DNA of 64,000 nt from Jatrophihabitans telluris (lineage in GTDB: Bacteria > Actinomycetota > Actinomycetes > Mycobacteriales > Jatrophihabitantaceae). The translations under genes and the position numbers were made by a program. The stretch is taken from contig NZ_CP097332.1 of NCBI RefSeq assembly GCF_023516435.1, positions 930,001 through 994,000 of the forward strand. Direction: 5' to 3'. Of the stretch, positions 1 to 64,000 are shown one piece after another; position 1 is the first letter of the stretch; every line of letters starts with the position of its first letter. The notes below the pieces were generated by a model, which worked only from the letters and a program-made list of their open reading frames with translations, had not been told where the DNA came from and ran no database searches.

Positions 1-1
1 C

Positions 2-571
2 GCCCCCGAGGCCGCCGAGGAATTGATGGGGCGGCAATGGATGGAATTGCAGCGTTGGGTCTTCCCGCAGCGGTTCTTCCGGGAGAACCTCAAGCTCGGT
101 GGGGGCGGCGAGGAAGGGCGCGACAACGACATCCTGGGCGAGACCTTCGAGCGCACCGGTGCGAGCGTGATGGGCAAACGCATGTTCGATGCCGGCGAGC
201 AGGCGTGGCCAGAGGACGCGCCGTTCCACACGCCGGTTTTCGTGCTCACGCACGAGAAACGTGACCCTTGGGAGCGGCCTGGCGGGACCACGTTCTACTT
301 CGTCAACGACGGTATCGAGTCCGCGCTCGGCCTGGCCCGCGAGGCCGCCGCAGATCGCGACGTCCGCATCGCAGGCGGTGGCGCGACGATTCTTGAGTAC
401 CTGAACGCCGGTCTGATCGACGAGTTCGCGATCGCACTCTCGCCCGTCCTGTTCGGCACCGGTGTTCGCCTGTTCGACGGTGTGGACGCCGCCCGCTTGG
501 CGCTGGAGCCGATCCGCGCGGAATCGACGCCGCGGGTGACGCACCTGACCTACGCAGTACGGGCCCGGTGA
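2..571 (+). CDS. Dihydrofolate reductase family protein (RibD C-terminal-like), 5' truncated by window edge
   Basis: The frame is open to the left edge, so the true start lies outside the window; the first internal start codons are TTG 23 and ATG 26. About 190 residues remain of a family that is usually about 200-230 residues. The segment around 'RTGASVMGKRMFDAGE' and the later 'AGGGATILEYLNAGLIDEF' with 'LSPVLFGTG' are typical of the RibD/DHFR-fold C-terminal domain used in many actinobacterial stand-alone 'dihydrofolate reductase family' proteins. These are presumed NAD(P)H-binding reductases whose substrates are mostly unknown, so no pathway is claimed. The neighbouring genes give no functional hint. 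Confidence 0.85.
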   Translation, partial: APEAAEELMGRQWMELQRWVFPQRFFRENLKLGGGGEEGRDNDILGETFERTGASVMGKRMFDAGEQAWPEDAPFHTPVFVLTHEKRDPWERPGGTTFYFVNDGIESALGLAREAAADRDVRIAGGGATILEYLNAGLIDEFAIALSPVLFGTGVRLFDGVDAARLALEPIRAESTPRVTHLTYAVRAR

Positions 572-662
572 CCACCTCGACCGCGCTGGCATCCATTGTG
601 CGGCCCGAACTATGGCGACACGCCGGGCGCCGGCCAAAGTCGGGTCGCACAATGCAGTAAGC

Positions 663-727
663 GCGACGGGGAACCGCGACGGGGAACCGCGACGGGGAAC
701 CGCGACGGGGAACCGCAACGGGGAGAT
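663..727. repeat. Five tandem copies of a 13-bp unit
   Basis: Unit gcgacggggaacc is repeated perfectly four times at 663-714. A fifth, degenerate copy (gcaacggggagat) ends at 727. It lies in the 211-bp gap between the DHFR-like stop and the ribosome binding site of the next gene, so it sits in a 5' untranslated or promoter position. Thirteen is not a multiple of three, which argues against coding use. Confidence 0.9.
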
Positions 728-782
728 GATGGACACGCCATAGCTGGCCCGGTCTCGCGGGCACAAACGCTGGGAGGACGAC

Positions 783-1289
783 GTGACGGCCGATGTCATC
801 GTAGGAGTGGCGGGCGCCCTCGGTGGCGGCGTGGTCGCGTCAGCCACCTCGTTCCTCACGCTTCGGGCCACCCACCGCGCCGAGCGCCAGCGCTGGATCG
901 CCGATCGCGAATGGGAGCACGCCACCGATGTCGCGCGGGCCCGGCGCGAGGCGTACTCGACCTTCCTCGCGCACGAGAACGCGATCATCATGTCCGCCGC
1001 CGCAGTGGCCAACCGGCAGCTGGGACGACCGCCGCTCGGTCACATGCCCGATGACCAGGTGCCGGTGTATCAAGGGCTTCAGGATGCGTACGCGACGGCG
1101 CTGCTGTTGGCCTCCGCATCCACTCAGGCGATGATCATCGAATGCCAACAGTGGCTGGATGAGCTGGTGTGGGCTTCCTGGAAGGGACAGGACCGTCCGA
1201 TGCCGCGCGACGATCTCCACAACGACGTGCTCGCCGCGATGCAGCGGGACGCGGTAGACCCGCCAACCCGCGGCGCCGTCGAGGCATGA
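783..1289 (+). CDS. Hypothetical protein with N-terminal membrane segment
   Basis: 168 residues from GTG 783, chosen because GGGAGG lies six bases upstream. Residues about 4-22 form one hydrophobic segment rich in Gly/Ala/Val. It is followed by a charged helix with many Arg/Glu/Ala (for example RAERQRWIADREWEHATDVA). The pattern, a short N-terminal anchor followed by a long amphipathic helical cytoplasmic part, is common in small actinobacterial hypothetical proteins. No family, catalytic motif or partner is recognised. Coding is supported by strong third-position GC, the ribosome binding site and the absence of a credible competing frame. Confidence 0.7.
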   Translation: MTADVIVGVAGALGGGVVASATSFLTLRATHRAERQRWIADREWEHATDVARARREAYSTFLAHENAIIMSAAAVANRQLGRPPLGHMPDDQVPVYQGLQDAYATALLLASASTQAMIIECQQWLDELVWASWKGQDRPMPRDDLHNDVLAAMQRDAVDPPTRGAVEA

Positions 1290-1852
1290 TCGTGAACGCG
1301 TAGGGATAAGGAACGCTTTTCTGAATTCATCGGCCAAATGCTCATGATGCATGCGGTAACTCGCCTCCGGCGGCTATGTGAGCTACCAATTCGTTCAGCT
1401 GAGCGGGTGGCAGCAGGCCACCGCCGACAAACTCGCCAAGGTCGCCGAAGGTTTCCGCGCCAAGGTCACCGCGCCGGTAATCCTCGCATCGACGTTGTCC
1501 GTCAGATGCAAGCCGAGCGCGTTCCGGTGGCTGCCCAGGCTCCGTCCGGCGCGAACGAGCAGATGACCGCCAACCGGGGACAGAGCAACGGGCAGGATCC
1601 GCGGGCCAACGCTCAGGCTAGGCAACAGACGGCCCAGCGAGCGTCGGATATGAAGATCGTGCCCCGCGACGAGGTGCCGGACATCCCCCGGCAATCGCGG
1701 TCGCAATCGACCTCGTCTCGCCAGTCGGCCGGCAAGGACGGCCCGCGAGCGCAGACCATTCCCAGCACGAGGGCGCGGACGGGCGCGTCTTGCCAACCCC
1801 TGATCCGGGTTCTTCCGAGCGATCGCCTCAGGGGCCTTCGCCACGGTGGCGG
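1290..1852. other. Gene-poor stretch, possibly decayed coding remnant
   Basis: No convincing intact gene is seen. Two plus-strand frames each look protein-like over part of the interval. At about 1369-1490 one frame reads a helical stretch (WQQATADKLAKVAEGFRAKV). At about 1485-1780 another frame reads a hydrophilic Gln/Arg-rich stretch (QMQAERVPVAAQAP, then MKIVPRDEVPDIP). A single frameshift near 1485 would join them, which suggests a broken gene, but neither part matches a family I know. The long plus frame continuing beyond 1850 is antisense to the M50 gene and is not believed. Confidence 0.25.
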
Positions 1853-3922
1853 TCAGTGCTGGTGCGGCTGGCTCTGGGCATCGTTCAACCGCAGCGTTCC
1901 GCGGTGGAAACCGGCCGCGACGAACGTGGTGAAACCGTCGCGATCCAGGCGGAAGAGCCGGGTCGGTGTGGCGGCTCGGACTGTTGCGGCGCGCGGGGAC
2001 TCGCAGAGCAGGGCTCGTTCGCCGACGTGTTCGCCGGCGCTGCGGGTTGCGATCGTGGTCCCGTTTTCGATGATGTCCAACCGCCCGGAGCCGATGACGT
2101 AGAACGCGTCGCCTCCCTCGCCCTGGGTCATGATGGTCTGCCCCGGGGCGACAGCGATCCAGGTGCCCTGGGCGGCAAGCAGGCGCAGGTCGTCGGCGGC
2201 GAGGTGGGCGAAGGGCGGCAGTGCCGCGAGTTCGTGGAGTTGCTGCAGCGTCGGTGCGAATGCGGCCCCGACGGCGCGGCCGGCCAGCAATCGTTCGAAC
2301 GCGCCCTTGGCCAGGACGAACACCTCCCCGCGCTCGGCGGCGCGCACCGTTGCCGTCCGCGGAGCCCCTTCCAGCAGTCCGAACTCGCCGAAGCCCTCCC
2401 CTCGCCGGACAGTGCGCAACACTCCGGTCGCGCCGTTCTCGACCACATCGAACGTCCCCCGGCGTACCAGGTAAAACGCGTCGGCAGTATCGCCCTGCTG
2501 GATGAGGACGCCTCCGCGCGGCACAGTTCGCAACCGGATGCGCCCGGCCACGTCGTTGAGCACCTCGACCGGCACGTCACCGAACAGTCCCGACGCGTCG
2601 AGGAGTTGCGCGGCCTCGACTCGCCACCGGCTCTGCAGCCGGAACACGATCACATGCGCTCGCGCGAGAACCGTCCGTGCCAGCGAACGAAGGGTCAACG
2701 TGGACGCCCGAACCACCGGTCCAAGGACGAACGCCAACACGATGATCAGCAGCAATTTGCCCGTCGCGCCGCCGTGCCACATGGTCAGCAGCGTGTCCCC
2801 GAATACGCGGCGCCAGAAGAACCAGGCCGAACCGAACGCGGCGATCGTGAACAGCACCCCGGCAATGCCGTAGGCGGCCAGTCCGACCTGGCGGTGGGTC
2901 AAACGTTCACGGCGGGCCAGTGTGAACCACAGATCACGTCGCACGAACGCGAGCGAATCCGGGCGCAGGTCGGGCAAGCGCAGCGCGTCGGACAAGATCC
3001 AGTACCCGTCCAACTCCAGGAAGGGAACGAGATTGAGGAACAAGACGAAGTAGTTGATGATCACGAACTGGAACAGAACGTTCGCCGATGTGCTTGTGGG
3101 GAAGGCCCAAAGCGTGATCGCGGCGACGCTGGTGCCGACGATCTCCAGGCCGGGTCCGGCCGCCGCCTGGAGCATCCGTTTCCCGCGGCTGAGCATCACC
3201 GCGTCCGAGGAGTCGATGAAGAACGACGGGGCGCCGAAGTAGATCCGGAATCCGGCCGACTTCACCCGGCGCTGGAAATGGACCAGCACCGCCGCGTGGC
3301 CGAGTTCGTGAATGAAGATGATGATGAGGTCCAGTGCTGCCAGGATCGCAAATACCACGCCGAAGTGCCGGTTCTGGATTCCGTAGTCGTGCGTCCTCGT
3401 CACCGAGGCGAAGGCCGCCGCCCCGAGCACCGTGACCACCGCAGCGATCGCGACACCGACCCGGCTGAAGACATACCGCAGCACGTGCCGATACAGGAAC
3501 TGGACCAGCCGCTCGGCGCCGCTCCACTCCACCGTGAGCGTGCGGAGGAATGCGGCCAGCCGGCCGCTTACCGTCGGCGGATGCAGCGCGGCGCTCAGCG
3601 TGGCGCCGACGTCGAGGTAGCCGGCGCTCAGGAACCCGCCTTGTTCCAGCACCCGAGCGAGCCCGGCGACGCCGGAGGCATCGAGACCACCGCCGGTGGC
3701 CAGGCGATCGAGAACGATCTCGTTGACCGTGCGCCTGCCGTCGAACAGCGGGAGCAGGGACGCATCGTCCGGGGTGAGCCGGTAGAAGCTCACGTCGCGC
3801 GCGTTCCTGAGCACGACGATCGGATCACGGCCGGACACCTCAAGCGTCGCGGTCTCGGCGTCGGCGGCGAGGCAGGGGCGTTGTCGGCCCGGGTCCAGGC
3901 GCTCGGCCAGTACCGTCCACAC
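1853..3922 (-). CDS. PqqD-like / M50 intramembrane zinc peptidase with two cyclic-nucleotide-binding domains
   Basis: Predicted membrane metalloprotease of the site-2 protease (M50) class, about 689 residues. Residues 1-95 resemble the PqqD/RRE fold (LTPDDASLLPLFDGRRTVNEI). Membrane segments follow, carrying the zinc motif HELGH at about 205-209 and the second M50 motif NLVPFLELDGYW at about 298-309. The C-terminal third holds two cNMP-binding folds (about 445-560 with GEGFGEFGLLEGAPRTATV, and 567-680 with GEHVGERALLCESPRAATV). The start is uncertain: the frame is open to TTG 4126, TTG 3973 is possible, and GTG 3922 is preferred because relatives begin about there (VWTVLAERLDPG). It lies 85 bp downstream of a 52-residue peptide gene and near a Crp regulator and a cyclase, which suggests proteolysis gated by cAMP or cGMP. 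Confidence 0.9.
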   Translation of the reverse strand: MWTVLAERLDPGRQRPCLAADAETATLEVSGRDPIVVLRNARDVSFYRLTPDDASLLPLFDGRRTVNEIVLDRLATGGGLDASGVAGLARVLEQGGFLSAGYLDVGATLSAALHPPTVSGRLAAFLRTLTVEWSGAERLVQFLYRHVLRYVFSRVGVAIAAVVTVLGAAAFASVTRTHDYGIQNRHFGVVFAILAALDLIIIFIHELGHAAVLVHFQRRVKSAGFRIYFGAPSFFIDSSDAVMLSRGKRMLQAAAGPGLEIVGTSVAAITLWAFPTSTSANVLFQFVIINYFVLFLNLVPFLELDGYWILSDALRLPDLRPDSLAFVRRDLWFTLARRERLTHRQVGLAAYGIAGVLFTIAAFGSAWFFWRRVFGDTLLTMWHGGATGKLLLIIVLAFVLGPVVRASTLTLRSLARTVLARAHVIVFRLQSRWRVEAAQLLDASGLFGDVPVEVLNDVAGRIRLRTVPRGGVLIQQGDTADAFYLVRRGTFDVVENGATGVLRTVRRGEGFGEFGLLEGAPRTATVRAAERGEVFVLAKGAFERLLAGRAVGAAFAPTLQQLHELAALPPFAHLAADDLRLLAAQGTWIAVAPGQTIMTQGEGGDAFYVIGSGRLDIIENGTTIATRSAGEHVGERALLCESPRAATVRAATPTRLFRLDRDGFTTFVAAGFHRGTLRLNDAQSQPHQH

Positions 3923-4007
3923 ACTTGCGGGCGCACCAGAACCGGGCCCTTGCGCGTGCGCGACCGTACTCAACTCGCGCGAAGCCGCCCTGCCCGAGGT
4001 GCTCGGC

Positions 4008-4166
4008 TCACGGCCAGCGGATGCCGCTGGTCTTACGGCCGGACTTGCGGATAACCTTCCCGACCCGGCTGATCGTGCGTTCGCCTCCCGCGTTGCCCTC
4101 GGTGTCGTTCGCCTCGGGGGCGGCAACGGCCTTCGGGTCAGCGGGCTTGATCTTCTTGTCGGTCAT
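4008..4166 (-). CDS. 52-residue peptide upstream of the PqqD-M50 gene
   Basis: Small gene with ATG 4166 and a good ribosome binding site (GTAGGAGCC, spacing 5). The N-terminal half is charged and disordered (MTDKKIKPADPKAVAAPEAND). The C-terminal part is strongly basic (SRVGKVIRKSGRKTSGIRWP) and ends at TGA. There is no signal peptide or membrane segment. It sits directly upstream of, and on the same strand as, the PqqD-like M50 peptidase, so it may be the substrate or a RiPP-type precursor, with the PqqD-like domain as the recognition element; this is inference only. The alternative is a small basic regulatory or structural protein. Confidence 0.6.
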   Translation of the reverse strand: MTDKKIKPADPKAVAAPEANDTEGNAGGERTISRVGKVIRKSGRKTSGIRWP

Positions 4167-4237
4167 CGCGGGCTCCTACATCGGTGGTGGGCGCTGCTTG
4201 ATGAAGTCATCGTGCGCGGAACCGTCCGCCGCGTCTG

Positions 4238-4903
4238 TCAGTCGGCTGACACTGCGTCGGCTGACGCCCGCAGGGCCTGCTGGTCCAGCACGACGATACG
4301 GCCACGGGCCAGTGCAATGACCCCGTCGAGCTGGAGCTGTTTGAGGACCTGGTTCGTCGTCGGCCTGGTCGTGCCGCACAGTCCCGCGATGTCCTCCTGG
4401 GTCAACGGGACGTCCACGGGTCCGGTCCGGGTGGCATAGGCATCGGCGAGGTCGAGCAGACAGGCCGCGATGCGCTGCGGCAGTGGCACGTACATCGTCT
4501 GCAGCAATTGCCGCGACAAGCGCCGCACCTCGGCCGTCAAGGCCTGCACCAAAACCTGGTCCACAGCAGGGTTCTTCGCTCGCAACGCCGTCATCTGGTC
4601 ACGATGCACGGTGCGGACGGTGACGTCTTCCAGAGCAACCGCGGTGGCGTTGCGCCGGGCCGGGGAAATGACCGCGAGCTCACCGAACACGTCCCCGGCG
4701 ACAAGCACCCGTAGCGTCGCGACCTGCCCCCGAGGCGTGGTCACCCGGATGGCGATCTTGCCCGCCTCCAACAGGTACAGGCAGTCACCCTTATCGCCCT
4801 CGTTGAAGACCGTCTGCCCCTTGCCGATTCGATGGCAGCGGGCCACCGCCAGGATCGCGCGTGCCTGTTCGGCCGGGACCGCATCCAGGATCGCCCACCG
4901 CAC
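4238..4903 (-). CDS. Crp/Fnr family transcriptional regulator
   Basis: 221 residues from GTG 4903. The frame is open further upstream, but that part overlaps the zinc-protein gene and has no Crp character. The N-terminal half is a cNMP-binding beta-roll (FNEGDKGDCLYLLEAGKIAI, then GDVFGELAVIS and RNATAVALEDV). A long dimerisation helix follows. The C-terminal winged helix-turn-helix reads LTQEDIAGLCGTTRPTTNQVLKQL. The length fits Crp/Fnr proteins. The start lies 5 bp after the stop of the zinc protein, so the two are probably cotranscribed. The nearby divergent class III cyclase and the two-cNMP-domain peptidase make a cyclic nucleotide the likely ligand. Confidence 0.92.
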   Translation of the reverse strand: MRWAILDAVPAEQARAILAVARCHRIGKGQTVFNEGDKGDCLYLLEAGKIAIRVTTPRGQVATLRVLVAGDVFGELAVISPARRNATAVALEDVTVRTVHRDQMTALRAKNPAVDQVLVQALTAEVRRLSRQLLQTMYVPLPQRIAACLLDLADAYATRTGPVDVPLTQEDIAGLCGTTRPTTNQVLKQLQLDGVIALARGRIVVLDQQALRASADAVSAD

Positions 4904-4908
4904 CGGCG

Positions 4909-5118
4909 TCAGCTCAGCTCCGGTAGCGGGACCGGGTCCGGGCGAACGCGGCACTTGCCACAGTGCAGCGCGTCCTCCACCACCAAGGCGTTGGGGACCC
5001 CCGCACGCTCGAACAGTTCGAGGATGAACGCCTGTGTCCGGACGTGGTCGGCACAAGTGCCGCGACCGCAGAACCGGCACGACCCGACCGCGGTGCGCGC
5101 ACAAGTCCAGCAGTCCAT
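4909..5118 (-). CDS. Small zinc-binding protein (B-box/DUF2180-like)
   Basis: 69 residues from ATG 5118. Cysteine and histidine pairs are placed as in a treble-clef or B-box zinc finger: CWTC, then CRFCGRGTCADH, and a last CGKC near residue 56. The rest is a short helix (ILELFERAGVPNALVVED). It resembles the small DUF2180-type cysteine-rich proteins of actinobacteria. It has no DNA-binding or catalytic signature of its own. It immediately precedes the Crp/Fnr gene with a 5-bp gap, so it may be a cofactor or redox partner of that regulator. Confidence 0.75.
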   Translation of the reverse strand: MDCWTCARTAVGSCRFCGRGTCADHVRTQAFILELFERAGVPNALVVEDALHCGKCRVRPDPVPLPELS

Positions 5119-5327
5119 TCGCTGATTGTCACACCCAATCCGACATTCCGCGTGACGTCGTCGAAATGTCAATCCTCACGTCCCGCTGATCGGCGGTGAT
5201 GAACCGCGCGCCTCGATCAGAGCTGTCGGGCCGGTCCCGACGCGCATACACTCCGACTGGCCGGGGTCCCCGGCATGGACCGGTGAGGTGCCGAGCACTT
5301 GCCCGGGCGTGCGCGATCGGAGCGGCC

Positions 5328-8300
5328 ATGTCTTGCGTACCGCGTCGTCCGGGGGCGAAAGAGGCCGGTCTCCCGTCGGGCGTGGTCACCTTCATGTTCA
5401 CCGATATCGTCGGCTCGACGCGGTTGTGGGAGTCCGAGCCGCAACCCATGGCGGCCGCGATGGCTCGTCATGACGCGCTGGTCGAAGCTGCGGTGACCGG
5501 GGCGGGGGGCCACCTCGTCCGGCCTCGGGGCGAGGGGGATTCGCGCTTCGCGGTCTTCATCTCGGCGCGTAGCGCGCTCTCCGCGGCCGCCGACATCAGC
5601 CTGGCGTTACAAGCCGAAGTATGGCGGACGTCCTGTCCGGTGCAGGTCCGCACGGCCGTTCATTCGGGTGAGGCCGAGTTCCGCGCCGGCGATTACTACG
5701 GGGAGGTGGTCAATCGCTGCGCCCGGCTGCGCGGTGTGGCGCACCCCGGTCAGATCCTGGTGTCCGCGGCCACCGCGGCGGTGGCCGGACCCGTGCTGCC
5801 CGGGGAGCTGAGCCTGGCCGATCTCGGGGTGCACCGCCTCAAAGACCTGGCTCGCTCCGAGCATGTGTTCCAGCTCGACCATCCCGGGCTTGTGAACACG
5901 TTTCCACCGTTGCTGTCGCTGGATCGTGCTCGGCACAACCTACCGGTGCAGACCTCGACCTTCGTCGGACGCCAGGAGGAAGTTCGCGCGCTGACCACCG
6001 CTGTGCGCGAGAACCGGCTGGTCACGCTCACCGGATTCGGTGGAATGGGCAAGACCCGTCTTGCTCTGCACGTCGGTGCCGAGCTGGCGAAGGGCCCCGA
6101 CGGTGACGTCTGGTTCGTCGATCTGTCCGGAGTCGACGACCCGGCTTCGGTTCCGGCCCGAATCGCGCAGGCGCTCGACGTGCGGTTGGGGGCCGACGAG
6201 CCGACCGACGCGCTGGTGGCAGCACTGCGCGATCAGCCGACCCTGCTGATCCTGGACAACCTGGAACAGATACTCGAGTGTTCCCCGTTCGTCGCAGCCC
6301 TGCTGGCCGCCGTTGAGCCACTGCGAATACTGGCCACGAGCAGACAAGCCTTGCGCGTTCGAGGTGAACGCCAGTTCCTGCTGCTTCCGATGCCCTCACC
6401 CGAACCGGGCGAGACGTTGGAAACGATCTCGACCTTCGACGCCGTCCGGCTGTTCCTCGACCGCGCCGTGTCGGTCAGACCGGAGTTCACCATCACCGCC
6501 GCAAACGCCTCGGCGGTCGCTGCGATCTGTGGCCGGCTGGACGGACAGCCGCTGGCGTTGGAACTTGCCGCCGCGCGAATGAAGATGCTGACGGTCGATG
6601 AGCTGACGCACCGTCTGGACGCGGGTCTGCAGATTCTTGGCGGGGGCTCACGCGACATCCCCGAACGGCACCGAACGCTGCGCGCAACGATCGCGTGGTC
6701 GGTCGATGCACTCGACGCCGAGGAGCGGGAACTACTTGCCGCGATGTCGATCCTGTCCGCTGTCGCCGACTTCGACCTTGTCGAGGCGATCGCGGGCGCC
6801 GACCTGGACGCGTTCGCGGCCCTCGAATCCCTCGTCGAGAAGTCCCTGGTCCGCCCTGTTGACGGTGAGCGGACCGGTTACGCCTTGCTGGTGAGCATCC
6901 GCCTGTACGCCGCCGAATTGCTCACCGACGACTCTCGCCGCGGGTACCGGGACCGGCACGCGGACTACCTGACCCGTCGGCTCAGGGAACTCGCGCAAGC
7001 CTCCGTCGTGTCCGATCAGGTCGCGTTCGTGATCGGTCAGCTGGATCACCTGCGTGCTGCCATCGCCCACCGTCGGGCGCTCGGGCCGCCCGCAGCGGAG
7101 ATCGCCCTGCTCGCGGGTATCGAGGGATTCATGGTGCGGCTCGGCTACGCCTCGGAGTACCTGTCGATCTCCGAACACGTCCTTGCCCTCGACGCTCGTC
7201 CGGACGACCGGGTCACGATCCTGGCTGCACGGATGACGGCACGTCTGAACCTGGGTCTGGGCGTTGACCCCGCGGAGCAAACAGCTCTGCGGCTCAGCGC
7301 AGGTCAATGCTCCGATCCCATGAACCGGGCCATCGGGCTCGTGATGCTGCTGGCCACGACGCAGACCGCGTCGGAGTTCTCGGCTGCCCACGACGACGTG
7401 GATGACGCCCTCGCGCTCCTCGACGGCGCGCAGCTGCTGGAGTGTCAGCTCGGGCGCGACAGCCTGACCGCGCGGTGTCTGCGTTTTGCCGATCCCCCGC
7501 GGGCAATGGACGCGGCTCTGGCGTTGCTGGAAGCCGAGCCCGGTCTCGGATACGCAGACGTGGGCCGGATCCGCCTTGCCGCGCTGCTCCTGGATGCCGG
7601 GCGCGGTGCCGAGGCCCTCGACGTCACAGTCCCCCTGGCGGGCGCGACGTTGTCCTTCTCTCCGGAGTGGCAGACGCGCGCGCTCTGTGTTCGAGCTGAA
7701 GCCCTGCACGCTGTCGGTGACCTCGACGCCGCGATGCACTTGGCGGCGACAGCATTTCATCGAGAGATCGAGGAAGATCAGACGCCCAACGAGGCTGCGC
7801 AGGTGCTCGCTGATCTGCATCGCGTTCGTGGCGAGTTGGCTGAGGCGTTGGCCGCCCTCGACCGTGCGGACGGGCAGATGCCGCGGCCGCTCGGGGTTGT
7901 CGGTGCGGCGAACCTTTGGCGGCGCGCTGTCCTGCTTCGCCGGCTGGGCAGAGCCGACCAGCGTTCAGCTGACCTCGAGCATGCCATCGACCTATTCCTC
8001 GCCGAGCCGCTCTACGGGGTGCGCGACCTGTTGGCTTGCGCGGTCGAGACGGCCGTCCGGATCGTCCAAAAGCAGCCCGCGGACGCCGCGCGCCTCCTCG
8101 GCTGGGTCGATGCCAATCGTCGTGATTGGGTCCTGCCCTTCGGAATGGAGGAGGAAATCCAGCCGCTGGCCGCTCGGCTACTTCCCTCCTGGCAAGCCGA
8201 ATACGACAACAACCGCCGCGGCGACCCGTACCCGGCGCGACCGTTGACGGTCTCACCACAACCGCCGTTGCGAGTCGCTCCGCATCAGGTGGACGCGGCG

Positions 8301-8342
8301 TCAGCGCAGGTGGATGCACAGGGGTTAGGCGGCGCGGTTTAG
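5328..8342 (+). CDS. Class III adenylate/guanylate cyclase domain - AAA ATPase - TPR regulator
   Basis: 1004 residues from ATG 5328, chosen because upstream in-frame starts precede only Arg-rich low-quality sequence. The cyclase domain occupies residues about 18-185. The first metal Asp is in FTDIVGST and the second in RGEGDSRFAVF; NRCARLRG supplies the usual Asn and Arg. An NB-ARC/AAA module follows from about 205, with P-loop GFGGMGKTRLAL near 236 and Walker B LLILDNLE. The C-terminal half is helical, TPR-like. This architecture belongs to the large actinobacterial family of cyclase-ATPase signalling proteins. It is divergent from the zinc protein/Crp pair and ends overlapping the stop codon of the next, convergent gene. 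Confidence 0.92.
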   Translation: MSCVPRRPGAKEAGLPSGVVTFMFTDIVGSTRLWESEPQPMAAAMARHDALVEAAVTGAGGHLVRPRGEGDSRFAVFISARSALSAAADISLALQAEVWRTSCPVQVRTAVHSGEAEFRAGDYYGEVVNRCARLRGVAHPGQILVSAATAAVAGPVLPGELSLADLGVHRLKDLARSEHVFQLDHPGLVNTFPPLLSLDRARHNLPVQTSTFVGRQEEVRALTTAVRENRLVTLTGFGGMGKTRLALHVGAELAKGPDGDVWFVDLSGVDDPASVPARIAQALDVRLGADEPTDALVAALRDQPTLLILDNLEQILECSPFVAALLAAVEPLRILATSRQALRVRGERQFLLLPMPSPEPGETLETISTFDAVRLFLDRAVSVRPEFTITAANASAVAAICGRLDGQPLALELAAARMKMLTVDELTHRLDAGLQILGGGSRDIPERHRTLRATIAWSVDALDAEERELLAAMSILSAVADFDLVEAIAGADLDAFAALESLVEKSLVRPVDGERTGYALLVSIRLYAAELLTDDSRRGYRDRHADYLTRRLRELAQASVVSDQVAFVIGQLDHLRAAIAHRRALGPPAAEIALLAGIEGFMVRLGYASEYLSISEHVLALDARPDDRVTILAARMTARLNLGLGVDPAEQTALRLSAGQCSDPMNRAIGLVMLLATTQTASEFSAAHDDVDDALALLDGAQLLECQLGRDSLTARCLRFADPPRAMDAALALLEAEPGLGYADVGRIRLAALLLDAGRGAEALDVTVPLAGATLSFSPEWQTRALCVRAEALHAVGDLDAAMHLAATAFHREIEEDQTPNEAAQVLADLHRVRGELAEALAALDRADGQMPRPLGVVGAANLWRRAVLLRRLGRADQRSADLEHAIDLFLAEPLYGVRDLLACAVETAVRIVQKQPADAARLLGWVDANRRDWVLPFGMEEEIQPLAARLLPSWQAEYDNNRRGDPYPARPLTVSPQPPLRVAPHQVDAASAQVDAQGLGGAV

Positions 8343-8899
8343 AGACGCTCCAGTGGCAGACCGCTGATGTCGACCGGCCCGGCGACGAGGACATGGCGGA
8401 CGAAGACGAATCCGAGAGCGGGCTGCCCGGCACTGAGTTGTTCGCTGAGGTACTCCGGGTGAAGCCGGGGCGTGTCCAGTAATTCCTCGTAGGTGTCGGC
8501 GTCGAAGGGAGTGAACTCGTCCTCTGGCGGCGACGACCGGACCGTTTCGCCGGGTCGGCTGTTCAACCAGTGCGAGCGGCTGTCGTAGATGACGGCCGCT
8601 CGATGCGCGATGCGGTCCACGGGTATCCGTGCGACCCGACGCTGGAGCAGGTGTGAGGACGGAACGCCCAGGCGCTTGCGCGCTCGGACGAGCTGGACCG
8701 GGTCGAGGGCGGACAGGTTCACCGTGTCGCCCCAGGCAACCCCCAAATGCGGTACTTGCCATTGCAGGACGGACTCTCGGCCGGTCCACTTGGTGCGCTC
8801 TCGGTCGTAGACATCCGGGTGCACGACCCGCAGCGTGTTCAGGGGGAGCAGGTGCGTTCCGCGGAAGTCCTCGGCACACAGGTGGTAGACGAACGGCAC
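8339..8899 (-). CDS. Hypothetical protein
   Basis: 186 residues if GTG 8899 is the start (VPFVYHLCAEDFRGTHLLPL). The frame stays open to 8998 but the added residues look unstructured. The protein is soluble, without membrane segments or signal peptide. It has conserved-looking stretches (VVHPDVYDRERTKWTGRE and LLDTPRLHPEYLSEQL). It resembles actinobacterial 'group-specific' hypothetical proteins; I do not know a function. It is convergent with the cyclase-AAA gene: the two stop codons overlap at 8339-8342. Confidence 0.7.
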   Translation of the reverse strand: MPFVYHLCAEDFRGTHLLPLNTLRVVHPDVYDRERTKWTGRESVLQWQVPHLGVAWGDTVNLSALDPVQLVRARKRLGVPSSHLLQRRVARIPVDRIAHRAAVIYDSRSHWLNSRPGETVRSSPPEDEFTPFDADTYEELLDTPRLHPEYLSEQLSAGQPALGFVFVRHVLVAGPVDISGLPLERL

Positions 8900-8942
8900 G
8901 ACGCGATTCTCCCAGCGGTCATCGAGCGTGGCCAGTAGCCCA

Positions 8943-9209
8943 TTACCGCCTAGGGCCGTCGCCGAACCACTCGCGCGATCGGCTCTGCGGCGACGCATCG
9001 GTGGGCAGCGTGCCGTTGGGTCGCGCGACCTGCTGCTCCGGCGGCGTCGCGGCGAACACCTGAGCTTGTTGTCGTGCCGACGCGGCCACGGCAGTCGACC
9101 GGATCATCCCGAGCTGATCGACGTTCAGCCCCGGCTTTTGATCAGCTCCCGCGTTGCGTGGGTCAGCGCCGCGGAGCTCGCGGCGAGCCCGTAGACTTGC
9201 CCGCACCAT
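8943..9209 (-). CDS. Possible small hypothetical protein
   Basis: 88 residues from ATG 9209, divergent from the ABC-F gene, whose ATG at 9208 overlaps it. The hydrophilic sequence includes IRSTAVAASARQQAQVFAA and ends FGDGPRR. There is no recognised family and no clear ribosome binding site. A later internal start near residue 35 (GMIRS) is equally possible. The opposite strand in this interval codes nothing better. Given as a tentative gene. Confidence 0.35.
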   Translation of the reverse strand: MVRASLRARRELRGADPRNAGADQKPGLNVDQLGMIRSTAVAASARQQAQVFAATPPEQQVARPNGTLPTDASPQSRSREWFGDGPRR

Positions 9210-10845
9210 GAGCGCGACTGTGCAGGCCGTCGACCTGGCGGCCGGTCATGGTGCGCGGGTGCTGTTTTCCAACCTGGACCTGGTGGTCGCACCTGGCGAC
9301 GTCGTAGGGCTGGTCGGTGCCAATGGCGCGGGCAAGTCGACGCTGCTGCAGATTCTTGCCGGTGAGCTGGAGCCCGAGCACGGCGCGATCGTGCTGAGCC
9401 CGCCGACCGCGACAGTCGGGCATCTGCCGCAGGAACCGGAACGGCTCCCTGGAGAAACGGTGCTCGCCTTTCTCGGCCGGCGCACCGGCGTCACGGCTGC
9501 CCACGATGCGATGGAGGCGGCCGCGCACGCTCTGGCCGGCGATGATGCGGCCGCGCCCGACACGTACGCACTCGCGCTGGAGAGGTGGCTCGCCCTCGGC
9601 GGTGCCGACATCGACGAGCGGGCCGGTGACGTCGCGGCGGACGTCGGGCTGGGCATCGATCTCCGCACGCCCATGGCGGCGCTGTCGGGTGGTCAGGCCG
9701 CGCGCGCGGGGCTCTCGGCGCTGCTGTTGTCACGCTACGACCTGCTGCTGCTCGACGAGCCGACGAACGACCTCGACCTGGACGGGCTGTCGCGGTTGGA
9801 GCGGTTCGTGCACGAGCTCCGTACGCCGGTGGTCATCGTCAGCCACGACCGTGAGTTTCTTGCCCGCACGGTCACCCGCGTCGTCGAGCTCGATGCGGCG
9901 CAGCGCACGGTCGGGGTCTATGACGGTGGTTACGACAGTTACCTCGCCGAACGGGAGGTCGCCCGCAGGCATGCCCGCGAGGCCTACGACGAGTACGAGG
10001 GCCGGGTCGGTGAACTGAAGGATCGCGCCCAGATGCAGCGCAACTGGATGGCCCAGGGCGTCCGCAATGCCCGCCGCAAGTCGACCGACAACGACAAGAT
10101 CAGTCGCAACAAGCGTACCGAGACGAGCGAGAAGCAGGCCGCCAAGGCGCGCCAGACGCAGCGCATGATCCAACGGCTCGACCTCGTGGACGAGCCTCGC
10201 AAGGAGTGGGAGTTGCAGATGTCGATCGCGGCGGCGCCACGCTCCGGCACCGTCGTGGCGTCGTTGGCGGGCGCGATCGTGCGGCGCGGCTCGTTCACGC
10301 TGGGCCCGATCGACGCCCGGGTCGAGTGGGCCGACCGCATTGCCCTGACCGGCGCCAACGGGTCGGGCAAGACGACGCTGCTTGCGGTACTGCTCGGACG
10401 GCTGCCTGTCGATGCGGGTACGGCCGGCCTCGGCTCGGGCGTCCGTATCGGCGAGATCGATCAGGCGCGCGGGCTGTTCCTGGGTCCGCAGGCGTTGACG
10501 CGAGCCTTCGGCGAGGCGGTAGCCGACTGGACCGAGGCCGAGGTGCGCACCCTGCTCGCGAAGTTCGGCCTCGGCGGTGAGCACGCCACCCGGCCGGCGC
10601 AGTCGCTGTCCCCGGGGGAGCGCACCCGGGCCGCGCTGGCTCTGCTGCAGGCCCGGGAGGTGAACCTGCTGGTGCTCGACGAGCCCACCAACCACCTCGA
10701 CCTGCCCGCGATCGAGCAGCTCGAGCAGGCCCTCGACAGCTTCGACGGCACGGTGCTCCTGGTGACCCACGACCGGCGCATGCTGCAGACCGCTCGGGTC
10801 ACGCGGCGCTGGAGCATGACCGCGGGACGGCTCACGCAGAGCTGA
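9208..10845 (+). CDS. ABC-F family ATP-binding protein
   Basis: 545 residues from ATG 9208. Two tandem ABC ATPase domains without membrane segments are joined by a charged linker. Domain 1 has GANGAGKSTLLQIL and signature LSGGQAARAGLS with LLLLDEPTNDLD. Domain 2 has GANGSGKTTLL, LSPGERTRAALAL and LLVLDEPTNHLD. The linker holds many Arg/Lys (RNARRKSTDNDKISRNKR), as expected for the P-site tRNA interaction motif of ABC-F proteins. ABC-F proteins act on the ribosome as translation factors or protect it from antibiotics. Which of these applies is not evident here: no resistance gene or peptide synthetase is adjacent. Confidence 0.93.
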   Translation: MSATVQAVDLAAGHGARVLFSNLDLVVAPGDVVGLVGANGAGKSTLLQILAGELEPEHGAIVLSPPTATVGHLPQEPERLPGETVLAFLGRRTGVTAAHDAMEAAAHALAGDDAAAPDTYALALERWLALGGADIDERAGDVAADVGLGIDLRTPMAALSGGQAARAGLSALLLSRYDLLLLDEPTNDLDLDGLSRLERFVHELRTPVVIVSHDREFLARTVTRVVELDAAQRTVGVYDGGYDSYLAEREVARRHAREAYDEYEGRVGELKDRAQMQRNWMAQGVRNARRKSTDNDKISRNKRTETSEKQAAKARQTQRMIQRLDLVDEPRKEWELQMSIAAAPRSGTVVASLAGAIVRRGSFTLGPIDARVEWADRIALTGANGSGKTTLLAVLLGRLPVDAGTAGLGSGVRIGEIDQARGLFLGPQALTRAFGEAVADWTEAEVRTLLAKFGLGGEHATRPAQSLSPGERTRAALALLQAREVNLLVLDEPTNHLDLPAIEQLEQALDSFDGTVLLVTHDRRMLQTARVTRRWSMTAGRLTQS

Positions 10846-11187
10846 GTCGCGGCTGGTGTTCCGGCGTTCGATGCGGGTAAATGTCGCGTATTAAATGCGA
10901 GCACTTGGGGCGTGTGGGCGAACGCCTGGGAAGTGCGACCCGCGCGATCGCGTCTTGGCCCCTCTTGCCCTGAGGCGCACTCGTCCGCCTTTCACGAACA
11001 CACCGATGGACAGCGACCGACGCGGACGATGATCCGGCGGCAGGTGGCGCGTAGTCATACCGACCGCGCCGGTTGAACAAGACAGGGTCTCGAATATCGG
11101 CCGGCCGGCCCGTGCTTTCATGATCGTCACATGAAGGCTGCATAGCCTTCTGGGGTTCATCGTGCGTGGCTATCTTCGGGGGTAGAT
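10846..11187. other. Intergenic region, no gene seen
   Basis: 340 bp between the ABC-F stop and the 50-residue membrane protein. The GC content drops locally in places (for example around 10875-10895), which could mark the promoter of the downstream kinase-KAP set. The minus frame 11160-10891 lacks a ribosome binding site and has a composition unlike protein, so it was not accepted. Confidence 0.5.
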
Positions 11188-11340
11188 ATGTCTGTACAAC
11201 GGCGTCGCCGTGGCGCCTGGTCGACGCAGCAGCGTTTCGCGGCGGTCGGCGGCGGCGCGGTTGCGCTGGTCGGGCTCTTGTATTTGGCAAGGCAGCTTCT
11301 CGACCGTGTCGTCGGAGTAGACCCCGGCCCGGCGCACTGA
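11188..11340 (+). CDS. 50-residue single-pass membrane protein
   Basis: ATG 11188 is preceded by a G-rich ribosome binding site (cgggggtag). An Arg-rich N-terminus (VQRRRRGAWSTQQRF) precedes one hydrophobic helix (AAVGGGAVALVGLLYLA), then a short tail (RQLLDRVVGVDPGPAH). By the positive-inside rule the N-terminus is cytoplasmic. It is the first gene of a same-strand set with the kinase-KAP protein 114 bp downstream. A role as a small partner is possible but unproven. No family is recognised. Confidence 0.6.
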   Translation: MSVQRRRRGAWSTQQRFAAVGGGAVALVGLLYLARQLLDRVVGVDPGPAH

Positions 11341-11454
11341 GGTCGAACGGCGCGCATCGAAGCATCGGAGTGAGCCCCTCCGCCGGAACGCCCATTGCGC
11401 CCGTCGCCAGATCGGGCCAGGATCGTGGCAGGATTCTGCGGCGGGGGGAGTCGC

Positions 11455-14400
11455 ATGACTGTGCCGACGTTTCCCGGCCTCGACGACCTGCGCCTGATCG
11501 GTCAGGGCGGGTTTTCCAAGGTGTACGCGGCCTATCAGCCTTCCTTGGACCGGATGGTAGCCATCAAGGTGATGAACCTGGAAGGCAAGCTGTCAACGGC
11601 CATCGACGACGAGCTGCGCGCAATGGCCAAGGTTACCGAGCATCCCAATCTGGCTCAGATCCTGGATCACGGGCTGGACCGCGAGGGTCACCCGTACCTG
11701 GTCATGCCGCTCTATCGCGAGAGCCTCGGCGACCTGATCTCCGAACGCGGCGCTCTCGACCTGGAGACGACGCTGCGAATGGGCGTAAAGCTCGCCGGAG
11801 CCGTGCACAGCTTGGGTCAGCTCGGATTGCTGCATCGTGACATCAAGCCATCGAACGTACTGCTCAATCGGTTCGGTGACGTCGTCCTCTGCGACTTCGG
11901 ACTGGCCCGGCGCACGTCCGACGGCGTGACCCCAACCAATGACCTGCCGCTCACCCCGGCTTACGCACCGCCGGAGGTCATCGACGGATTCCCTGCGGGC
12001 CAGGCCGCCGACGTATATGCCCTTGCCGCGACGCTGTACACCTGCGCTGCGGGCAAACCGCCTTATACCGGCGAGACTCTGGCTGTGCTGCAGAGGATCA
12101 TGACGGAGGCAGCCCCGCGTCTCTCGCCCGAGGTGACGGGGGCCGACTTCGCCGACCTCATTGCCGCGGGCATGGAGCATCGAGCCTCGGCGCGACCTAC
12201 CGCGCTGGAGTTCGGCCGCTCGCTGCAGGACATTCAGCGCTCTCGCCAGCTACCGGTAACCGAGATGGTGCTGCTGGTCGAGGACGACCACCGGCAGTCC
12301 GCCACACCCGCGCCAGCGTCGCAGAGCCCCGAGCCCGCGCAGCAGCACGGAGTGCGTTTGCCACCAAGGTCAGCTCCGTCGGAAGAAGACTCCTCGGCGT
12401 GGCTGCGAGAAGCGACGGTGATACCCAATTACCAGCCGTCGCCGCCTGCTGCCGCGCCACAGCAACCGCCGCCTGTTGCCGCGCCGCAATCGCCGCAACC
12501 GCCTGACGTCTCGCAGCCGTCTCCCTTCATCACGGAGTTCCCGCCTTCCGACGCCACGCAAGGGCGGTCGGATGCTCCGCGGTACGGTCAGCAGACGCCG
12601 CCCTCCGGCGACAGTCCCTACGGGCCGCCCCCGGCTGGCTACAGTCCCTATGGGCCGCCCCCGGTCGCTGGCTACAACCCCTATGGACCGCCGCCGGTCT
12701 CCGGCGACAGTCCTTATGGTTCGCCGCCACCGGGCTATTCCCCCTACGGCTTCGACCCGTCCGCGAACGGTCCCAATGGCTACCCTCCCGGTTACGGCCC
12801 GGTGTACTCAGACCTCGCACCGCGTGGTGGGCCGCTGCGAACGTTCGTGGTTGGCACCGGGATCGTCCTGGCGCTGATCGTCGTACTGCCGTGGCGGGCG
12901 GCCAAGGCGTTGTTCACACTCATGGTGCGCGGCCTGACCTCGCGTCGCCGTAGCCGCGCTGCCGAGCCGGAGCAAGGAAGTTGGCTCGGCCGGGTGTCGG
13001 CGGATCGGCCGACAACGGTCGATCTGCTCGGCCATGGCCCGCTCATGGAAGGGCTGGCCCAGGTGCTCAACGATCCGGGAACCGCCCTGCCGATCACGAT
13101 AGCGGTGTGCGGACAGTGGGGTTCAGGCAAGTCGAGCATGATGTTGCAACTCGCCGAGCGACTGTGCACCAACCCGAGCCCGTACTGGCAACGACGTTGG
13201 CTGGCCGTCCGCTTCGATGCCTGGCGCTTTCAGGGGCGCGAGGCGCTGTGGGCAGGACTGGCTCGGGCGATCTACCAGCAGACCTGCGCAGAACTGGGTT
13301 CCCCCCTGCAGCGATTGAGGTTTCGGCTTCGCATCGAACGGCATCGGCGGGGTCCGGCGCGCTTCTTCGGGGGCCTGCTCGTGGTCCTCGTCGGGGCGGC
13401 GTTCGTCGGCTGGGAGAGCGTAGCGGCCTGGCGCGGTGCCGGCTCCTGGCTCACCTTCGCCGGCCTTGGTGCGGGGGCGGCGGCGCTCGCCGTGGCCATC
13501 GGCTACGTGGGTGTGTTGAGCCAGCCGTTCGAGCGGGCGATCGCGCGTGGATCGGTGACCAAGAAGTTCGACGAGTTCCTCGGTATCAGCGATCAAGCCG
13601 AGCAGGACATCGAGAGCCTGCTGACCGCGATCGTCGAAGGCCGCCAAGGACGCTGCCTCGTGGTGTTCCTGGACGATCTCGACCGATGTCAGGCGGCCTT
13701 GATCACCGAGGCGCTGGCGGCCATCACGGAGATCTTCGGTCGTCACGACGGCCGCCGGATCGCCTTCGTTCTCGGTATCGATCTGGATGTGGTGACGAGC
13801 GCGGTCGACAGCTCGCTCAGCGCGCTGCAGGACCGGATGCGTCGGCTGAACGCACGTCGTGCCGGGGAGATGAGCGAGCAGTTCCTGGAGAAGGTCTTCC
13901 AACTCAGTGTGGCCGTGGACGGTCACCGACGGCAACGGGTCGAGCGGTTGTTGCTGGGCGATCTCGGCCCTGCGGTTGAAGCGGGGTGGTCGGCCGTCGC
14001 AGGCGGCGGCGCGTCGTCGGTCTCGATGGGGGACCGGATCGCCGATCTCGACGTGCAGAACCCGGCGGAGTTCACCATGGCTCGCCACGCCGCGGGCATC
14101 AACTCTCAAGTGCTGGCCACCCCCGACCTGCTCGCACTCAGGGCTGCCGTTCGTGAACGGCGTTCGTCCTTGCTGTCGGTGGAAAGTGATGATGTCCGGG
14201 CCGCTGAACAGGCCGCCATCGGTAGCCTGCAACTGACGCCCCGCGCGGCCAAGCGTTTCGACAACGCATTCAGACTTCAAATGCAGGTCGCGAACAGCAC
14301 GCCGGGCAGCGAGCTGGATTACGGCCCCGACTCCCTGATTGCCATTGCCAAGTGGGTGGCCCTCAGGATGTTCTTCCAACCGCTCGTCCGCCTCGTCGAT

Positions 14401-14607
14401 CAGCGCCCGGGACTGCTCGGCGAGCTCGAAGAAATCCTGATCAGCAGTCGAGAATCATCCGCGTTCACAGCCCGAATCAGCGAACTTGCTCCCGACGCGC
14501 TCACGCCGGAGGCCATCGCCGACGCGGCCCGGCTGCTCAGGGTCAACCTCCCGTTGAGCCAGCTCTCCTCGCTGCCGCTCGACTCCTTCGCCACCACCAC
14601 GATGTGA
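11455..14607 (+). CDS. Ser/Thr protein kinase fused to a transmembrane KAP P-loop NTPase
   Basis: 1050 residues from ATG 11455 with GGGGGGAG upstream. Residues 10-265 form a Hanks-type kinase: glycine loop IGQGGFSKVY, VAIKVM lysine near 38, HRDIKPSNVLL near 128, DFGLARR, and an APPE-type segment. Residues about 275-450 are Pro-rich with YGPPP-type repeats. A membrane helix lies near 461-480. The KAP NTPase carries P-loop GQWGSGKSSMM near 555, the typical RWLAVRFDAWRFQGREALW, two inserted membrane helices (about 642-690) and Walker B VVFLDDLDRCQ near 737. KAP NTPases are predicted membrane-associated STAND-like ATPases; some, such as plasmid PifA, act in phage exclusion. The joined kinase suggests phosphorylation-controlled membrane signalling. 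The catalytic residues of both halves appear intact. Confidence 0.92.
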   Translation: MTVPTFPGLDDLRLIGQGGFSKVYAAYQPSLDRMVAIKVMNLEGKLSTAIDDELRAMAKVTEHPNLAQILDHGLDREGHPYLVMPLYRESLGDLISERGALDLETTLRMGVKLAGAVHSLGQLGLLHRDIKPSNVLLNRFGDVVLCDFGLARRTSDGVTPTNDLPLTPAYAPPEVIDGFPAGQAADVYALAATLYTCAAGKPPYTGETLAVLQRIMTEAAPRLSPEVTGADFADLIAAGMEHRASARPTALEFGRSLQDIQRSRQLPVTEMVLLVEDDHRQSATPAPASQSPEPAQQHGVRLPPRSAPSEEDSSAWLREATVIPNYQPSPPAAAPQQPPPVAAPQSPQPPDVSQPSPFITEFPPSDATQGRSDAPRYGQQTPPSGDSPYGPPPAGYSPYGPPPVAGYNPYGPPPVSGDSPYGSPPPGYSPYGFDPSANGPNGYPPGYGPVYSDLAPRGGPLRTFVVGTGIVLALIVVLPWRAAKALFTLMVRGLTSRRRSRAAEPEQGSWLGRVSADRPTTVDLLGHGPLMEGLAQVLNDPGTALPITIAVCGQWGSGKSSMMLQLAERLCTNPSPYWQRRWLAVRFDAWRFQGREALWAGLARAIYQQTCAELGSPLQRLRFRLRIERHRRGPARFFGGLLVVLVGAAFVGWESVAAWRGAGSWLTFAGLGAGAAALAVAIGYVGVLSQPFERAIARGSVTKKFDEFLGISDQAEQDIESLLTAIVEGRQGRCLVVFLDDLDRCQAALITEALAAITEIFGRHDGRRIAFVLGIDLDVVTSAVDSSLSALQDRMRRLNARRAGEMSEQFLEKVFQLSVAVDGHRRQRVERLLLGDLGPAVEAGWSAVAGGGASSVSMGDRIADLDVQNPAEFTMARHAAGINSQVLATPDLLALRAAVRERRSSLLSVESDDVRAAEQAAIGSLQLTPRAAKRFDNAFRLQMQVANSTPGSELDYGPDSLIAIAKWVALRMFFQPLVRLVDQRPGLLGELEEILISSRESSAFTARISELAPDALTPEAIADAARLLRVNLPLSQLSSLPLDSFATTTM
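12600..12750 (+). repeat. Coding repeats for YGPPP-type motifs in the kinase-KAP linker
   Basis: Five imperfect copies of a unit coding for S/N-P-Y-G-[PS]-P-P plus a variable Gly-rich spacer lie between the kinase and the first membrane helix. The unit length varies between copies (about 30-36 bp), so the array stays in frame. Pro/Tyr/Gly-rich linkers of this kind are typical of actinobacterial kinase juxtamembrane regions. Confidence 0.8.
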
Positions 14608-14748
14608 CGAGGGCATAGCCGACGGATTCCTCCGCTTCGGGGGAGATCTTGCACAAATTTTGTCGATTCCTCTGACGAAGGCGTCTCCGGTCCTCTATCG
14701 TCTGCTGGCGTATCCGACATCACCGGACAGATTGGGCAGGGACAGAGC

Positions 14749-15615
14749 ATGTTGGGAGTACGGCGCGCGGGTGCCGCCGCGGCATGTGCCGTCGGGGTCA
14801 CCGTCGTATTGTTGAGCTCGCAGGTGGCATCTGCCAGCCCCGGCGGCCCTGGCGCGAAGCGACCGCTGCCGACCATCGGCCAGTTCGATCCCGGCAGTCC
14901 CAGGCCGTTGACCGGGGACGAATTGCAGCGGAGCCTGGCCAAGCAGAAGCTGGCCGATGAGCATTGGAAGGCGGCCGAAGGCACAGCCGGCGGCGCAAAA
15001 GGCCTGCATGCAGTTGCGAATGCCTACGTCTCCCGAAATCTCGGCGTGGCCTACCAGAGGCAGGTCAACGAGGTTTACTGCGGGCCCGCGACCATGGCCA
15101 TGATCGCCAGCTTCCTCAAGATCGGCTGGTCCGGAACTCCGGCCGCCCAGCAGGCGGCCGCGGCGAGACTGCTCGGAGCCACGAACGCTGGAACGGCGTG
15201 GTTTGGGGCTGACAACGTTCCTGCCTACCGGTATTCGAGTTGGTATCCGATGGCAGACGCTCTGAACTACCTGATCTACAGGAAAACAGGAAACACCTGG
15301 TATTCCGCCGCGACGGTCTCCGGAATTCCCACGTCGGCGCAGGTAGCGGCCTACCAGGCGAATCTCAAGTTCGACGTCGACGCCAACCATCCGATGGCCC
15401 TGAACCAATATTCGGGTGACGGCTTTCAGCTGCCGTATCAGCCCAACTATCCCTGGCAGCACTGGCTCGTAGCGCGTGGGTATGAAGGCGGTGGAGTAAC
15501 CACCATCGTGAACGACCCTGGGTGGCCCAAGGTCGGAGAGAACGCGAGGGTTCGTTCACACGCGGCTCGCCAGGACATCCTCAATGCTGTCGGTGGCCAT
15601 GGTTATATCTGGTAG
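14749..15615 (+). CDS. Secreted C39-like cysteine peptidase
   Basis: 288 residues. A Sec signal peptide (residues 1-30, ending SSQVASAS) is followed by a mature domain of the C39-like papain-fold family. The catalytic Cys is in VYCGPATMAMIASF near residue 107, the His in WQHWLVARGYE, and Asp in IVNDPG. Related secreted proteins in actinobacteria are annotated 'C39 family peptidase'; substrates are generally unknown. The gene follows the kinase-KAP gene by 141 bp on the same strand. The downstream lipoprotein start lies inside its last codons, so the two are translationally coupled and probably act together at the cell surface. Confidence 0.85.
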   Translation: MLGVRRAGAAAACAVGVTVVLLSSQVASASPGGPGAKRPLPTIGQFDPGSPRPLTGDELQRSLAKQKLADEHWKAAEGTAGGAKGLHAVANAYVSRNLGVAYQRQVNEVYCGPATMAMIASFLKIGWSGTPAAQQAAAARLLGATNAGTAWFGADNVPAYRYSSWYPMADALNYLIYRKTGNTWYSAATVSGIPTSAQVAAYQANLKFDVDANHPMALNQYSGDGFQLPYQPNYPWQHWLVARGYEGGGVTTIVNDPGWPKVGENARVRSHAARQDILNAVGGHGYIW

Positions 15616-16927
15616 ACGACGGCTGTTGCGAAGCTCAAGCCTCCTGACGATGGTGCTGCTTGCCGCCTGTGTCGCGTCGTGCACGTCAGTAGGTAGCCCA
15701 CGAAGGACCCATACGACTCCGGCGCACAGCGTCGGCGCCAGCCGCGGCGCGGCGAGCCCCACGCCGAGTCGTTGGAGAACCTCAATCGCTCCATCTCGAT
15801 ATGAGGATGGTGCGGACTTGGGCGGATATCCGTGTTTGGTGAAGGCGCCAACGGCGTGGACGGATGCGATCGCGAGAGGAAGCCTGTGGCATGCCCAGAT
15901 AGGCGAGGGCGAAGGAGGCTCTCCGACCCCGGATGGTTCTGCGATGCTTCAACAGACCTATAAGGGCAACGTGGCGCATTTCGCTCTGGTTGGTAAGGGG
16001 CAGCGGGTGGTGCAGGAGATCGGCTCGATCGCGGGAAGGCCCGGCGCCGGGTTCACCTACAACGTGGTAACCGATGACTATGTGGCGTTCGTCTATGTGC
16101 TGACGAACGTTGGTGCGGCCCAGAATCTGTGGCGGGTGTACCTGTTCGACCGGCACCGGAACAAGTTGACGGTGGTGGCTACGAATCCGGTCGACAGGCA
16201 GGGCCAGCCGTTGAGTGGAGGCTGGGTCGAGCCGGTGCTGAGCAAGCGCTATCTGTACTGGTTGCAGGCCGCTGACACGGGTTCGGCGGCGGGTAGTAAC
16301 GAGCTGCAGCAGTACAACCTGGCTACCGGCAAGATCCGCACGCTGTATCGGGGTTTGTCCGAGGCAATTGTCCTGGTGGGTGATCAGGTGTGGTTCTCAG
16401 CGGTGGATCCGCATGCGAAGCCGACAGATCAGGATCCGCCGATGCAGATGGCCGGCGTCGATGAAGAAACCGGCCGTCCGGTCCCGGTGCCCGCGGAGAT
16501 CACGGCGGGGAAAGACCGTTCGTTCGTCATGAGGTATGGCTACGGAACGTTGGTGTGGGGAACCTTTTCCGGAAACCTCATGGCGTGGCGTCCCGAGTGG
16601 GGCCGCAGTATCACGCTGGTTCCATTCGACTGGCCGCTGGGGGAGAAGCTCGGTCTGTCTGGAGCAGGTTATCCGCGCATTTTCAAGCAATTCGTGGTGT
16701 GGCAGCCGGGAAGCACGTACGTGCTTGACCTCAAGACCAACAGTTTCGCCGAGCTCATCGCCAACGCCGGTGGCGAGGACATGACCGGTTCCCAGCTCGC
16801 GATGGAGTGGTACACCGAGGCCGAGCCGAAGAAGGAAGCGGGCAAGTGGCCGTTCGACGCCTCCATCATCGACCTATCCACACTGCCCGATCTCGACCCT
16901 TGCCCGCCCAAGGGGACCGGTCGCTGA
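15599..16927 (+). CDS. Putative lipoprotein with beta-propeller-like repeats
   Basis: 442 residues from ATG 15599, overlapping the stop of the C39 peptidase by 17 bp. The N-terminus has basic residues, a hydrophobic stretch (LLTMVLLAACVASC) and a lipobox VASC, so lipid-anchored export is expected. The mature part has repeated beta-strand-like segments such as LWRVYLFDRHRNKLTVVA and LQQYNLATGKIRTLYRG, resembling TolB/WD-type propeller blades. No enzyme motif is seen. The overlap indicates coupled expression with the peptidase; it could be an inhibitor, substrate or anchor for it. Confidence 0.75.
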   Translation: MVISGRRRLLRSSSLLTMVLLAACVASCTSVGSPRRTHTTPAHSVGASRGAASPTPSRWRTSIAPSRYEDGADLGGYPCLVKAPTAWTDAIARGSLWHAQIGEGEGGSPTPDGSAMLQQTYKGNVAHFALVGKGQRVVQEIGSIAGRPGAGFTYNVVTDDYVAFVYVLTNVGAAQNLWRVYLFDRHRNKLTVVATNPVDRQGQPLSGGWVEPVLSKRYLYWLQAADTGSAAGSNELQQYNLATGKIRTLYRGLSEAIVLVGDQVWFSAVDPHAKPTDQDPPMQMAGVDEETGRPVPVPAEITAGKDRSFVMRYGYGTLVWGTFSGNLMAWRPEWGRSITLVPFDWPLGEKLGLSGAGYPRIFKQFVVWQPGSTYVLDLKTNSFAELIANAGGEDMTGSQLAMEWYTEAEPKKEAGKWPFDASIIDLSTLPDLDPCPPKGTGR

Positions 16928-16970
16928 GCGGAGCCGCACGGGAATGCGAAGCGCGCTGACCTGGAGCGGG

Positions 16971-17357
16971 TCATCGCGCAGCCGGCGGCTCCCAGAGCTC
17001 GATCGCATTGCCGTCGGGATCGTGAATGCGCGCGAAGCGACCGAGGCCCTGCGAGTCCCATGCCGGGTCGACCGTGACGTCGATATCGCTGGCGCGCAGC
17101 GCTTCGAGCAGGCCGTCGAGGTCACGCACCCGCAGGTTGAGCATGAACTGCTTGTCCGGCGCCCAATAGTCCGTGCCGCGCTCAAAGGGTGCGAAGACCA
17201 GCGGGCCACCCTGCACGGTCCACGTCCACTCCTCCGGAGGCCCGGTGTCCTCGGCGGCACATCCAGCGCCGATGCCAAGATGCTGGCGATACCAGGCATT
17301 GAGGGCTTCAGGATCCTGCGCGCGGAAGAATATGCCGCCGACTCCCAGTACTGGCAT
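16971..17357 (-). CDS. VOC family protein (glyoxalase/bleomycin-resistance fold)
   Basis: 128 residues from ATG 17357, chosen for the near-perfect GGGAGGAG ribosome binding site eight bases upstream. Two beta-alpha-beta-beta-beta halves are visible: the start LGVGGIFFRAQDPEALNAWYRQHLG and the end DPDGNAIELWEP. These are typical of small VOC metalloproteins. The closing Glu of IELWEP is the usual metal ligand. Substrate unknown; such single-domain proteins may be lyases, dioxygenases or drug-binding proteins. Confidence 0.88.
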   Translation of the reverse strand: MPVLGVGGIFFRAQDPEALNAWYRQHLGIGAGCAAEDTGPPEEWTWTVQGGPLVFAPFERGTDYWAPDKQFMLNLRVRDLDGLLEALRASDIDVTVDPAWDSQGLGRFARIHDPDGNAIELWEPPAAR

Positions 17358-17551
17358 CGCTGCTCCTCCCGTCGACGGGCGCAGCAATCGCGTCCCGTCC
17401 AGCATCTCTCGAACTAGCCAAAGGGTCCCAGGCCGTCGGAAGACAGCCGGCAAATGTGGGAGGTCTTCGACTGCGCCAATCCATGAAATAATGCAGCAAA
17501 CAGTCAGCTTTCCGACAGCGGGCGCCAAGGTTGGGGAGTTTGACTTCGATT

Positions 17552-18280
17552 ATGGCGACAAGCGCAGGAACGCCTGCAACAGACGGCGCACCCGAGCACG
17601 CCACCACCACCTTGCCGCGGAGCCTGATGCCCGCAGCCAGGAGCGCGGCCCGTCTGCTGCCCTCCCCGACAGCGACGCCCTTGGCCACCCTGATGGTGCT
17701 CCTCCTGCTGGCGGCGGCTCTGCTGCTTCACCTGTACCCCGCAAGCGTTGCCGACACAGTGGCCTGGGCCTCCACCAATGTGCACAACCTCGCCGACCAT
17801 CCGGTCGCAGCGATGGTCGGCAGTACCTTCGTGGTGCCCGGGAACCTGATGCCGAACCTGTTGATGGTCGCGGTCGGCTTCGCCGTACTGGAGCGAGCAA
17901 TCGGCCCCTGGCGAACGGCGTTCGTGGCCCTGACCGGTCAAGTGGTCGCCACGCTGCTCACCGAGTACGGGATCGAGCTCGGCGCGCACATCCATCTGCT
18001 CGCCCAGTTCTCCGCGGAGCGGCCGGACGTCGGCGTGTCTTACGTGATGTACACCGTCCTGGCCGCGGCGAGCCTTTCGCTTCCACGACGAATCCGCATC
18101 GTGGGTCTGATGATCGTCGCCGTCAGTGTGCTGTACCCGTTCATCGGGTCTCCCGGCATGACCTCGACCGGGCACGTCCTGTCCGTTGCCGTCGGCTCGG
18201 CGATGATGATCAGGATCGGCGGAGCCGCCCACCGTCGCCAGACTCGCCTGGCGAATCGTCTCTGCGCCAGCGCCGCCTAA
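17552..18280 (+). CDS. Rhomboid-like integral membrane protein
   Basis: 242 residues from ATG 17552; TTG 17531 is an alternative. A disordered N-terminus (about 45 residues) is followed by roughly six membrane helices. VGVSYVMYTVL corresponds to the rhomboid GxSG helix and STGHVLSVAVG to the His helix. The Ser and His are present but the second Gly of GxSG is Tyr. Actinobacteria have many 'rhomboid-like' proteins of this kind; activity is uncertain. It is divergent from the VOC gene. No partner is evident. Confidence 0.7.
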   Translation: MATSAGTPATDGAPEHATTTLPRSLMPAARSAARLLPSPTATPLATLMVLLLLAAALLLHLYPASVADTVAWASTNVHNLADHPVAAMVGSTFVVPGNLMPNLLMVAVGFAVLERAIGPWRTAFVALTGQVVATLLTEYGIELGAHIHLLAQFSAERPDVGVSYVMYTVLAAASLSLPRRIRIVGLMIVAVSVLYPFIGSPGMTSTGHVLSVAVGSAMMIRIGGAAHRRQTRLANRLCASAA

Positions 18281-18515
18281 GGCCGGTCGCGACCGCGTAC
18301 GATGACAGCGGTTGGGATTTCAGCTGGTTCGGAACCGGGTCCGCAGTCTGCCGCGGCTTCGTAGAGCTCCCGCTCGCCGCCGGACAGAGTCGGGCACTCG
18401 TCCTCGAGGCGCTCATGTCAACACTTCCAGCAATCCCGCCTCGTCCGACTTCAACCTGGTCTTGGCGGCGTCCCCGCCTTCTTTGCGGTGTGTCCGGGCG
18501 CCAGGCGGGGACGGC

Positions 18516-20377
18516 ATGACCTCGGATGCGACGCTGTCGGAGTTGCTGAGCGAGTTCGCCCGGACGCTGATCACCGACTTTCCGATCCAGGCGATCCTGG
18601 ATCATCTGGTGCTTCGGATCGTGGACGTTCTGCCTGTGACGGCCGCCGGCGTGACGCTTATTTCGCCGGGGGCGGCACCGCATTACGTTGCCGCGTCGGA
18701 CAGATCGGCATTGCGTTTCGAACGGCTGCAGACCCGTTTGGGACAGGGTCCGTGCATGCTCGCCTACGAATTGGGCGAGGCCGTAGCGGTTCCCGACCTC
18801 GCGGTGGAGACGCGATTCCCGGCCTTTGCCAAGGCTGCCATGGCGGCTGGTCTGGCTGCAGCGTTCACGTTCCCCCTGCGCCACGGGGCTGGTGGCCTCG
18901 GGGCGCTCGACCTCTACCGGGACACCTCGGGGCAGCTCAGTGACGCCGACCTCGTTACTGCCCAGACCCTGGCCGACGTCACGGCAGCCTATGTGTTGAA
19001 TGCCCAGGCCCGGGACGAGGCACGGGAGGCCTCGGATCGGTTCCGGACCAGCGCGCTGCACGATGCGCTGACCGGCCTGCCCAATCGGCTGCTCCTGCAA
19101 CAACGACTCGAACATGCCGCGCAGCGCGCCGCACGGACGCACACCCCAGCCGCGGTCCTGTTCGCCGACCTCGACCGCTTCAAACAGATCAACGACACCT
19201 ACGGACACCAAGTCGGAGACGACCTGCTCGTCGCCGTCGCTGACCGTCTCTCGCACCTGGTCAGACCGGGTGACACTCTGGCGCGCGTGAGCGGAGACGA
19301 GTTCGTGTTCCTCTGTGAGGATCTCACCGATGCCGCTGATATCCACGCCTTGGCCGCCCGGATCGGAGACGCCCTCAAGGAGCCGTTCCTCGTTGCGGGT
19401 AACGAACTCACCGCGAGCGCCAGTGTCGGCATGGCCTATGCCGGACCCGGGGAGACGATTTCGAATCAGCTCATCGTCGATGCCGACATCGCCATGTACC
19501 AAGCCAAGATGGCCGTCGGCGCCAAGCCCGACATCATCGACGTCCGGCAGCTCTCGCACGCCAGTCTGGGCACGAGCCTGGAGCGGGATCTGACGGCTGC
19601 GTTCAACCGACGTGATCTGCGCGTCGCCTACCAGCCGATCGTGCGAGTCCGCGACGGATACGTCTGCGGGGCCGAGGCGCTGCTGCGCTGGACCCACCCC
19701 ACTCGCGGAGCGGTCCCCGCGCTGGACATGGTCAGGATCGCTGAGGACAACGGCCTCATCGTCGGCATCGGGAGCTGGATCCTGCATCAAGCCTGCCGGG
19801 CCCGGACCCGCTGGCTGCACCGCTACCCCCACCAGCCGTTGGACGTGGCCGTGAACGTGTCCACCCGTCAGCTACTGGGACCGCATTTCGGCGCGACGGT
19901 GGAACACGCGCTGCACACGACAGGGATGGATCCCGAAGCGCTCATTCTGGAGCTGAGTGAGGGCATCTTGATCCCGGATGCCGAACGCGCGCTGACGGTG
20001 CTGAGTGAGCTGAAGTCCCTCGGCGTGAGGCTGGCCTGGACGATTTCGGAACTGGTTTCTCCTCCCTCAACTATCTGAACCGTTTCCCGGTAGACATCCT
20101 GAAGATCGACCGCAGTTTCGTCTCCGGCCTCCCGCACGACCCGACGTGCGATGCGATCGTGGCCACGACGAGCCAACTGGCCCGCCGTCTCGGCATTCAC
20201 GTGATCGCTGAAGGTGTGGAACGCGACGAGCAGCGAAAGTCCGTCGTTGATCTGGGCTGTCACTCCGCCCAGGGATTTCATTACGCACCAGGACTGCCCG
20301 AAGCTCAGTTCGAGGCACTGCTTGCCACCAACAGTCCGAGGGGAACCTACTTACCGGCGACCACCCTCGGCGCGTAG
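18516..20377 (+). pseudogene. GAF-GGDEF-EAL cyclic-di-GMP protein interrupted by a frameshift
   Basis: From ATG 18516 the frame encodes a GAF domain (about 15-165), a GGDEF domain with active-site form SGDEF (about 185-345), and most of an EAL domain (GAEALLRW near 385, ELSEG later). At about 20034-20039 the frame slips: after GVRLA the expected LDDFGTGFSSLNYL appears only in the +1 frame, and the first frame stops at 20078. The second frame continues KIDRSFVSGL and IAEGVE to a stop at 20377. One missing base (probably C in gccctggac) explains this. Both enzyme domains otherwise look competent. It is either a recent mutation or a sequence error. Confidence 0.88.
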
Positions 20378-20824
20378 GGCGGTGCTCGGCCGACCGGACC
20401 CGCGATCCGCGACCGGGTTGGGCTGTTCTTCGGGAACTCGGGCCAAGGTCCACGCCACGTGATGGACCTCGATGAGGACCCATCCACGGCAGCGAACCCG
20501 GCGGTCGGCAAAGACCTCGGGACGTTGAGCCGCGGTCAGGAACGTCCGATGCAGCGCCTCGACCGCGCGATCGGGCGAGCCGGTCAAGGCCAACGCCCAG
20601 GTGTAGGCGATCGGTGCGATCTCGTCGTAGAGCTCCATCAATGCCTCGACGTCCCCCTGGGAAAGCCGTTCGGCCCGCAGCTTCTCGTCATCGTCGTCAT
20701 CGCCAGGTTGCAACCACGCCTGCAGGGGGAGTTCGTTCGAGCGGCGGCGCCGGTGAGCCGCGGGGGAAGCGTGGCGGCGCAGTCGCCGGAAGACCGCACT
20801 CACCACAAGCGCGTCGGCGGCCAC
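20351..20824 (-). CDS. Sigma-70 region-2-like protein lacking region 4
   Basis: 157 residues from GTG 20824. Residues about 50-130 resemble sigma region 2 of ECF factors (ALMELYDEIAPIAYTWALALTG, then AVEALHRTFLTAA and WVLIEVHHVAWTLAR). The protein then ends in a short disordered tail, so the region 4 helix-turn-helix that reads the -35 element is missing. An N-terminal Arg-rich part and an Asp run (DDDDDE) precede the domain. It lies 67 bp downstream of an ANTAR gene on the same strand, and its 3' end overlaps the broken GGDEF-EAL gene by 27 bp. Confidence 0.6.
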   Translation of the reverse strand: MAADALVVSAVFRRLRRHASPAAHRRRRSNELPLQAWLQPGDDDDDEKLRAERLSQGDVEALMELYDEIAPIAYTWALALTGSPDRAVEALHRTFLTAAQRPEVFADRRVRCRGWVLIEVHHVAWTLARVPEEQPNPVADRGSGRPSTALRAEGGRR

Positions 20825-20891
20825 GAACCGAGCGGACGGGCAACCCCCGGCCCCGGACGTGGCGGTTGCCGGGGCCGCGAGCCGTGCCGGC

Positions 20892-21641
20892 TCACCGGCC
20901 GTCCCGAGGTCCGGGGCCTGCGCTCAACGGTCCCCGCAGGCGGACCTGGGCGGGCAGCGACCCACTCAACACGACGTCGGCCGCGACGTCTCGAAGCTTG
21001 CGGTGGGTGTGTTGGCTGTAACTTCGCAGCAACGCGAAAGCCTCGTCCTGGGTTGCCTTGTGGGTCACCATCAAGATCCCGAGGGCCGCGCCGATCTCAC
21101 GACTGGTGAGTACGGCCTGACGGAGGTTCTCCGTGGTCTCGGCGCGGTGGCGGAGTTGTTCGCTGAGCCGTTCTCGGGCGACAAGCACCACGGCAAGGTC
21201 CACCAGCAGCAGCGCGGCGTGCATCTGCGCCGCCGTCGGAGGGTGTCCGTCCAGCCACCGGTGAACAACGCTTCCGCGGTAGCGGCGTTCACCGTCGGCG
21301 CGAGGGCTGGCGATCGGGGTGCGCAGGGTGCCTGGCCCGGTGTGCTGTGCTGCCCAGGGGGGAGGCACGTCCCCCACGTCTTCGATTGCGGTGTCCAGGC
21401 AGTTCGCCGTCGCGGGCATGCTGATTCGGTACGCCACGCCGTCGTCCTCGACCAGCGTGACGTGACATTCATCGGCCAGCTCAGGGACGCACGCGCTGGC
21501 CAGACTGCTGAACACCACCGCCGGCTCGACCGAGGCCACCAGGTGGGCATAGCCAGGCGCTCTCAGCACGGAAAGGGTGGACGCGGCGGCAACCTGATCC
21601 CATTTGGGCGGGCCGGAGGGGGGAGGCGAGGCACTCGTCAT
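20892..21641 (-). CDS. ANTAR domain protein with divergent sensor domain
   Basis: 249 residues. The C-terminal ANTAR RNA-binding domain is clear (REIGAALGILMVTHKATQDEAFALLRSYSQHTHRKLRDVAADVV), preceded by a coiled coil (LARERLSEQLRHRAETTENLRQAV). The N-terminal 120 residues may be a degenerate GAF fold, but this is not certain. ANTAR proteins bind dual hairpins in nascent RNA and prevent termination. The likely operon partner is the region-2-like protein downstream. No matching hairpin pair was recognised in the flanks. Confidence 0.88.
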   Translation of the reverse strand: MTSASPPPSGPPKWDQVAAASTLSVLRAPGYAHLVASVEPAVVFSSLASACVPELADECHVTLVEDDGVAYRISMPATANCLDTAIEDVGDVPPPWAAQHTGPGTLRTPIASPRADGERRYRGSVVHRWLDGHPPTAAQMHAALLLVDLAVVLVARERLSEQLRHRAETTENLRQAVLTSREIGAALGILMVTHKATQDEAFALLRSYSQHTHRKLRDVAADVVLSGSLPAQVRLRGPLSAGPGPRDGR

Positions 21642-21848
21642 CTAGGTGGTGACCGTTTCGAGGAAGTCACCGTCTGTGCCCGGTGGTAAGCGGTTCGCTT
21701 GACGACCGCAGGGCGTGCACCGCGGTCGGCCGGGCCGGCTGGGTGTCCAACCAGTTCGGACAGTACCAGCGGGACCGGTGCTGAGAACAGGCGTTCGGCG
21801 TCGGGTTTTGGCGGAACTGGCGGCCGGCTCCGGCGGTCTCAGCTGGGG

Positions 21849-22727
21849 TCAGCGGGCAGCCGGGTCAGTGAGCCCATGACGTGCGCGCGCCCGGCGGGCT
21901 GCCTCCTCGACGATGCGCTCGGCCACGACGGCCAACTTCACGTTCTCGCCCTGACTCAACTGGCGCAACCGCCCGAACGCCTCGTCATTGGTCGCCCCGG
22001 ACCGGCTGCGAATGATGCCGATCGCCTGGTCGATCACCGCGCGAGTGCTCAGCGCGGCCTGAAGTTGCTCAGCCTGTGTTCGCGCCCGGACGAACACCTG
22101 CGAGTTGTGCACCGCTACCGCGGCCGAGGTCGCGAACAGCGCTCCTAGCCGGGAGGCGTCCGTGTCGAAGGCATTCACGGCGCGGGAGTAACAGTTCAAC
22201 GCCCCGACGACCATCTGATCGGGCAGGATCAACGGCAACGACAGCACCCCGCGCACGCCCAGGCGCGCCACCCGCGGGCCGAACCGCGGCCACCGTCCGT
22301 CCTGACCTATTTCGGCCGAAACCACGGTTCGCCCCAGCTGGGCCGCAGTGATGCACGGGCCCTCATCCATCAGCTCGTACTGGATGACATCGACCTGCTC
22401 GACGAAGGGATCGCTGGCCCCCAAGCACTGGACACGGTCGGCGGACTCACCCAGCCGAAGCAGTGTCACTCCCGCGCCCTGGGTTCCCGGGATCGCGTGC
22501 ACCGCGGCCCGGGCGACTTCGCCCACGAGATCTTCCAGAGACCACGCTTCCATCACAAGCGCTGACAACTGCTCCAAGCCACCCTGCAGGTCCTGTGTGC
22601 GCGCGGCGTTCCGTTCCTCACTTGATTCCGACGTTCGGGCACTGGGCGGCGAGGGCGGTTCGGCGTCGGCAGCGATCCTCGCCTGCGCACCGTGTCTTGT
22701 GGCTGCATCGCGCTGGTGGTCAGACAC
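21849..22727 (-). CDS. GAF and ANTAR domain-containing protein
   Basis: 292 residues from GTG 22727. A disordered N-terminus (about 45) precedes a GAF domain (about 55-205, with GAGVTLLRLGESADRVQCLGAS and MDEGPCITAAQLG) and a C-terminal ANTAR domain (RAVIDQAIGIIRSRSGATNDEAFGRLRQLSQ). This is the standard actinobacterial GAF-ANTAR antitermination regulator. The GAF domain probably senses a small molecule or redox state. It is separated by 207 bp from the second ANTAR gene, so the two probably have separate promoters. Confidence 0.93.
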   Translation of the reverse strand: MSDHQRDAATRHGAQARIAADAEPPSPPSARTSESSEERNAARTQDLQGGLEQLSALVMEAWSLEDLVGEVARAAVHAIPGTQGAGVTLLRLGESADRVQCLGASDPFVEQVDVIQYELMDEGPCITAAQLGRTVVSAEIGQDGRWPRFGPRVARLGVRGVLSLPLILPDQMVVGALNCYSRAVNAFDTDASRLGALFATSAAVAVHNSQVFVRARTQAEQLQAALSTRAVIDQAIGIIRSRSGATNDEAFGRLRQLSQGENVKLAVVAERIVEEAARRARARHGLTDPAAR

Positions 22728-22810
22728 CCGTCACCCCCATCGTTCGATTCCGCGATGCGGACCGTGGTCTTCACGCTAGCCCCGAAGATGCACAATCCTC
22801 ACTTCCGAGC

Positions 22811-23065
22811 TCACTTCCAGCGGAAGTGCACGAACACCCGACCGAAGTTGTCGGAATCCTTCTCGACGCGGTGGTAGAGCAGCCTGATGTCTTTTCGGTC
22901 GAGGAAGCGGAGCACGCGCTTCTTCAGCTGCCCGGATCCCTTTCCTGGAATGATCTCCACCAACGGGGCCTTCTTCGCCACGGCTTCGTCCATGATCGAC
23001 TGGAGCGCGCGCTCGATCTCGCCACCGCGGTTGTAGATGTCGTGCAGATCAAGCTTGAGCTTCAC
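22811..23065 (-). CDS. Smr/MutS2-type small domain protein
   Basis: 84 residues from GTG 23065 (VKLKLDLHDIYNRGGEI); the frame is open upstream but that part overlaps the MFS promoter. LDLHDIY corresponds to the LDLHG motif and EIIPGKGSGQLK to the H/PGxGxG loop of Smr domains. Stand-alone Smr proteins bind or nick branched DNA or RNA. It is divergent from the MFS gene, 86 bp apart. Confidence 0.85.
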   Translation of the reverse strand: MKLKLDLHDIYNRGGEIERALQSIMDEAVAKKAPLVEIIPGKGSGQLKKRVLRFLDRKDIRLLYHRVEKDSDNFGRVFVHFRWK

Positions 23066-23151
23066 CAAGCCATCGTGCTCGCCGGCCCGGTGCTTGCGCC
23101 ACCGGGCGCCCCCGACACGGAGTGGTCGGGGCCGTCTGGAACGCTGGCCGC

Positions 23152-24417
23152 ATGCCGGCCGCACCCACCAACAGCCGCGGCCGAGTGCATGTCGTGGCGT
23201 TGGCGGCCTTGAGTGCCGCCGCCTTCGTCTACGTGACGTCGGAGACGCTCCCGGTCGGATTGTTGCCGCAGATCAGTTCCGACCTGTCGGTGTCCGAGGG
23301 TCGGACGGGGCTGCTTCTCAGCTTTTACGCACTCGTCGCCGGGGGTACGGCGATCCCGTTCACGGCCTGGACCACGCACCTGCCGCGGCATCACCTGCTC
23401 GTGGCCGTGCTCGGGGTATTCGTGCTCTCCCAAATCGGCGCCGCCCTCGCGCCGAGCTTCTGGTGGCTGGTCGCCGCTCGGTTGCTGTGCGCGCTCGGGC
23501 ACGGCTTGTTCTGGTCGATCCTGGCCCCGGTCGCGGCCCGACTGGCGCCCGCGGGACAGGAGGGCCGGGCCACCGCGATCGTGTTCATGGGCAACTCCCT
23601 CGCGCTTGTGGTGGGCTTGCCGCTGGGCACCCTGCTCGGTCAACTAGCAGGCTGGCGGGCCGCGTTCCTCGTCGTCGGCGGGGGCGGTGCGCTCACGCTC
23701 GTCGCGCTCTGGCGACTGCTTCCGGCGCTGCCCGGCGCGGACGATTCCGGCTTCTCCCGCGACCTGCTCGCCAGAGTCGCCGAACGCCGCCTCATCGCCT
23801 TGTATGTCGTGACGCTGGCGGTGGTGGTCGGGCAGTTCACGGCCTACTCCTACATCGCACCGCTCGTCCGGGAGCACGGTGGCTACGTCGGAACGGGCTA
23901 TGGCATCCTGCTGCTCGGCTACGGAGCGGCCGGTCTGGCCGGCATCGTGCTGTCGGCACGGGTGATCGACGTCCGGCCGCGGCTGGCGTTCGTTCTACCC
24001 ACGACCACGATCGTGTTGGCCCTGACCCTGCTGGGACTGATCGGCCGTAGTCCCGTGCTGACGGCGGTTGCCGTCATTGCATGGGGTGGCGCGTTCACAA
24101 CGCTGCCGGTGGTGTTGCAGAGCAGCGTGCTGCGCGTCGCCCCGGCGGTATCCGACGTCGCCTCGGCCGTCTACGTCGTCGCGTTCCAGATCGGTATCGG
24201 TGCGGGGGCGTTGATCGGTGGTGTCCTGGTGGACGGGGCGAAACTCGACAGCACGCCCTGGTGTGCGGCCGGGGCTGCCGTCATCGCGCTCGGCGTCGGA
24301 CTCGTCGGGCGCGGCCTGTTTCCGTCCCGACACCACCAACCGGGCGACGTGCCGAACGCGCGCGGATCCGCCGGGCCCTCTGACCATTCACACCCGCCGG
24401 AATTCAGGGTGCGGTAG
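23152..24417 (+). CDS. MFS transporter, 12-TM sugar/drug efflux type
   Basis: 421 residues from ATG 23152. Twelve hydrophobic helices are visible. The first part SETLPVGLLPQISSDLSVSE is characteristic of the DHA1 arabinose/sugar-efflux-like (AraJ/SotB) group. The helix 4-5 part has RLLCALGHGLFWSI and the familiar VGLPLGTLLGQLAGWRAAF. It exports small molecules by proton antiport in the inner membrane; substrate unknown. The next gene on the same strand starts 63 bp later with its own ribosome binding site. Confidence 0.9.
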   Translation: MPAAPTNSRGRVHVVALAALSAAAFVYVTSETLPVGLLPQISSDLSVSEGRTGLLLSFYALVAGGTAIPFTAWTTHLPRHHLLVAVLGVFVLSQIGAALAPSFWWLVAARLLCALGHGLFWSILAPVAARLAPAGQEGRATAIVFMGNSLALVVGLPLGTLLGQLAGWRAAFLVVGGGGALTLVALWRLLPALPGADDSGFSRDLLARVAERRLIALYVVTLAVVVGQFTAYSYIAPLVREHGGYVGTGYGILLLGYGAAGLAGIVLSARVIDVRPRLAFVLPTTTIVLALTLLGLIGRSPVLTAVAVIAWGGAFTTLPVVLQSSVLRVAPAVSDVASAVYVVAFQIGIGAGALIGGVLVDGAKLDSTPWCAAGAAVIALGVGLVGRGLFPSRHHQPGDVPNARGSAGPSDHSHPPEFRVR

Positions 24418-24480
24418 CCCATACTGCGGTTGTGCGCGGTCAGCCCCGCCCGCGCGTGTCTCGGAGGCTCGGAGGCTTGA

Positions 24481-25083
24481 ATGTTCAGCGATGACGACCT
24501 GCACGCGATGGACGCGGCCGAGCGGGCTGAGCTGCTCCGCCGTCTGGTCGCCAGTACCGGCCAGGCGTCCCTCGTCGAGGGTCGTACACAACGCGAGCGG
24601 TACGTGGCGATCACCGCGGTCGCCGCGGCGTTCCTGGTCGGTTGGGTGGTGTATCTGGCCGCGACGCTGCCGCGGACGTACACGACCGGACACTGGCGCC
24701 TGACCTGGGTGGGATTCGACTGTGCCCTCGCCTTCGTGCTGGCGGCGACCGCACTTCTGGCCCTATGGCGTCGGCAACTGGTTATCGTCACTTCGGTCAT
24801 GGCCGGCACGCTGCTTATCTGCGACGCGTGGTTCGACACGACCACCGCAGCCGGGCGTGACCGCTGGCTCAGCTGGGTGAGTGTGCCGCTGGAAACCATC
24901 CTGGCCATCGTGCTGCTGGGAACGGGAGGCGTGTTCCTGCACCACCTCGGATCCACGGCGTCCGCCGCGCCGTCGAGCACCGGGTCCCGTCTCCGTCCGT
25001 TGCTCGGCATGGAGGTGGGCGGCCTTCGCTCGACGATCCGTTCGTTGCGTGGTAGGCCGACCGAACCGTCCAAGGCACCCTGA
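24481..25083 (+). CDS. Four-TM membrane protein of unknown function
   Basis: 200 residues; ATG 24481 follows GGAGG by five bases. A hydrophilic N-terminus (about 40 residues) is followed by four membrane helices (VAITAVAAAFLVGWVVYLA, then CALAFVLAATALLALW, VMAGTLLICDAWF and PLETILAIVLLGTGGVFL). A cytoplasmic Ser/Arg-rich tail ends the protein. The CDAWFDTTTA loop is typical of a widespread actinobacterial hypothetical membrane family; I know no function for it. It may be cotranscribed with the MFS gene. Confidence 0.8.
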   Translation: MFSDDDLHAMDAAERAELLRRLVASTGQASLVEGRTQRERYVAITAVAAAFLVGWVVYLAATLPRTYTTGHWRLTWVGFDCALAFVLAATALLALWRRQLVIVTSVMAGTLLICDAWFDTTTAAGRDRWLSWVSVPLETILAIVLLGTGGVFLHHLGSTASAAPSSTGSRLRPLLGMEVGGLRSTIRSLRGRPTEPSKAP

Positions 25084-25116
25084 GGTTTCGGCTCCGTTCA
25101 GGATGGTTCTCCGTCC

Positions 25117-26079
25117 TCAGGAGCTGGGAACGTGCGGGTGGGACGACCTCGTGATGACCGGCTCGGTGGCCGATTCGTTGACCACCAAGGTGAAGATGTC
25201 CGGTCGTGAGTAGTGGCCGACGACATCGAAGTCGTACTTCGCTTCGACGATCTGGGCCAGGTCGAGCTCGGCCACGAGGATCTGCTCGCCTTCCAGGGCC
25301 GGCCCGGCGAGGACCTCGCCGAGCGGGGACACGATCATCGAGGCGCCACGGCACATCACGTCTCCGGGCTGGAGGTCGGCTATGAGTGGGTAGTCGTCCG
25401 GGTAGTCGCCGCGGCGGGTGAACTGATTCGCAGACAGCACGAAGCAGCGGCCTTCGCAGGCGATATGGCGCATGCTGGCGATCCACGTGTCGCGCGAATC
25501 GGCTGTAGGCGCGCACCAGACCTGAATGCCCTTTGCGTACATGCTCATTCGCAACAGCGGCATGTAATTCTCCCAGCACGTCACCGTGCCCAGACGGCCG
25601 ACACTGGTGTCGAACACCGGCATGGTGGACCCGTCGCCGGATCCCCAGACGAGACGTTCGGCACCGGTCGGCACCAGCTTGCGGTGCTTGCCCAGGAACT
25701 CACCGGATGGCGCGAAGATCAGGCTCGTGCAGTAGAGGGTTCCTGCGGCGCGTTCGACGACGCCGATCACGAGATGCACAGCGTGCTGGGCGGCAATCGC
25801 ACCGATTCGCTCAACGGCCGGACCGGGGACGTCGATCGAGGACTCCCAGTAGCGGCGAAACCATGCGCGTCCTTCCGGGGTTCGAGCGCCGATCGCGGTG
25901 CCGAAGTCCAGGCCGCGGGGGTAACAGGACACGAAAGCCTCTGGAAAGACCACGAGCCGGGCGCCCATCCCCGCCGCGTCGCTCGTCAGACGCGCCACCT
26001 TCTCCAGCGTGCCGTCGACGTCGAACGCGAGCGGAGTTGCCTGCACGACGGCGGCACTGAAGACGTTCGAGGGTGTCAT
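25117..26079 (-). CDS. Nitrilase (carbon-nitrogen hydrolase family)
   Basis: 320 residues from ATG 26079. The catalytic triad of the nitrilase superfamily is present: Glu in VFPEAFVSCYPRG, Lys in GKHRKLVPTGAERLVWG, and Cys in VTCWENYMPLLRM. The CWENYMPL form and length fit true nitrilases (branch 1), which convert organic nitriles to carboxylic acids and ammonia, rather than amidases. The start MTPSNVFSAAVVQ matches relatives. It stands alone with no aldoxime or cyanide pathway gene beside it. Confidence 0.93.
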   Translation of the reverse strand: MTPSNVFSAAVVQATPLAFDVDGTLEKVARLTSDAAGMGARLVVFPEAFVSCYPRGLDFGTAIGARTPEGRAWFRRYWESSIDVPGPAVERIGAIAAQHAVHLVIGVVERAAGTLYCTSLIFAPSGEFLGKHRKLVPTGAERLVWGSGDGSTMPVFDTSVGRLGTVTCWENYMPLLRMSMYAKGIQVWCAPTADSRDTWIASMRHIACEGRCFVLSANQFTRRGDYPDDYPLIADLQPGDVMCRGASMIVSPLGEVLAGPALEGEQILVAELDLAQIVEAKYDFDVVGHYSRPDIFTLVVNESATEPVITRSSHPHVPSS

Positions 26080-26280
26080 CCGGTCCGCTCTCCTCGCCAA
26101 ACTTCCGCGACCGCGCGCGTCTGTCTGCCGAGTATGGCCCGGCCGTCACGGGCACGGAAGACGTCGAGGCGAGACCGATCAGGGCACGAGCCACAGCTGC
26201 CTGGACAGCGGCCCGATCCTGGGTTGGACTCAGGTGTGCGCCCGTCACGATCAAGTGCTCGAAATGGGTAACCTGGCCGC

Positions 26281-26568
26281 ATGGAGTTCAGCCGCGAGCT
26301 TCGGGCGGATGTCCTGGCAGGCGACATCACCGTCACGTTTCGGCTCTGGACCAGGCCGCAGGTCAAGACCGGCAATCGATACCGGATCGACATGGCGCAG
26401 ATCGAGGTCGATTCGATCGACCTCGTTCCCTTCGCCTCGATCGATTTCGACGACCTGCGTGACTCGGGCGAGGCCGACCTGGAGTCGTTGCGTCGTCGTG
26501 CCGCGCACGCCGGGTCGATCCAGGACGACACCCTGCTCTACCGGATCGGGTTTCACGTTGTGCGGTAG
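26281..26568 (+). CDS. ASCH/PUA-like domain protein
   Basis: 95 residues. The pattern FSRELRADVLAGDITVTFRLW followed by VKTGNRYRID and IEVDSIDLVPFASI fits the small ASCH fold, related to PUA RNA-binding domains. Several ASCH proteins bind or modify RNA or act on N4-acetylcytidine; the role here is unknown. It starts 201 bp from the divergent nitrilase gene. Confidence 0.75.
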   Translation: MEFSRELRADVLAGDITVTFRLWTRPQVKTGNRYRIDMAQIEVDSIDLVPFASIDFDDLRDSGEADLESLRRRAAHAGSIQDDTLLYRIGFHVVR

Positions 26569-26715
26569 GCATCAACGCCATCGCGCGCCGAATCGTCACG
26601 CTCGAAAGGCAGCCGCGTGGGCAGCAATCAGCGCGAGGGCCGTGCGACAGCCGTTGGTACCTGGCGGTGACCCGTCTCGGCCCGGTTCCCGTCAGGGGCC
26701 GCGCCGAGATCGCGG

Positions 26716-27066
26716 TCAAGCGTCGCCGGCCAGCGCGATCGGGTGATTCGGCTGGTAGACACCGATCGTGGCGCCCCCGGGCAGCACGAGCCGTGTCATC
26801 GATCCCCACCGCGCCTGCTCGACCGGAGCGCAGGGCACGCCACGCGCCTTGAGGGATTCGACTTCAGCGGCAAGGTCATCGCACATCAGGTAGAGCTCCG
26901 CTCCAGGCGCCTCCGCTGGGTGCACGGCCATTTCCGCCGGCGGAAGCCTGAAGATCAACCAGCCGTGGCCGGCATCGACCGAGTGCAAGCCGAAGATGTC
27001 GGACAGGAACCGGCGATCGGCCTCCGCGTCCACGCTGTACAGCACGAGATGAGCACCGAAGACCAT
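26716..27066 (-). CDS. VOC family protein
   Basis: 116 residues from ATG 27066. It begins FGAHLVLYSVDAEADRRFLSDIFG, has the middle strand ELYLMCDDLAAEVESLKARGV and ends TRLVLPGGATIGVYQPNHP. These are the two halves of a single VOC module. The typical closing metal Glu is replaced in GVYQP, so metal binding may differ. Substrate unknown. The opposite-strand frames here are not credible. Confidence 0.85.
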   Translation of the reverse strand: MVFGAHLVLYSVDAEADRRFLSDIFGLHSVDAGHGWLIFRLPPAEMAVHPAEAPGAELYLMCDDLAAEVESLKARGVPCAPVEQARWGSMTRLVLPGGATIGVYQPNHPIALAGDA

Positions 27067-27498
27067 GTCGACATACTGCCCCTTACGGCTGCCTCAGAAT
27101 CTGACCGGCGGGTGGCCGGGCGCTCAGCCGGGCGGCCGGGCGGGCGCTTGGGCGGTCGGTGGTGGCCGGCCACAAGAAATCTCGACGATCTTGTCGTATC
27201 CGAGGAGTTCCGTTCGTGGAGGTGATGAGAGGGCAGCGCGGCGCTGCTCGACACGTCAGGAGGGGGTGCGTGTCTGGTCCGGATCGCGTGTGCGGTCTCC
27301 TGGCTGAGCACGCACCTCGTGGCGGCCTCGATCGCGATTCCGGGCATCGCTGCGTGGATTCGGTGGCAGTGAGAAATGGTGGGTCGGCCATTCGGTGCCC
27401 GCCACCCGTCCGGCAGGATCGTCGGTGCCTCGAATCGCCTTCCCGCTCCCATTCCCTCAGGCGGCAACCGGTCGCCACGTGATCGAAAGGTGCACGAC
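27067..27498. other. Intergenic region, no gene seen
   Basis: 430 bp separating the VOC gene from the DGPF remnant/ECF42 sigma gene. It contains a G/C-rich imperfect repeat of ggccgggcgg type around 27110-27150 and probably the promoter of the sigma operon. Frames on either strand have composition and codon bias unlike the neighbours. No hairpin with a T-run was seen. Confidence 0.5.
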
Positions 27499-27633
27499 AT
27501 GAAGCAGTACCTGTTCTCGGTCGTCGAGGACGAACTCACCCGGCAGCGCCCCGGCACGGAGCTGCAGCCGATCTTCGAAGCTGTCGACGCGTTCAACCAG
27601 AAACCCTTCCAAGACGAGCCTCCGGCCGCGTGA
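27499..27633 (+). CDS. Internally deleted DGPF/YCII-domain protein, coupled to sigma gene
   Basis: 44 residues from ATG 27499. The first 34 (MKQYLFSVVEDE, then QPIFEAVDAFNQ) match the N-terminus of DGPF/YCII proteins. The last 10 (KPFQDEPPAA) match their C-terminus. The central about 70-80 residues, including the DGPF motif itself, are absent, yet the frame is intact. Its TGA overlaps the GTG start of the ECF42 sigma gene (gTGa), so the remnant may survive as a translational-coupling leader. DGPF proteins are the usual genomic partner of ECF42 sigma factors. Confidence 0.75.
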   Translation: MKQYLFSVVEDELTRQRPGTELQPIFEAVDAFNQKPFQDEPPAA

Positions 27634-28835
27634 CCGACCTCGACGCCGTTTTCAAGCATGAGTACGGCAAGGTGGTCGCCTCGCTGGCGCGCCGCTTCGG
27701 CGATCTCGATATTGCCGAGGAAGCCGCCAGCGAGGCACTCGTGGCGGCCGCGGAACGCTGGGGCTCGGGTGCGCCGCCGAATCCCGGTGGGTGGCTCACC
27801 ACCACAGCGACCCGAAAGGCGATCGATCGCATCCGGCGCGAATCTCTACGGGACGCCAAGCATCTGGACGCCCTGATGATCGTCGATGACACTCCGGCCG
27901 ACCCGTCGGGACCGATCGAGGACGACCGACTCCGCCTGATCTTCACCTGCTGCCATCCCGCGTTGGCCGCCGATACCCGCGTTGCGCTCACCTTGCGCCT
28001 GCTCGGGGGGCTTACGGTCGCAGACATCGCCCGCGCGTTCTTCGTGCCGGAGACCACCATGGCGCAACGCATCACCCGGGCCAAGGCCAAGATCAAGCAG
28101 GCGCGGATTCCTTACCGGGTTCCGACCGACGATGATCTCGCTCCTCGGTTGCGCGCCGTTCTGGCGGTTGTCTACCTCATCTTCAACGAGGGATACCTCG
28201 CCGGCGCCGGCGATGAGCCGGTACGCAGCGACCTGACCGCCGAAGCGATCAGGCTTGGCCGGCTTCTGCATGCGCTGCTGCCCGACGAGGCCGAGGTGTC
28301 GGGACTGCTTGCCGTGATGCTGCTGTCCGAAGCTCGCCTGGCCTCGCGTTTCGCCGAGGACGGCGAACTGGTCCCGTTGCCGGAGCAGGACCGGGCCGGC
28401 TGGGATCGGGCGCTCATTGCCGAGGGTCATAGCCTGGTACGTGAGTGTCTGCGGGTGAATCGCCCCGGCCGGTATCAATTGTTGGCCGCGATCAACGCGG
28501 TGCACACCGATGCCCCTGACGCCGCCTCCACCGACTGGTCGCAGATTGCCGCGCTCTACGGTCAGCTCTACGCCCTGGAGCCGACCGCTCTTGTCGCCCT
28601 CAACCGAGCAGTCGCGATCGCCGAGATCGACGGGCCGGCCGTGGCGCTGGCGCTGATCGAGAACCTTCCTCTGGAGGGCTACCACGCCTGGTACGCCACT
28701 CAGGCCGATCTCCTGCGCCGGCTCGGGCGAAGCGCGCAGGCGCGGGCCGCCTACGACCTTGCCATCGCTGCGACAGCCAACCCGGGCGAACGCGCATATC
28801 TGCAGCGCCGGCGGGGCAGTACCGCGCACGGTTGA
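27630..28835 (+). CDS. ECF42-type RNA polymerase sigma factor with C-terminal TPR-like domain
   Basis: 401 residues from GTG 27630. Region 2 reads LDAVFKHEYGKVVASLARRFGD with ATRKAIDRIRRE. Region 4 reads LGGLTVADIARAFFVPETTMAQRITRAKAKIKQ. The long C-terminal extension (about 185-400; VYLIFNEGYLAG and AVAIAEIDGPAVAL) is the SnoaL-free, TPR-like DUF6596 region characteristic of ECF42 factors, which lack a classical anti-sigma factor. Family knowledge says the extension controls activity and that DGPF genes are the main targets. Here only a gutted DGPF gene is adjacent. Confidence 0.93.
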   Translation: MTDLDAVFKHEYGKVVASLARRFGDLDIAEEAASEALVAAAERWGSGAPPNPGGWLTTTATRKAIDRIRRESLRDAKHLDALMIVDDTPADPSGPIEDDRLRLIFTCCHPALAADTRVALTLRLLGGLTVADIARAFFVPETTMAQRITRAKAKIKQARIPYRVPTDDDLAPRLRAVLAVVYLIFNEGYLAGAGDEPVRSDLTAEAIRLGRLLHALLPDEAEVSGLLAVMLLSEARLASRFAEDGELVPLPEQDRAGWDRALIAEGHSLVRECLRVNRPGRYQLLAAINAVHTDAPDAASTDWSQIAALYGQLYALEPTALVALNRAVAIAEIDGPAVALALIENLPLEGYHAWYATQADLLRRLGRSAQARAAYDLAIAATANPGERAYLQRRRGSTAHG

Positions 28836-28971
28836 GTCGCCGGCCGTCATCGACGGACGACCGAACGCCCCGATGTCGGGTAACGGGCACGGTGGGTGCT
28901 TGTCGCCGCCTCACCTGAGCGACTGGCATCAGCAGCGGGCATCGCCCAGCCGGATGGGTCATGCTTGAGGG

Positions 28972-29889
28972 GTGAGCAGGGATATCGATCGGGGCGCGGG
29001 CGTGCGGGACATGGAGGCCAAGCCCCCACCGCCGCAGACGGCAGGAACCGCGCGGCCGCGCTGGGCGCTGAGGCACCCGCTCTGGCGTTACGGCGTCCAG
29101 GGGATGCCGGGACGTCTATGGCGGCGTAGCCAACAGCTCAATCTCGCCACCCACAGCCTCGCGCTGGCAGCTCAGCAGATCCTGTGCACCGCGCCGCTGT
29201 TGGTTGCGTTCGCAGCACTCGGGCACCGCAGCCAGCGCGGCGTCGGTCAAGTCCTGTCGCGCTACCTCGGGTTGTCCGCGGCTGCCTCCCGGGACGTCGA
29301 CGGCCTGTTTCTGAGCAACGCCACGCTCGACCGCGCCGACGCGGTGTCCGGACTGCTGGTCGCGCTGGTCTTCGCCACCAGTATTGCCGCGACCCAACAA
29401 CGTTGGTACGAACTCGTCTGGGACCTGCCGAGGGCGGGCCTGGTCGCCTCCATCGGTCGGCAGCTGGTGTGGGTCGCGGGGCTCTGCGGCTATTTGGTGA
29501 TCGTCCTCTACGCCGGTCGCGCCGGCCACGCGTTCGGGCACCGGGTCCACGCCAGCCGCCCGGCGGGGCCGGTGGCCCAGCTCGTCGTGTCGTTCCTGTT
29601 CTTCTGGGGGAGTCAGCACCTTTTGCTGGGCCGGCGGGTACCGGCCCGACGGTTGATTCCGGGCGCGGCGATCATGGCGGGTGGGGTTACCGTGCTCGTC
29701 GCGGTGTCGGGGCTGGTGATGTCCGGCGAGATCGTGACCGAGGCCTCGGACTACGGTCTGATCGGCGCGACCTTCGTCTTGTCGGTCTGGTTGGTCGTGC
29801 TCGCAGGCACGTTGTTCCTCGGTTCGTTGGCTGGGCGGGCGATCGAACTGCCGTGGCTGTCCGACTCGGTCGAGGGCTCATCGCGCTAG
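28972..29889 (+). CDS. YihY/BrkB-like membrane protein
   Basis: 305 residues from GTG 28972; ATG 29011 is an alternative. After a basic N-terminus there are about six membrane helices (ALAAQQILCTAPLLVAFAALG, then ALVFATSIAATQQRWYELVW, LVWVAGLCGYLVIVLYAGR and VAQLVVSFLFFWGSQHLLL). This arrangement is like the distant YhjD/YihY ('ribonuclease BN' misnamed) family. Function unknown, probably inner-membrane. A second, more canonical YihY gene is at 43270. Confidence 0.72.
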   Translation: MSRDIDRGAGVRDMEAKPPPPQTAGTARPRWALRHPLWRYGVQGMPGRLWRRSQQLNLATHSLALAAQQILCTAPLLVAFAALGHRSQRGVGQVLSRYLGLSAAASRDVDGLFLSNATLDRADAVSGLLVALVFATSIAATQQRWYELVWDLPRAGLVASIGRQLVWVAGLCGYLVIVLYAGRAGHAFGHRVHASRPAGPVAQLVVSFLFFWGSQHLLLGRRVPARRLIPGAAIMAGGVTVLVAVSGLVMSGEIVTEASDYGLIGATFVLSVWLVVLAGTLFLGSLAGRAIELPWLSDSVEGSSR

Positions 29890-30048
29890 CAGGGCGACTC
29901 CGTCTCCGGGCAGAGTGAGCCTCGAGGATGTCCACGGATGTTCGACGCAGATCGGGTTCGAAAAATTGTCGGCGGACGGGGAATTATTCGGAGGGGGACT
30001 CCGGTTGGGCCTAGAGAAGGCAGACCGCGAGCGAACCAAAGAGGCCAC

Positions 30049-31587
30049 ATGACGACGACCGTTTCCACGGCGAATCCCCGAGTTTCCGCCGGTGCTCAAC
30101 CCAAGGACCACCGCTGGACCATCCTGGTGGTGGTCTCGATCGCCCAGCTGATGGTCGTCCTGGACGCCACCGTCGTGAACATCGCGTTGCCCTCTGCCCA
30201 GGCCGATCTCGGTTTCGCTGACGGTCAGCGGCAGTGGATCGTCACTGCCTACGCACTGGCGTTCGGGAGTCTCCTGCTTCTCGGCGGGCGGGTCGGGGAC
30301 CTGTTCGGTCGCAAGCGCACGTTCCTGGCCGGCCTGCTGTTCTTCGCCCTCGCCTCGGCCGTTGGAGGTGCCGCCCCGAACTTCGGCGTTCTGGTGGCGT
30401 CGCGGGTGGCTCAGGGCATAGCCGGTGCGATGTTGGCGCCCGCTGCCCTTTCAACGCTGGTTACGACATTCTCCAATCCTCGCGACCGCGGGCGGGCCTT
30501 CGGAGTGTTCGGTTCGGTTGCCGTCGGTGGCGGTGCCGTCGGGCTGATCCTCGGCGGCGTGCTCACGCAGTACCTGTCGTGGCGCTGGGCGATGTACGTC
30601 AACGTCATCTTTGCGGCCGCAGCAGCGGTCGGCGCCCTGGTCTACATGACCCACTCGCGCCCGACGGTCCGTCCTCGCATCGACATCGCGGGCACGGTGC
30701 TCGCCTCGGCCGGGCTGTTCCTCCTCGTCTTCGGCTTCTCCCACGCCGAGACCGCAGGCTGGCTTGCTGTGACGACGCTCGCGTCCATCGCACTCGGCGT
30801 GGCCCTGCTCGTCGCCTTCGTGGCCGTCGAGCGTCGCGTGGCGTACCCACTGCTTCCGTTGCGAGTCGTGTCGGATCGGACTCGCGCAGTCGCATTCGCC
30901 GCCGTGATGACGGCCGGTGTTGCGATGTTCGGAGTATTCCTGTTCCTGACCTACTACCTGCAGACCGTCAAGGGATTCAGTCCCGTGATGTCGGGGCTGG
31001 CCTTCCTGCCCATGATCACCTGCGTCATGATCAGCTCCAACACGTCCAACATCGTGACCCTTCCGAGGTTCGGACCTCGCGTGGTCATCACCGTGGGCAT
31101 GGCGCTGGGCTTTCTGGGCATGGCCTATCTGAGCCGAGTGACCGTTGGTTCCAGCTACGTCACCGGGGTGCTGCCCGCGCTGATCGTGATGGGCTTCGCG
31201 ATGGGCATGGTGATGGCACCGGCAATGAACACCGCGACCGCAGGCGTACTGCCCCAGGACTCTGGAGTGGCGGCCGCGTTGGTGAGCACGATGCAGCAGG
31301 TCGGCGGTTCGATCGGGACGGCCGTTCTGAGCACCCTCGCCGCGAGCGCGACCAGCAGCTACGTGACGTCACACCACCTGAGCGGGCCCAACCACCTCGC
31401 CGCAACGCACGGCTACTCGGTCGTGTTCACGATCAGCTCAGCGCTGTTCCTGCTCGGCGCGGTGTCAGCCGCCGCGCTGTTCCCGTCGAAGGCCGGCCTC
31501 GCCGCGATCCGTGCGGCGGCGGCTCCGACGCCGACCCCCGAGCGGGCCGGTGACGAGCTGGTCCCCGAGCTGGTGGCCGCCGACTAG
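30049..31587 (+). CDS. MFS transporter, DHA2 (14-TM, EmrB/QacA) family
   Basis: 512 residues from ATG 30049 with AAAGAGG upstream. Signature motifs are AQLMVVLDATVVNIALPSAQ in TM1 and GGRVGDLFGRKRTFLAG as motif A. Motif C-like RVAQGIAGAMLAPAALSTL and WRWAMYVNVIFA follow. Fourteen helices can be counted. These transporters export drugs or metabolites by proton antiport. No TetR or other regulator is adjacent, so its control is not apparent. Confidence 0.93.
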   Translation: MTTTVSTANPRVSAGAQPKDHRWTILVVVSIAQLMVVLDATVVNIALPSAQADLGFADGQRQWIVTAYALAFGSLLLLGGRVGDLFGRKRTFLAGLLFFALASAVGGAAPNFGVLVASRVAQGIAGAMLAPAALSTLVTTFSNPRDRGRAFGVFGSVAVGGGAVGLILGGVLTQYLSWRWAMYVNVIFAAAAAVGALVYMTHSRPTVRPRIDIAGTVLASAGLFLLVFGFSHAETAGWLAVTTLASIALGVALLVAFVAVERRVAYPLLPLRVVSDRTRAVAFAAVMTAGVAMFGVFLFLTYYLQTVKGFSPVMSGLAFLPMITCVMISSNTSNIVTLPRFGPRVVITVGMALGFLGMAYLSRVTVGSSYVTGVLPALIVMGFAMGMVMAPAMNTATAGVLPQDSGVAAALVSTMQQVGGSIGTAVLSTLAASATSSYVTSHHLSGPNHLAATHGYSVVFTISSALFLLGAVSAAALFPSKAGLAAIRAAAAPTPTPERAGDELVPELVAAD

Positions 31588-31632
31588 CGGCCGAAACCCG
31601 GCCTGTCAGTGGGCCGGCCTACAATCGCACGT

Positions 31633-33726
31633 ATGTTCGATCTGATGGAAGGTCTCGACCCGGCACAGGCGGCGGCCGTCGAGCACGGCGACGGCCCGCT
31701 CGTCATCGTCGCCGGTGCGGGCACCGGCAAGACCACGACGCTGACTGCGCGGGTGGCTCATCAGCTCCGGCGTGGCTGCAGGCCCGAGGAACTCCTCCTG
31801 CTGACCTTCACCCGCCGGGCCGCCGCTGACATGACCTCTCGGGCGGCGGCCCTGTGCAGCGATCCGACCGCCGCGCGACGGATCTGGAGCGGCACCTTCC
31901 ACGCGGTGGCTCACCGCCTCGTGTCCGAGCACGCTCGGGCGCTCGGTCTGCATCAGATCGTGCTGCTCGATCCCGCTGATGTCGTCGACCTGCTGGAAAC
32001 CATGCGGGACGAATTTCAACTGACCGGGACCCACACTCGCCTTCCCTCGGCCCAGAGTCTGGCCGACATCTGTTCGCGAGCGATCAACACCGGTCTGGCC
32101 GCCCGCACCGTGATCGAGCGGGACTTCCCGCAGTACGACCACGTCACCGCGGAGATCCTGGCCCTGCTCGGCGACTTCATGACCACCAAGCGGCGCCAGG
32201 GGCTGCTCGACTTCGACGACCTCCTATTGGCGATGCGTGCTCTGCTGAGCGACGAGGCCACCGGCACCCGGATACGCGCCCGGTGGCGTCAGGTCCTTGT
32301 GGACGAATACCAAGACTTGAACCAGATTCAGGTCGACATCGTGGCGCTGCTCAGTCCCGCCGGCCGCGGGCTCACGGTCGTCGGCGACGACGCCCAGGCC
32401 GTCTACGGCTTTCGGGGCGCCCACAGCGCCCATCTGATCGATGCGACCCGTCGGTTTCCCGGCACGACGGTCGTCAGGCTGCAGACCAACTTTCGCTCTG
32501 TGCAGCCGATTCTCGATCTCGCGAACATCGTGCGCCCCGCGGGAGAGCTGGCCCAGGCGCTCACGCTCACGGCGGCCCGCGACAGCTCCGGCGCCGGCCG
32601 CGCGGCCCTCCGAATGTGCTACGACGCGGCCGACCAGGCGCGCGCGGTGGCCGAGTCGGTCCTGCAGGCCCGAGAAGAAGGCGCTGCTCTTCATGATCAG
32701 GCCGTGCTGATGCGAGCATCGGACCACAGCAGGGAACTGGAGATCGAACTCAGGATCCGGCGCATCCCTTACGTCAAGTACGGCGGTCTGCGCTACACGG
32801 ACACCGCGCACGTCAAGGACCTGATCGCCGCGCTGCGTATCACCGCCAACCCGCAGAGCGAGCTGTCCCTCTACCGGCTGCTCAAACTGCATCGCCATGT
32901 CGGCAAAGCGCACGCCCGTAATCTCAGCCGCATGCTGTCGGCGTCGCCGGCGGGAACGGTCCTCGGCCCGGGCTCGGATCCAGATCTGGATCTGGATCTG
33001 CGCGATCCCGCCCACCGCGCAGAAGCGGTAGCCGCCGCGCCGGCCAAGGCGCGCCTGGCCGTCGCTGCCACCCTCGACGGGCTGGCCGCCGCAATCGCGA
33101 ACACGGAGGCGGCGCAGCGAATCACCGGCTGCCTCGACGTCCTGCGGCCGCTGGTCAAGGTGGCGTACCTGGACGCTGCCCTCCGCCAGGACGATCTCGA
33201 CCGGCTCGCTCTCGCCGCAGCGGCCAGCAGCGACCTGGAACGCTTCCTGGCGGAGCTGATCCTGGACCCGGCTGGCGTGAGCACCGACTTTGCCCAACCA
33301 CCGCATATCGACGACGACTACCTCGTGCTGAGCACGGTTCACTCGGCCAAAGGGCTGGAATGGGAGCACGTGCACCTCATCCATGTCACCGACGGGGCCT
33401 TTCCCTCCGACATGGCGCTGTCCAGCCCGAACGGCTTGGCGGAGGAGGCCAGGTTGTTCTACGTGGCCGTCACCCGCGCTCGTGACCGGCTCAGTCTCTA
33501 CCACCCCCAGCGACTACACCGTGACGTGTTCAAGGACCGCCACGTATTCACCCAACGCAGCAGGTTCCTGACCGACGAGGCGGTGGCCGAACTCGACGTG
33601 AGCCACCACGACACCGCAACGGCCGATACCGGTCAGTCCGGCAACGATCCGGCCGATCCAGCCCGGCGAAGCGCCGACGTCGCGGCCAGGGTCGTCATCC
33701 CGACCATGGACGATCTGTTCGCCTGA
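31633..33726 (+). CDS. UvrD/Rep-like superfamily I DNA helicase
   Basis: 697 residues from ATG 31633. Motif I is VAGAGTGKTTTL, II is VLVDEYQDLNQIQ, III is VVGDDAQAVYGFRGA, IV is LQTNFRSVQPIL, V is STVHSAKGLEWEHVHL and VI is FYVAVTRARDRL. It translocates 3'-5' on single-stranded DNA in repair or replication restart. It lacks the extra nuclease domain of AdnA/AdnB and the C-terminus of UvrD1. A low-complexity DPDLDLDLRD segment sits in subdomain 2B at about residue 448. It is a third or accessory actinobacterial UvrD-like helicase, often named 'ATP-dependent helicase'. Confidence 0.92.
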   Translation: MFDLMEGLDPAQAAAVEHGDGPLVIVAGAGTGKTTTLTARVAHQLRRGCRPEELLLLTFTRRAAADMTSRAAALCSDPTAARRIWSGTFHAVAHRLVSEHARALGLHQIVLLDPADVVDLLETMRDEFQLTGTHTRLPSAQSLADICSRAINTGLAARTVIERDFPQYDHVTAEILALLGDFMTTKRRQGLLDFDDLLLAMRALLSDEATGTRIRARWRQVLVDEYQDLNQIQVDIVALLSPAGRGLTVVGDDAQAVYGFRGAHSAHLIDATRRFPGTTVVRLQTNFRSVQPILDLANIVRPAGELAQALTLTAARDSSGAGRAALRMCYDAADQARAVAESVLQAREEGAALHDQAVLMRASDHSRELEIELRIRRIPYVKYGGLRYTDTAHVKDLIAALRITANPQSELSLYRLLKLHRHVGKAHARNLSRMLSASPAGTVLGPGSDPDLDLDLRDPAHRAEAVAAAPAKARLAVAATLDGLAAAIANTEAAQRITGCLDVLRPLVKVAYLDAALRQDDLDRLALAAAASSDLERFLAELILDPAGVSTDFAQPPHIDDDYLVLSTVHSAKGLEWEHVHLIHVTDGAFPSDMALSSPNGLAEEARLFYVAVTRARDRLSLYHPQRLHRDVFKDRHVFTQRSRFLTDEAVAELDVSHHDTATADTGQSGNDPADPARRSADVAARVVIPTMDDLFA

Positions 33727-33849
33727 AAATTCAGACCGAAGCCTTGAACCGTGCCCGCTCGACCGACGTAATGATGGCTAGCGGCTCATACGTGGGGCGC
33801 CTGCGGTGGTCGCAGAGCACGTCGCCCCGGCAGAGGGATGGTGGTTGTG

Positions 33850-34311
33850 ATGAGTCCCCGAAAAGCACTGACGATCCAGGCGTGTCTGACGGCAGTCGTC
33901 GTCGTCGGCTTGGCGATCGACGCGTTCGTGCACTACGACCTGGCGTCGGCCTTCAAGAACAACAAGACCAGCGTCCTGAGCGAGGCGGACCTGTTCCGGG
34001 CGGAAGCGACCGTGGCCATCGTCGCGGCCGCGGCTCTGCTCGCGCGTCCTCGGCGCTACACGGCGGCCTTCGCGTTCCTGGTCGCCGCCGCGGGCACGGC
34101 CGCGGTCCTGGTCTACCGCTACGTCGACATCGGAGCCTTCGGGCCGATCCCGAAGATGTACGACCCTTACTGGGCTCCGACCGGCAAGACCCTGAGCGCA
34201 GTCGGTGAGGCCCTTGCCGCCCTTGCTGCCTTGGCGTTGCTGCTCATGTTCGGCCACCGGTCGCGCACCGTTTCCGTACCCGAGCGCACCGTCGAGCACA
34301 CCCGCGGCTGA
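33850..34311 (+). CDS. Small four-TM membrane protein
   Basis: 153 residues from ATG 33850; ATG 33838 is in frame but sits directly on the ribosome binding site. Helices are visible at ACLTAVVVVGLAIDAFVHY, VAIVAAAALLA, AAFAFLVAAAGTAAVLVYRY and GEALAALAALALLLMFG. The extracytoplasmic loop (about 30 residues) begins FGPIPKMYDPYW. Similar short proteins are common in actinobacteria and have no assigned function. Its stop codon is copied in the following repeat. Confidence 0.78.
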   Translation: MSPRKALTIQACLTAVVVVGLAIDAFVHYDLASAFKNNKTSVLSEADLFRAEATVAIVAAAALLARPRRYTAAFAFLVAAAGTAAVLVYRYVDIGAFGPIPKMYDPYWAPTGKTLSAVGEALAALAALALLLMFGHRSRTVSVPERTVEHTRG

Positions 34312-34357
34312 GTACACCGTCGAGCACACCGTCGAGCCACCCGCAGCTGAGTGCACC
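34288..34357. repeat. Imperfect tandem repeat spanning a stop codon
   Basis: The gene end accgtcgagcacacccgcggctgagt is repeated as a half copy (34316-34327) and a nearly full copy (34328-34353). The copies include a second TGA. The real stop is at 34309-34311. This is one of several 3'-end duplications in the window. Confidence 0.8.
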
Positions 34358-34499
34358 TCGGCCAGGCCCGCACCTGCAGCACGCCGCCGGTGAGCCGCCC
34401 TGCGGCCTGGAACCGGCTGCACCGTTGTCGATCCCGGCATTTCCCGTTCGTCGTAGGACTGAGCAGCGCACCGGCGCGGCCTACCAACGGGAGCTGAGA

Positions 34500-35123
34500 A
34501 TGACCGAAAGCATCTGGTCGACGATCCATGCCGAGCGCCGCTCGCTGGCCGAGGACGTGGCCGATCTCGACACGACGGCGTGGCAGACCCGATCTCTGTG
34601 CGCCGACTGGACCGTGCACGACGTGCTCGCGCACTTGCTCTCCCTGGCGAAGATGACGCCGCCGAGGTTTGCCGTCCGTATGGCCCAAGCGCGTTTCCGG
34701 TTCAACACGTTCACGGCCAACCAGGTCGAGCTCGAACGCGTCGGGGGTCCGGCTGGAACCCTGACTGCCTTCCGGGAGGCGACCCCGCGCACGAATGCCC
34801 CGCCCGGGCCCAAGGAGACCTGGCTGGGTGAGGCGTTCGTGCACGGCGAGGACATTCGCCGACCGCTGGGGATCGCGCACGACTATCCATTGCCGATGGT
34901 GGCGCGCACAATCGCCTTCTACGCCGGCAGCAACGCCATCATCGGTGGCCGTGACCGGGTCGCCGACCTCACGCTGCAAGCCACCGACACCGACTGCACC
35001 GTCGGGACGGGTCCCCTGGTGCAGGGCCCGGCGATGTCACTGCTGCTGGCCGCCTCGGGCCGTCCCTGCACCCTCGACGACCTCAACGGCCCAGGTGTGG
35101 ACATGCTGCGCGCGCGATTCTGA
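34500..35123 (+). CDS. Maleylpyruvate isomerase family mycothiol-dependent enzyme
   Basis: 207 residues from ATG 34500, with GGGAGCTGAGA upstream. The N-terminal DinB-like four-helix bundle starts IWSTIHAERRSLAEDVADLD and contains the motif LCADWTVHDVLAHLLSL. AFVHGEDIRRPLG carries a further conserved His. Family members use mycothiol as cofactor or thiol donor in isomerisation, conjugation or detoxification. The three metal ligands (two His, one Glu/Asp) appear present. A specific substrate cannot be inferred and no aromatic-degradation genes are nearby. Confidence 0.88.
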   Translation: MTESIWSTIHAERRSLAEDVADLDTTAWQTRSLCADWTVHDVLAHLLSLAKMTPPRFAVRMAQARFRFNTFTANQVELERVGGPAGTLTAFREATPRTNAPPGPKETWLGEAFVHGEDIRRPLGIAHDYPLPMVARTIAFYAGSNAIIGGRDRVADLTLQATDTDCTVGTGPLVQGPAMSLLLAASGRPCTLDDLNGPGVDMLRARF

Positions 35124-35242
35124 AACCGTCCCCAGCAAAGCTGCGGATGGCATCCCTGGCGCGACCGCCCGATGACTCGGTCCGTTGACACCGGTCGCGA
35201 TCGCTGATAAGCCGTTCACAGCGTCTAGGAATGGGAATCGCC

Positions 35243-35479
35243 ATGCGCGATAAGGTCTTTTTCTGGATTGAAACCGTTTCGTCGGTTCTGTTCGCTTTGC
35301 TGTTCGCGCTGACCCTCGTGTCTCGCGAATGGATAGAGGCGCTCTTCGGAGTCGATCCCGACCACGGCAGCGGCTCCCTGGAATGGGCCATCGTCGCGGC
35401 GCTGGGCATGGCTGCTCTCGCCAGCGGAAGGCTCGCCTGGAGCCGATGGCGTCGGCTTTCCTCCCGTCCCGCACACTGA
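35243..35479 (+). CDS. Small two-TM membrane protein
   Basis: 78 residues from ATG 35243; ATG 35231 is an in-frame alternative four codons earlier. Two hydrophobic helices (WIETVSSVLFALLFALTLV and WAIVAALGMAALASGRLAW) flank a loop with GVDPDHGSGSLEW. The arrangement resembles a small actinobacterial hypothetical family whose role is unknown. It ends 87 bp before the 123-residue protein of the next pair. Confidence 0.7.
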   Translation: MRDKVFFWIETVSSVLFALLFALTLVSREWIEALFGVDPDHGSGSLEWAIVAALGMAALASGRLAWSRWRRLSSRPAH

Positions 35480-35565
35480 GTTTCGCCGCGTCCGGGACCG
35501 CGGGCCCGCTCGCGCCACAGTTGCACCTACACGCACAACCTCCCAACCGGTAAGAGGTGGGGCAG

Positions 35566-35937
35566 ATGGCCTCCAAAGCCAGCCAGTGGCCGAGCATTCA
35601 CGAACAACTGGAGGCGGCAAGGGCCCCGGCCGGCTCGGCCTACGAGCAGCTGATCCGCAATCACCAGGACTTCTCGATCCTGCCGGCGAACGAATACGAC
35701 CCGATGGACCTGCCGCCGTGGCTGAAAGTGTGGTGGCGAACGGAGCATCCGGAGATCGACGAGTCCAACGGTCCGGTGGCCTACCCGCTGATCCTCGAAC
35801 GGATCTGGGAGTACATGCGACGCAACCCCGACGATCCCATCGGGGCAGCCAAGTCGGCGCAGGGCCCGGACGCAGGTGGGCCCGATGGCCGGGACGACGA
35901 TCCTGCGCACCGGCCACCCGCCGACCCGGAGGGCTGA
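35566..35937 (+). CDS. Hypothetical protein preceding the giant Asp-box gene
   Basis: 123 residues from ATG 35566, preceded by AGAGGTGGGG. It is soluble, with motifs PSIHEQLEAARAPAGSAYEQLI and DLPPWLKVWWRTEHPE. A disordered Asp/Pro-rich tail follows. It has no signal peptide. Only 3 bp separate its stop from the ATG of the 1239-residue gene, so translational coupling and joint function are likely. No family recognised. Confidence 0.72.
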   Translation: MASKASQWPSIHEQLEAARAPAGSAYEQLIRNHQDFSILPANEYDPMDLPPWLKVWWRTEHPEIDESNGPVAYPLILERIWEYMRRNPDDPIGAAKSAQGPDAGGPDGRDDDPAHRPPADPEG

Positions 35938-35940
35938 CCG

Positions 35941-38900
35941 ATGCCCGCCAACGTCTCGCTCTCGCAGACCACGACGAACCCCTACAGCGAATGCGACATC
36001 AGCATCAACCCATCCAATCCGCTGCAGATCATCGCCGCGTCCAACGACAACGGAACCGGTTTTCATCAGGTCCAGTACTACTCATCCGACGGCGGACGGA
36101 CGTGGGGCCAGTCGACGCTGCCCTTCACCAGCACCGACACATTCCAGGGCGACCCGGCGGTCGGCTGGACCACCGACGGCACCGCTTGGGCCCTGACCCT
36201 GGGCATCAACGGCTCGGCCCTGGCGTTGCGCTGCTACAAGTCGACCAACGGCGGCAAAGACTGGACCTTCGACTCCACGATCACCGGATCAGCGAACAAC
36301 CCGGACAAGGAAAGCCTGTGGGTGGACCACTATTCCTCGCGCCGCGACACGATGTACGCGATCTGGCACAAGACCACCGACGCCTCGGCCTGGATGTCCG
36401 TTCGCAACGGACCATCAGGCACCTGGGGAACGCCCTTGCAACTCAACGGCACCGAGACGACCTTCACCTCCGACGGCACCGACATCAAAACCAACGCGGC
36501 CGGCGACGTGTTCGCCTTCTGGCCCAACGCCGGCGGACAGAGTCTGTTGATCGCCAAGTCGACCGATGGCGGCGCGAACTTCAACGCGCTCAGCTCGAGT
36601 CCGGTGACCATCGCCAACGTCTTCGGCAAGTTCACGATCAAGATCCCCGCCCAGTCCAACCGTCTCACCTCCGGTGCGCCCATCGGGACCCTGATCAACA
36701 TCAGCGGCGGCGCCTACAGCGGGGGCGGACGCGACGACGTCTACGCCTGCTGGCACGACCTCGCCGGCGGGACCGGCTGCAGCGTCCCGTCCAACGCGCC
36801 GGACACCTCGATCACCTCCTCGTGCAAGACACGGGTGTGGTTCGCTCGCTCGACCGACGGCGGCCAACACTGGTCGACCCCGGTCAAGATCAATGATCAG
36901 GCCGGCAAGAACGACCAGTTCTTCCCGCGCCTTGCCGTGGACGACGACACCGGCCAGATGATGGTCATCTACTACGACACGGTCAACGACGCGACCAACC
37001 GCGTGCAGGCTGATGTCTGGATGCAGTACTCGACCGACTTCGGCGCGCACTGGTCACCGGCCGTGCAGGTGACCACCCTCGGGACCGACGAGGCGGTGAC
37101 GCCCTTGGACAACGGGCAGGAGTTCGGCGACTACATCGGATTGAGCGTGAAGAACGGGCGGTACTTCGGTTGCTGGACCGACCGCCGGGGGAGCACGACG
37201 ACGGACGAGCAGATCTGGGGTGCGCCGTTGGCGATCCCGGAGCTCGGTTTCGTGATCAACAAGGCCACCTTCGGTCAGGACGAGGTCGCCGTGCACAGCA
37301 GTTGGCCGAAGGCGTATTGGCTTTCGGTGCAAGGCTTCACCAATGAAGCGCTCGGCTTCGGTAGTACCGCCGCACTGAGTCAGCCACCAAATCCCGCGCC
37401 GACGATCACCGTCACCCTCGACGATGCGTTGAATCCCTCGCTGACCTCGGGTCAAAGGGCGACCCTGCGCGCGAATCTGCCGACGGTGAACTCGTTCGGA
37501 CCGTCCCCGATCGAGGCCAACGACCCGTCTCTGGCCGCCGAGATGCAACAGTTCCTCTATCCCTACACCGTTTCGTTCTCGGGCAATGCCGCGTTCAACG
37601 CCCTGCAGGTGCACGAAGTTGCGGTCCTCACCTTGCACGCGAGCATGACGGTCGGGCCGATCACCGTCACCGCTTCGGCACCCATCGAATTGACCAAGGG
37701 GGAAGACCCCTATTTCACCGACACCGACCCGGTGCACCCGACGGCGTTCCCGACCTGGCTCAGTTACGACTTGCGCTTCTTCAAGGTGACACCGAACCAG
37801 GCCCACACGATGTTCGGCGTGCCGAACCCGGCCACCGCCGCCGACGCCTGCGGCTACATCACCTCGGTTCTGGACCGGCTGAACAATCCCTCGACGATCA
37901 CCAACGGCGACAGTTTCGAGGCGACCCTGCAGCAGAGCGAGGATCTGTCCGCGCTGGAGTTCCTCCCACGCAACGCCGGTAGCCACGAGCTGACGTTCAA
38001 CTTCGCCGTGGCCCGGGTGCGCATCGTGGCGAACTCGACCGTGACGATCGACCCGGTGCGGGTGTTCTTCCGGCTCTTCGCCGCGGCAACCACCACCTCG
38101 ACCTTCACCGAGGTCGGCCTCGGTCAGGGGACCTATCGCTGGGGATCCAACACAAGCACCGGTCACAAGATCGCTTTGCTCGGTGTGGAACCGAACCACT
38201 CCGGCACGCTGGAATACGTCACTGTGCCGTGCTTCGCCGCTCCGCGCGTGAACCTCAACGGTCCGGCCGACATGAAGAGCCAGACCGATCCGCCCAACGC
38301 GCGCTCGATCACCACCTCTCCGGGCGCCGAGGTCGATACCTACTTCGGTTGCTGGCTCGATCTCAACCAACCGAGTCAGACGTTCTTGATACCCAGTCCG
38401 CCGGCAGCGCAAGCGAACTGGGACGGTCCCTGGACCGGTACCTCGTCGGTCAACTCATCGGTCACCGCGGCGCCGCACCAGTGCCTGATCGCCGAGATCC
38501 GCTATGACGACACGCCAATCCCGAACGGTGCCAGCGGCACCACGTCGGACAAGCTCGCCCAACGCAACATCGCCTGGATCGACGGGCCGAACCCCGGTGC
38601 GCCGCCGTCGCGGGTGATGCCGCATCCGTTCGAGATCCGGGCCACACCGGTGGGCTCGGCCCGGGTGGACGAACTGCTCGTGTCCTGGGGCAACACGCCG
38701 GACGGGTCCACCGCGTCGTTCTACCTGCCCGACGTCGACGCCGCCGGAGTCATCGCCCTGGCCGACGCGATGTACCGAACTCATGACCTCACCGCGGCGG
38801 AGGAACACGTCATCTCGTGTCCGGCCCGCGGGGTCAGTTACCTTCCGGTCCCCGAAGGGCTCGGAAATGTCGTGGGGCTGATGTCGGTAGAGCTACCCGA

Positions 38901-39660
38901 AGGAATCCACCGCGGTGATGCCTACGACATTGCCGTCCAGCAGTTCACCCGGTCCAGGTTCTTCCTTCGCGGAAAGGGGGGCGACGGCGGGATCGAGGTT
39001 CGCGGTCTGCAGGAGCAGAACGTCGGATCCCAGTCGATCCTGCTCGACTGGCGACAGCTTCGCGGAGCCTTCCAGGTACGAATTCCCATATCGGTCAAGG
39101 AGGATCTGCTCTACCCCGAACAGCGGTTGCTGGCCTGGCTGCGCTGGCGCATCAGCGTGGCCGATCATTCCGGCCGTTGGTACAAGGTCCTGCTCAGATA
39201 CGAGAAATTGATCGCCGGACGCGTTCTGGGCTTCGGCGGGGACCCGGGCAAGATCCCTCCGTCGGAGGTAGGCGACGTCCCTGGACACAAGTACCCGCCT
39301 GACCACGACGGCGGTCACGGCGGTCACGGCGGTCACGGCGGTCACGGCGGTCACGGGGGTCACGGGGGTTACGGGGGCGGGGGCGGAGACGGCGACGGTG
39401 GTGATGAGTTCCCCCGATTCGCCGAGGAATTCACGGGAAAGGTCGTCGCCGTCTACTACGACCGGTTCGGCGACTTCGAGGGCTTCACCCTGTTGCTGAT
39501 GTCCGGGCGGGAGCGAACATTCCGCGGACGCGAACCATCGGTCGAGGACCTCGTCAAACATGCCTGGGTGGAACGGACGCTGATCAGCGTCCTGGTCGAT
39601 GAGCATCGACCGGAATGGCCCGCCACAATCGTGCTGCGCCACGCGGAGGACAGCGATTGA
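35941..39660 (+). CDS. 1239-residue Asp-box (BNR/sialidase-like propeller) protein with Gly-Gly-His repeat
   Basis: No signal peptide is visible. Residues about 10-440 contain five Asp-box motifs (SSDGGRTWG, STNGGKDWT, STDGGANFN, STDGGQHWS and the variant STDFGAHWS), pointing to a BNR/sialidase-like beta-propeller. Residues about 450-850 form beta-rich domains of unknown type, starting TITVTLDDALNPSLTSGQ. Later parts include IAEIRYDDTPIPNG and a domain ending before the (GGH)n linker at residue about 1124-1144. The C-terminus (FTGKVVAVYYDRFGDFEGF) is another compact domain. No catalytic sialidase Arg triad is evident, so enzyme activity is not claimed. It may be a structural, adhesion or injection-type protein. 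Confidence 0.8.
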   Translation: MPANVSLSQTTTNPYSECDISINPSNPLQIIAASNDNGTGFHQVQYYSSDGGRTWGQSTLPFTSTDTFQGDPAVGWTTDGTAWALTLGINGSALALRCYKSTNGGKDWTFDSTITGSANNPDKESLWVDHYSSRRDTMYAIWHKTTDASAWMSVRNGPSGTWGTPLQLNGTETTFTSDGTDIKTNAAGDVFAFWPNAGGQSLLIAKSTDGGANFNALSSSPVTIANVFGKFTIKIPAQSNRLTSGAPIGTLINISGGAYSGGGRDDVYACWHDLAGGTGCSVPSNAPDTSITSSCKTRVWFARSTDGGQHWSTPVKINDQAGKNDQFFPRLAVDDDTGQMMVIYYDTVNDATNRVQADVWMQYSTDFGAHWSPAVQVTTLGTDEAVTPLDNGQEFGDYIGLSVKNGRYFGCWTDRRGSTTTDEQIWGAPLAIPELGFVINKATFGQDEVAVHSSWPKAYWLSVQGFTNEALGFGSTAALSQPPNPAPTITVTLDDALNPSLTSGQRATLRANLPTVNSFGPSPIEANDPSLAAEMQQFLYPYTVSFSGNAAFNALQVHEVAVLTLHASMTVGPITVTASAPIELTKGEDPYFTDTDPVHPTAFPTWLSYDLRFFKVTPNQAHTMFGVPNPATAADACGYITSVLDRLNNPSTITNGDSFEATLQQSEDLSALEFLPRNAGSHELTFNFAVARVRIVANSTVTIDPVRVFFRLFAAATTTSTFTEVGLGQGTYRWGSNTSTGHKIALLGVEPNHSGTLEYVTVPCFAAPRVNLNGPADMKSQTDPPNARSITTSPGAEVDTYFGCWLDLNQPSQTFLIPSPPAAQANWDGPWTGTSSVNSSVTAAPHQCLIAEIRYDDTPIPNGASGTTSDKLAQRNIAWIDGPNPGAPPSRVMPHPFEIRATPVGSARVDELLVSWGNTPDGSTASFYLPDVDAAGVIALADAMYRTHDLTAAEEHVISCPARGVSYLPVPEGLGNVVGLMSVELPEGIHRGDAYDIAVQQFTRSRFFLRGKGGDGGIEVRGLQEQNVGSQSILLDWRQLRGAFQVRIPISVKEDLLYPEQRLLAWLRWRISVADHSGRWYKVLLRYEKLIAGRVLGFGGDPGKIPPSEVGDVPGHKYPPDHDGGHGGHGGHGGHGGHGGHGGYGGGGGDGDGGDEFPRFAEEFTGKVVAVYYDRFGDFEGFTLLLMSGRERTFRGREPSVEDLVKHAWVERTLISVLVDEHRPEWPATIVLRHAEDSD
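39310..39372 (+). repeat. Seven 9-bp units coding Gly-Gly-His
   Basis: Unit ggcggtcac is repeated six times in frame (positions 39310-39363, the last one g-for-c variant). A seventh ends in Tyr. It continues as a Gly/Asp run. The protein product is a flexible His-rich linker that could bind metal ions such as Ni or Cu. It is a strong candidate for length variation between strains. Confidence 0.9.
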
Positions 39661-39681
39661 CGCGTGAGGGACAGCGAGTGA
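39646..39681. repeat. Duplicate of the 3' end and stop codon of the Asp-box gene
   Basis: The gene ends gaggacagcgattga at 39646-39660. A near copy, gagggacagcgagtga, follows at 39666-39681 and contains a second TGA. The gap between copies is five bases. Confidence 0.7.
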
Positions 39682-39710
39682 AGCGAAGAGGAGACGACCG
39701 AGCCGCGGCA

Positions 39711-40454
39711 TCAGCCAGGCGGCGGCAGAACGACGCCGAAGCCGGCCACAGCCAAGCGCAGCAACACCTGGCCTGGAGCGAGAAGATCCGCGATCCGAGC
39801 GGCACTCAGGACCTCGAGTTCGCTCAGGCGCGTCGCGTAGCTGGCCTCGCCTTCCAGGCGGGCCGCGTGTAGCGCCTCGACGTTGCGCCACACCTTCTGC
39901 CGGGCCTCGCGTAGGAACCTCTTCGAGCCCAGCCGGTTTAGTGGTGTGAGCAGGCGATCGAGCAGTGTCTTGCGGTCCTCGAGCAGCTCTTCCTCGTTTT
40001 TGACGCGGCTGGCAAGAACGGAGTCGATGGCTTCGTGGTCTCGCCGTCTGCGATCGACGAGGTTCGCGTCGGTGAAGTCGGCCGGGCTGATGACCGACAG
40101 CATCGCCTGCGGAAGGTCGTAGTTCACGTGCGCGTTGATCCCCAGCAGGACGTGGCGCAGCGCGGGGAGCTCGTCCGGTGCAGTGAAGGCAAGTCGCCAC
40201 GGTCGCGGCACTGCCGACGTCTCACCCGCGACGAAGGCGTCGTGGGCCCGCAGGTACAACTCGGCGAACGCTACGTCCCAGCGTTGCACCCAGTCCGGAT
40301 CGATGAATCCGCCGCTGTCGACGGAGTCACCTACGGCCTGGGTCGTGCGCAGATAGGTGGACAGGAAAGGCCTTCGAGCCGAGGCGATCGGTAGCGCGTC
40401 CAGACGAGTGCGCATCTGCGCCACGACCTCCTCGACGAGACCCGGCCCGGACAC
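39711..40454 (-). CDS. DUF5995 family protein
   Basis: 247 residues from GTG 40454, with GGGAGAGC upstream; the frame is open further but overlaps the membrane-protein gene. The helical protein contains LRHVLLGINAHVNYDLPQAML, which is the signature of DUF5995. FLSTYLRTTQAVGDSVDSGGFIDPDW and a phage-tail-like coiled region follow the pattern of relatives. The His/Asn-rich GINAHVNYDL segment may bind metal. No function is known. It lies 5 bp after the preceding membrane-protein stop, so the two form an operon. It is convergent with the giant gene. Confidence 0.85.
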   Translation of the reverse strand: MSGPGLVEEVVAQMRTRLDALPIASARRPFLSTYLRTTQAVGDSVDSGGFIDPDWVQRWDVAFAELYLRAHDAFVAGETSAVPRPWRLAFTAPDELPALRHVLLGINAHVNYDLPQAMLSVISPADFTDANLVDRRRRDHEAIDSVLASRVKNEEELLEDRKTLLDRLLTPLNRLGSKRFLREARQKVWRNVEALHAARLEGEASYATRLSELEVLSAARIADLLAPGQVLLRLAVAGFGVVLPPPG

Positions 40455-40459
40455 GCCGA

Positions 40460-41293
40460 TCAGCTCTCCCGTCGTGCTGGGTGGGACTGCATGCGCACGT
40501 ACAGCCCGGCCAATGCCGCCGTCGTGAGCAGGAAGCCCACCAGGAGCAGCCACGTCAGCACTTTCGAGGTGTCGAATTCCGCGTGTGCGCGTACCCCGGC
40601 AACCAGGATCAACACCAGCATGAAACCCGCAACCTGAATGAGAATGCGGATCGCGCTCCATCGCCGCTCCCACCACGCCCCGAGCCCGGCCACGCCGAGG
40701 GCGAAGATCGCGCCGAGCATGCGCGCGGTCAGCGGAGTCAGGTGCCAGGGCCAGATCGCCGCCCCGCGCGCCGGAAACACGTACAGAAAGCCGCACATCA
40801 CGGTTGACGCGGCACCGCCCAACGTGAGGGCTGCGGCGGCCGCCGGGCCGATCCGGCCGGCGGAGTCACCCCGATCGTCGTATTCACGTTGATTGCGCAC
40901 GAACGTCGCGAACACCAGCACGGGTGCCGTGAAGTAGAGGGCCACCCACAGCCAGAACGCAACGTTCTGATGCAGGAATCGGTGCCAGTGCAGAATCGTC
41001 GTCACGCCCATCAAGCTCGCGAAGGTTCCGACGGGTACGAAACCACCGGCAACGGTGTGCCACCGAGAAGCGAAGACGACCCGCACGAAGAAGTACGCCC
41101 CGCCGAGATAGACCGACCCGAGCACCATGGCCGACATCGTCGGCTTGATCTCCCAGGCGAACAGGCGTCTCGTATCGGTCGGCCAGGGCACGAGTACGGC
41201 GAACGCCAGGACCAGGAACGGGACGATGGCCGCGGCCAGGACGCGTGTCGACACCAGCACCGTGTCACTTCTCGCGCGGTCCCGGTCGACCAC
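40460..41293 (-). CDS. Multi-pass membrane protein of unknown function
   Basis: 277 residues from GTG 41293. Seven or eight helices are predicted, beginning TRVLAAAIVPFLVLAFAVLV and then MSAMVLGSVYLGGAYFFVRVV, ASLMGVTTILHWHRF and WLWVALYFTAPVLVFATFV. His-rich spots (TILHWHRFLHQN) lie near a helix end. This could be a heme- or metal-binding arrangement, but no cytochrome motif is present. The protein is cotranscribed with DUF5995 (5 bp). The pair has been seen in no pathway that I know. Confidence 0.75.
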   Translation of the reverse strand: MVDRDRARSDTVLVSTRVLAAAIVPFLVLAFAVLVPWPTDTRRLFAWEIKPTMSAMVLGSVYLGGAYFFVRVVFASRWHTVAGGFVPVGTFASLMGVTTILHWHRFLHQNVAFWLWVALYFTAPVLVFATFVRNQREYDDRGDSAGRIGPAAAAALTLGGAASTVMCGFLYVFPARGAAIWPWHLTPLTARMLGAIFALGVAGLGAWWERRWSAIRILIQVAGFMLVLILVAGVRAHAEFDTSKVLTWLLLVGFLLTTAALAGLYVRMQSHPARRES

Positions 41294-41415
41294 TTCGCCT
41301 CCCGTGTCGGCATCAGCCTAGCCACGATCAGCGTCGAGACACAGCCCTGCAGTCGGCACCTTCGGGCGGTGCCGGCCACACGCATCGCGACCGAATCACA
41401 CCGCGCGTGGCGAGC

Positions 41416-41886
41416 TCAGCCGGCCGCTGGCGGCACCGGGTCCGAGCCGCCCGGCGTTCCGGGCCGGCAGCGCAGCAACCGGCGGGCGGCGAGCCACGTG
41501 CCACGCCAGAGGCCATGGGTCTCCAGAGCCTCGGCCGCGTAGTGCGAGCAGGTAGGCGTGTAGCGGCAGCAGGCCTTCCGTCGTGGGCTGATCTCGGCCT
41601 GGTAGAGCTCGATGGCATTGAGGGCGAAGACCAGGAGCCCACTGTTGACGAGCCGTCGGCCGGGAACGCGCCTGGAATCCCGCAACGATCGTCGAATCAG
41701 CGAGGGACTGACCAGCGCCAGTTGCGGGCCGCAGCCGAATGCCTCGGCCAGGCAACATCCGCTCTCGAGAAGGCACAGGTCGCGCCCGCAGCCGCCTCCG
41801 CCGCGGCGGTAGCCGCCGGGCTGACCGTATCCACCGTAGGAACCGTAACGACGTCGACGCGAACGCCAGCCTCCAATGAACACCAT
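41416..41886 (-). CDS. yidD: YidD membrane protein insertion factor with Cys-rich N-terminal extension
   Basis: 156 residues from ATG 41886; an upstream start at 41925 is possible. The C-terminal 80 residues are YidD: NAIELYQAEISPRRKACCRYTPTCSHYAAEALETHG, including the conserved RYTPTCS. YidD helps YidC insert membrane proteins and usually is only 70-85 residues. Here about 70 extra residues precede it, with GYGGYGQPGGYRRGGGGC and cysteines in CGRDLCLLESGCC. The gene is not in the usual rpmH-rnpA-yidD-yidC cluster. Confidence 0.88.
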   Translation of the reverse strand: MVFIGGWRSRRRRYGSYGGYGQPGGYRRGGGGCGRDLCLLESGCCLAEAFGCGPQLALVSPSLIRRSLRDSRRVPGRRLVNSGLLVFALNAIELYQAEISPRRKACCRYTPTCSHYAAEALETHGLWRGTWLAARRLLRCRPGTPGGSDPVPPAAG

Positions 41887-41992
41887 CGGCCAACCGTACG
41901 CGTCTCGGGACCGGCCAGACGCCATGCGCCATCAGCAGGCCGGTCAGCCGGCGCCGTCAGCCGGCGCTGCCAGCGAGCGCCGTCAGTACACG

Positions 41993-42721
41993 TCAGCGCG
42001 CAGCGAGCCGACGGAGGGTCTCGGCGTTACGGACGGCGTTGCCGTCGCCGTCGTTGTTGAAGTACGCGTAGACATCACGGCCCTGCGCGTCCCACTCGAG
42101 GATTCGCCCGGCCCACCAACGCAGATCATCGTCGGAATACGAGCCCGCGTAGAGGTATCCGGTGTCGGGCCCGTGCAGTCGGACGTACACGAACGGCGCG
42201 GTCGCGATCAAGACACACGGCAGGTTGGCACCGCTCATCACGCAGTAGGCGACACCGTGGCCTTCAAGCATCCGGTAGACCGCCTCGTCCTGCCAGCTCA
42301 CGTGCCGGAACTCGATCGCCACGCGCATCCAGTCCGGCACGCGGGACAGGAAGAATTCAAGCCGGGCGTCGTCTCGCACGTGGGTCGGGGCCAACTGAAC
42401 GAGGACGACACCGCGCCGCGGGCCGAGCTCGTGCCAGCTGGAGGCGATCCGCTCCACCCACAACTCCGGTGCGTACAGCCGCTTGGCATGCGTGAGGCCG
42501 CGGGAGGCCTTGACCGACAACTGGAAACCATCAGGAAGCCGGCGTCGCCACCCGACGAACGTCGTCGCCTTGGGCCACCGGTAGAAACTCGCGTTCAGCT
42601 CGGCGGTCGCGAATCGCGCTGTGTAGACCCCGAGCCGATCCGCCGACGCCGTGCCGGGCGGGTACAGCACGTGCTCCCAGTGCGGATAGCTCCACCCGGA
42701 GGTACCGATGTGAACCGCCAT
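41993..42721 (-). CDS. DUF72 domain protein (YecE-like TIM barrel)
   Basis: 242 residues. The start VHIGTSGWSYPHWEHVLYPPG is the family signature. It is followed by YTARFATAELNASFYRWP, GFQLSVKASRGLTH, AIEFRHVSWQDEAV and YVRLHGPDTGYLYAGSYSDD. DUF72 proteins are TIM-barrel enzymes of unknown reaction, sometimes linked to sugar-phosphate or DNA repair contexts. The ATG is preceded by gaggtcgggc. It stands alone, beside the 118-residue hypothetical gene. Confidence 0.93.
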   Translation of the reverse strand: MAVHIGTSGWSYPHWEHVLYPPGTASADRLGVYTARFATAELNASFYRWPKATTFVGWRRRLPDGFQLSVKASRGLTHAKRLYAPELWVERIASSWHELGPRRGVVLVQLAPTHVRDDARLEFFLSRVPDWMRVAIEFRHVSWQDEAVYRMLEGHGVAYCVMSGANLPCVLIATAPFVYVRLHGPDTGYLYAGSYSDDDLRWWAGRILEWDAQGRDVYAYFNNDGDGNAVRNAETLRRLAAR

Positions 42722-42784
42722 GCCCGACCTCCTCGCCGACGCCGTTCGCTACGGCGCGAACGGGGATGCGCTCGGAATTACCCC

Positions 42785-43141
42785 TCACCCTTGGGGGATT
42801 TTCGCGGCGAGGATCCACCAGCCGTGAGGTCCGACCCGAACCGGGAACGGGAGTCCGTCGTGATCGATCGTTCTGAATTCGCCGACGTCCCCGGTCGTCC
42901 CCCAGCCGAAGACGACATCCGAATCGAGAAGTTGTCCGGTTGGCTGGTGAGCTCCGACGTCGTCCCAGTCCAAGGCCATCACCCACTCGCCCGACGGGCC
43001 GCGCACCTCGATGGAGAACCACAGTTCACGGCCGTCACCATTGGTGTCGACGAGCGCGGCGCGGGTGTCTGGCGTCTCGGTCTCCGCCAGGAGACGCGCG
43101 TAGCGAGGGTTCCAGCCTTCGAGCCAGTCTCTCCGGTACAC
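42785..43141 (-). CDS. Hypothetical protein
   Basis: 118 residues if GTG 43141 is the start; TTG 43171 would add 10. The soluble protein contains YRRDWLEGWNPRYARLLAE, ELWFSIEVRGPSGEWVMALDWDD and a C-terminal beta segment GPHGWWILAAKIP. A small beta-sandwich is possible. No family, signal or catalytic motif is recognised. It is divergent from the YihY gene and shares a 128-bp spacer. Confidence 0.65.
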   Translation of the reverse strand: MYRRDWLEGWNPRYARLLAETETPDTRAALVDTNGDGRELWFSIEVRGPSGEWVMALDWDDVGAHQPTGQLLDSDVVFGWGTTGDVGEFRTIDHDGLPFPVRVGPHGWWILAAKIPQG

Positions 43142-43269
43142 GGCCCGATTGTTCCACGAGCACGACGGCAAGCCGCCAACTCCGGTAAGTCCCTGGCTCG
43201 ACCGGTACTCGCGGTAACCTCGACTCGAGGCTCAGCGCAAGAGCCAAGGCCACGACGTTAGGTCCTTCG

Positions 43270-44268
43270 ATGGCAGGGCACTCTTCTTCCTCCGCTTCCG
43301 GCTCAGCTCCCGAGGAGCCGACCGGCCTCACCTCGTCCTCGTGGCGCGGAGTGCTCAAGCGCTCCGTCACCGAATTCAAGAACGACAACCTGTCCGACTG
43401 GGCTGCAGCGCTGACCTACCGCAGTGTTCTCACCCTCGCGCCGGCGATGTTGCTGCTGGTGTCGATCGTGGGATTTCTCGGCTCCTCCGCGGTGCAGAAG
43501 CTGCGGGACAACATCAATGCCCTGACTCCGGGCGGCATTCACTCGACGTTGCAGCAGATCCTGGACAGCGTTCAGCATCGTCAGGGAGCGGGGTTGGCCG
43601 CCGTCCTCGGTCTGGTCGTGGCGTGGTGGTCGGCATCCAGCTATGTCGCGGCCTTCATGCGTGCCTCGAACGCGATCTACGAGGTGGGTGAGGGGCGACC
43701 GGTGTGGAAGACGATCCCGCTGCGGATGCTGATAACCCTCGCCATGCTCGTGCTCGGCGTCCTCGCGGCCGCGATCGTGATCTTCAGCGGACCACTGGCC
43801 GACCGTGTCGGCCACGCGCTGGGGTTGGGCAGCGGCGCCCTGATGGTCTGGAACATCGCCAAGTGGCCGGTGCTGTTCATCATCGTCAGCCTGATGCTGG
43901 CGATCCTGTACTACGCCGCCCCGAACGCGCGCCAGCCGGGCGTGCAGTGGATCAGTCCCGGTGGCGTGCTGGCCGTCGTCATCTGGTTGGTCGCCTCGGC
44001 GGGCTTCGCCGTGTACGTGGCCAACTTCGGTTCCTACAACAAGACCTACGGGACGCTGGCCGGCGTGATCATCTTCCTCGTATGGATGTGGCTGACCAAC
44101 ATGGCAATCCTGCTCGGAGCAGAGTTCAACGCCGAACTGCAACATGCCCGCGCCATTCAGGACGGTCGAGCCGCCCCCGACTCGGATGGTTTCGCCGTTC
44201 CGCGGGACACAACGAAGTTGAGCCGGGAAAAGACTCAGGCCGCGCAGGCGCTCAGCCAGGATCGCTGA
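43270..44268 (+). CDS. YihY/virulence factor BrkB family membrane protein
   Basis: 332 residues from ATG 43270. The pattern ALTYRSVLTLAPAMLLLVSIVG, then ASNAIYEVGEGRPVWKTIPLRML and LYYAAPNARQPGVQWISPGGVLAVVIWLVAS is classical for the family. NFGSYNKTYGTLAGVIIFLVWMWLTNMAILLGAEFNAEL closes the membrane domain. Six helices with a hydrophilic C-tail (about 45 residues). Earlier names 'RNase BN' or 'tight-binding to complement' for relatives are not general. Function unsettled; transport or envelope integrity is suspected. Confidence 0.93.
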   Translation: MAGHSSSSASGSAPEEPTGLTSSSWRGVLKRSVTEFKNDNLSDWAAALTYRSVLTLAPAMLLLVSIVGFLGSSAVQKLRDNINALTPGGIHSTLQQILDSVQHRQGAGLAAVLGLVVAWWSASSYVAAFMRASNAIYEVGEGRPVWKTIPLRMLITLAMLVLGVLAAAIVIFSGPLADRVGHALGLGSGALMVWNIAKWPVLFIIVSLMLAILYYAAPNARQPGVQWISPGGVLAVVIWLVASAGFAVYVANFGSYNKTYGTLAGVIIFLVWMWLTNMAILLGAEFNAELQHARAIQDGRAAPDSDGFAVPRDTTKLSREKTQAAQALSQDR

Positions 44269-44353
44269 CGAGACGGGCTCATCGCGGCATACATCCGCAG
44301 CCCGCGCCGCCGGATACTGCCGACTGCCGCCGGCTGCCGCCGGCTGCAGCAGG

Positions 44354-44662
44354 CTAGGCAGGCTGGATGTCGGTGCGCTCCACGAGGGCGTCGACGATAT
44401 CGCCGGCCGGATCCTCTTTCGCGAGCTGAGCTGCAGCCCGCTCCTGGTTGACCTCGACCCGCGCCGCCTGCCATGCCGACCAGTGGCCGGACACCAGCGC
44501 CCAGAGCGACAGCGCCGAGACGTAGACGACGCTGTTGAGCCACCCCATCATCATCGAGACCGGAATCATGGCGACCCAGAAGACGGTCAGCCATCCGTTG
44601 ACGCGACGCATGAAAACCGGGTCGCCCTGGACGCTGGCCCAGAGCGATTTCGCGATGGACAA
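44354..44662 (-). CDS. Small two-TM membrane protein
   Basis: 102 residues from TTG 44662. The start is decided by AGGAGCC at seven bases, while the frame is open further upstream without protein character. N-terminal IAKSLWASVQGDPVFMRRVNGW leads into LTVFWVAMIPVSMMMGW and VVYVSALSLWALVSGHW helices. The cytoplasmic tail is an amphipathic helix (QAARVEVNQERAAAQLAKED). A typical actinobacterial small membrane protein with no known function. A perfect inverted repeat lies upstream. Confidence 0.75.
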   Translation of the reverse strand: MSIAKSLWASVQGDPVFMRRVNGWLTVFWVAMIPVSMMMGWLNSVVYVSALSLWALVSGHWSAWQAARVEVNQERAAAQLAKEDPAGDIVDALVERTDIQPA

Positions 44663-44760
44663 GGATGGCTCCTGCTCGTTGGTGGGACTGGATCGGGACC
44701 GCAGAGATATACCGCTCGGAGTATGTGAATCAGACCTATGCCGTGGGTCAGGTCGTCCAT

Positions 44761-44789
44761 GCGCGCCCCAGCTCGTGTCCGGGGCGCGC
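44761..44789. terminator. Perfect 9-bp GC-rich hairpin, likely terminator of the DUF6131 gene
   Basis: gcgcgcccc and its exact reverse complement ggggcgcgc flank an 11-base loop. Read on the minus strand it lies 21 bp downstream of the DUF6131 stop codon (44811-44813). No T-run follows, which is usual for high-GC actinobacterial terminators. It also separates this gene from the next minus gene. Confidence 0.7.
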
Positions 44790-44810
44790 ACGACTACCGT
44801 TCCGGTCGGC

Positions 44811-44966
44811 TCAGAACCAGTGCCGGCGGCCGCCGATCTCGCGTCCGGCCATGCCGAGCGCGAGCAGGATCAGGCCGACGACCAGGACGATGATCCCGAT
44901 CGTCCACAGGATCGCGATCTTGGCGACGAAGCCGATGATGAGCAGGATCAAACCGAGCACGATCAT
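44811..44966 (-). CDS. DUF6131 small membrane protein
   Basis: 51 residues from ATG 44966, with an excellent GGAGGTG seven bases upstream. Two hydrophobic stretches (MIVLGLILLIIGFVAKIAIL and IGIIVLVVGLILLALGM) and a basic tail (AGREIGGRRHWF) match the DUF6131 family of small actinobacterial hydrophobic proteins. Function unknown; such genes are often linked to stress. It is divergent from the NarL-type regulator and followed by a perfect hairpin. Confidence 0.8.
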   Translation of the reverse strand: MIVLGLILLIIGFVAKIAILWTIGIIVLVVGLILLALGMAGREIGGRRHWF

Positions 44967-45032
44967 GACGTGCACCTCCAGATGTAGCGATGCCGCCGGA
45001 GGATCCGGCGCATCGACAACCTCCAGAAAACC

Positions 45033-45064
45033 ACCCCTAAGGCAGGTGCGCTACACCCCTAAGG
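45033..45064. promoter_or_regulatory. Direct repeat ACCCCTAAGG x2, 22-bp period
   Basis: Identical 10-mers at 45033-45042 and 45055-45064, spaced 22 bp start to start (two helical turns). They lie upstream of the response regulator start (45083) and between it and the divergent DUF6131 gene. The second copy overlaps the AAGGAGGG ribosome binding site. Spacing fits a tandem-dimer operator, perhaps for autoregulation by the NarL-type regulator. No experiment supports this. Confidence 0.55.
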
Positions 45065-45082
45065 AGGGTTATCGTCCACACC

Positions 45083-45751
45083 ATGACCCGCCCAGCAGCG
45101 CGACCGATCACTGTCGCGCTGGTGGACGATTACGACGTCGTGCTGCTGGGCGTCGCGCACATGTTCGAGCGCTACCGCGACCGCGTCGCGATAGTCGAGT
45201 TGGACACCAACGAACCCGTGGCCGACACGGTGGACATCGTCTTGTACGACTCCTTCGCGCAGCCGGAATCCGATCACGACGAGATCGCGGTTCTCGTTAA
45301 GAACCCGCACGCGCATCGCGTGGTCGTCTACACCTGGAACTTCCACCCGGATCTCATCGCCTCGGCCCGTCGTCAGGGAGCGCACGGTTACCTCTCCAAG
45401 ACCATGACCGCTCGCGACCTCGTGGCGGCCCTCGAGGCGGTGCACGCGGGGGAGACCGTCATCAGCGATCCGCCAGGTCGGCCGCGTAGCGCGCCCGGCC
45501 TGGACTGGCCCGGCCGCCGGGAAGGACTGACCGACCGTGAGGCCGAGATCCTGGCGCTGATCACCCAGGGCAAGAGCAACGCCGAGGTCGCCAACCTGAC
45601 CTACCTGAGCCCGAACACCATCAAGTCCTACATCCGCGTCATCTACCGCAAGATCGACGTTTCCAGCCGAACGCAGGCCGTCCTGTGGGGGGTCAAACAC
45701 GGGTTCACGCCGGATCATCAGCGGATCGAGATGTGGCGTGATCCGCGATGA
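45083..45751 (+). CDS. NarL/LuxR-type response regulator
   Basis: 222 residues. The N-terminal receiver-like domain has VALVDDYDVVLLGVAHMF and a lysine-containing GYLSKTM. The phosphoacceptor site reads DIVLYDSFAQ, with Asp near residue 60 as in standard receivers but followed by an atypical loop. The C-terminal LuxR helix-turn-helix is clear: LTDREAEILALITQGKSNAEVANLTYLSPNTIKSYIRVIYRKI. No cognate sensor kinase gene is adjacent, so it is an orphan. Its 3' end overlaps the convergent methyltransferase gene by 47 bp. Confidence 0.92.
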   Translation: MTRPAARPITVALVDDYDVVLLGVAHMFERYRDRVAIVELDTNEPVADTVDIVLYDSFAQPESDHDEIAVLVKNPHAHRVVVYTWNFHPDLIASARRQGAHGYLSKTMTARDLVAALEAVHAGETVISDPPGRPRSAPGLDWPGRREGLTDREAEILALITQGKSNAEVANLTYLSPNTIKSYIRVIYRKIDVSSRTQAVLWGVKHGFTPDHQRIEMWRDPR

Positions 45752-46622
45752 ACCGGCGCCGCCCCCAGGCTCCGAAGTAGGCGAAGCCGCAGCCGAGGAA
45801 GTCTCGGTCGGTCGGTCGGGCCGTGAGCGCGGCCGCTTCCTCGCGGGTGAGGACGCCGGTGGCGACGGACGGGGCGGCCAGGGCGGACATGCTCAGCCGG
45901 TAGAACTCGGCCAGCGCTGAACCCGGCGTCACGACATCGAGTTCAGCGTCGGCGCCGACCTCCGCGAGTTCCAGATTGTGGATCTGCCGCAGCAGCGCGC
46001 GGCCCTGCGAGAGCGAGCCGTGCGGGAAGGCCTCGTGCCAGGCACGGGGATGTCCCGCCCAGACCGGGTCATAGTCGGCCTGCCACATGCCGAAATCCGG
46101 CTCCTCGACCAGCAGCCAGCCACCGGGAGCGAGCCAGGACACGACTCGACGCAGGATCTTCATCCGGTGCTCCAGGTGCATCAGGACCGCTCGCAGATGA
46201 ATGAAGTCGAACGATCCCGCCGGCATCGGATCGACCCGCACGTCGTGTTGGCGGACGGTGAGATTCGCAGCCGAGAGTCTGGTGAGGAATTCCGGCTGGA
46301 TGTCCGTCGCAGTGACCTCGCCTTCGGGGCCGACCAGGCCGCACAGCCAGAGCGCGATCGACCCGCGGCCGGCGCCGATCTCCAGACATCGGGCACCGCG
46401 GCTCAACTGGAGCCGTTCGATGCGCCTGATCGTCAACGGATCCAGTCGCGCTTGGAACAGCTCGAGGCGCCGGGCCTCGTCGGCCGCCGAATGCGAGAAG
46501 GCGTATTCCGGCTCTGGGTCCGGCCCTGGGTCCGGATCTGGGTGCGGCCCTGGGTCCGGCTCTGGGTCCGGCTCTGGGTCCGGCCCTGGGTCAGGCCCTG
46601 GGTCAGGCACTGGTTGGCTCAT
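45705..46622 (-). CDS. SAM-dependent methyltransferase with Pro-Asp repeat N-terminus
   Basis: 305 residues from ATG 46622 (MSQPVPDPG). The first 38 residues are repeats of PDPG/PDPE, disordered and acidic. The Rossmann-fold class I methyltransferase domain follows: motif I CLEIGAGRGSIALWL, motif II VTATDIQPEFL and FDFIHLRAVLMHLEH. The C-terminal part has GSALAEFYRLSMSALA. Substrate unknown. It overlaps the response regulator 3' end by 47 bp, so the two genes are convergent and share sequence. Confidence 0.9.
   Translation of the reverse strand: MSQPVPDPGPDPGPDPEPDPEPDPGPHPDPDPGPDPEPEYAFSHSAADEARRLELFQARLDPLTIRRIERLQLSRGARCLEIGAGRGSIALWLCGLVGPEGEVTATDIQPEFLTRLSAANLTVRQHDVRVDPMPAGSFDFIHLRAVLMHLEHRMKILRRVVSWLAPGGWLLVEEPDFGMWQADYDPVWAGHPRAWHEAFPHGSLSQGRALLRQIHNLELAEVGADAELDVVTPGSALAEFYRLSMSALAAPSVATGVLTREEAAALTARPTDRDFLGCGFAYFGAWGRRRFIADHATSRSADDPA
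46507..46612 (-). repeat. 12-bp coding repeats for Pro-Asp-Pro-Gly/Glu
   Basis: About nine imperfect copies of gctctgggtccg-type units encode the (PDP[GE])n start of the methyltransferase. All copies stay in frame on the minus strand. Such perfect hexamer periodicity suggests slippage-prone length variation. Confidence 0.85.
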
Positions 46623-46683
46623 GCGTGCAGTGTGTTCCCGGCACGGCAGGAACGGCAATGCGGTGCGATCAGCCCTCGCCGGC

Positions 46684-47757
46684 TCAGGGACGAACCTCGA
46701 TGACCCGATTCACCGGCGTCTCGACGGCCCGGCGGAACCGCGTGAATCCGCCCTGCTCGGCGATGGATCGCAGTTGCTCGTCGGTCGCCTGGGCTCCGAG
46801 CGCCCACCCTCCGGACTGTGATCGGGCCGACGGCGTGCACACCAGGGTCGAGGCGGAGTAGAACAACCGACCCATCGGGTGCAGGTTCGCAGCGACCGAG
46901 TCGCCGGCCATCGGTTCGACCAGCAGCCAGGTGCCGTCGTCGGCGAGGGTGGACCGGATGTGGCGTGCGGCGCCGACCGGATCGCCCATGTCGTGCAACG
47001 CGTCGAAGATGCAGACCAGGTCATATCCATCGCCTGGATAATCCTGCGCCGAGGCCACCTCGAAACGCACGCGATCACTCACGCCGGCGTGCTCAGCCGC
47101 GGCACAGGCCGCCTCGATCGAAGGCTCGTGATTGTCGAAGCCCACGATCGTGGCGTTGGGGAAGGCCTGGGCGAGCAGGATGGTCGATGCTCCGAAGCCA
47201 CAGCCGACGTCGGCTACGACCGCGCCCTCGGTCAGCTTCGCCTGTACGCCGTCCAGCGCAGGGATCCAGCTCGTCACGAGGTTCGCGGCGTAGCCCGGAC
47301 GGAAGAATCGCTCGACCCCGGCATAGAGGTCGTGATGGTGCTCCCCCCACCCGAACCCGGCACCGCTACGGATCGTTTCCGCCAGGCGTTCTTCGTCCTT
47401 GAACAGGGCTCCGGCCAGGAGCATGCCCGCGGCGAGGAACGTCGGCGAGCTCTCGTCGGCCAGGCAAGCGCGCTGCGCGGCACTGAGGCTGTACCGGCCC
47501 GTTGCCGGGTCGTATTCGCAGTACCCCGAAGCCGCCTGGGCGTTGAGCCATTCGCGTGTGTAGCGCTCATCGCATCCGGCCTCGGCGGCGATCTCGCGCT
47601 CGGAGGCCGGACCGGCCTGGGCGATCGCGCGATACAGCCCGAGCCGGTCCCCGATCGCCACGGTCACGGCGTGGTGTGCTGCCGCCAGGTCGGTGATGAA
47701 TCTCTGGACGAAATCGCCCACGGCAGCTTCGTCGAGCTGCTCGGTTGTCGTGGTCAT
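46684..47757 (-). CDS. SAM-dependent methyltransferase with winged-helix N-terminus
   Basis: 357 residues from ATG 47757. The N-terminal part (FVQRFITDLAAAHHAVTVAIGDRLGLYRAIAQ, SEREIAAEAGCDERYTREWL) is the dimerisation and winged-helix region of O-methyltransferase-like Rv2258c-type proteins. The Rossmann part has VVADVGCGFGASTILLA, FDNHEPSIEAA and YDLVCIFDALHDMGDP. Relatives methylate or bind small molecules; substrate unknown. It is the second gene of a pair with the 61-residue protein 11 bp upstream. Confidence 0.93.
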   Translation of the reverse strand: MTTTTEQLDEAAVGDFVQRFITDLAAAHHAVTVAIGDRLGLYRAIAQAGPASEREIAAEAGCDERYTREWLNAQAASGYCEYDPATGRYSLSAAQRACLADESSPTFLAAGMLLAGALFKDEERLAETIRSGAGFGWGEHHHDLYAGVERFFRPGYAANLVTSWIPALDGVQAKLTEGAVVADVGCGFGASTILLAQAFPNATIVGFDNHEPSIEAACAAAEHAGVSDRVRFEVASAQDYPGDGYDLVCIFDALHDMGDPVGAARHIRSTLADDGTWLLVEPMAGDSVAANLHPMGRLFYSASTLVCTPSARSQSGGWALGAQATDEQLRSIAEQGGFTRFRRAVETPVNRVIEVRP

Positions 47758-47768
47758 GTCGCTGTCCT

Positions 47769-47954
47769 TCAGGCTCGGGCGGGTTGGATCACCGACCGCA
47801 CGGCGGTGCGGATGACGCGACGGCCGGCGCCGGCGACCCGCCGACTGCGCTGCGCCCGGCGCGCCTCGGTGGCCAGGTGCTGTTGCCGGGCCGCGTCGAG
47901 CAGATCGCGCTGGCGTGCGGCGGCCAGTTCGCTGTGCATGAGGGTGGTGAACAT
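47769..47954 (-). CDS. Small basic helical protein upstream of methyltransferase
   Basis: 61 residues from ATG 47954, preceded by AGGAGAC at the right spacing. MFTTLMHSELAAARQRDLLDAARQQHLATEARRAQRSRR is a strongly helical, basic sequence. Similar short proteins beginning MFTTLM are scattered in actinobacteria without known function. The stop is 11 bp from the methyltransferase ATG, so the pair is cotranscribed. It is divergent from the LuxR/AAA regulator. Confidence 0.72.
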   Translation of the reverse strand: MFTTLMHSELAAARQRDLLDAARQQHLATEARRAQRSRRVAGAGRRVIRTAVRSVIQPARA

Positions 47955-48105
47955 CGGTGTCTCCTTTGCTGGTTGTCGCTGTCCTCACAGGCTCGCCGCC
48001 GCCGTGGCCGCTGCCATCCGTGCCGACCACCGGTCCACCACGCAGTCACCACCGACTTCTGCCCGCAGAGCAGCCATCGCCGGGCTGAAGCGGCAAGATG
48101 AGCGG

Positions 48106-50901
48106 GTGACGCACAGTGCGCTGAGGGTGTCCGAGCGCGAGGCCGAGGTCTTGTCCGCCCTCGGCCAGCACTTGTCGAACGCCCAGATCGCCTCGCTTCT
48201 GCATCTGTCCGTGCGCACCGTCGAGACGCATGTGTCGTCTCTGCTGCGCAAACTCGGCGCGGCCGATCGTCGCGAGCTCGCGGAGTTGGCACCGAGCCTG
48301 GCCTCGGTCGACCCGCCGAGTTCGACGGCGGGGTCTCGGGGCGTCCCCGCCACCTGGACGCCGTTCATCGGCCGTGAGCGCGAGCAGAAGGAGCTGATCC
48401 AGGCACTGGACACCTCGCGGGTCGTGACCCTGCTCGGCCCGGGCGGGGTCGGCAAGACGCGGCTGGCCGGCGAGGTGGCACGGACGCTGGCCTCGCGCCT
48501 GCCGTTGGGGGCCACGTTCGTCGAGCTGGTCAGTAGTCGGCCGGGATTCTTCGTGCAGACGGTGGCCTCCGCGCTCGACGTGAGGGAACGGCCCGGACAG
48601 GCGCTGCGCGATGCGATCCTGGCCCGGTTGCGGCCTGGCCGGGCCTTGCTGGTCCTGGACAACTGCGAGCATCTTGTGGACGACACGGCCGAATTCCTCA
48701 CCGCCCTGCTCGGACAGGCCACCGATCTGCGGGTTCTCACCACGAGCCGGGCCCGGATCGGCGTGCCGGGTGAGCGGGTAGTGCCGCTGTCGGGTCTGTC
48801 GCTGGTCGCACGCTCAACCGGCGGGGCGGCCGACTCCGAGGCCGTGACCCTCTTCTTCGACCGAGCTCGGATGCTCGATGCGCAGTTCGACGCCGACCCG
48901 GCCGCGGTCGGCGAACTCTGCGCCCAGCTCGATGGCATGCCGCTGGCCATCGAGCTCGCCACGGCCCGCAGCGCGACCCTCGGGATCGCCGGCTTGCGCG
49001 CCGGGCTCACCGATCGGTTGCGGTTGCTCAGCGGCGGCCAGAGCGGCGACGAACGACACCGATCCCTGCGGGCGGTACTCGACTGGAGTCACGAACTGCT
49101 CGACGGCGAGGAGCAAGCCGCACTCAGACGCTTGGGTCGCTTCGCCGGTCCGTTCGACCTAGAAGCCGCCGCCGCGGTAACGGCCCTGCCTCCGGCGGTC
49201 GTCGTCGATCTCGTCGGCCGCCTGTCGGACAAGAGTCTGCTGGTGCATCGCCAGGGCAGCGAGCGGTGGTCGCTGCTGGAGACCGTGCGCGCCTACGCCT
49301 GGGACAAGCTGGGCGATGCCGGCGAACGGGATCAGGTGACCGACCGCTACGTTCGCTGGGCCAAGGACGTCAGCGCCGAGATCGAGAGTCGGTTGGTGCG
49401 CGGCCAGGCGTGGCAGGCCGATTTCGACGCCGTCTCGGGTGATCTGCGCGCAGCGCTCGCCCTGGCCGACGGAGAACTCGCGGCGGCCGTCGCCCGTTGC
49501 TTGGGGCACCTCACGTTCGCACGCCGCTTCCTGGTGGAGGCGCGCACGCACTACCTCCGGGCCGCCGAGCTGGCGACCGATGAGGCCCAGGCCGTCCAGG
49601 ACCTCTGGTCCGCGGCCGGGGTCGCTCAGGTCGAGAGCAAGGGACAGCTGCGTTACGAGTACGCCGTCGCCGCTGCGCAACGAGCCGCCGCGGCCGGGGA
49701 CCACGGCACCCAGGCCGCGGTGCTCGCCGAGGCGGTCTCGGTCGCCACGCGGTTTCCGGCGATCTTCGAGCGCGACATCGAGTTGACGGAACTGCAGCGC
49801 ATGCTGCGGCTCGCCCACGATGTCGCGCCGCCGGACGACCCGGTTGCCGAGGCCCAGCTGATGGCCGCCGACGCCTGGACCGAGACGAGGCTGGTCGAGG
49901 TCCCGGACGTAGTGACGTTCCAGGCGGCCTTCGACGCGGCCGAACGAGCCGGTGACGCGCTGCTCATCAGCGCCGCCCTCGACGCGCTCGGCGCCGCCCA
50001 GGTGATGGGCGGACATTTCGCCAAGACACACGAACTCGGCGCGCGACGACTGAGCCTTCTGGCCCGGCTACCGGCGCACCAGCCGCGCGCGGGGTCAGAG
50101 ATCCACGACATCGTGCACATGAGTGTGGAAAACGCCGTCAGCGCCGGGGCGATCTCGTTCGCGCTGGAGACCGCGCGGCGCTTCGCCGACGACGAACTCG
50201 TCGCCGCCGCCCCACAGATGGTCGAGAGCAAACCGATCGTTCCGCTCGTACTGCTCGGCCGTTTCGACGAGGCGACCATGCGCGGGGAACGGACTCGTGA
50301 GGCGTGGGAGAGCGCCGGTCGTCCGGCCGCGCGTTGGATGGCCCCGAGCATGTACTCGCTGGTGCTCTGCCGTGCCCTGCGCGGCGAGGATGCCGCTGCC
50401 TCGGAGTGGCGCAGCTTTGCCGGGGTGGAGCTGGCCGGTGCCCAGACCCGCAACGTCCACTTCCAGGTCGGCGGCATGGCTAGCTTCGTCGAGGCCAGAC
50501 TTGCCTTGCATTTCAGCCGTTTCGACGATGCGAGCAGCTTGCTCGCCGGCCTGCCCACCGCCAAGGACGCCTGGTGGCACGCTCGGCACTGGTACTTCGA
50601 CGCCTACCCGTGGGCGGTCACCGCCGAACTCGCGGTGGCCGTCGCCCACCCCGACGCGTCGGCGTGCCTGGTGGCCCTCGAACCTGCGGCGCGGGAAAAC
50701 CCTTGGGCCGCTGCGTATCTGGCCCGAGCCCGAGCGCGACTCAGCGGTGACCCGGCCGATTTTCTCGCGGCTCTGACCGCGTGGGAGGCGCTCGACGCAC
50801 GGTACGAGCGCGCGTGCACGCTCGCGATGATTCCGTCCCGGTTCGATGAAGCGTGTGCCGACCTCGACTCACTCGGTGTCTCGCTGCCGGTACAGCGCTG
50901 A
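48106..50901 (+). CDS. LuxR-type helix-turn-helix / AAA (NB-ARC) / TPR-like regulator
   Basis: 931 residues from GTG 48106. The LuxR helix-turn-helix is N-terminal: VSEREAEVLSALGQHLSNAQIASLLHLSVRTVETHVSSLLRKLGA. The ATPase follows at about 85-350 (FIGREREQKEL, P-loop LLGPGGVGKTRLAGE, Walker B LLVLDNCEHL, then LPLAIELATAR). The C-terminal about 550 residues are helical repeats. The canonical LAL regulators carry the HTH at the C-terminus, so the order is inverted here. It probably senses an inducer through the repeats and uses ATP to oligomerise. Divergent from the small protein/methyltransferase operon, which may be its target. Confidence 0.9.
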   Translation: MTHSALRVSEREAEVLSALGQHLSNAQIASLLHLSVRTVETHVSSLLRKLGAADRRELAELAPSLASVDPPSSTAGSRGVPATWTPFIGREREQKELIQALDTSRVVTLLGPGGVGKTRLAGEVARTLASRLPLGATFVELVSSRPGFFVQTVASALDVRERPGQALRDAILARLRPGRALLVLDNCEHLVDDTAEFLTALLGQATDLRVLTTSRARIGVPGERVVPLSGLSLVARSTGGAADSEAVTLFFDRARMLDAQFDADPAAVGELCAQLDGMPLAIELATARSATLGIAGLRAGLTDRLRLLSGGQSGDERHRSLRAVLDWSHELLDGEEQAALRRLGRFAGPFDLEAAAAVTALPPAVVVDLVGRLSDKSLLVHRQGSERWSLLETVRAYAWDKLGDAGERDQVTDRYVRWAKDVSAEIESRLVRGQAWQADFDAVSGDLRAALALADGELAAAVARCLGHLTFARRFLVEARTHYLRAAELATDEAQAVQDLWSAAGVAQVESKGQLRYEYAVAAAQRAAAAGDHGTQAAVLAEAVSVATRFPAIFERDIELTELQRMLRLAHDVAPPDDPVAEAQLMAADAWTETRLVEVPDVVTFQAAFDAAERAGDALLISAALDALGAAQVMGGHFAKTHELGARRLSLLARLPAHQPRAGSEIHDIVHMSVENAVSAGAISFALETARRFADDELVAAAPQMVESKPIVPLVLLGRFDEATMRGERTREAWESAGRPAARWMAPSMYSLVLCRALRGEDAAASEWRSFAGVELAGAQTRNVHFQVGGMASFVEARLALHFSRFDDASSLLAGLPTAKDAWWHARHWYFDAYPWAVTAELAVAVAHPDASACLVALEPAARENPWAAAYLARARARLSGDPADFLAALTAWEALDARYERACTLAMIPSRFDEACADLDSLGVSLPVQR

Positions 50902-50946
50902 GCAGACGCAGCGATATCGCTGCCGCGCGCTGGTGAAACGCCCTCC

Positions 50947-51372
50947 TCAAGCAGGGGAATCCGCGTCGTGGCCGGTCGGCGGGCTCGCGCGGTAGTCCGA
51001 CTCAGACACCTCATGCAGCCAGATCGTGGGACCGCCCGCGGTGACAGCCAGATGAGCGAAGGCCGACGTCGGGCTCGCTCCGTGCCAGTGGGGCACGCCG
51101 GGCTCGACGTGCCACCAATCACCCGCCCGCAGCTCGGCCGGTACCTGCAAGCCCTCCCAGGACACAAGGCCGTTGCCGTACACGCCGACGATCGCCTGTT
51201 CGCGCTCGTGCATATGCCAGAACGAGCGGGCCCCCGGTTCGTAGAGGAACTTCGAGCCGGCCAGGTGGTCCAGATCCGGCGGCTGCAGGTAGTCCGTTCG
51301 CCACACTCGCCCGGTGAAGTTCGCCGGACTGGCCATGATCGTGGACATGCCACTGCCGTGGATGATCCGCAT
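50947..51372 (-). CDS. Cupin domain protein
   Basis: 141 residues from ATG 51372. Cupin motif 1 is visible as FEPGARSFWHMHEREQAIVG-like sequence (W-H-x-H at about 52-55) and motif 2 as GDWWHVEPGVPHWHGA. The sequence VWRTDYLQPPD and SFWHMHEREQ place it with carboxymuconolactone-decarboxylase-associated small cupins. The His residues for metal binding are intact. Such proteins may be quercetinase-like dioxygenases or sensors. Substrate unknown. Divergent from the SRPBCC-MarR pair. Confidence 0.85.
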   Translation of the reverse strand: MRIIHGSGMSTIMASPANFTGRVWRTDYLQPPDLDHLAGSKFLYEPGARSFWHMHEREQAIVGVYGNGLVSWEGLQVPAELRAGDWWHVEPGVPHWHGASPTSAFAHLAVTAGGPTIWLHEVSESDYRASPPTGHDADSPA

Positions 51373-51445
51373 TCGGCAAGCGTACGACGTCCAGGGCGCG
51401 TCACCGCACGGTGATGAGCAGGTCGGAGGGGTCTTGCGTTCAAGA

Positions 51446-51463
51446 TAGTATGCGCGCATACTA
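51446..51463. promoter_or_regulatory. Perfect 18-bp palindrome, probable MarR operator
   Basis: TAGTATGCGCGCATACTA is a perfect inverted repeat. It lies 5 bp upstream of the SRPBCC start codon (51469) and 73 bp from the divergent cupin gene. A MarR repressor is encoded as the second gene of the same operon. Size and symmetry match MarR-family operators, so autorepression of the operon (and possibly control of the cupin gene) is likely. Confidence 0.75.
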
Positions 51464-51468
51464 AAGAC

Positions 51469-51918
51469 ATGACGACCATCGCGACCGCCCACCTGACTTC
51501 TGCGGCTGCCCCCGCTGCCTTCTTCGCGCGCTGGGCCGACATGGCCACCTGGCCGGAATGGAACGCCGACACCGAATGGGTTGTTCTCGACGGGCCGTTC
51601 ACCCAAGGCGCCACCGGCACGCTCAAACCCAGAGGCGGACCCAAGGTGGCGTTCACCGTCGAGCTACTCGATGAGCACGCCTTCGTCGACGTCTCCCGGC
51701 TGGTCGGGGCGCGGTTGACGTTCGATCACCGAATCGCGCCGCGAGCCGGTGGGGGCAGTGATCTCAGTGTGTCGGTCGCCCTGACCGGCCCACTGCGGCC
51801 GCTGTGGATGGCCATACTCGGCAAGGGGATTCGCGATTCGCTGCAGCGTGACCTCGATGCCCTGGGCCGAGCGGCGGAGTCGAACGCGCCGATGCGCCCC
51901 GAGCAGAATCGGCACTGA
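51469..51918 (+). CDS. SRPBCC family protein (polyketide cyclase/START-like)
   Basis: 149 residues. HLTSAAAPAAFFARWADMATWPEWNADTEW and the later beta strands (LKPRGGPKVAFTVELLDEHAFVDVSRL) are typical of the START/SRPBCC fold with a ligand cavity. Such proteins bind hydrophobic ligands or act as cyclases; no catalytic residue identifies a reaction. It is cotranscribed with the MarR gene (gap 5 bp) and preceded by the 18-bp palindrome. It is likely part of a small ligand-responsive switch. Confidence 0.88.
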   Translation: MTTIATAHLTSAAAPAAFFARWADMATWPEWNADTEWVVLDGPFTQGATGTLKPRGGPKVAFTVELLDEHAFVDVSRLVGARLTFDHRIAPRAGGGSDLSVSVALTGPLRPLWMAILGKGIRDSLQRDLDALGRAAESNAPMRPEQNRH

Positions 51919-51923
51919 CGCCG

Positions 51924-52424
51924 GTGGCTCGACGACCTCGACCGGCCGGCCTGGACACCGAACATGCCAGTGCCGAGCAGAGCACCGGCCTGCTGTTGTG
52001 GCAGGTCACCAATCGCTGGCAGGCCGAACAGCGCGCGGCTCTCAAGCCCTTCGACCTCACGCACGTCCAGTTCGTCCTGCTCGCGTCGTTGACCTACCTC
52101 GAGGCGAGGGCGGGCGGATCACCGAATCGGCCGGTCAGCCAGCGGCGATTGGCCGACCATGCGGCGACCGATCCGATGATGACCTCGCAGGTCTTGCGAG
52201 CCCTCGAGGTCCGCGGTCTCGTCGAGCGAGCAGAACACCCGGACGACAAGCGTGCCCGCGCGGTGCGAGCCACTACCGCCGGTGCGAGCCTGGCCAATCG
52301 CGCGGTTCGCGAGGTGGAAGCGTGTGACCGGCGCTTCTTCGCGCCGCTCGGGCCTGCGGTGACCGGCTTCACCGGGGCGCTTCGCACTCTGCGCCAGGGT
52401 GCCCCGGACGCTGGCAAGACCTGA
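51924..52424 (+). CDS. MarR family transcriptional regulator
   Basis: 166 residues from GTG 51924. The winged helix-turn-helix is clear: VSQRRLADHAATDPMMTSQVLRALEVRGLVERAEHPDDKRARAVRATTAG. The N-terminal dimerisation helices include LLLWQVTNRWQAEQRAALKPFDLTHVQFVLLASL. It probably represses its own operon via the upstream 18-bp palindrome and is released by a small ligand, perhaps one held by the SRPBCC partner. Confidence 0.92.
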   Translation: MARRPRPAGLDTEHASAEQSTGLLLWQVTNRWQAEQRAALKPFDLTHVQFVLLASLTYLEARAGGSPNRPVSQRRLADHAATDPMMTSQVLRALEVRGLVERAEHPDDKRARAVRATTAGASLANRAVREVEACDRRFFAPLGPAVTGFTGALRTLRQGAPDAGKT

Positions 52425-52486
52425 GCGTCACCGAACGGGCACAAGTCCGGTCGTCATAGCCAGCCGTCCCCGGAGTCTTATCGGCA

Positions 52487-53878
52487 GTGACAGAGCTGGC
52501 TGGACGACGGACGCGGGCGGGGTTGAGGATCGAGGTGGTGCGGCGACGACCCCCGGACAGGCATCGGCCGCTGCCGGCTCACCCGAGCGCAGCTGCCGAC
52601 GCGCACGCCTACGTCTGCGTCTACTTTCTTGCTGTGTGCCTGATCGCGGGCCTGCTGACCGTCCGATCGGTCCGGTATGAGATGAGCACTGCCTACGCCG
52701 GGCCGTTGACCCTGTTGGTTGCCTTGAGCCTGGGGTACGGAGCCATCGCGGCGCGGGTTGACAAGCCGGCGGGCTTCCTCCAAGCCCGTACGGGATGGGC
52801 GAATCATGAATCGGTCTGGGTTTCGGCCGGGGTCGTGGTGCTGCCGCCTGGCCCCCTTTCCGTGTTGATCATCGCCCTGTTCGGCGCGGGGCTCGTCCGC
52901 GCCCGGCGCACCGGCACCGCGCGGCTACGGCGGGTCGTGTTCAACGGGGCCTCGATGCTCATTGCGGGATTCGCCGCCGCGTTGCTGGTGTCCTGGCTCC
53001 GCGACTGCTCGTTGCCGGGACTCAGGGTCAGCACTCTCTCGGAGTTGGGTATCGGGCTGGCGGCCGCCGCCCTGGCCGGTATGAGTATGGCCTTCACGCT
53101 CGTCGGACGATTCCTGATCGCCGGTCCGGCTCCGCTGCGAAGGCTGATGCCCGGCCGGGCCGCCGTGCTGGACGAGCTCTCGGCTGTGGCGATCGGACTG
53201 ATCTGCGGCCTCCTCGTCCTGCACACGGCCTGGCTGTCACCGATCAGCCTGTTGCTGGTGGCGTTGCTGCAGCGCAGCATCCTGGCTCGGCACCTGCACG
53301 TGGCCGCCGCGACGGACCCCAAGACCGGCCTGTTGGCTGTGCGGGCCTGGAAACATGAGGCCGCCAACGCCCTGGCGCGTTCGACGCAAGCCGGTGACAC
53401 GGCGGCGGTCCTGATGCTCGACCTGGATTTCTTCAAGCGGATCAATGACACCCACGGTCATCTGGTCGGCGACCGGGTCCTGCGCGGGGTCGGCCAGCAA
53501 CTCAGCCGGCAGTTGCGCGCACCAGATCGACTGGGGCGTTTCGGTGGCGAGGAGTTCGTCGTGCTGCTCCCGGACACCGCCGAGGCGGCGGCGGTGGAGG
53601 TGGCCGAGCGGCTGCGTGCCTCGTTGCGAGAGCTCAGGCTCCCGTCCGAGCGGGCCGGAGACGACCACGGACCGAGCGTGCACGGGGCAGTGCCCGCGGC
53701 GCCGGACCGCCCGCCGTCGTCGGCTCAGTTGCCGTTCCCGGTGAGCGCCTCGATCGGAGTCGCCGTCCTGGGGCGGCACGGTCACAGTCTGGAGGAGTTG
53801 CTGGCCGCCGCGGACGAGGCACTGTTCGAAGCCAAGTTGGGTGGCCGGGACATGGTGGTCACGGCGGGCGGTTCCTGA
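52487..53878 (+). CDS. Membrane-bound GGDEF diguanylate cyclase
   Basis: 463 residues from GTG 52487. Six or more hydrophobic helices (residues about 40-260) form the sensor. The GGDEF domain follows: TDPKTGLLAVRAWKHE, LMLDLDFFKRINDTHGHLVGDRVLRGV and the active site GRFGGEEFVVLLPDT. The central region has a 30-residue Pro-rich insertion (SERAGDDHGPSVHGAVPAAP) before SASIGVAV. It should make c-di-GMP if the sensor allows. It is one of two GGDEF genes in the window, the other being broken. Confidence 0.92.
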   Translation: MTELAGRRTRAGLRIEVVRRRPPDRHRPLPAHPSAAADAHAYVCVYFLAVCLIAGLLTVRSVRYEMSTAYAGPLTLLVALSLGYGAIAARVDKPAGFLQARTGWANHESVWVSAGVVVLPPGPLSVLIIALFGAGLVRARRTGTARLRRVVFNGASMLIAGFAAALLVSWLRDCSLPGLRVSTLSELGIGLAAAALAGMSMAFTLVGRFLIAGPAPLRRLMPGRAAVLDELSAVAIGLICGLLVLHTAWLSPISLLLVALLQRSILARHLHVAAATDPKTGLLAVRAWKHEAANALARSTQAGDTAAVLMLDLDFFKRINDTHGHLVGDRVLRGVGQQLSRQLRAPDRLGRFGGEEFVVLLPDTAEAAAVEVAERLRASLRELRLPSERAGDDHGPSVHGAVPAAPDRPPSSAQLPFPVSASIGVAVLGRHGHSLEELLAAADEALFEAKLGGRDMVVTAGGS

Positions 53879-53895
53879 CCGGTACCGCTCACGGC

Positions 53896-53985
53896 ATCGT
53901 CGGGCCCTGGGTCGTCCGGCCCGGCATCGTGGGGCCCAGGGCCGTCCGGCTCAGGGTCGTCCGGCTCAGGGTCGTCCGGTTCAGG
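53896..53985. repeat. 15-bp tandem repeats running into the DDAH stop codon
   Basis: Six units in 15-bp register. The last three (53941-53985) are gccgtccggctcagg, gtcgtccggctcagg and gtcgtccggttcagg. The DDAH stop (tca on this strand, 53981-53983) lies in the last unit and tca recurs in the previous two. Confidence 0.85.
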
Positions 53986-54757
53986 GCGCGCTGCGCAGCC
54001 GCACCGACAGGCAGGTGACGCAGCCCTCCAACTTTTCGTATTCGGAAATGTCCACCGGGACCGGTTGGTAGCCGAGATCCTCGATGAGCGCGGCCGATTC
54101 CGGCGCCGCGGCCGACATCAGGAGGTGACCCGAGCCGAGATCGACGACATGCGCGCCGGGCTCCTCGGGCATGGCTCGGTAGAGCGGAAAGAAGCCCGGG
54201 TCGTCGACGACCGGGGAGAACCCGATCACCGTGCCGTCCGGCAGTGCGGTCACGGCGGACTTCAGATGCAGCGCCTTCGTCAGCGGGACCGCGGTGACTC
54301 GCGCTCCCAACGGCGCGAGCGCGGCACGGAACTGACGGACCCCTTCGGCGTTCGTACGCCCTCCCCGACCGACGTAGACCTGACGGCCGACCTTGAGGAC
54401 GTCGCCACCGTCGAGGGTTCCCGGTTCGGCGATGGTCACCGAGCGGTAGCCCAGTCCGGTGATGGCCTCAGCCGTGCCGGCAATTTCGGCTCGACGCGAA
54501 GCCGCACCGGGTGAGGTCAGGACGGCCAGGGCGCCGAACATCACCACGGAGTCCTCAACGAAAACGCCGTCCGGGCAGTCGTCGGCCGGGGCTACCTCGA
54601 CGATGTCCCACCCGGCGTCGGACAGCGCACCGACGTAGTTCTGCCATTGTTTGACGGCCAAATCCACGTCCACGGGGCTGCGGTCGATATGTGTGGTGAT
54701 GCCGTCGGCGAGCTGCGGGGACGGACGGCGGACCAGGGCACGCTGCTGAACGGTCAT
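53981..54757 (-). CDS. Dimethylarginine dimethylaminohydrolase (DDAH) / amidinotransferase family
   Basis: 258 residues from ATG 54757; ATG 54766 is equally possible. The fold and motifs fit DDAH: GVFVEDSVVMF, GTLDGGDVLKVG, KALHLKSAVTALPDG with the active-site His, and EGCVTCLSVRL with the catalytic Cys near the C-terminus. The enzyme hydrolyses methylated arginine to citrulline and methylamine. The catalytic Cys, His and acidic residues are all present. No arginine-catabolic genes are adjacent. The stop codon sits inside a 15-bp repeat. Confidence 0.92.
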   Translation of the reverse strand: MTVQQRALVRRPSPQLADGITTHIDRSPVDVDLAVKQWQNYVGALSDAGWDIVEVAPADDCPDGVFVEDSVVMFGALAVLTSPGAASRRAEIAGTAEAITGLGYRSVTIAEPGTLDGGDVLKVGRQVYVGRGGRTNAEGVRQFRAALAPLGARVTAVPLTKALHLKSAVTALPDGTVIGFSPVVDDPGFFPLYRAMPEEPGAHVVDLGSGHLLMSAAAPESAALIEDLGYQPVPVDISEYEKLEGCVTCLSVRLRSAP

Positions 54758-54992
54758 GCCAGGCATCGTGTCAGACGCCGCAGCGCACGGCCTCAATGGT
54801 CCCAGCGCAGCGCCGCCCTGGAACCGGAGCTGACAAGCGCGCAGGCTTGAGCGCCTCCCTCAGATGGCGTCGACCAGGCGAATAATCATCACCACAGGCC
54901 TATCGCAGCTGCGCCAGAATGCTGACTCAGGGCATGAATCTCAGAAGCGGTCACCGAACCAGCGGCGATCGTGGCGGAAGGAGATGGCGCTC

Positions 54993-56198
54993 ATGGTCGA
55001 CCGAGCCGATCGGCCCTTCGATCTCGTGCTGTTCGGCGCGAGTGGGTTCACCGGGGGACTGACCGCGGCCTACCTCGCCGGACAGGCCCCCGTGGGCCTG
55101 CGCTGGGCGCTGGCGGGGCGCAACCTCGACAAGCTGGCGCACGTGCGCGATCGACTTGCTCGCTCTGGCGACGGCGGTCCGGAGCTCCCTCTGGTCTACG
55201 CCGACAGCTCGGACCCCGAGTCGCTCGCCGAGCTCGCCGCCTGCACCCGGGTTCTGGCCAGCACGGTCGGGCCGTACCTGCGGCACGGCGAGGGCCTGGT
55301 CGGCGCTTGTGCCCGGCAGGGGACGGACTATCTCGACCTCACCGGCGAGGCGGAATTCGTCGATCGGATGTACAACCTGTACCACCGGCAGGCTCAGCGC
55401 AGCGGCGCCCGGCTGGTGCACTGCTGCGGCTTCGATTCCATTCCCCACGACCTCGGCGTGTTGTTCACCGTGTTGCAGTTGCCCTCGGACGTGCCGATCG
55501 CGGTCGAGGGCGTCGTGCGCGCCGGGGGCCGGATCTCGGCGGGGACGATCCACTCGGCGGTGACGGCGATGTCACGGCTGCGGGCCGCGGCGCGCGAGCA
55601 CCGCACCCGTGCCGAAGGTGATCCTGGCCCGGCCGGCCGATCGGTGCACGCCCGGGCCGGGCGGATTCGGCGGGTGGACGGTCGCTGGCTGGTGCCGCTT
55701 CCGACCATCGATCCCCAGGTCGTCACACGCTCGGCGCAGGCCCTTACCGAGTACGGTCCTGACTTCAGCTACGGGCACTATGCCGGCGTCGACCACCTGG
55801 CCACGATCGTCGCCGGTGGACTGACGATCGGCGGCGTCATGGCGATCGCGCAGATACCGCCGGCCCGATCCCTGCTGTTGCGCCGGGTCACCAGTGGCGT
55901 CGGTCCGTCCGAGCAGCAACGCGAGGCCGGCTGGTTCACGGTCCGGTTCACCGCCCGCACCCCGGAGGTGGAGCTGGTCACCGAGGTGAGCGGCGGCGAC
56001 CCGGGATACGGCGAAACGGCAAGGATGCTGGGGGAGTCGGCGCTGTGCCTGGCCCTGGACGACCTGCCGCAACGCTCGGGGCAGCTGACGCCGGCCGTCG
56101 CGATGGGCTCGGCGCTCATCGACCGGCTGGTGGCCGCCGGCCTACGCTTCGACGTGGTCGGCCGCGTGCGCCGGACCGGTCTTGGTCCGGCGCAGTGA
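54993..56198 (+). CDS. Saccharopine dehydrogenase-like trans-acting enoyl reductase family protein
   Basis: 401 residues from ATG 54993; ATG 54984 is too close to the GGAAGGAG ribosome binding site. Rossmann start DLVLFGASGFTGGLTAAYLAG and WALAGRNLDKLAHV, then DLTGEAEFVDRMY and LVHCCGFDSIPHDLGV match the Rv2449c/Rv2953-type family. The mycobacterial relative Rv2953 is a trans-acting enoyl reductase in phthiocerol/phenolphthiocerol lipid synthesis. No polyketide synthase is adjacent, so the substrate here is unknown. Confidence 0.93.
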   Translation: MVDRADRPFDLVLFGASGFTGGLTAAYLAGQAPVGLRWALAGRNLDKLAHVRDRLARSGDGGPELPLVYADSSDPESLAELAACTRVLASTVGPYLRHGEGLVGACARQGTDYLDLTGEAEFVDRMYNLYHRQAQRSGARLVHCCGFDSIPHDLGVLFTVLQLPSDVPIAVEGVVRAGGRISAGTIHSAVTAMSRLRAAAREHRTRAEGDPGPAGRSVHARAGRIRRVDGRWLVPLPTIDPQVVTRSAQALTEYGPDFSYGHYAGVDHLATIVAGGLTIGGVMAIAQIPPARSLLLRRVTSGVGPSEQQREAGWFTVRFTARTPEVELVTEVSGGDPGYGETARMLGESALCLALDDLPQRSGQLTPAVAMGSALIDRLVAAGLRFDVVGRVRRTGLGPAQ

Positions 56199-56252
56199 GA
56201 AGTGCCGGTCCGGCTCAGTAGGACGTACCGGTCCGGCTCAGTAGGACGTCCC
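56184..56252. repeat. Three 23-bp tandem units containing the stops of two convergent genes
   Basis: Units at 56184-56206, 56207-56229 and 56230-56252. Unit 1 carries the TGA (56196-56198) of the enoyl-reductase-like gene. Unit 3 carries the minus-strand TGA (56238-56240) of the stress-protein gene. Unit 2 repeats the same junction between them; units 2 and 3 differ by one base. Confidence 0.9.
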
Positions 56253-56750
56253 CGGCGCGCCCGACATCTTGCTGAGCACTGCGCGGGCCTGCTCGGCGAC
56301 CGTGTGCTCGACCAGCACCTCGTACTTCGTGGCCACGACCTGGGTCACTGAGGAGAAGTCGCGGGTCCCGCTGCGAGTCACGGCGGCGTAGCTGACCTGG
56401 CTCCAGATCGCGCCGAAGACGGCGCCGAACACGACGACGGTGATGATGAACCCGATGGCGTTGGCACCGCTGCCCCCGCCGAACAGCGCGAAGGCCAGGC
56501 CGATGAACAGGCCGAACCAGGCACCGGAGAAGGCGCTCGCCGCGGCAATCTTGCCGCGGGTCAACCGACCGGTTATGCGTTCGACGGAGCGCAGTTCGGT
56601 GCCGACGATGGCCAGATTCTGGACCTCGAACTCGTTGTCGGACAAGTAGTCGACCACCTTCTGCGCCTGGTCGTAGTTCTCATAGACGCCCAGCGAGAGG
56701 GGGTACTGCAGATCGAGCCCCGGCCGGGGAACGTTGGATGCGATCGCCAT
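56238..56750 (-). CDS. General stress protein 17M-like membrane-associated protein
   Basis: 170 residues from ATG 56750 with GGCAGG upstream. The N-terminal ferredoxin-like domain begins PLSLGVYENYDQAQKVVDYLSDNEFEVQNLAIVG. A Gly-rich helical hairpin follows (AWFGLFIGLAFALF, AIGFIITVVVFGAVFGAIW), and a C-terminal strand (KYEVLVEHTVAEQA). It matches the GSP17M/YflT-like family, induced by general stress in Bacillus. Function unknown. Its stop codon lies in the 23-bp repeat. Confidence 0.88.
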   Translation of the reverse strand: MAIASNVPRPGLDLQYPLSLGVYENYDQAQKVVDYLSDNEFEVQNLAIVGTELRSVERITGRLTRGKIAAASAFSGAWFGLFIGLAFALFGGGSGANAIGFIITVVVFGAVFGAIWSQVSYAAVTRSGTRDFSSVTQVVATKYEVLVEHTVAEQARAVLSKMSGAPGTSY

Positions 56751-56880
56751 GATCAAACCTGCCTTAGATCGGAAGAGTGTGCTCGGTGCGCCATCACGGC
56801 CGGCGCCGGAGCGTCGGCTGCGATCGAATGTCGCTCGTCTCTGCCGTTAACGCTAATGCCCCCCGCCGGGGTTCCGCCGC

Positions 56881-58590
56881 TCAGATCCAGCCGGGGAACC
56901 ACATCCGGGCGTTCCACTGTTCGTAGGTGAGCAGGCCGCCCGTGAAGATCGGCCACATCCAGACGAAGTCCGCGACGACGGCGCCCAGCCACACGGCCAC
57001 CACGGCCGAGCGCAGCATCCTGGTCAGCGGGATTTCTCGCAGCGCCACCCACTCGCGCAGGCCGACCACCCGCGGCGTGGTCTGGGAGGCGATCGTTTCG
57101 GGCAGCTCGGGAACCGGCTCGTCGAGCCCGTGGCGCGGCACTATGGCCTTGCCCGTGTTCGACCGCCAGCGGTTGAGCACGGATGTGCCGTCCTCCGCGG
57201 CCGGTGAGAGCAGCGCGCCGACGGCCATGGCCAGGGCGATCATCAGGAAGGGCATCAGCGGTGTCATGTAGAAGAGGAAGCCGGTGCGCTTCTGATCGTG
57301 CAGCCAGACTCCCCAGCCGGCCAGGAATGCCATGGCGATCGCGCCGGCCCGCCAGTCCCGCCGGGTGAACCACAACCAGGCCAGCCACCCGAGCGCGGGC
57401 AGGATGGCCCAGTACATCAAGGGGGTTCCGATGAGCAGGATCGCTCGCGCGCAGTCGGGGGTGCCGTCGGCCTTCACGGCGCCGCAGCCCGCCGGCTGGG
57501 TCGGGTAATAGAACAGGATCGGCCGACCCAGAACCAACCATGACCACGGATTGGCCTTGTAGGCGTGGTAACTGGAGAGGTTGCTGTGGAAGAGGTAGGC
57601 CTGATGGTGATAGTCCAGCAGCGAACGCAGTCCGGACGGCAACAGCGCGAACAGCCCCGTACCAGGATGGGTGTCGCCCCAGTGGCGGTTCCAGGAGTTG
57701 TCGCCCACGAACCAGCCGAGCCAGGTCAGCACGTACGCCACCGCCGGGGCGAGACCGAGGGAGAAAAACGCATAGGGCACGGACCGCTTGAGGGTGGCCA
57801 TGGTCGGCAGTTCCACTCCGGCGGCCTTCAAGGCCCCCCGGTCCCACAGCAGTGACAGCAGAGCGAAGCCGAGCCAGAACGACAGCGCGCTCCACTTGAT
57901 GCCGAACGCCAGGCCGAGCATGATCCCGCCGGCCAGCCGATAGGGACGCGGACCGAGGGCGGGCACGCCGCGACCCAGATCGAGGCCGGCCTCGTAGAGA
58001 GCACCGAGCCGTGAGCGCAACTGGTCCCGGTCCAGGACGAGAAAGGCGAATCCCGCGATGACGAAGGTCTGCAAGAAGATGTCGAGCAAGGCGACCCGCG
58101 ACATCACCAGCGAGATGCCGTCCAGGCTGAGCAGCAGCCCGGCGAAGGTGCCGAGCAGCACCGAACGGAGCATCCGCATCGCGACGCGGGTCAGCACGAT
58201 CACGCTGATCACGCCGGCGACGGCCGGTGCGATACGCCAGCCGAAGGAGTTGTTGCCCCAGATCGCCGAGGTGAGCCCGATCAACCACTTGCCCAGCGGC
58301 GGGTGCACCACGAACATGTAGCCGCGGTTGTCCTCATAGCCGTAGCGCAGCATCTCCTGCGCCTCGGTCGCGTAGTAGACCTCGTCGAAGCTCTTCCCGG
58401 CGGGAAAGCCGAGAGCCCAGAACCGGGTCCCAGCGGCGATCGCGGTGACCGCCAGGGTCCACAGCCAGCTGTTGAGGGCGCGATCCGGACGCCACGGCGT
58501 CAACGCCAGCGGGCGGGCCCGCAGCGGGGGCGGCGGGGTGGCGACGGCACTGTCTCCGGGGTCCTCGGGCAGCAGCGTCGCGATCGGCAC
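56881..58590 (-). CDS. pmt: Dolichyl-phosphate-mannose--protein mannosyltransferase
   Basis: 569 residues from GTG 58590; the frame is open to 58686 but that part overlaps the rsmI start region. GT39 family: FPAGKSFDEVYYATEAQEML with the catalytic Asp-Glu, and VVHPPLGKWLIGLTSAIWGNNSFGWR, are diagnostic. About eleven helices are present. Uses polyprenyl-phosphate-mannose to O-mannosylate secreted proteins at Ser/Thr in actinobacteria. Divergent from rsmI, the same arrangement as mycobacterial Rv1002c/Rv1003. Confidence 0.95.
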   Translation of the reverse strand: MPIATLLPEDPGDSAVATPPPPLRARPLALTPWRPDRALNSWLWTLAVTAIAAGTRFWALGFPAGKSFDEVYYATEAQEMLRYGYEDNRGYMFVVHPPLGKWLIGLTSAIWGNNSFGWRIAPAVAGVISVIVLTRVAMRMLRSVLLGTFAGLLLSLDGISLVMSRVALLDIFLQTFVIAGFAFLVLDRDQLRSRLGALYEAGLDLGRGVPALGPRPYRLAGGIMLGLAFGIKWSALSFWLGFALLSLLWDRGALKAAGVELPTMATLKRSVPYAFFSLGLAPAVAYVLTWLGWFVGDNSWNRHWGDTHPGTGLFALLPSGLRSLLDYHHQAYLFHSNLSSYHAYKANPWSWLVLGRPILFYYPTQPAGCGAVKADGTPDCARAILLIGTPLMYWAILPALGWLAWLWFTRRDWRAGAIAMAFLAGWGVWLHDQKRTGFLFYMTPLMPFLMIALAMAVGALLSPAAEDGTSVLNRWRSNTGKAIVPRHGLDEPVPELPETIASQTTPRVVGLREWVALREIPLTRMLRSAVVAVWLGAVVADFVWMWPIFTGGLLTYEQWNARMWFPGWI

Positions 58591-58684
58591 GGGACCGATC
58601 GTAAGGTCTGCACGTGTCAGCGCGCGTCGCGCTACCCACGGGCGGGCCTCCGCGCGTCCGATTTCTGGAAAGCAGGAGAGTGCC

Positions 58685-59563
58685 ATGGCTGCGTCCGTAC
58701 CCGCTGCCGAACGCCCCGGGTCAGGACCCGCCGGCCGGGTGATCCTGGCCGGAGCGCCGCTCGGTCAGCCCGGCGACGCCTCGGCCCGGCTTGTCGCGGC
58801 GCTCCGGGACGTGTCGGTCATCGCGGCCGAGGACACCCGGCGGCTGCATCGGCTCGCCTCGGATCTGTCCGTCACGATTACGGCTCGCGTGCTGTCCTTC
58901 TTCGAAGGCAACGAGGAGGGGCGGGTACCGCAGCTGCTGGACGTGCTGCGTCAGGGCCAGGACGTCCTGGTGATCACCGACGGTGGGATGCCCTCGGTGT
59001 CGGACCCGGGCTATCGCCTGGTGGCCGCGGCCCTCGCCGAAGGGCTTGCCGTCACGGTCCTTCCGGGTCCGTCGGCGGTGACGACCGCGGTGGCGATCTC
59101 GGGCTTGCCGGTGGACCGCTTCTGCTTCGAAGGCTTCCTGCCGCGCAAGCCGAGTGCGCGTCGCGCCCGGCTGGCGGAGCTGGCCGCCGAGCGTCGGACG
59201 ATGGTCTTCTTCGAATCCCCTCGCCGGTTGGAATCCTCTCTCGCCGACCTGGCCGACGCCTTCGGAGCCGACCGCCCGGCCGCCGTGTGCCGCGAACTCA
59301 CCAAGACCTACGAGGAGGTGCGCCGGGCCGGTCTCGCCGACCTCGCGCGGTGGGCCGCCGGCGACGTGCGCGGCGAGATCACCCTGGTCGTCGGTGGTGC
59401 GCTCGAGCCCTCGGCCTCGTCGCACGAACCGGCCGACCTCGCGGCCCTGGTCGCCCAACGCGAGGCCGCGGGTCAACCTCGCAAGGAGGCCATCGCCGAG
59501 GTCGCCGTGCAGGTCGGCCGGCCCAAGCGCGAGGTCTTCGACGCCGTGGTCACCCACAAGTGA
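58685..59563 (+). CDS. rsmI: 16S rRNA (cytidine(1402)-2'-O)-methyltransferase
   Basis: 292 residues from ATG 58685, preceded by AGCAGGAGAG. Tetrapyrrole-methylase-fold motifs: VILAGAPLGQPGDASAR (usually LxxxxTPIGN), AAEDTRRLHRL, FFEGNEEGRVPQLLDVL and TDGGMPSVSDPGYRLV, then GPSAVTTAVAISGLP and FFESPRRLESSLADL. It methylates the ribose 2'-OH of C1402 in the 30S P site. Conserved synteny with pmt and metG supports the call. The N-terminal TPIGN-like motif is GAPLGQ here, a small deviation. Confidence 0.93.
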   Translation: MAASVPAAERPGSGPAGRVILAGAPLGQPGDASARLVAALRDVSVIAAEDTRRLHRLASDLSVTITARVLSFFEGNEEGRVPQLLDVLRQGQDVLVITDGGMPSVSDPGYRLVAAALAEGLAVTVLPGPSAVTTAVAISGLPVDRFCFEGFLPRKPSARRARLAELAAERRTMVFFESPRRLESSLADLADAFGADRPAAVCRELTKTYEEVRRAGLADLARWAAGDVRGEITLVVGGALEPSASSHEPADLAALVAQREAAGQPRKEAIAEVAVQVGRPKREVFDAVVTHK

Positions 59564-59650
59564 GCGCCCCAGCCTCCATGCCGCGGATCGCATCGGTCTC
59601 GGGGCCAACCCGCAGATGACCGAGCATCACCGGTCACTAGGCTTGTCCAC

Positions 59651-61474
59651 ATGAGTTCTCCCCAGAACGTGCTCACCGCGGTGGCGTGGCCGTATGCCAA
59701 CGGACCCCGTCACATCGGGCACGTGGCCGGTTTCGGCGTCCCGTCCGACATCTTCAGCCGCTACCAGCGGATGGCGGGGAACAACGTCCTCATGATCTCC
59801 GGGACGGACGAGCACGGCACGCCGATCCAGGTGCAGGCAGACAAGGAAGGCGTGTCCGCCCGCGAGCTGTCCGACCGCTACAACCGGGTGATCGCCTCGG
59901 ACCTGCAGAAGCTGGGACTGTCCTACGACCTGTTCACCAGGACGACCACGCGCAACCACTACGACGTGGTGCAGAAGATCTTCCTGGGCCTGCTGGACAA
60001 CGGTTACATCTTCCCCCGGACCGAACTCGGCGCGATCAGTCCCTCGACCGGCCGAACCCTGCCCGACCGCTACATCGAGGGCACCTGCCCGATCTGCGGC
60101 TACCCCGCGGCTCGCGGCGATCAGTGCGACAACTGTGGCAACCAGCTCGATCCCGTGGACCTCATCAACCCGGTGTCCAGGATCAACGGCGAGACTCCGA
60201 AGTTCGTCGAGACGGAGCAGTATTTTCTCGACCTGCCCGCCTTCACCGAGGTTCTCGGTGACTGGATGCGCAAGCAGGGTCACTGGCGTCCGAACGTGCA
60301 GAAGTTCAGCCTGAACCTGCTCGAGGACCTCAAGCCCCGGGCGATCACGCGCGATCTGGACTGGGGAGTGCCGGTGCCGCTGGACGGCTGGCGCGACCGC
60401 AGCGACAAGAAGATCTACGTGTGGTTCGACGCTGTCATCGGTTATCTCAGCGCGTCCATCGAGTGGGCGGCCCGAACCGGCGACCCCGAAGCCTGGCGCC
60501 CTTTCTGGCAGCCGGGTCCCAACGGCGAGCAGCCGCAGGGCTATTACTTCATGGGCAAGGACAACATCGTCTTCCACGCCGAGATCTGGCCCGCGATGCT
60601 GTTCGGGTATTCAGGGATCGGCGCCAAGGGCGGCCACCCCGGTTCGCTCGGCGCGCTGCAGCGTCCGTACGAGGTCGTTTCGAGCGAGTTCCTGACGATG
60701 GAGGGCCGCAAGTTCTCCTCCTCCCGCAACGTGGTGATCTACGTCGGAGACATGCTCTCCCGCTACGACGCGGACGCATTGCGCTACTACCTGGCCAGCG
60801 CCGGTCCGGAGAACCAGGACACCGATTTCACCTGGGCCGAGTTCGTCCGGCGCAACAACGATGAGCTCGTCGCCGGCTGGGGAAACCTCGTCAACCGGAC
60901 GATCTCGATGACCGCCAAGAACCTCGGTTCGATCCCGGCGGCCGGCGACCTGACCGACGCCGACCGCGCCCTGCTCGGCAGCTCGCGGGCGGCCTTCGGC
61001 ACGGTTGGCGACCTGATCGCCCGCAACCGGCAGAAGGCGGCCATCGGCGAGGTGATGAAGCTGGTCGGCGAGGCGAACAAGTACCTGTCCGACACCGCGC
61101 CGTGGAAGCTGAAGAACGAGGATCCGGACCGGATGGCCTCGGTTCTGCACACCACACTCCAGGTCGTCGACGACGTCAAGACGCTGATCACGCCGTTCTT
61201 GCCCGGCTCGGCGGAGAAGGTGCACCACGCTCTGGGTGGCGAGGGAATCTGGGCCGCGATGCCGGACCTGGTCGAGGTCGAGGAGCCGACCGCGACCGGG
61301 TCGCCGTCCTACGCGGTGCTGACCGGCGATTACCAGACCCAGGCGCACTGGCAGTCCACACCGATCGCGGTGGGACGTCCGCTGGCCGCGCCGACGCCGA
61401 TCTTCACCAAGCTGGACCCGTCCGTCGTGGACGAAGAACTGGACCGGCTGGCCGCGGCCGCCGAGCAGTCCTGA
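59651..61474 (+). CDS. metG: Methionine--tRNA ligase
   Basis: 607 residues from ATG 59651. Class Ia synthetase: HIGH-like motif [15 protein letters not shown] near residue 18, zinc knuckles CPICG and CDNCGNQ near 146-165, KMSKS-like [14 protein letters not shown] near 350. WGVPVP and [12 protein letters not shown] are MetRS-type. The zinc-containing, MetRS1-like form has a C-terminal anticodon domain but no tRNA-binding extension. It lies between rsmI and tatD as in related actinobacteria. Confidence 0.97.
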
Positions 61475-61494
61475 CAGGGTCGGGGTCTGCCGCC

Positions 61495-62358
61495 ATGGCC
61501 AAAAGCAGCTCCTCCGCCGACCGTGACCTGCCACCGCCGCTGCCCCGGCGCCTGGACGCGACGGTGTTCGACGCGCATTGCCATGTGGACGCGATGGCCC
61601 ACCGCGCCGGTGTGGCGCGCCGCGACCAGGGCGCCCCCCGCGAGTACCTCGACACCGTGCTCGACCAGGCTGGTGCGGTCGGGGTGACGCGCATCGTCAA
61701 CGTGGGCTGCGAGGTCGGCGAGTGGGCCTCGACGATGGCCAGCCTCGAGCACCCCGACGTCTTCGGCGCGATCGCGGTCCACCCGACCGAAGTGGCGGGC
61801 TTGACCGACGCTCACTACGCCGAGCTCGAGGAATTGCTCCAGCACCCGAAGATCGTCGCCGTAGGGGAGACAGGCCTGGACTACTACTGGGACCGGACGT
61901 CTCCGCAGGACCAGCAGCTGCACTTCCGCAAGCACCTGGAGCTGGCCAAGCGGGTCGGCAAGCCGGTGATGATCCACGATCGCGACGCTCACGACGACGT
62001 GCTCCGGATCCTGGACGAGGAGGGCCCGCCACCAGCTGGTGTGGTCTTTCACGCCTTCAGCGGGGACGCGGCGATGGCGCGGCACTGCGTTGCCGCGGGC
62101 TATGTGCTGTCCTTCCCCGGCGTGCTCACCTTCGGAAACGCCCCGGGCCTGCGCGAAGCCGCGGCCCTCACCCCGCTGGAACAGATGCTGGTCGAGACCG
62201 ACGCGCCGTTTCTCACCCCCCATCCGTATCGAGGCCGTCCCAACGCCCCGTACCTCATTCCGCATGTGATCCGTCAGGTCGCCGAGCTGAAAGAAGTCTC
62301 TGAATCGGTGGTCTGCGCCACCATTTCGGGCACAGGAGCACGCATTTTTGGGATCTGA
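61495..62358 (+). CDS. tatD: TatD family metal-dependent hydrolase (DNase)
   Basis: 287 residues from ATG 61495. TIM-barrel amidohydrolase: metal-binding FDAHCHVDAM, GETGLDYYWDRTSPQDQQLHFRKHLELAK, VMIHDRDAH, VVFHAFSGD and VETDAPFLTPHPYRGRPN are all present. TatD enzymes are 3'-5' exonucleases involved in DNA repair and apoptotic-like DNA degradation. It lies 21 bp after metG, so the two are probably cotranscribed. Confidence 0.95.
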   Translation: MAKSSSSADRDLPPPLPRRLDATVFDAHCHVDAMAHRAGVARRDQGAPREYLDTVLDQAGAVGVTRIVNVGCEVGEWASTMASLEHPDVFGAIAVHPTEVAGLTDAHYAELEELLQHPKIVAVGETGLDYYWDRTSPQDQQLHFRKHLELAKRVGKPVMIHDRDAHDDVLRILDEEGPPPAGVVFHAFSGDAAMARHCVAAGYVLSFPGVLTFGNAPGLREAAALTPLEQMLVETDAPFLTPHPYRGRPNAPYLIPHVIRQVAELKEVSESVVCATISGTGARIFGI

Positions 62359-62470
62359 AAACCTATATGTCCGGATTTGTGCAGCAGCGGGTTTGGCCTA
62401 ATGTCCACCTGGCCGTTACGGTGCTGTGACCAAGCAATACGCGAGCCGATCGGTTCGGGCCACGAAGTAG

Positions 62471-64000
<1,530 letters not shown>

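Follow-up and report, generated by a model that had tools for sequence, protein, structure and literature searches.

The locus at positions 11188-16927 of the window analysed here, a stretch of 64,000 nucleotides (bases 930001-994000 of the 4.19 Mb single-contig genome of Jatrophihabitans telluris), raises the question of whether four neighboring frames on the forward strand work as one system. A sequence-only reading had proposed that a protein combining a kinase and a KAP NTPase, a small membrane protein, a secreted C39-like peptidase and a lipoprotein constitute a membrane signalling or defence system that controls or guards extracellular proteolysis. All four frames are indeed present in the ORF list and its translations. 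The first of these proteins is a rare variant assembled from known modules, and the C39 peptidase and the lipoprotein are probably not part of its system.

The large gene (11455..14607, ATG start) encodes a protein of 1050 amino acids in which kinase and KAP NTPase are united in one chain, just as had been claimed. The Hanks-type kinase domain at residues 12-252 (11488..12210; Pfam PF00069 Pkinase, 2.6e-37, above cut-off) has retained the motifs GQGGFSKV (16), VAIK (35), HRDIKPSN (127), DFG (147) and APPE (171). It is followed by a linker rich in Pro, Gly, Ser, Ala and Tyr with approximate limits at about residues 286-457 (12310..12825; 50 of the 195 residues in the region 286-480 are Pro) and by a hydrophobic segment at about residues 458-491 (12826..12927), which would be an anchor or a re-entrant stretch. 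The KAP P-loop domain at residues 531-836 (13045..13962; Pfam PF07693 KAP_NTPase, 3.3e-23, 82.8 bits against a cut-off of 20) contains an intact Walker A motif, GQWGSGKS (553; 13111-13134), and an intact Walker B motif, VVFLDDLDR (736; 13660-13686), and between the two lies a pair of hydrophobic segments (residues 633-689; 13351..13521). Transmembrane segments inserted into the NTPase domain are reportedly described for the KAP family in the title of a 2004 paper by Aravind and colleagues, which PMC11846954 cites, and the pair in the fusion fits this description. All hydrophobic segments were called by Kyte-Doolittle hydropathy alone. The number of such segments between the two halves is odd, namely one, so that kinase and KAP domain would be placed on opposite sides of the membrane if this segment spans it. 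Segment 458-491 may instead be re-entrant, which would ease the topological problem.

The kinase half is a relative of PknK. In a tree of 11 rows, a small set hand-picked by us, it falls into one clade with two PknK-type proteins from Rhodococcus (96/96 support, about 42% identity). The best 12 of the 402 plasmid records obtained with the fusion protein as query all stem from Rhodococcus and include these two; residues 8 to 273-278 are aligned there with 40-42% identity, and one of the proteins is annotated as PknK. Pfam rows for the two Rhodococcus PknK-type proteins of the tree (L249 and L250) comprise kinase, TPR, GerE and NB-ARC/AAA, some of them below cut-off, whereas neither STAND nor TPR nor a LuxR HTH was found by Pfam behind the kinase of the fusion, where KAP and weak AAA rows appear. 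When a collection of genome contigs was searched with the fusion protein, two kinase relatives were the only matches. The four other kinase matches of the genome (best 1.5e-34) are less similar to the window kinase than the PknK-type proteins are. We infer that the fusion was born when a KAP NTPase took the place of the STAND NTPase-TPR-HTH part of a PknK. What is new here is a PknK-type kinase with a membrane KAP NTPase where STAND, TPRs and LuxR HTH normally stand. With regard to other kinase families, the fusion reaches 141.7 of the 450 bits set for PASTA kinase (PknB/Stk1) equivalogs and 103.7 of the 460 bits set for the MADS MAD6 kinase. With the PADLOC models for PD-T4-6, the fusion obtains 164 bits, but values of up to 478 and 596 bits are reached by two further kinases encoded in the genome, which also outscore it with mad6. 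Because of this lack of specificity the PADLOC kinase matches are not counted in favor of a defence role, and a derivation of such a role from them was rejected.

The KAP half is highly divergent, with best identities of 29% in an alignment of 139 columns and 26% in one of 392 columns and an end branch of 2.3. Among the PADLOC models, QatA (6.8e-16) and PifA (4.6e-12) align to the KAP part only, and none of the seven PADLOC rows for this part is named Tmn. Two of its six plasmid matches are annotated as QatA; the NCBIfam QatA equivalog model gives 67.7 bits for the fusion, with a cut-off at 600. Among solved structures, nothing related to the KAP part came up at E 0.01. Matches to the KAP query are scattered: they occur in five of 41 related genomes, that of the window included, in none of the eight congeners, several of whose genomes are incomplete, in 12 of 396 genomes across the phylum and in 54 of 397 genomes across the order, again including the window's own, the absences in phylum and order being soft as at most three candidates were scored per genome. 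The Pfam KAP model detects 94 of the 396 phylum genomes at E 0.001 (85 above cut-off), many of them by short weak stretches, and gives one match in the genome studied here. Since the best non-self KAP match in the order reaches just 3.8e-18 at 31% identity, no orthologue of the fusion was called in the genome sets searched. Furthermore, no single place among the best 12 plasmid and the best 12 phage records covers at least 80% of the fusion protein, viral contigs searched with the KAP part and the C39 protein contained no relative, and literature searches on KAP turned up no paper whose title deals with a fusion of this kind. The occurrence data can be read as those of a rare, apparently strain-specific variant of modular KAP switch proteins.

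Neighborhoods were compared in 106 loci, 94 of them for KAP (chosen among the best matches), ten for the C39 protein and two for the lipoprotein, and all were searched with kinase, KAP, C39 and lipoprotein queries by single-sequence phmmer (E 0.01, frames of at least 70 residues). In 88 of the 94 KAP loci this recovered 90 KAP frames; in the remaining six the sequence queries missed the frame. Several of the KAP proteins are mosaics. WD40 repeats precede KAP above the Pfam cut-off in three of nine scanned proteins (L143, L205 and L209) and weakly in L136, and a second batch of eight contained one protein with WD40 (L026) and one with a peptidoglycan-binding domain (L084). By eye, Clp_N-like and trypsin-like N-terminal parts were seen in L027 (8280-11483, reverse strand) and L028 (7922-11095, forward strand), a caspase-like part in L152 and macro-like parts in L139 and L141. 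Pfam did not support these labels for L027, L028, L139 and L152, giving KAP and AAA alone for the first two, and the N-terminal parts seen by eye may represent undescribed module families. The arrangement resembles the plan laid out in PMC8195603 for conflict systems, in which a core NTPase is combined with interchangeable effector or adaptor modules; a KAP ATPase can displace a STAND NTPase in predicted systems of this kind.

Apart from the window protein, a kinase accompanies KAP in one of the 90 frames, L160 (6120-8864, reverse strand; Pfam kinase and KAP) from a genome of the same order (G514). A single origin of both fusions was considered and rejected. In the tree of 11 rows the kinase of L160 forms a group with L236 (96/99) and stands apart from the window kinase. 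In the KAP tree, which consists of 90 rows (89 fetched KAP frames and the window, one fragment having been dropped), the L160 KAP falls within a clade of 21 rows (support 100), none of the others having a kinase, and the window KAP is a long branch that lies outside a clade of 37 rows. An AU test on a 33-row subset rejects one clade of both KAP domains with p = 0.00014. As the kinases group apart, the L160 KAP is nested elsewhere and the AU test points in the same direction, the two fusions appear to be independent; the long branch of the window KAP calls for caution here. L160 itself has a low GC3 (0.57) as compared to values above 0.9 in several neighboring genes, which suggests recent acquisition.

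Next to the fusion gene, a frame of 50 amino acids (11188..11340) had been taken for a protein with a single transmembrane segment. The frame and one hydrophobic 19-mer (Kyte-Doolittle) are there, a combination found in only three of the 171 window frames of 50-80 amino acids. On the other hand, it has no match at E 0.001 in Pfam, NCBIfam and PADLOC, a single Pfam row at 0.15 being below cut-off, and as a gene the frame is plausible but unsupported. The frame downstream of the fusion (14749..15615) encodes a secreted C39-like peptidase (Pfam PF13529 Peptidase_C39_2, 5.6e-8, 33.9 bits against a cut-off of 24) with Cys111, His238 and Asp256 in the expected order, which we take to be its catalytic residues. 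Its end overlaps the start of a lipoprotein-like frame (15599..16927, alternative start 15584) by 17 or 32 bases depending on the start chosen, in agreement with the overlap described earlier. The latter protein offers LAAC and VASC as candidate lipoboxes (by eye) and matches none of the Pfam, NCBIfam and PADLOC families at E 0.001. Both proteins are sparsely distributed. The C39 protein matched itself alone among the 24 genomes of the family and matched 30 of 298 genomes of the order including its own (best other 2.6e-7); no relative was found in the collection of genome contigs, and there was no solved relative below E 0.3. For the lipoprotein, a 49% identical paralogue is encoded elsewhere in the genome and a single relative occurs in genome G014, which amounts to two of 24 family genomes and to the same two of 200 genomes in the order. 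Structure prediction from single sequences gave mean pLDDT values of 34.4 (lipoprotein) and 33.4 (C39 protein) and no usable model. Near the lipoprotein paralogue, at about 3.26 Mb in the genome, repeated small lipoprotein-like and secreted genes (L024, 1670-6569, reverse strand) share near-identical parts as judged by eye.

Do these frames belong with the fusion? A role of the kinase-KAP protein in controlling or guarding the C39 peptidase and the lipoprotein, with the 50-residue membrane protein as a partner, could be argued from the common strand and order, from the overlap of the last two frames, from the rarity of KAP, C39 and lipoprotein alike among related genomes and from a scan of 10800-17300 in which neither promoter nor terminator was found, a weak test in a GC-rich genome. 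The compared loci speak against it. None of the 94 KAP loci contains a separate kinase or a relative of the C39 protein or of the lipoprotein detectable by phmmer at E 0.01, a threshold at which remote C39 proteins would escape, and at the same threshold none of the ten C39 loci contains KAP. Neither KAP nor C39 accompanies the lipoprotein paralogue or its relative in G014, the latter lying at a contig end with one side unseen. L160 has neighbors other than those of the window fusion (DUF3800-like, sigma-factor-like and GntR-like genes, labelled by eye), and a weak C39 relative in its genome (1.2e-4) lies about 59 kb away. Within the window, the fusion is separated by 114 bases from the 50-residue frame and by 141 bases from the C39 gene, so that clear coupling is confined to C39 and lipoprotein. 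Less weight is carried by GC1, which is 0.70 for the fusion as compared to 0.63 and 0.61 for C39 and lipoprotein, other window genes going down to 0.59, and by codon usage, a length-dependent measure by which none of 38 window genes is more typical than the fusion, the lipoprotein being the fifth and C39 the eleventh most unusual. The fusion and the C39-lipoprotein pair thus look like separate units, although this conclusion is indirect because no fusion orthologue was found whose neighborhood could be read. Co-conservation of kinase-KAP, C39 and lipoprotein, on which the earlier proposal depended, did not appear in any of the three groups of loci, its suggestion of governed extracellular proteolysis finds no support in them, and we regard the four-gene system as very unlikely.

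The wider surroundings look regulatory or housekeeping. A Pfam scan of ten flanking proteins recognised no known defence gene and instead a cyclase-NTPase, a two-ABC ATPase, a GGDEF-EAL and an ANTAR protein. The first of these, encoded 3 kb upstream (5196-8342, forward strand), is a mosaic of 1048 amino acids that joins an adenylate/guanylate cyclase to a STAND-like AAA NTPase (nSTAND1 row just under cut-off) and as such is another signalling-NTPase mosaic. In the GAF-GGDEF-EAL protein (18312-20078, forward strand) the EAL domain ends early (Pfam EAL 2-150 of 236) and EAL-like sequence is seen by eye in the next ORF (20159-20377, forward strand), probably because of a frameshift in the gene or an error in sequencing. 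Congener loci with close relatives of the ABC-F gene (six) or the rhomboid gene (one), several of them on short contigs, have different surroundings; except for one partial GGDEF-EAL match, nothing else of the first 40 kb of the window was found in these seven at 1e-8.

For the large gene, the membrane signalling or defence part of the original proposal still provides the best reading. We tentatively favor, with a probability of about 0.4, a single-gene, membrane-anchored modular KAP switch with kinase output, from which the C39-lipoprotein pair would be separate as a secreted or envelope unit of its own. The KAP half would bind and hydrolyse NTP at the membrane face and would change its state or oligomerise on a cue, most likely one related to phage or envelope damage. 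The PknK-type kinase domains at the N-terminus would thereby be brought together, autophosphorylate and then phosphorylate cytoplasmic host proteins, and growth arrest or a stress response might be the outcome. This reading is in line with two domains above Pfam cut-off, with the presence of the key motifs, with the position of the two hydrophobic segments inside KAP and with its patchy occurrence. The absence of known defence genes among the ten flanking proteins and the topology imposed by a single inter-domain segment stand against a switch in defence.

The same gene could also encode an ordinary envelope or stress signalling kinase, that is a membrane-bound PknK-like regulator in which KAP has a sensory or anchoring function and conflict plays no role. 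This alternative is nearly as likely because PknK is described, in the parts of PMC4601284 that concern it, as a regulator of stress and transcription whose STAND domain is perhaps a signalling hub; the flanking genes and the typical codon usage agree with it as well. Conserved signalling kinases usually persist throughout a genus, and the fusion was not found in the eight, partly incomplete, congener genomes; moreover, KAP has published links to exclusion and conflict (PMC11846954 and PMC8195603, each in part). A fusion of recent date that has hardly any role or none, and that may not even be functional, would account for the missing orthologue, the divergence of the KAP half and the awkward topology. 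Here, however, catalytic motifs preserved in both domains, an open frame of 1050 codons and a coding-type base composition point to selection, and we consider such an accident improbable. Still less credit, slightly below that of the four-gene system, is given to a two-engine switch in which KAP replaces the STAND domain of PknK and gates kinase-triggered cell arrest upon infection, the overlapping C39 and lipoprotein genes providing its envelope arm.

KAP NTPases are known from phage exclusion and form part of many mosaic proteins, but the role of the NTPase is poorly understood. In a natural fusion of KAP with a kinase, kinase activity would offer a measurable way to tell whether hydrolysis or oligomerisation of KAP acts as a switch, and this readout makes the protein worth a biochemical test. 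The replacement of STAND by KAP behind a PknK-type kinase, together with the apparently independent fusion in L160, furthermore suggests that both types of NTPase are exchangeable as regulators.

Among known systems, PknK (kinase-STAND-TPR-LuxR) shares with the fusion an N-terminal kinase of the same clade followed by a P-loop NTPase. It differs in that the second half of the fusion is KAP with hydrophobic segments, whereas PknK is described as soluble in the relevant part of PMC4601284. L160 has the same combination of kinase and KAP in a single chain, but its linker is short without a hydrophobic segment visible by eye, its neighbors are different and both of its halves appear to be of separate origin. 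PifA, QatA and Tmn, which act in phage exclusion or defence, have the KAP P-loop domain in common with the fusion. The similarity to PifA and QatA is confined to its KAP part and stays below the QatA cut-off. Tmn is portrayed in sections of PMC11846954 as a KAP-family defence protein with two transmembrane domains, a further likeness, and its mechanism is called unexplored there. KAP is also named in connection with conflict systems in a passage of PMC10907252, and kinases serve as effectors in actinobacterial conflict systems according to part of PMC7159879. Other KAP mosaics from this family (L026, L027 and L028) are built alike, with an N-terminal module followed by KAP, and differ in that their modules are not the kinase of the fusion. 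We read the fusion as a variant, with a kinase as its output, of those modular KAP switches for which a connection with conflict and phage defence has been published.
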